Shown here: piece after piece, positions 1 through 13,549 of the stretch | How positions within the stretch are numbered: position 1 is the stretch's first letter | Layout of the letters: each line of letters starts with the position of its first letter | Made by a program: the position numbers and the translations under genes | DNA from: Paracoccaceae bacterium | Lineage (GTDB): Bacteria; Pseudomonadota; Alphaproteobacteria; Rhodobacterales; Rhodobacteraceae | Reading direction: 5' to 3' | DNA length: 13,549 nucleotides | Assembly (NCBI GenBank): GCA_002683355.1 | Contig: NYTF01000026.1 | Span: 59,466 to 73,014 of the forward strand | Notes under the pieces: model-generated | Databases searched by the model: none | What the model saw: the letters and a program-made list of their open reading frames with translations, nothing else | Told to the model about the DNA's origin: nothing

Positions 1-123
1 TGTCCAATGTATTGGATCTTCATTCCGTAGTCGCGCAAACGTATTATGTGGCACACCAGATGAAAAGGTATCATGACTTGTTAGGTCAGAGTGGGGGTCA
101 TCAACAGGATGCCATATTGTCAT
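1..123 (-). CDS. Cytochrome P450, N-terminal fragment (runs off left edge)
   Basis: An ATG at 123-121 opens a frame that stays open for 41 codons to the window edge. The segment GVPHNTFARLRNEDPIHWT is the kind of N-terminal signature seen in soluble bacterial cytochrome P450s (G-x-PH-x-x-F-x-x-LR-x-x-DP-x-HW), where a short Asp-rich leader precedes the first helix. No membrane anchor is visible, which fits a soluble bacterial enzyme fed by a ferredoxin. The start is supported by an AGGGA ribosome binding site 7 bases upstream and by a palindromic operator-like site just before that. The heme-binding Cys loop and the I-helix lie outside the window, so the family call rests on the N-terminus alone and no substrate can be named. 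It lies downstream of the minus-strand catabolic operon on the same strand, 150 bases after its last stop, and appears to have its own promoter. Confidence 0.72.
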   Translation of the reverse strand, partial: MTIWHPVDDPHSDLTSHDTFSSGVPHNTFARLRNEDPIHWT

Positions 124-130
124 TAAAATA

Positions 131-135
131 TCCCT
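131..135 (-). promoter_or_regulatory. Ribosome binding site of the P450 gene
   Basis: On the minus strand the sequence AGGGA lies 7 bases before the ATG at 123-121. It supports this start and the reality of the short reading frame at the window edge. Confidence 0.55.
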
Positions 136-141
136 GTATTC

Positions 142-156
142 TGTATACTGTATACA
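142..156. promoter_or_regulatory. 15-base perfect palindrome, probable repressor operator
   Basis: TGTATACTGTATACA is a perfect inverted repeat of 7-base arms around one central base. It lies 18 bases upstream of the P450 start. The form and spacing resemble operators of GntR/FadR-type regulators, but the regulator is not in the window, so the family is an inference. The left half overlaps a candidate -10 element (TATACA on the minus strand at 147-142), so a bound protein would block transcription. Confidence 0.5.
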
Positions 157-170
157 AAACGTGATGTAAA
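142..170 (-). promoter_or_regulatory. Candidate sigma70-like promoter for the P450 gene
   Basis: Reading the minus strand, TTTACA (170-165) and TATACA (147-142) are separated by 17 bases. These match the -35 and -10 consensus in 5 of 6 and 4 of 6 positions. Transcription would start close to 135, giving a very short leader, so the exact start is uncertain. A TTGACA hexamer further upstream (186-181) has no -10 partner at normal spacing. Confidence 0.35.
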
Positions 171-273
171 ATTGTGCAGTTGTCAATTAATATTTAATGG
201 GCCTATTACCTAGCCAAGCATTTTATCGTACGTTAATTTTAAAAATATTAGCTTCAATAAGATCGAATACAAC

Positions 274-1011
274 TTAAGTTCCCAAGCCCTTAAGACTTGT
301 TCCGCCACAAACATATAGAACTTGACCAGTTACGAAACTTGCCTTTTCATCCAAAAAGAATTCCACAGCATTTGCTATGTCTCCAGTTGTTCCAATTCGA
401 CCAACTGGAATATTATCAGATATTTCTTGTTGAAGCTCACTATCTTTTGGAACCAAATCCCAGAAATTTTGGGTAAGTACAGGACCAGGAGCTATAACAT
501 TTACTGTTATATTATTTTCAGCAAGTTCTAAGGCCCAAGTTTTTGCTAAGCCATGAATACCAGCTTTAGTTGCTGCGTAAGCTGATCTTGTTGGCATACC
601 CATTGATGCTCTAGAACTTATAAAAACTATTCTGCCATTCTTATCATTTATCATATTTGGAAGTATTGCCTGAGTTAGAGCAATAGGGGCTGCTAAATGC
701 AGATGGCTAAGTGTTAAAATGTCATCTGTTTTAACTTTTGGGAGCAAGTTGGGCAAAATCATTCCAGCATTGTGAACTATGTTATTTATTTTGTGTGATG
801 AACTTATTAGCTGCGCTGCTTCGTTAGTTTGTTCTGTATCTGTTAGATCAGCTTGATAGCTGATTAGGTTATCATGTTTCCAATTTGGCAGGTCTAATCC
901 TAGCGTTACCACTACCTCACCTTTGGCTATTAAATTTTTTGTAAGTGTGGCACCTATACCAGAACCACCGCCAGTGATTAATGTTGTTTTGGTTTTCATA
1001 AATTTATCCAT
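274..1011 (-). CDS. Short-chain dehydrogenase/reductase (intact SDR)
   Basis: This 245-residue protein is a complete classical SDR oxidoreductase, of usual length for the family. It shows the nucleotide-binding motif TGGGSGIG (residues 13-20), NAG (81-83), and the catalytic Ser132, Tyr145 and Lys149 (YAATK). The C-terminus has the usual VTGQVLYVCGG segment. It should be a cytoplasmic NAD(P)-dependent dehydrogenase. It is the last gene of the minus-strand operon and overlaps the cyclase gene by 8 bases (ATGGATAA), so it is co-transcribed and coupled. In a Rieske dioxygenase operon an SDR often oxidises the cis-dihydrodiol, or a hydroxyl on the side chain; either role fits here, and the sequence does not decide. 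The start could also be the ATG at codon 5 (999); neither has a strong ribosome binding site. No convincing terminator follows the stop. Confidence 0.9.
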   Translation of the reverse strand: MDKFMKTKTTLITGGGSGIGATLTKNLIAKGEVVVTLGLDLPNWKHDNLISYQADLTDTEQTNEAAQLISSSHKINNIVHNAGMILPNLLPKVKTDDILTLSHLHLAAPIALTQAILPNMINDKNGRIVFISSRASMGMPTRSAYAATKAGIHGLAKTWALELAENNITVNVIAPGPVLTQNFWDLVPKDSELQQEISDNIPVGRIGTTGDIANAVEFFLDEKASFVTGQVLYVCGGTSLKGLGT

Positions 1012-1792
1012 TGACTAACGCTAATACTCTGAGTGGGCTTCCAGAGCCCTGTTCTATTTTTAAAGGGTTTGCTATAATTATACTACCAAATGTGGGTAAT
1101 TTGTCTAAATTCTTTAAACATTGTAGCCCATATCGACCATTGCCATGTAGAATTGAATGCGCTGGCAATGGAGGATCAAAGTCAAAAGCTTGTCCTGCAT
1201 CCGTTCCTATTGTTTCAACTGCTAACCCCAAACAATCCCTTTCAAAAACTAAAAATTCTATAGCTGATTTGTCAGGACCAGGTGAATGAGCCCCATCCTC
1301 ATGCATATTAAGATACTTTTCAGTGCCAACTAATTTATACCAATCAGTTCTTAAAGCTATCCAGTTTTTTGGCGGTATTTTCCCATGAATTTTCTCCCAC
1401 TCCATCAGATATTCTTTTGTTAATAAGAAATCTGGGTTTATCTTTGCTTCTTCACTAATATTGATTACGACAGCAGGCGCGACAAAATCTTTTACTGGTA
1501 TAGTTTCTACCGTATTATTTGGTATATTTTTTCCTGTAACCCAATGGGCGGGTGCATCAAAATGAGTTCCTGTATGTTCATTCATTGAAATATTATTCCA
1601 ATACCAAGCTGGACCATTTTCATCGTACCTAGACAATGTTTCCATTTTAAACTGTTCGCATTGGCCAAATTCGGGAGGTAAAATAATTACTGGAAAGTCA
1701 GGGCTTAGCGTATTTGTTAGGTCAACAATTTTTACTGATTCATTTGATATAGCCTTGGCTAGTTCTGTTAAAGTTGTATTGCTTTTTGTCAT
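1004..1792 (-). CDS. Cyclase-family metal-dependent hydrolase (isatin hydrolase / kynurenine formamidase type)
   Basis: The 262-residue product belongs to the cyclase family (PF04199) that includes bacterial kynurenine formamidase and isatin hydrolase. The hallmark HTGTHFDAPAHW (residues 73-84) supplies the metal ligands of the family, H73, H77 and D79, with H83 close by. Downstream, GTDAG (196-200), PAHSILHGNGRYGLQCL (210-226) and PLKIEQGSGSPLRVLALV (243-260) match the long-form members rather than the short kynurenine formamidases. Such enzymes hydrolyse an amide or lactam, for example isatin to isatinate. The gene starts inside the stop of the DUF35-SDR gene (ATGA) and overlaps the last SDR gene by 8 bases. 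Its place directly after the CoA ligase and side-chain cleaving genes suggests it opens a cyclic product released by them. The substrate is an inference; the family call is firm. Confidence 0.88.
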   Translation of the reverse strand: MTKSNTTLTELAKAISNESVKIVDLTNTLSPDFPVIILPPEFGQCEQFKMETLSRYDENGPAWYWNNISMNEHTGTHFDAPAHWVTGKNIPNNTVETIPVKDFVAPAVVINISEEAKINPDFLLTKEYLMEWEKIHGKIPPKNWIALRTDWYKLVGTEKYLNMHEDGAHSPGPDKSAIEFLVFERDCLGLAVETIGTDAGQAFDFDPPLPAHSILHGNGRYGLQCLKNLDKLPTFGSIIIANPLKIEQGSGSPLRVLALVNG

Positions 1793-3027
1793 GGGCTCAT
1801 CTCTTTAATTGCAAGTAGTGGATCTAATTGCCACCTCAGAAGAATATCTTTTGCAACATTGCCAACAGTGCTTATTTCTTGACCCTTTTTAAGGGACTCG
1901 ATGACAGTACTTGCTAATTGTTTATGTGAGATTTTTGGTGGTAATATTTCTTGATGCCATTCATCATCTATTGGCCCAAATAATATACTATAAACTTTTA
2001 AACCAGTTGTTTTCATTTCAGTTCTAAGACTGTTTATTAATGAGAGTCGCGCTGCGGAACTAGCCGACATGCTTGCATAACTTGGATGTCCAGTAAGTGA
2101 AAAAACTGATACTAAATCAACAAATGCAACAGCTGGCCTTTCTTTGTCCCCAGATCGCGAACTTAATGTGGGACAGAAAGCTTTAGCCAATCTGGACAAA
2201 GCATTAACATTTATATCCAGAGAATTCTGTAACTCTGTTATTTTGCCACTAAAGGCTACAGAACCAGGCCTAACATGATATGCAGTATTAATTATTAAAT
2301 CTATTTTACCACCATATTGTTTGGCGGTTTTGGTCACACTTTCGGTGTTTAGTAAGTTTAAAGGTATTAATTTTATTTTTGGGTTTTGAGAAAGACTTTC
2401 TTTTCCGTCAAAAAATAAGTTCATATCACTATTACCAAGATAGATAGTTTCTGCACCCGCATTTATTAGTTCTTTTGCTAAAGCTTGGCCTATTTTGTTA
2501 CGTCCATCGGATATTAACACACGTCGGTTTTTTGGAGAGGCTGTGAATTGCCTGTACTGATAATCATCTTCCATATGTAAGCTAGCCTTTCTTGGTAAAG
2601 CAAATAGTGCTGGCGCCCCACTACGGTCTAACATTATATTCATTACTATTTCATCACCAATTTTTATATCGCCATGTAAATGCGCGAAAGCGGTTGGGCC
2701 TTCATCTAATAAAATTGTTCCGATGCGCCAAGGAATATGCTGTTGAAAATAGAGATTATTGGTCGAGCGAATGGTTGTATCAGCTAAAAGAACACCTACC
2801 CTTTTTTGCGGCTTCCATTTTAATTCACCCCAACATTTTGGACAACGATCTCTGGGTGGGTAAGTTGATGAATGACAATCATCACAAACTTGCAGGACAA
2901 AATTGCCCAGAGAAGCATGACATGACATAGCAAGGGCAGCACGACTTCGAATAGCAGGTAAAACTTGCGCAATTTCAGATTTAACTAGCGGATTCTTTTT
3001 TTTAGGGGTTGTTAAAGGTTTGGTCAT
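1789..3027 (-). CDS. DUF35 (Zn ribbon + OB fold) protein fused to a degenerate SDR domain
   Basis: This 412-residue protein joins two domains. Residues ~25-150 are a DUF35 unit: a zinc ribbon with C48-x-x-C51 and C62-P-K-C65, followed by an OB-fold segment (~75-135). DUF35 proteins are partners of thiolase-fold enzymes (for example ChsH2 with Ltp2, or BbsA with BbsB), and the thiolase gene lies just upstream with an ATGA overlap. Residues ~168-400 have the layout of an SDR, but its key motifs are lost: the glycine motif reads SDGRNKIG, and the YSASK box reads MSASS, so the catalytic Tyr and Lys are Met320 and Ser324; Ser307 is kept. The DNA was rechecked codon by codon at these sites and shows no frameshift. 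The SDR part is therefore probably a structural or binding domain, not a working dehydrogenase. The fusion suggests a stable complex with the thiolase-like protein. Confidence 0.85.
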   Translation of the reverse strand: MTKPLTTPKKKNPLVKSEIAQVLPAIRSRAALAMSCHASLGNFVLQVCDDCHSSTYPPRDRCPKCWGELKWKPQKRVGVLLADTTIRSTNNLYFQQHIPWRIGTILLDEGPTAFAHLHGDIKIGDEIVMNIMLDRSGAPALFALPRKASLHMEDDYQYRQFTASPKNRRVLISDGRNKIGQALAKELINAGAETIYLGNSDMNLFFDGKESLSQNPKIKLIPLNLLNTESVTKTAKQYGGKIDLIINTAYHVRPGSVAFSGKITELQNSLDINVNALSRLAKAFCPTLSSRSGDKERPAVAFVDLVSVFSLTGHPSYASMSASSAARLSLINSLRTEMKTTGLKVYSILFGPIDDEWHQEILPPKISHKQLASTVIESLKKGQEISTVGNVAKDILLRWQLDPLLAIKEMSP

Positions 3028-4202
3028 CTAATGTTATCAGCTTCAATAACTACTGCACCTGTGCAAACACCGCGATCATAATTTACCATGCCAAAGCCTG
3101 ATATTAAACCAATTGAAGAGTTTGGTATTTGATGACCTAAAGGTTGTTTTATTGCCTGCCTTAAGGCTTCTGTAACATTTTGATACCCACCAGCCGCGCC
3201 AGCCTGCCCTGCAGAAAGTTGGCCACCATTTGTATTTAAAGGTAAATCCCCTGTAATAGTGAAATCAGTTTTATTTATAAATTCTTTAATTTTTCCTTTT
3301 TCACAGAAACCTAAATCTTCCAATTGCATTGCCACTATTAAGGGGTAGTCATCGTATAACTGTGCAAAATCTATTTTATCTGGCGTGCACTTGGCTGAAG
3401 TCCAAAGATCATCAATGTCTTTGGCCCAACCTCCCCGATATTGAATTGTGTCTTCTGAGAAAGCATTGTGTCTTTCAATAGTACCACGAATTTTGACCGT
3501 GGATAATCCAAGTTTCTCGGCTATGTCTGGGGTGGTAACAACAAATGCTTCTGCACCGGCACATGGCATGACACAATCAAAAAGATGTAGAGGATCAGCG
3601 ATTGGTTTTGCCTCTATATATTGTTTAATACTTAGTGGTTTTTTCATTAGCGCGATAGGATTGCTTAAAGCATTCGCTCTTTGTGCAATCGCTATTTTGC
3701 CAAAATCTTCGCGACTAACATTAAACTGTCGCATATAGCTGCCAGTCATTATAGCAAATGTTGCGTTAGGCCCACCTTGGCCATATGGATAGGTAGCATC
3801 TTGAGAAAACCTCGAAAAATTATCTAGTGTTTTCTGAAAGCTATCAATATGATTTGTATCTGCTGCTAAACATACAATAATGCTGGCATCTCCAGCCTGA
3901 ACTGCTCGGGCAGCTCTTCGAATGGCCATAACACCACTTGCACCGCCAGTTGGAATATGATCCATCCATTTGGGACATAATCCAAGATGCTGAACAATAC
4001 CGACTGCGGTATCTGGATTAGCTGAAAAGCTTGAAAATATGATGCCATCAAAATCATTTGGCATAAGACCTGTTTCTAAGCTTAGTTTTTTTAATGCTTC
4101 TCCAGCCCACCAATGGGCAGTTTCAAATGAAAACCTCTCGTAGGGAACTGTTATTGGCGCACACAAAGAGACCCCATCGTATGGCTTCTGTGTGCTTCTC
4201 AT
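3024..4202 (-). CDS. Thiolase-superfamily protein lacking the nucleophilic Cys (probable retro-aldolase or CoA-dependent C-C lyase)
   Basis: The 392-residue product has the length and motif order of the SCP2-type thiolase family, including LEDLGFCEKG (residues 295-304) and the late NTNGGQLS motif (323-330). At the position of the thiolase nucleophile (usually CASG or CSTG) it reads GGASG (86-90), and the GHP box that carries the catalytic His reads GQA (332-334). A C-terminal CTG (380-382) remains. Loss of the Cys is known in thiolase-fold aldolases such as Ltp2, which cleave tertiary beta-hydroxyacyl-CoA together with a DUF35 partner. Here the next gene is a DUF35 fusion overlapping by ATGA, and the gene before is a CoA ligase overlapping by ATGA. 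I infer carbon-carbon cleavage of an activated side chain, by retro-aldol rather than thiolysis. The exact substrate is unknown; ordinary thiolase activity is less likely. Confidence 0.87.
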   Translation of the reverse strand: MRSTQKPYDGVSLCAPITVPYERFSFETAHWWAGEALKKLSLETGLMPNDFDGIIFSSFSANPDTAVGIVQHLGLCPKWMDHIPTGGASGVMAIRRAARAVQAGDASIIVCLAADTNHIDSFQKTLDNFSRFSQDATYPYGQGGPNATFAIMTGSYMRQFNVSREDFGKIAIAQRANALSNPIALMKKPLSIKQYIEAKPIADPLHLFDCVMPCAGAEAFVVTTPDIAEKLGLSTVKIRGTIERHNAFSEDTIQYRGGWAKDIDDLWTSAKCTPDKIDFAQLYDDYPLIVAMQLEDLGFCEKGKIKEFINKTDFTITGDLPLNTNGGQLSAGQAGAAGGYQNVTEALRQAIKQPLGHQIPNSSIGLISGFGMVNYDRGVCTGAVVIEADNIR

Positions 4203-5815
4203 AACTGTCTTTTCTTAAGATTCCGCATATCATGGAATTCATTATTATTTTTCATATTTTCTACAATATTTTTTAGATCTCCTCGTCGTACCTTTTGGGT
4301 TGCTGTTAAGGGTAATTCGGTTACAAATTTTATGAGCCCTGGGACCTTGTAATAAGCCATTTCATTTAGTGCCCAGCTTACAATATTTACAGCAGTATCA
4401 TAATTATCAGAATTATTATTAAGAATTATCAATACAGCAACTTCTTCACCGCGAAGATCATCTTTTGCCGCAGCTGCTGCACAAATTTTTATACTTGTGT
4501 GCCTATTCAAAACGGACTCGATTTCTACAGCAGCTATGTTTTCTCCAGACCGCCTTATAATATTTTTCTTACGGTCAATAAAATAAAGAAACCCAGCTTC
4601 ATCTGCTTTTACAATATCCCCTGTATTGAACCAACCATTTGCCCAGGCTTTTTGAGTCTCGACGTCATTTTTTAAATAGCCAGAAAAAAATCCATATCTT
4701 TTATCAGGCCCTTTTCGTCTGACAAGTAGCTCACCTGGAACGCCCAGTTTTGTATTATTTCCCTCGTCATTAACAATTTTTATTTCAACATCACTTTGAG
4801 GTTTGCCAAAGCAGGACAGACCAATTTTTCTGGGCTCGGTATGAGCACTTATTGTTCCACCGCTACCCGTTTCGGTCATAGCCCAGGCCTCGATTAATGG
4901 AAATCCAAATCGGGTTTCAAATGAAGCATGTAATTTCTGATCCACACCGGCACCAAAACCAAATCGAACATTATGTTTCATATCATCAGCATGTGGCTTG
5001 TGACTCATAAGTATTGATGGCATTATCCCCAGATAATGAACACATGTTGCCTTGCTTTTTTTAACTGATTGCCACCATGTTTTAGGATGAAATCGATCTA
5101 ATATGATTAGACACCCTCCAACGGTTAACATTGCGGTAAATGAAACAGCCATCGCATTCATGTGAAACAAAGGAAGAGGAGTAATCATTCTTTCATGGTT
5201 CTTATATAAATTTATTGCGCCTCCAACTTGAGAGTACCAATCTCCTGAATGTAGAAAGTATTCATTGCTCAAGATGCAACCCTTTGGCTGGCCAGTTGTT
5301 CCAGATGTGTAGAGCAAAGCGCACTCAGTTGCGCTATCAATATTAATTATTTTATTATCTGATTTAAGATTTTTTGGTATTGTTTCTAGCGTAGATATAA
5401 TTTCAACAGCAAGGTTCCTATTGTTTACAGCTTTCTGTAATTCTGTAATTCTGTCTGCATTTGAGATGACCAGCTTCATTTCAGAATGTTCTATAATATA
5501 TTCCAACTCAGCCACTCGTAGGTCATGATTAATTGGAACAACTGATATTCCAAGGCTATTTAAAGCTAACCATATTTCTATAAAAACGGGTTGATTTTGA
5601 AGCAATAAGCCAATCCGCTGGCCGCAAACATATCCCGCTTTTTGGAATTTTAGTTTCCAGACCTCAACAGATTCTTGCATATCTTTATATGAAATATCCC
5701 CATCATCGATTTTATAAATTTCAGCAGTCTCTTTTAGTACATGTAAAAATGGCGCATGTTTTCGCTCATTTGCTACTGACTGGAATCTTTTATAAACTGT
5801 TTCACTTTTCATCAT
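4199..5815 (-). CDS. AMP-forming acyl/aryl-CoA ligase
   Basis: This adenylate-forming enzyme activates a carboxylic acid with ATP and CoA. Numbered from the chosen start, it carries the P-loop YTSGTTGQPKG (169-179), the AMP motif MTET (313-316), the GWFNTGDI box with the ribose-binding Asp400, the hinge region DRKKNIIRRSGENI, and a C-terminal LPLTATQKVRRGD with the likely catalytic Lys508. Overall it resembles the CaiC-like group of medium-size acyl-CoA ligases, but the substrate cannot be read from the motifs. The frame is open to an ATG at 5857, which would overlap the beta-subunit gene by 38 bases. I prefer the tandem ATG at 5815/5812, 4 bases after that gene's stop, because MKSETVYKRF is a typical N-terminus. 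Neither start has a strong ribosome binding site. It presumably activates the product of the Rieske oxygenase. Confidence 0.9.
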   Translation of the reverse strand: MMKSETVYKRFQSVANERKHAPFLHVLKETAEIYKIDDGDISYKDMQESVEVWKLKFQKAGYVCGQRIGLLLQNQPVFIEIWLALNSLGISVVPINHDLRVAELEYIIEHSEMKLVISNADRITELQKAVNNRNLAVEIISTLETIPKNLKSDNKIINIDSATECALLYTSGTTGQPKGCILSNEYFLHSGDWYSQVGGAINLYKNHERMITPLPLFHMNAMAVSFTAMLTVGGCLIILDRFHPKTWWQSVKKSKATCVHYLGIMPSILMSHKPHADDMKHNVRFGFGAGVDQKLHASFETRFGFPLIEAWAMTETGSGGTISAHTEPRKIGLSCFGKPQSDVEIKIVNDEGNNTKLGVPGELLVRRKGPDKRYGFFSGYLKNDVETQKAWANGWFNTGDIVKADEAGFLYFIDRKKNIIRRSGENIAAVEIESVLNRHTSIKICAAAAAKDDLRGEEVAVLIILNNNSDNYDTAVNIVSWALNEMAYYKVPGLIKFVTELPLTATQKVRRGDLKNIVENMKNNNEFHDMRNLKKRQL

Positions 5816-5819
5816 TATT

Positions 5820-6293
5820 TCACATGAAAAGCTGAATATTACTAAATGGCGCATCAAAATTAATCAAATCAATCCTTTTCAGACTAATTTTGATATTGTT
5901 ATCCACTAGTTTTAAGTCATGACTGGCCCAACCCGAAAATCTTTCAAGAATATCACCTCTGGTTTCCGTATATGTAAACGGTGTCCAGGTCTTAAATAAA
6001 TCTTTTTCCTCGTTAAATTCCAAGATTTTAGGTGTTTGAAGTATGTGATGAGATCGGCTTTTAGGTTTTTGACTAAAGGTCCGCTCGCCCGAAAGACGTT
6101 CAACTCGAATAGTTAGCAATAACATGTCTTCGTACATCAAAGATTGCTGCATCATTGGATCAGTTTGGTTCCATTCCATAGGCATCCAATATCTTGCATC
6201 CTTATCATACAACTCTAACCATTTGCTCCATTGCATTGTATCCAGCAGAAATGCTTCTTCATAAATAAAATCAATGATCGTTTCTTGTTTCAT
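5820..6293 (-). CDS. Aromatic ring-hydroxylating dioxygenase, beta subunit
   Basis: The 157-residue protein is a small structural subunit of a Rieske non-heme iron oxygenase, with the NTF2/SnoaL-like fold. Recognisable parts are EEAFLLDTMQWSKWLELYDKDARYWMP (split: EEAFLLD at 12-18; WLELYDKDARYWMP at 25-38), the YEDMLLLTIRVERLSG segment (54-69) and SRSHHILQ (79-86). All are typical of beta subunits of benzoate-, anthranilate- and biphenyl-type oxygenases. It has no cofactor motifs, as expected. Its ATG overlaps the stop of the alpha-subunit gene (ATGA), so the two are translated together in equal amounts, fitting an alpha3-beta3 enzyme. It is slightly short of many family members (about 160-190 residues) but complete. 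Confidence 0.93.
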   Translation of the reverse strand: MKQETIIDFIYEEAFLLDTMQWSKWLELYDKDARYWMPMEWNQTDPMMQQSLMYEDMLLLTIRVERLSGERTFSQKPKSRSHHILQTPKILEFNEEKDLFKTWTPFTYTETRGDILERFSGWASHDLKLVDNNIKISLKRIDLINFDAPFSNIQLFM

Positions 6294-7636
6294 TCAGCAG
6301 CCTCTAATTTTTCACTCATATTTAATGTCATATATTTTGACCAGGCATTAAATTGGTTTCGCATCTGCCTTTCAGACGTACCATTAATGATTTCTGTTAC
6401 ATCATGTTTTTCGTCTTCATCGTAAAGCCTTTGAAGGTTAACCCATTCATTGCCATCAGATTTTAAACCTTCTTGCGCTCTTTCGTACATTTCTAGATCG
6501 TCATGACCAACAATTGATGTTGGGGCATTTATAAATCTATTATACATGAGGCTTCGTTCAAAGAATTTTTGAGGTGCGCCAACTAGTCTAAAACACCAAC
6601 TTTCTACCAATGTTTTATCAACACTTATTGGAATAAAGTTACGTAAAATTTGAACAGCCCCTTTGACCATAATATTCGGAAAATATACAGTATTGTGTCT
6701 TACATCATTAATAATTTGTTTGGCTTTTTCGTCACCATGTTTTTCTACCATTTGTTCCATATAACCATCAACATCTGTGTAATCTTGGTGAATTGAGCCA
6801 GTAACACCTGTGTGCCCATGTCCATTAGGCCATATTCTTATGCCTGTGCTTTCGTAGAATTCATAAGGGCTCATAAAAGGAGCGTAAAACTGCACAGCAA
6901 TAGGAGTGTCTTTAGAAACACTATTAACCTTTTCTCGCTCCCATACCTTGACTGCAGTACCAGCGCTACTTTCATGGGCTACCATAGGATGGCAAGTATC
7001 AGTTTGATTTTCAACTAGCATTTTCCAATTGCAGGTATGCATATATCTAATGGGAGAGCTGACAATTTCGAGGGCGCCGTTTGGTGAACGGTCTACCATA
7101 TTGTCGATTGTTGATAAGGAATCACCAAAGTAATCCTCAAAAGAAGGACCATTTTTACTTAACCTAGCAAAGATAAAGTCCTTATAAATTTTTACATTTT
7201 CGACTTTTGAGAGGCCCTTAGAAGCAGCTGTATCTGCAAATCCAGTGCCTTCATAACCCTTTTTCAATGGAACTGCTAAAAGTGATCCATCTGTTTTGAA
7301 CGACCAGGCATGATACGGACATCTGAAAAACTTTCCGGTATTGCCACAAGGTTCAGATGCGATCTTTACCCCTTTGTGAGGGCACCTATTATACAAAACA
7401 TGTATGCTATTATCACGATGCCTGGAAACTAAAATTGGTTGATTACCAATTTTGCTTGTTATAAAATCACCTGGAGTTTTAATTTGACTAGCGTGTCCAA
7501 TGAAAATCCAAACATTTGGGAACAACTGCTCCATTTCAAGCTTAAATATTTCTTCATTTATGTATACATCGCGATGAACTGATTTATCTAAAACTAATTT
7601 TTGAACAGCTTTTTTGTTGTTTTCATATTTGTTCAT
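6290..7636 (-). CDS. Aromatic ring-hydroxylating dioxygenase, alpha (Rieske) subunit
   Basis: The 448-residue catalytic subunit of a Rieske oxygenase. The [2Fe-2S] ligands are C85-x-H87 and C106-x-x-H109 (CPHKG and CPYHAW). The mononuclear iron site is ENQTDTCHPMVAH: the bridging Asp213, then His216 and His221; the third ligand is Asp379 or Asp380 in VGHDDLEMYE. The stretch NTVYFPNIMVKGAVQILRNF (316-335) and the following VDKTLVESWCFRLVGAP are characteristic of a subgroup of carboxylated-aromatic oxygenases whose substrate I cannot assign. The enzyme inserts O2 into an aromatic or heteroaromatic ring using electrons from the reductase encoded just upstream. The start is supported by AAGGG 8 bases upstream. 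It overlaps the beta-subunit gene by 4 bases. No separate ferredoxin gene is present. Confidence 0.94.
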   Translation of the reverse strand: MNKYENNKKAVQKLVLDKSVHRDVYINEEIFKLEMEQLFPNVWIFIGHASQIKTPGDFITSKIGNQPILVSRHRDNSIHVLYNRCPHKGVKIASEPCGNTGKFFRCPYHAWSFKTDGSLLAVPLKKGYEGTGFADTAASKGLSKVENVKIYKDFIFARLSKNGPSFEDYFGDSLSTIDNMVDRSPNGALEIVSSPIRYMHTCNWKMLVENQTDTCHPMVAHESSAGTAVKVWEREKVNSVSKDTPIAVQFYAPFMSPYEFYESTGIRIWPNGHGHTGVTGSIHQDYTDVDGYMEQMVEKHGDEKAKQIINDVRHNTVYFPNIMVKGAVQILRNFIPISVDKTLVESWCFRLVGAPQKFFERSLMYNRFINAPTSIVGHDDLEMYERAQEGLKSDGNEWVNLQRLYDEDEKHDVTEIINGTSERQMRNQFNAWSKYMTLNMSEKLEAAE

Positions 7637-7654
7637 CAGATTTACCCTTCATGT

Positions 7655-8599
7655 TTAAATATCAATAACGAGGCGCTTTGATTTTGCTCTAGAAACACAG
7701 ATTTGCATTACTGTGTTAGAAGCCTTTTCTTCATCTGTTAATATTATATCCCGGTGATCAGGCTCACCAGAAATCACATCACATTGGCAAATTCCACAGT
7801 CGCCACGTTGGCAATCATATAATGGATCTAGCCCTGCATCTTCCAACGCATTTATTATAGTTTGATCTGAATTGACTTGAATCACCTGACCGGTACTATG
7901 TATCTCTACTTCGAAAGCCAAGTTTTCACTATTGTCATTATTGGTTTTAAATAGTTCAAAATGAACCCGTGAACTATCCCAATTTAATGTAAGGGCTGTA
8001 TTTTTGACAGTGTCGATCAAACCGTGTGGTCCACAGATGTATACATGAGAGCCATTTGGCGCATTTTTTAAAATGGCTTCGATATTTAAAGCCGATTCAT
8101 CATTATCATAATGCAATTGTATTTTATCACCACATATTTTCATCAGTTCAGGAACAAATGCTAAGGAGTTTTTGTGACGCCCAGCATAATGTAAATTAAA
8201 ACTTTTATTTGTTTTAGCTAAATCTGCAGCCATTGATAGTATTGGTGTTACACCAATTCCTCCGGCGATTAGCACATGGTGTTGGGCTTCTTCTTTAAGT
8301 TCAAAATTGTTTTGTGGTAGAGTGGCTACAATCTTATCCCCTACTTTTAAAGAATGCATATAACTTGATCCACCTGTGCTATTTTCTTCTAGTAACACAC
8401 CAATTGCTATTTGAGCTTGAGTTAACTCACTTAGACGAAGTAGTGAGTAGGCGCGATCATCATCGGTCGGTAACAAAACTCTAATGTGTGAACCAGCTGT
8501 CCATGACCAATTTTCACCATCTTTCAGATTAAATATAAATTTTTTTATATTTGGGGTTTCTTTTTGTATATATTGCAGTTCAATTGGTTGATTGATCAT
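7655..8599 (-). CDS. Rieske oxygenase reductase (flavin + NAD + C-terminal plant-type [2Fe-2S])
   Basis: The 314-residue protein passes electrons from NAD(P)H to the Rieske oxygenase. Domain order is flavin-binding first (RAYSLLR, residues 49-55), then the nucleotide domain (AGGIGVTPILSM, 112-123; YICGPHGL, 187-194), then a plant-type ferredoxin domain with Cys263, Cys268, Cys271 and Cys301. This order is that of phthalate dioxygenase reductase and vanillate demethylase reductase (class IA), where flavin is FMN and no separate ferredoxin is needed. It is the first gene after an 85-base gap and is followed, 18 bases later, by the alpha subunit. A weak promoter and a palindrome lie in that gap, so it may head its own transcript. 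No good ribosome binding site is seen before the ATG. Confidence 0.93.
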   Translation of the reverse strand: MINQPIELQYIQKETPNIKKFIFNLKDGENWSWTAGSHIRVLLPTDDDRAYSLLRLSELTQAQIAIGVLLEENSTGGSSYMHSLKVGDKIVATLPQNNFELKEEAQHHVLIAGGIGVTPILSMAADLAKTNKSFNLHYAGRHKNSLAFVPELMKICGDKIQLHYDNDESALNIEAILKNAPNGSHVYICGPHGLIDTVKNTALTLNWDSSRVHFELFKTNNDNSENLAFEVEIHSTGQVIQVNSDQTIINALEDAGLDPLYDCQRGDCGICQCDVISGEPDHRDIILTDEEKASNTVMQICVSRAKSKRLVIDI

Positions 8600-8684
8600 A
8601 ACTTAATCTTTATCACGAGTATTTTTCTGTAACTAATCATTAGTAATTATTTATTCCTCAGATAAATATTTTTCAAACAGCATT
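8600..8684 (-). promoter_or_regulatory. Gap between FAH and reductase genes: weak promoter and palindrome
   Basis: On the minus strand TTGAAA (8676-8671) and TAAATA (8653-8648) are spaced by 17 bases; the -35 is fair and the -10 poor. A perfect palindrome, ACTAAT-C-ATTAGT (8632-8644), lies right where transcription would start. Together they suggest a second, regulated start for the reductase-to-SDR genes. In AT-rich DNA such matches arise by chance, so confidence is low. Confidence 0.25.
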
Positions 8685-9596
8685 CTAGATACTAATCACG
8701 GGATTTCGTAGTACTCCAATGCCTTCAACACCACATTCTATAACATCGCCTGGCCACATCCATTCTTGAGGATCTCTTCCCGCCCCCACGCCAGAAGGTG
8801 TCCCGGTTGCTATAATGTCCCCCGGTTCGAGCGTCATTCCTGAAGATAAATCAGAAATTAAAGTTGGAATATTAAATAGTAAGTGCTTTGTATTAGAGCT
8901 CTGCTTTTCTACACCATTTTTTTTCAACCAAAGGTTTAAATTATGTGGATCAGTAATTTCATCTTTCGTCACTATGCATGGTCCAAATGGTGCGAAGGTA
9001 TCCTGTCCTTTTGAAAAAATCCATTGCCCGGCCCGGCGATTATCACGTGCTGAAACATCATTCATTATCGAATATCCAAAAACATGATCCATTGCATTTT
9101 TAGCCTCAATTCTAGTGGCTTTTGTTCCTATGATTACAGCTAACTCAACTTCCCAGTCTAACTGTTGCGTCATTTTACTATTGTGTTGAATACTATCACC
9201 AGTCCCAATAACTGCTGTTGGTGGTTTTGAGAATACAACCGGTTTAGTGGGTAAATCTTTTGCAGTATCAAGGTTTTTTGCTGATTCAGCTACGTGTTCA
9301 ACATAGTTTAATCCAATTCCAAAAATGTTCTTTCTTGGTGTTGGGATGGGTGCCAGTAGTGTAACATTTTCTACTGGGACAGAAATTCCTGGAGGAAGCC
9401 TTGTTTCTTTTTTATTTAATAGGTTTGATAATGCAAATGTTGCATCTGGTCCCAGGTCAATCAATCGTAACATAGTATCTGGAAGTTGAGATCCACTTAA
9501 TAGTCCTAATTTTTGAACATCTGTGACTTGACCATCGTTTATTACACCGAGCCGTGCCTTAGATGTTTTAGTTTTTCGGTAAGTTACTAATTTCAT
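8685..9596 (-). CDS. Fumarylacetoacetate hydrolase family protein (fumarylpyruvate/maleylpyruvate-type hydrolase)
   Basis: The 303-residue protein belongs to the FAH superfamily of divalent-metal C-C hydrolases. It shows GLNYVEH (95-101), the metal ligands Glu149 and Glu151 in DWEVELAVIIG, Asp180 in NDVSARD, the catalytic-loop SKGQDTFAPFGP (195-206) and ATGTPSGVG (263-271). Members of this family hydrolyse fumarylpyruvate, maleylpyruvate or similar ring-opened diketo acids to pyruvate plus a dicarboxylic acid. It follows the ring-cleaving bicupin gene after 17 bases, with AAGGA 6 bases before its ATG, so it almost surely acts on the ring-cleavage product. No maleylpyruvate isomerase gene is seen, so it may act directly on the cis product, or the isomerase lies elsewhere. 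Confidence 0.92.
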   Translation of the reverse strand: MKLVTYRKTKTSKARLGVINDGQVTDVQKLGLLSGSQLPDTMLRLIDLGPDATFALSNLLNKKETRLPPGISVPVENVTLLAPIPTPRKNIFGIGLNYVEHVAESAKNLDTAKDLPTKPVVFSKPPTAVIGTGDSIQHNSKMTQQLDWEVELAVIIGTKATRIEAKNAMDHVFGYSIMNDVSARDNRRAGQWIFSKGQDTFAPFGPCIVTKDEITDPHNLNLWLKKNGVEKQSSNTKHLLFNIPTLISDLSSGMTLEPGDIIATGTPSGVGAGRDPQEWMWPGDVIECGVEGIGVLRNPVISI

Positions 9597-9613
9597 TTTT
9601 TGTCCTTATAAGG

Positions 9614-10732
9614 TTATTTTTCCACTATTTGATGACCATTGTTTTCGGGAAATTCTTGTTCTTTGTAAAAACCAAGTTTGTCCATTACTGGGAGATCGTT
9701 GAATGAAAAAAGACAAGAATCCTCACTTCTGTCAGTATTACAGTGTTCATGCCATGTCCAACTTGGGACACAAAAAATATCTTTTTCTGCCCAGTCAAAT
9801 TTTGTACCGCCAATTATTGAATATCCATTACCTTTTGCTACTTGATAAATGATATTTCCAGTATGGCGGTGTGACTTTGTTTGTTCACTCGGGCGCAGCA
9901 TTTGCATTTGTGCACCCATGGTTAACATTGGATCATTACCAGTCTGGGGATTAACATACCTCATAATTATTCCATCGTATGGGGATCCATCGGATACTTT
10001 TGCATAATTTTTCAAGGCTTCATAGGTTGGCTCCCAAGAAAATTTTAATAGTGGAGAATATGGTTTATCCCACTTATCTAATGCGGGCATTAGGCCTGGT
10101 GCTCCATAAGTAAGAGGACTATCATTAGTAGGTAGATTTGAAGACTGATATTCTTCTGGGTGTACTTCGTAAAAGTTAGCTTCAAGAGCATTGGTTAGTG
10201 GAATATCTAACCCATCTTGCCAAATGCATGTGCTTCCATCTTCAGAAATACCGTGCTCGTGCCACGTACCATTCGGAGTGATTACAAAATCCCTAGAACC
10301 TAGTTCAACTTTATGACCATCAACAATTGTATATGCGCCTTCACCCTCCATGATGAATCGGAGTGCCGAAGCTGCGTGGCGATGAGCTCCTGCTTTTTCA
10401 CCAGCCTTCATTACTTGTATTCCCGAAAAAAGCCATCCACAGGCAGCACTAACATCTTGTCGCTTTGGGTTTCTTAGATAAATGACTCGTCGCCCAGCAT
10501 CTTCTGGCCGCACAAGGTCAATAGCTCTAAGAACCTGTTTACGCAGTTCGGAGTGACGCCATATGGTGGGAGCAGATTTTGGGGATGGCTCCCAGGGCTC
10601 GATATCATTTGCAACAGTCCATAATGCTCCAGTATCAATTTCAGATAGTTCCTTGTAATATTCGGTTAATTCAGAGGTGTCTTTTACCCTAGCACGTCCA
10701 AAGACATCATCTTCTTTATTGATTCCATTCAT
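9614..10732 (-). CDS. Bicupin ring-cleavage dioxygenase (gentisate / salicylate 1,2-dioxygenase family)
   Basis: The product (372 residues from the chosen start) is a double-cupin Fe(II) dioxygenase. Numbered from the longer GTG frame, the N-terminal cupin has HRH (His122, His124) followed by ALRFIMEGEG and His163 in TWHEHG, the expected iron ligands with the conserved Arg130. The second cupin repeats the pattern with HRH (293-295) and WHEH (332-335). Family members cleave gentisate, and in some cases salicylate or 1-hydroxy-2-naphthoate, between the carboxylate and hydroxyl carbons. I cannot separate these substrates by eye. The frame extends to a GTG at 10747, but the ATG at 10732 is preferred, because GGGAG lies 6 bases before it and the GTG has none. 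It is the first gene of the minus-strand block and is paired with an FAH hydrolase. If co-transcribed, it would be read from the divergent region. Confidence 0.9.
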   Translation of the reverse strand: MNGINKEDDVFGRARVKDTSELTEYYKELSEIDTGALWTVANDIEPWEPSPKSAPTIWRHSELRKQVLRAIDLVRPEDAGRRVIYLRNPKRQDVSAACGWLFSGIQVMKAGEKAGAHRHAASALRFIMEGEGAYTIVDGHKVELGSRDFVITPNGTWHEHGISEDGSTCIWQDGLDIPLTNALEANFYEVHPEEYQSSNLPTNDSPLTYGAPGLMPALDKWDKPYSPLLKFSWEPTYEALKNYAKVSDGSPYDGIIMRYVNPQTGNDPMLTMGAQMQMLRPSEQTKSHRHTGNIIYQVAKGNGYSIIGGTKFDWAEKDIFCVPSWTWHEHCNTDRSEDSCLFSFNDLPVMDKLGFYKEQEFPENNGHQIVEK

Positions 10733-10738
10733 TTTGGG

Positions 10739-10743
10739 CTCCC
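10739..10743 (-). promoter_or_regulatory. Ribosome binding site that fixes the bicupin dioxygenase start
   Basis: GGGAG on the minus strand, 6 bases before the ATG at 10732-10730. It lies inside the longer GTG-started frame, which argues against that earlier start. Confidence 0.6.
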
Positions 10744-10918
10744 ACACTTATAAAGTTTTTGAATAACTAAATATTTTATTACTTTAGTGTAATTAATTTT
10801 TATTATTTGTACTATAAAAAATGATTATGATAAATTATTAAAACTAGTTAAATTTTTAAAAATGACTAACAACTTCAAACAATGATTAAAAAAATATTAA
10901 GCGGCCCAGTACTCCTGT

Positions 10919-10933
10919 AGATATGCAATATCT
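10919..10933. promoter_or_regulatory. 15-base palindrome, candidate operator
   Basis: AGATAT-GCA-ATATCT is a perfect inverted repeat with 6-base arms. It is centred between the two divergent gene sets and lies 30 bases upstream of the rightward -35. MarR- and LysR-type regulators of aromatic catabolism bind sites of this general size; no such regulator is encoded in the window. Confidence 0.35.
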
Positions 10934-10963
10934 GGTCATGTTAAATTCCTAAGTCTCGCTAAT

Positions 10964-10992
10964 TTGAGTTATCTTACTAAAATAATTACAAT
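10964..10992 (+). promoter_or_regulatory. Sigma70-like promoter of the thioesterase-amidotransferase genes
   Basis: TTGAGT (10964-10969) and TACAAT (10987-10992) are spaced by 17 bases; they match consensus at 4 of 6 and 5 of 6 positions. Transcription would start near 10999, leaving a leader of about 90 bases before the TTG start at 11089. Confidence 0.45.
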
Positions 10993-11076
10993 TTACCATT
11001 TAAAAATTATCTATATAGCTATAGAGGATATTAAGTTTATTTATGAAATTAAATTACCTTTAAAGTTAGATTAAAT

Positions 11077-11082
11077 GGTGGA
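11077..11082 (+). promoter_or_regulatory. Ribosome binding site supporting a TTG start
   Basis: GGTGGA ends 6 bases before the TTG at 11089. The ATG at 11084 is followed at once by a stop, and the ATG at 11101 is too far from this site, so TTG is the better start. Confidence 0.5.
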
Positions 11083-11088
11083 AATGAA

Positions 11089-11574
11089 TTGAGTAATGAT
11101 ATGGAAATTAATAAATCAGAACGGCTTTCCCAAATTAGAAAGAGTGATTTGTCAAGTGCATGTTGGGGTTACAAGGTTGTAGTAAGACATGGACAATGTG
11201 ATCCTGCTGGAATTGCATATACGCCACATTTTTTTGATTTATTTAATATTGCTGTGGAGGATTGGTATTCTGAGTGTCTTGGTATCAATTATTATCAGAT
11301 TATTGGGTCAAGGCGAATTGGTCTGGGTTATGCTCAAGCGAATGCAAATTTTTTTGAACCCTGTTTTATGGGTGATGAATTAGAGATCTGTGTTATGATT
11401 AAAAAAATTGGCAATTCATCTTTGTCTTTAATTCTTCATGTTTTTAAAGAAGAGGTTGAAAAGCTGAGGGGTGGCTTTGTAACTGTTGCAACAGATCTTG
11501 ACACTCACAAATCTATTAAGATTCCTCAAGATATATTGAATGCATTAACTTTATATAAAAACAAATGTAATTAG
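11089..11574 (+). CDS. 4-hydroxybenzoyl-CoA-type thioesterase (hotdog fold)
   Basis: The 161-residue protein is an acyl-CoA thioesterase of the 4-hydroxybenzoyl-CoA thioesterase / YbgC group. The active-site motif is CDPAGIAYTPHFFDLF (37-52), with Asp38 as the likely catalytic residue. The sequence continues with the single hotdog domain and ends close to the usual 140-150 residue length, after a ~25-residue N-terminal extension. It hydrolyses aryl- or acyl-CoA to the free acid and CoA in the cytoplasm. Beside a CoA ligase/thiolase-like operon, the likely role is release of an aromatic acid, or of CoA trapped in dead-end esters. The start is TTG, supported by GGTGGA; an ATG at codon 5 is possible. 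It is transcribed away from the main operon, and the amidotransferase gene follows 18 bases later, probably on the same transcript. Confidence 0.85.
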   Translation: MSNDMEINKSERLSQIRKSDLSSACWGYKVVVRHGQCDPAGIAYTPHFFDLFNIAVEDWYSECLGINYYQIIGSRRIGLGYAQANANFFEPCFMGDELEICVMIKKIGNSSLSLILHVFKEEVEKLRGGFVTVATDLDTHKSIKIPQDILNALTLYKNKCN

Positions 11575-11580
11575 ATATTT

Positions 11581-11585
11581 GAGGT
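11581..11585 (+). promoter_or_regulatory. Ribosome binding site supporting a TTG start
   Basis: GAGGT lies 7 bases before the TTG at 11593, giving an N-terminus (MKIAILMANT) typical of the first strand of class I amidotransferases. The next ATG (11611) would cut that strand off. Confidence 0.55.
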
Positions 11586-11592
11586 AACTGAC

Positions 11593-12303
11593 TTGAAAAT
11601 TGCAATATTAATGGCAAATACTGATGAAAGTTATTTTGCGTCTCAGCATCCGAGTGATGATAAGCATTTCGTAGATATATTAAACAATGTTAGATCTAAC
11701 TGGATTTATGAAGTCTTTAATGTTACTCACCAAAATTTTCCTAACTCATTAGATAATTTTGATGGTATTATAATTACAGGTAGCCCAGCATCGGCAAATG
11801 ATAAAGATTTGTGGGTTAAGGAGCTTTTAAGTACTGTAAGAAGCTCTATTAATAAAAAAATACCAATATTTGGTTCTTGCTTTGGCCACCAAGTGATTGC
11901 AAAGGCTTTAGGATCAAAAATTATAAAAAATCCAGATGGTTGGTCTTTTGGTCTTGTGAAGACGCAAGTTGTAGCAGACGCATCATGGCTTGAGGGTTTG
12001 GAAAAAGAAACCTTAGTTTATGCTGCACATGTTGAGCAAGTTAAAGACCTTCCAACGGGTGCCAAACTTTTATTTAAAACTGATGGATGTGATGTTGCTG
12101 GTTTTTCTATTGGAAATAATGTTTTCACAACACAGTATCATCCAGAAATGAGTCGGCAGTTTATGGTGGCTTTAACCGAAGAATTATCTATTAAATTGGG
12201 AAAAGAACTTACAGACAATGCCCTTTTTTCTTTGAATAAAAAGGCCCATACAATTCAGTTTGCTGAAGCAATAGCGAAATTTTTTGAAAGATCGTCAGCT
12301 TAA
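11593..12303 (+). CDS. Class I glutamine amidotransferase-like protein (GMP synthase glutaminase family)
   Basis: This 236-residue, single-domain protein has the complete class I triad: Cys96 in GSCFGHQ (94-100), His183 and Glu185 in QYHPEMS. ITGSPASANDKDLW (61-74) matches the stand-alone family related to the glutaminase domain of GMP synthase. No synthetase partner domain is attached and none is encoded nearby, so it probably hydrolyses a gamma-glutamyl amide bond on its own, releasing glutamate, instead of feeding ammonia to a synthase. Similar stand-alone proteins occur in amine and aniline catabolic gene sets, where they remove gamma-glutamyl groups. The substrate here is unknown. It starts with TTG behind GAGGT, 18 bases after the thioesterase gene. 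Its stop is 8 bases from the end of the convergent aldehyde dehydrogenase gene, so the two transcripts probably overlap. Confidence 0.83.
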   Translation: MKIAILMANTDESYFASQHPSDDKHFVDILNNVRSNWIYEVFNVTHQNFPNSLDNFDGIIITGSPASANDKDLWVKELLSTVRSSINKKIPIFGSCFGHQVIAKALGSKIIKNPDGWSFGLVKTQVVADASWLEGLEKETLVYAAHVEQVKDLPTGAKLLFKTDGCDVAGFSIGNNVFTTQYHPEMSRQFMVALTEELSIKLGKELTDNALFSLNKKAHTIQFAEAIAKFFERSSA

Positions 12304-12311
12304 CCCAATAT

Positions 12312-13549
12312 CTATAACTGTATCCATGCAGTCTTGAGGTTAATATATTTATCAAGAGCGTGCATAGATTTGTCCGCACCATTTCCTGATTGTTTGACCC
12401 CAGATAGAGGAACTGTAACGTCTGCACCACCGTAAGTATTAACATTAACTACACCAGCATTAACTTTTGAAACCATCTGATGTGCCTTAGAGAGGTTTGA
12501 TGTCCATATCCCAGCTGATAGTCCAAATTCAGTTCCATTTGCTAGCGTGATTGCTTCACTTTCTGATTTAAATTTGGAAACAGCTAGTACAGGTCCAAAT
12601 ACCTCGTCTTTAAATAGTGTGCTATTTGAAGATACATTTGTCACAACAGTTGGCTCCATGTAGTATCCGCCCGTATTCTGAAGTATTTGGTTACCTCCAG
12701 TCAAGATGTCCGCACCTTCTTCTTTAGCAACATCTACAAATTTTAAATTACTTTTAAGCTGGGTTTTGGAGTTTATAGCGCCAACATCGGAACTCAGATC
12801 TAGTGGGTCACCTACCTTTAAAAGATTGGCATGTTTAATAACTTTTCTTATGAAATCATCGTGTATTTCATCTTCTATAATTAGTCTGGATGCGGCCACG
12901 CAAACTTGTCCAGAATTGCGAAAGATAGCCATTGCTGAGACTTTGGCAGCTTGATCTAAATCTGGAGCATCTGAAAATACAATATTTGGAGATTTACCTC
13001 CTAATTCCAAATAGCACCGTTTCATATTTGATTGTGCTGAATATTCTAAAAGCCGTCGTCCTGTTGGTCCTGAACCAGTAAAGGCAAGCACATCAACATC
13101 CATTGATAACCCCATTGCCTCTCCAACAACTGAGCCTTGGCCTGTGATGATATTTAATACCCCTTCAGGCACACCAGCTTCTGAAGCCAGTTCAGCAATT
13201 TTCAACAAAGACAAAGAAGCAGTTTCAGCTGGCTTTAATACAATGGAGTTACCTGCCGCTAAAGCTGGAGCAATTTTCCATGCACCAATCATTAATGGAA
13301 AATTCCAAGGCACAATAGCACCAACGACGCCAACAGGTTCTTTATGGATCAGCCCAAGTACATTATTGGCGGTTGGTGCTATTTCACCATAAACTTTATC
13401 AATGCATTCTGCGTAATATCTAAACGTTCCTGCCGCTGAGCCAGCTTCTGCATTGATTGCCATATTAATTTCTGTCCCGTTGTCTCTTACGCCTAGTACG
13501 GTTAGTTCAAGGGCATCACGCTCTATTAGATCAGCTAATTTATGTAAAA
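12312..13549 (-). CDS. Aldehyde dehydrogenase, PuuC-like (5' end beyond the right edge)
   Basis: An NAD(P)-dependent aldehyde dehydrogenase oxidising an aldehyde to the acid. The frame is open through the window edge: the 28 codons upstream of the internal ATG at 13463 encode LADLIERDALELTVLGVRDN and similar typical N-terminal residues. That ATG is therefore not the start, and roughly 80 residues are missing. From the visible start (411 residues), it has PWNFP (Asn82), LKPAE (Lys105), the general base Glu181 in LELGGKSPN, and the catalytic Cys216 in NSGQVC. The C-terminus, SGVKQSGNGADKSMHALDKY plus LKTAWIQL, strongly resembles E. coli PuuC, the gamma-glutamyl-gamma-aminobutyraldehyde dehydrogenase. 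Its neighbour is a glutamine amidotransferase-like gene, which would fit a gamma-glutamyl route, but the two are convergent and so not co-transcribed. It could serve another aldehyde. Confidence 0.88.
   Translation of the reverse strand, partial: LHKLADLIERDALELTVLGVRDNGTEINMAINAEAGSAAGTFRYYAECIDKVYGEIAPTANNVLGLIHKEPVGVVGAIVPWNFPLMIGAWKIAPALAAGNSIVLKPAETASLSLLKIAELASEAGVPEGVLNIITGQGSVVGEAMGLSMDVDVLAFTGSGPTGRRLLEYSAQSNMKRCYLELGGKSPNIVFSDAPDLDQAAKVSAMAIFRNSGQVCVAASRLIIEDEIHDDFIRKVIKHANLLKVGDPLDLSSDVGAINSKTQLKSNLKFVDVAKEEGADILTGGNQILQNTGGYYMEPTVVTNVSSNSTLFKDEVFGPVLAVSKFKSESEAITLANGTEFGLSAGIWTSNLSKAHQMVSKVNAGVVNVNTYGGADVTVPLSGVKQSGNGADKSMHALDKYINLKTAWIQL

Follow-up and report, generated by a model that had tools for sequence, protein, structure and literature searches.

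The window, by which we mean the whole 13,549-nucleotide stretch that was analysed, carries a complete iadCDEFGHIJ operon (274-8599, all eight genes on the minus strand) in the gene order of the published Variovorax locus for indole-3-acetate (IAA) degradation. Taken as a whole, comparisons of sequence and motifs make it probable that this is an iad-type IAA operon in which IadG and IadH remove the side chain by retro-aldol cleavage, yielding isatin and acetyl-CoA. The kind of operon is already known and published. The retro-aldol step and the linkage to gentisate 1,2-dioxygenase-type (GDO) and FAH-family genes go beyond published iad accounts in the open-licence literature, where we found no retro-aldol role for IadG or IadH and no gentisate dioxygenase tied to iad.

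Table 1. Genes of the iad operon and its neighbours in the window
Product	Position	Strand	Basis
IadC, flavin/[2Fe-2S] reductase	7655..8599	-	Fer2 and NAD/FAD-binding domains; 40% to Variovorax-type locus L137
IadD, Rieske oxygenase alpha subunit, IAA oxygenase	6290..7636	-	549 bits to 9o71 and 7yls
IadE, oxygenase beta subunit	5820..6293	-	Ring_hydroxyl_B; 42% to L137
IadF, AMP-forming acyl-CoA ligase	4199..5857	-	AMP-binding domains; 49% to L137
IadG, thiolase fold without catalytic Cys, proposed retro-aldolase	3024..4202	-	Closest solved relative CtSal 9myr; motif counts
IadH, DUF35 (Cys4 zinc ribbon and OB) fused to degenerate SDR	1789..3027	-	Pfam-type domains; motif decay
IadI, isatin hydrolase	1004..1792	-	351 bits to 5nna; HxxxHxD, WxW, GLQC
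IadJ, SDR dehydrogenase, cofactor glycines and Tyr/Lys intact	274..1011	-	Motifs; 46% to L137
FAH-family hydrolase, fumarylpyruvate-hydrolase-like by context	8685..9596	-	FAA_hydrolase 242 bits
Gentisate 1,2-dioxygenase-type bicupin (GDO)	9614..10747	-	715 bits to 3bu7
4HBT-type thioesterase, divergent	11089..11574	+	4HBT_2

The ORF list and domain searches agreed with an earlier note on this DNA, which had described eight protein families in one tight run with four ATGA overlaps; we located these four-base overlaps at the D/E, F/G, G/H and H/I junctions. The IadI and IadJ genes share 8 bases, and the start of IadF is more probably the ATG near 5815 than the TTG at 5857. The run extends past 8599, where the note closed it, since the FAH and GDO genes (8685-10747) precede iadC on the same strand. 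The note's reading of gene order as reaction order also does not hold strictly: in the scheme of PMC12633357 the second step belongs to IadJ, which is encoded last. The gene-by-gene comparison that it proposed matched iad, but the Variovorax gene set and order were already in that preprint, which the note had not recognised. The window proteins are 38-57% identical to the Variovorax-type set. The host, whose genome is 76.5% complete, is probably a marine member of the Rhodobacterales.

The closest solved structure to the alpha subunit was the Variovorax IAA oxygenase subunit IadD (9o71, 549 bits); the near-identical 7yls and 8h2t also scored 549 bits and the next enzyme 146 bits. The Fe and [2Fe-2S] ligands are conserved. 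Eight of the nine IAA-pocket residues listed in the accessible part of PMC10374108 are kept, the exception being Leu211, which is Gln in the window, and this match is less specific than the figure sounds because it includes iron ligands (His216 and His221) and residues shared with cinnamate dioxygenase HcaE (His314 and Arg332, which align with His and Arg). In HcaE the counterparts of pocket residues Asn210, Lys325 and Tyr365 are Gln, Leu and Glu. The scores and the pocket support the indole-3-acetate-like substrate put forward earlier; the alpha subunit and the cyclase-family protein, whose grouping with enzymes of another substrate would have spoken against it, are closest to IadD and isatin hydrolase A. 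Salicylate 5-hydroxylase, considered for the alpha subunit because of the adjacent GDO gene, was rejected at 101 bits against 549 for IadD.

The alignment of IadG showed no Cys at either position of the thiolase catalytic cysteines, as the earlier note had held. The stretch that we take, by alignment with thiolases, to hold the nucleophile position reads GGAS in 59 and GGVT in 3 of the 62 aligned rows (61 distinct), all of which have YDDY (residues 283-286 in the window) and Gln333. YDDY aligns opposite YDCY of CtSal (9myr, Tyr302/Cys304) and YDHF of TcLtp2. Because YDDY thus sits where steroid retro-aldolases have their catalytic motif, we propose that IadG is a retro-aldolase. IadG scored 153 bits to CtSal, 80 bits to BbsAB and 84 bits with the NCBIfam BbsB model (cut-off 750); a distant DUF35-linked paralogue has YDNF instead of YDDY and Tyr at 333. 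Like Ltp2 and Sal, IadG has no nucleophile, a catalytic Tyr in YDxx and a DUF35 partner. The published acid residue (Ltp2 Tyr344, Sal Cys304) is absent, Gln333 and Asp285 standing there, and we therefore class IadG as working like Ltp2/Sal without filing it as either. Asp at the third motif position is without tested precedent. In CtSal, replacing the Cys there by Ala, Ser or His abolished activity.

Domain searches of IadH gave zf-ChsH2 above its cut-off, OB_ChsH2_C below its cut-off, and adh_short. The four zinc Cys are retained in 53, 52, 52 and 52 of 53 rows (52 distinct). For the tail we took TGxxx[AG]xG and YxxxK to be the SDR motifs. The first Gly of the former is present in 0/53 (Asp 40, Asn 11, Ala 1, Ser 1), and cofactor-motif decay was judged on this residue only, Ala being common at the sixth. 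The catalytic Tyr is found in 18 rows and the Lys in 14, with both in three (L133, L140 and L141); the window has Met and Ser instead, and the Variovorax-type L137 keeps Lys with Phe in place of Tyr. Nine Alcaligenaceae IadH proteins of 130-140 residues, beyond the 53 rows, end without the tail. The tail does not conform to classical SDR dehydrogenase motifs and has most likely decayed into a domain without catalytic function. Because three proteins keep both residues, IadH may still have a reductase role in some lineages.

IadI matched isatin hydrolase A best (351 bits to 5nna). The signatures in the available text of PMC6117287, namely an HxxxHxD metal site, a WxW/FxW pocket and GLQC/GLAS, recur in the 46 rows including the window: HxxxHxD in 46, W.W in 46 and GLQC in 45, one Leu being unreadable. 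The earlier assignment of the cyclase-family gene to isatin hydrolase is thereby borne out, and its predicted activity on isatin, giving isatinate, is strongly supported. Tyr and Lys of IadJ are present in 83/83 aligned sequences, that of the window included.

By homology to steps published for Variovorax, IadCDE would oxygenate the indole ring and IadJ would oxidise the hydrated product to dioxindole-3-acetate; the first product of the oxygenation is disputed. IadF would form the CoA thioester of dioxindole-3-acetate. Bound to the DUF35 domain of IadH, IadG would then cleave this tertiary beta-hydroxyacyl-CoA to isatin and acetyl-CoA, with Tyr283 as the base, Asp285 and/or another residue as the acid, and no covalent Cys intermediate. 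IadI would convert isatin to isatinate, which would go on to anthranilate or anthraniloyl-CoA. The thiolase/DUF35 retro-aldol step had been suggested in the earlier note; the active site of IadG and the decayed SDR of IadH strengthen it, but stop short of proof.

We compared 80 iad loci, of which 40 are titled Bradyrhizobium. All eight genes lie inside the fetched stretch in 31/80, in the order C-D-E-F-G-H-I-J in 21 of these and rearranged in 10, and this recurrence shows that the set is no chance grouping. IadG was found in 13 of 399 Burkholderiales genomes, from which 12 stretches of 11 genomes were taken; G016 is L064, already in the set, and the weakest hit among the 13, G388 (2.9e-128), was omitted. 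A different route in Bradyrhizobium-type loci (C, D, E, F and J, with G, H and I absent from the stretch) was rejected. IadG was present at 55-58% in 15/15 searched genomes with such loci and IadH lies beside it in 15 loci (L084-L098); in one genome (G005) G, H and I are just outside the fetched flank.

The published alternative for side-chain removal, a ketothiolase (IadG) and an alcohol dehydrogenase (IadH) acting reductively with IadF to give C8H7NO2 and not isatin, is in our estimate unlikely. It was stated from annotation and metabolite patterns in a 2025 preprint (PMC12633357, available in part), where C8H7NO2 builds up in an iadI mutant and in a strain with iadCDEFGH, J and K2. IadG has no nucleophilic Cys, though, and the SDR motifs of IadH are decayed in 50/53, apart from the nine proteins without the domain. 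Moreover, dioxindole-acetyl-CoA is a tertiary alcohol, which cannot become the 3-ketoacyl-CoA that thiolysis needs. The Cys-less YDDY protein, its DUF35 partner and the decayed or absent SDR thus favour the retro-aldol reading, under which the compound in the iadI mutant could be dioxindole formed from isatin by an off-pathway reduction. C8H7NO2 is the formula of dioxindole; the identity is our own reading.

The genes before iadC bear on two further alternatives. That they are chance neighbours, from an unrelated gentisate pathway preceding iad here, is improbable. The FAH gene ends 85 bases before the IadC gene with no overlap, 29/80 loci have no GDO within the fetched stretch, the linkage counts stand without a random-gene control, and the loci are clumped, Bradyrhizobium supplying 36 of those with GDO. 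Against this, 51/80 iad loci carry GDO at 55% identity or above. Fifteen of these are not titled Bradyrhizobium; Phyllobacterium, Hoeflea, Nioella and eight Alcaligenaceae are among them, as are both of the window's nearest relatives, and the arrangements vary. If instead the operon acted on another indole or aryl acetate, such as 5-hydroxyindole-3-acetate (5-HIAA, a serotonin product), 5-hydroxyanthranilate would result from the same reactions and be a direct candidate substrate for the adjoining gentisate-type dioxygenase. Variovorax IadDE/C degraded 5-HIAA in vitro as well (PMC10374108, in part) and Leu211 is replaced in the window; yet the rest of the pocket is identical, Gln211 is common to 85 of 90 aligned IadD, Bradyrhizobium loci among them, and B. 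japonicum has an iad locus and degrades IAA via isatin. We regard this substrate as quite unlikely and retain IAA.

In 1983 an anthranilate-to-gentisate branch of indole/IAA breakdown was reportedly put forward for Alcaligenes. A 2018 review describes this branch as genetically unassigned, and the GDO and FAH genes are candidates for it. Window GDO scored 294 bits with TIGR02272 (cut-off 442) and 256 bits with the 5-aminosalicylate dioxygenase model (cut-off 650), and no NCBIfam model scored above cut-off on the FAH hydrolase. The thioesterase, only 31% identical to that beside GDO in L064, is a possible part of the lower pathway. IorA (63%) and IorB (48%) homologues lie on another contig (C47) of genome G000, beside a MarR gene; iadA/iadB (IorA/IorB) are exclusive markers of iad-like operons in the accessible part of PMC9613470, and the window locus is thus an unlinked arrangement. 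A salicylyl-CoA-hydroxylase-like gene is also present in G000, incomplete at the end of a contig. The MarR beside this gene, considered as a possible IadR, matched 3boq best among solved structures; the 28 matches listed did not include 3CDH. The P450 gene that follows the operon, outside the window, was a weak candidate for anthranilate hydroxylase; its best solved relatives are CYP125-type, it was seen in only 2/80 loci (L004 and L005), and G000 offers the salicylyl-CoA-hydroxylase-like gene instead.

A longer chain is tentative and, as a whole, somewhat doubtful. In it, IadG-IadH would make up a third kind of thiolase-fold retro-aldolase, of YDDY type and with a role other than in steroid metabolism, and the isatin set free would be opened by IadI to isatinate. 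Isatinate is a 2-oxo acid, like phenylglyoxylate, and IorAB (IadAB) might oxidatively decarboxylate it straight to anthraniloyl-CoA. A salicylyl-CoA-hydroxylase-like enzyme would hydroxylate this at C5, a 4HBT thioesterase would release 5-hydroxyanthranilate, and the iad-linked 'gentisate' dioxygenase and FAH would cleave the ring. If true, the chain would give the anthranilate-to-gentisate branch its genes.

The analysis extends a known auxin-degradation system to a probably marine member of the Rhodobacterales, points to particular residues and domains through which side-chain removal can be tested, and proposes candidate genes for ring cleavage. Because auxin moves among algae, plants and bacteria and work to build iad cassettes into root bacteria is already under way, assigning the enzymes correctly has practical value.

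Among known systems, the Variovorax paradoxus locus shares the eight genes, their order and the IadD pocket. Compared with it and the loci of Bradyrhizobium japonicum and Ruegeria pomeroyi, the window has adjoining GDO, FAH and thioesterase genes and a TctABC-like transporter beyond them, with no iorAB (iadAB) in the window and no MarR regulator among its ORFs. For the marine R. pomeroyi, an iad-type regulator and IAA degradation are already published (PMC9613470, in part). Isatin hydrolase A of Labrenzia and Ralstonia shares the metal ligands, aromatic WxW clamp and GLQC with IadI, and we saw no motif-level differences. Benzoylsuccinyl-CoA thiolase BbsAB likewise combines a thiolase fold with a DUF35-type partner and is more distant from IadG than CtSal. 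Ltp2-ChsH2 and Sal-Shy share with IadG-IadH the nucleophile-less thiolase fold, Y-D-x-[YF], the DUF35 partner and, as predicted for IadG, a beta-hydroxyacyl-CoA type of substrate. The third motif residue is Asp in IadG, His in Ltp2 and Cys in Sal, while Gln333 is as in Sal; the DUF35 partner is fused to a MaoC hydratase in the steroid aldolases, whereas in iad it is fused to an SDR or free.

All eight genes at 274-8599 match the description in the earlier note, and its ATGA overlaps were located at four junctions (D/E, F/G, G/H and H/I). The window (G000:C61:59466-73014) lies in a genome of 1.88 Mb that is 76.5% complete. The same arrangement is found in two metagenome genomes, L004 ('Rhodobacteraceae bacterium') and L005 ('Paracoccaceae bacterium'), with alpha subunits 88% identical, so that the host probably belongs to the Rhodobacterales. 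Its habitat is presumably marine. A P450 also follows IadJ in L004 and L005; its closest solved relatives are of CYP125 type. Among the 80 iad loci compared, the GATase-like protein was found at 50% or more only in L004 and L005, and a TctA homologue, at the same level, in seven. The transporter genes outside the window, which by recognition we take to be TctA, TctB and TctC, may constitute an IAA uptake system; an NCBIfam scan of the TctA-like and TctC-like proteins gave no match.

Neighbours of the iad operon; positions are those of the window unless a fetched locus (L002, L003) is named
Feature	Position	Strand or placement
FAH hydrolase	8685-9596	same strand as operon, upstream
Gentisate-dioxygenase-type cupin (GDO)	9614-10747	same strand as operon, upstream
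4HBT thioesterase	beyond GDO	divergent
GATase, class-I glutamine amidotransferase-like	11593-12303	divergent from operon
Aldehyde dehydrogenase	beyond GATase	minus strand
TctA/TctB/TctC-like transporter genes	L003:771-3777, outside window	upstream of aldehyde dehydrogenase
OYE-type enzyme	outside window	same side as Tct-like genes
P450	L002:13330-14652, just past window position 274	same strand as IadJ, ~90-140 bases beyond it, depending on the start codon

Comparison of the alpha subunit, IadD, with solved structures gave 549 bits both to 9o71 and to 7yls/8h2t, and 146 bits to the next enzyme. The 7yls and 8h2t structures, presumably from a PLoS Biology study, are near-identical to the 9o71 chain in the printed alignment. 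9O71 shows IadDE from Variovorax paradoxus CL014 (PMC12633357); the metal ligands of IadD and nine residues of its IAA pocket are listed in PMC10374108. Residues were numbered on L137, a Burkholderiales locus whose alpha subunit matches fragments of the solved chains at 89-93% identity. In the alignment, window IadD shares with L137 every metal ligand and eight of the nine pocket residues, a limited match in that two of the nine bind the iron and HcaE shares His314 and Arg332. The exception, L211, is Gln in the window, as in 85 of 90 aligned IadD proteins. This best match to a solved IAA oxygenase, together with the pocket, upholds the substrate class proposed in the earlier note. Gene order is that given for iadC-J: reductase, large and small oxygenase subunits, acyl-CoA synthase, ketothiolase, alcohol dehydrogenase, kynurenine formamidase and dehydrogenase (PMC12633357). 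L137 is likewise ordered C-D-E-F-G-H-I-J, with 40, 52, 42, 49, 57, 38, 56 and 46% identity to the respective window proteins; window IadD is 76% identical to that of a Bradyrhizobium locus (L007). The first oxidation product is disputed, being oxIAA in one account (PMC10374108) and in another an epoxide-derived compound on which IadJ then acts (PMC12633357).

The best solved relative of IadI was isatin hydrolase A (5nna/5nnb, 351 bits), with kynurenine formamidase at 26 bits. Proposed marks of isatin hydrolases are a manganese site, a WxW/FxW pocket and GLQC/GLAS (PMC6117287); in 46 aligned IadI proteins, that of the window among them, HxxxHxD and W-x-W were present in all and GLQC in 45 (one Leu was unreadable). 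This kinship and these signatures bear out the isatin route suggested previously. The preprint on Variovorax treats IadI, annotated as kynurenine formamidase, as a possible broad-specificity amidase, and describes C8H7NO2 in the iadI mutant (PMC12633357). Isatin hydrolase identity fits these data equally well. We read the C8H7NO2 as possibly dioxindole, formed when isatin is reduced outside the pathway. Cultures of V. paradoxus CL14 are reported to contain isatin, dioxindole and isatinic acid (PMC9613470); isatin is not among the compounds given as detected in the sections of PMC12633357 consulted. For Alcaligenes, one of the iad-bearing genera (PMC9613470), degradation of IAA by way of isatin, yielding anthranilate and gentisate, is stated with reference to Claus and Kutzner 1983 (PMC8383072); PMC6221969 cites that work for indole, which its title names.

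Among solved structures, IadG matched CtSal (9myr) at 153 bits, above 4u4e 'Thiolase' (133) and Ltp2 (6ok1, 128), and more weakly acetoacetyl-CoA thiolase (87) and BbsB (7pxp, 80). A tertiary 3-hydroxyacyl-CoA is not oxidisable to a 3-ketoacyl-CoA, and Claisen thiolysis is therefore barred; its retro-aldol cleavage would yield isatin and acetyl-CoA. 9MYR is CtSal, and its residue register to IadG was checked. Tyr302 and Cys304 of the CtSal YDCY motif are essential, and the residues named in TcLtp2 are Tyr294 of YDHF and Tyr344 (PMC12329534). All 62 aligned IadG rows (61 distinct) carried YDDY and Gln333, which stands at the Gln352 position of Sal, and the nucleophile stretch was GGAS in 59 and GGVT in three. 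L099, a distant DUF35-linked paralogue (~30% identical) that was included in a 50-row set and fell outside the E-value limit of the 62-row alignment, has YDNF and a Tyr at the Gln333 position.

IadH has a ChsH2-type zinc ribbon; across 53 aligned rows, 52 of them distinct, its four Cys were conserved in 53, 52, 52 and 52. In its SDR tail the first cofactor Gly was missing in all 53; 18 rows kept Tyr, 14 kept Lys and three (L133, L140, L141) had the two together, the window having Met and Ser at these catalytic positions and L137 Phe and Lys. IadJ, the working-SDR control, retained cofactor glycines, Tyr and Lys in 83 of 83. Nine Alcaligenaceae loci (L064, L067, L068, L070-L074, L076) encode a shorter IadH, a DUF35 protein 130-140 residues long, which stops before any SDR. 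The YDDY motif, altered nucleophile stretch and decayed SDR agree with the retro-aldol logic of the earlier note. A second IadG (55%) adjoins the iad operon at L029:17461-21295 and L049:17417-19017, beside an IadH-like gene (36%) in L029 and, by eye, a DUF35-looking ORF in L049; it may be a paralogue that performs retro-aldol cleavage in the breakdown of a related acid.

In the fetched flanks of the 80 loci, which for 64 of them reach ~10 kb either way, we found GDO (at least 55% identity) in 51 and FAH in 23, the FAH figure being an undercount where flanks stop at GDO. Sampling is uneven: 40 of the loci are titled Bradyrhizobium, and these supply 36 of the 51 with GDO. A nitrilase-like gene (for example L029:4862-5908; Nit6803 model, 233 bits, cut-off 503) was present in 41 loci, all with GDO, which suggests indole-3-acetonitrile as an entry substrate. 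We found iorA in 47 loci, a PRK08255-like protein in 12, and in six a protein that we guess to be racemase/maleate-isomerase-like, with only sub-cut-off NCBIfam matches to EutA and arylmalonate decarboxylase. Eight Alcaligenaceae loci (L064, L067, L068, L070-L073, L076) run in one direction through 4HBT, PRK08255-like, GDO, FAH, nitrilase and IadI, then C to J with no second IadI; iorB is present in all but L071. The L064 PRK08255-like protein scored 1297, above the cut-off of 1078, with the NCBIfam equivalog 'salicylyl-CoA 5-hydroxylase/oxidoreductase'. In Bradyrhizobium BTAi1 (L108) a 4HBT gene follows FAH.

In the window's own genome, contig C42 opens with the last 459 residues of a PRK08255-like protein (partial; 721 bits, cut-off 1078), followed by MarR, enoyl-CoA hydratase, acyl-CoA dehydrogenase, benzoate-CoA-ligase-like (353, cut-off 375) and Rid-like genes, and contig C47 carries MarR, iorA and iorB. 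C42 (L107:1-5924) is an anthraniloyl-CoA-type catabolic cluster severed by the contig end. It is probably continuous with iorAB, as in the L004 genome, where both lie on one contig with iorA ~6.6 kb from the PRK08255-like gene. Under limiting NADH, 2-aminobenzoyl-CoA monooxygenase/reductase is reported to produce 5-hydroxyanthraniloyl-CoA (PMC3534580), and the gene for a gentisate branch from anthranilate is described as not having been revealed (PMC6221969).

The iad-linked gene sets, the C42 and C47 genes and these two accounts together suggest a putative lower pathway, inferred at every step. Isatinate would be converted to anthraniloyl-CoA by IorAB, or via anthranilate and a ligase; 5-hydroxylation and thioester hydrolysis would follow, and GDO and FAH would open the ring. 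Two points count against this pathway. The C42 genes could instead feed the non-aromatic 2-aminobenzoyl-CoA route, which requires no GDO, and IorAB is not required for anthranilate, since iadC-K2 alone yields it in Variovorax (PMC12633357).

The candidate new content is the IadG/IadH reassignment and, alongside it, the putative GDO-linked lower pathway. The window system itself belongs to the known iad kind, of which marine cases are already known: R. pomeroyi is among the IAA degraders tested (PMC9613470), and two of 304 marine MAGs are iad cases (PMC11630574).
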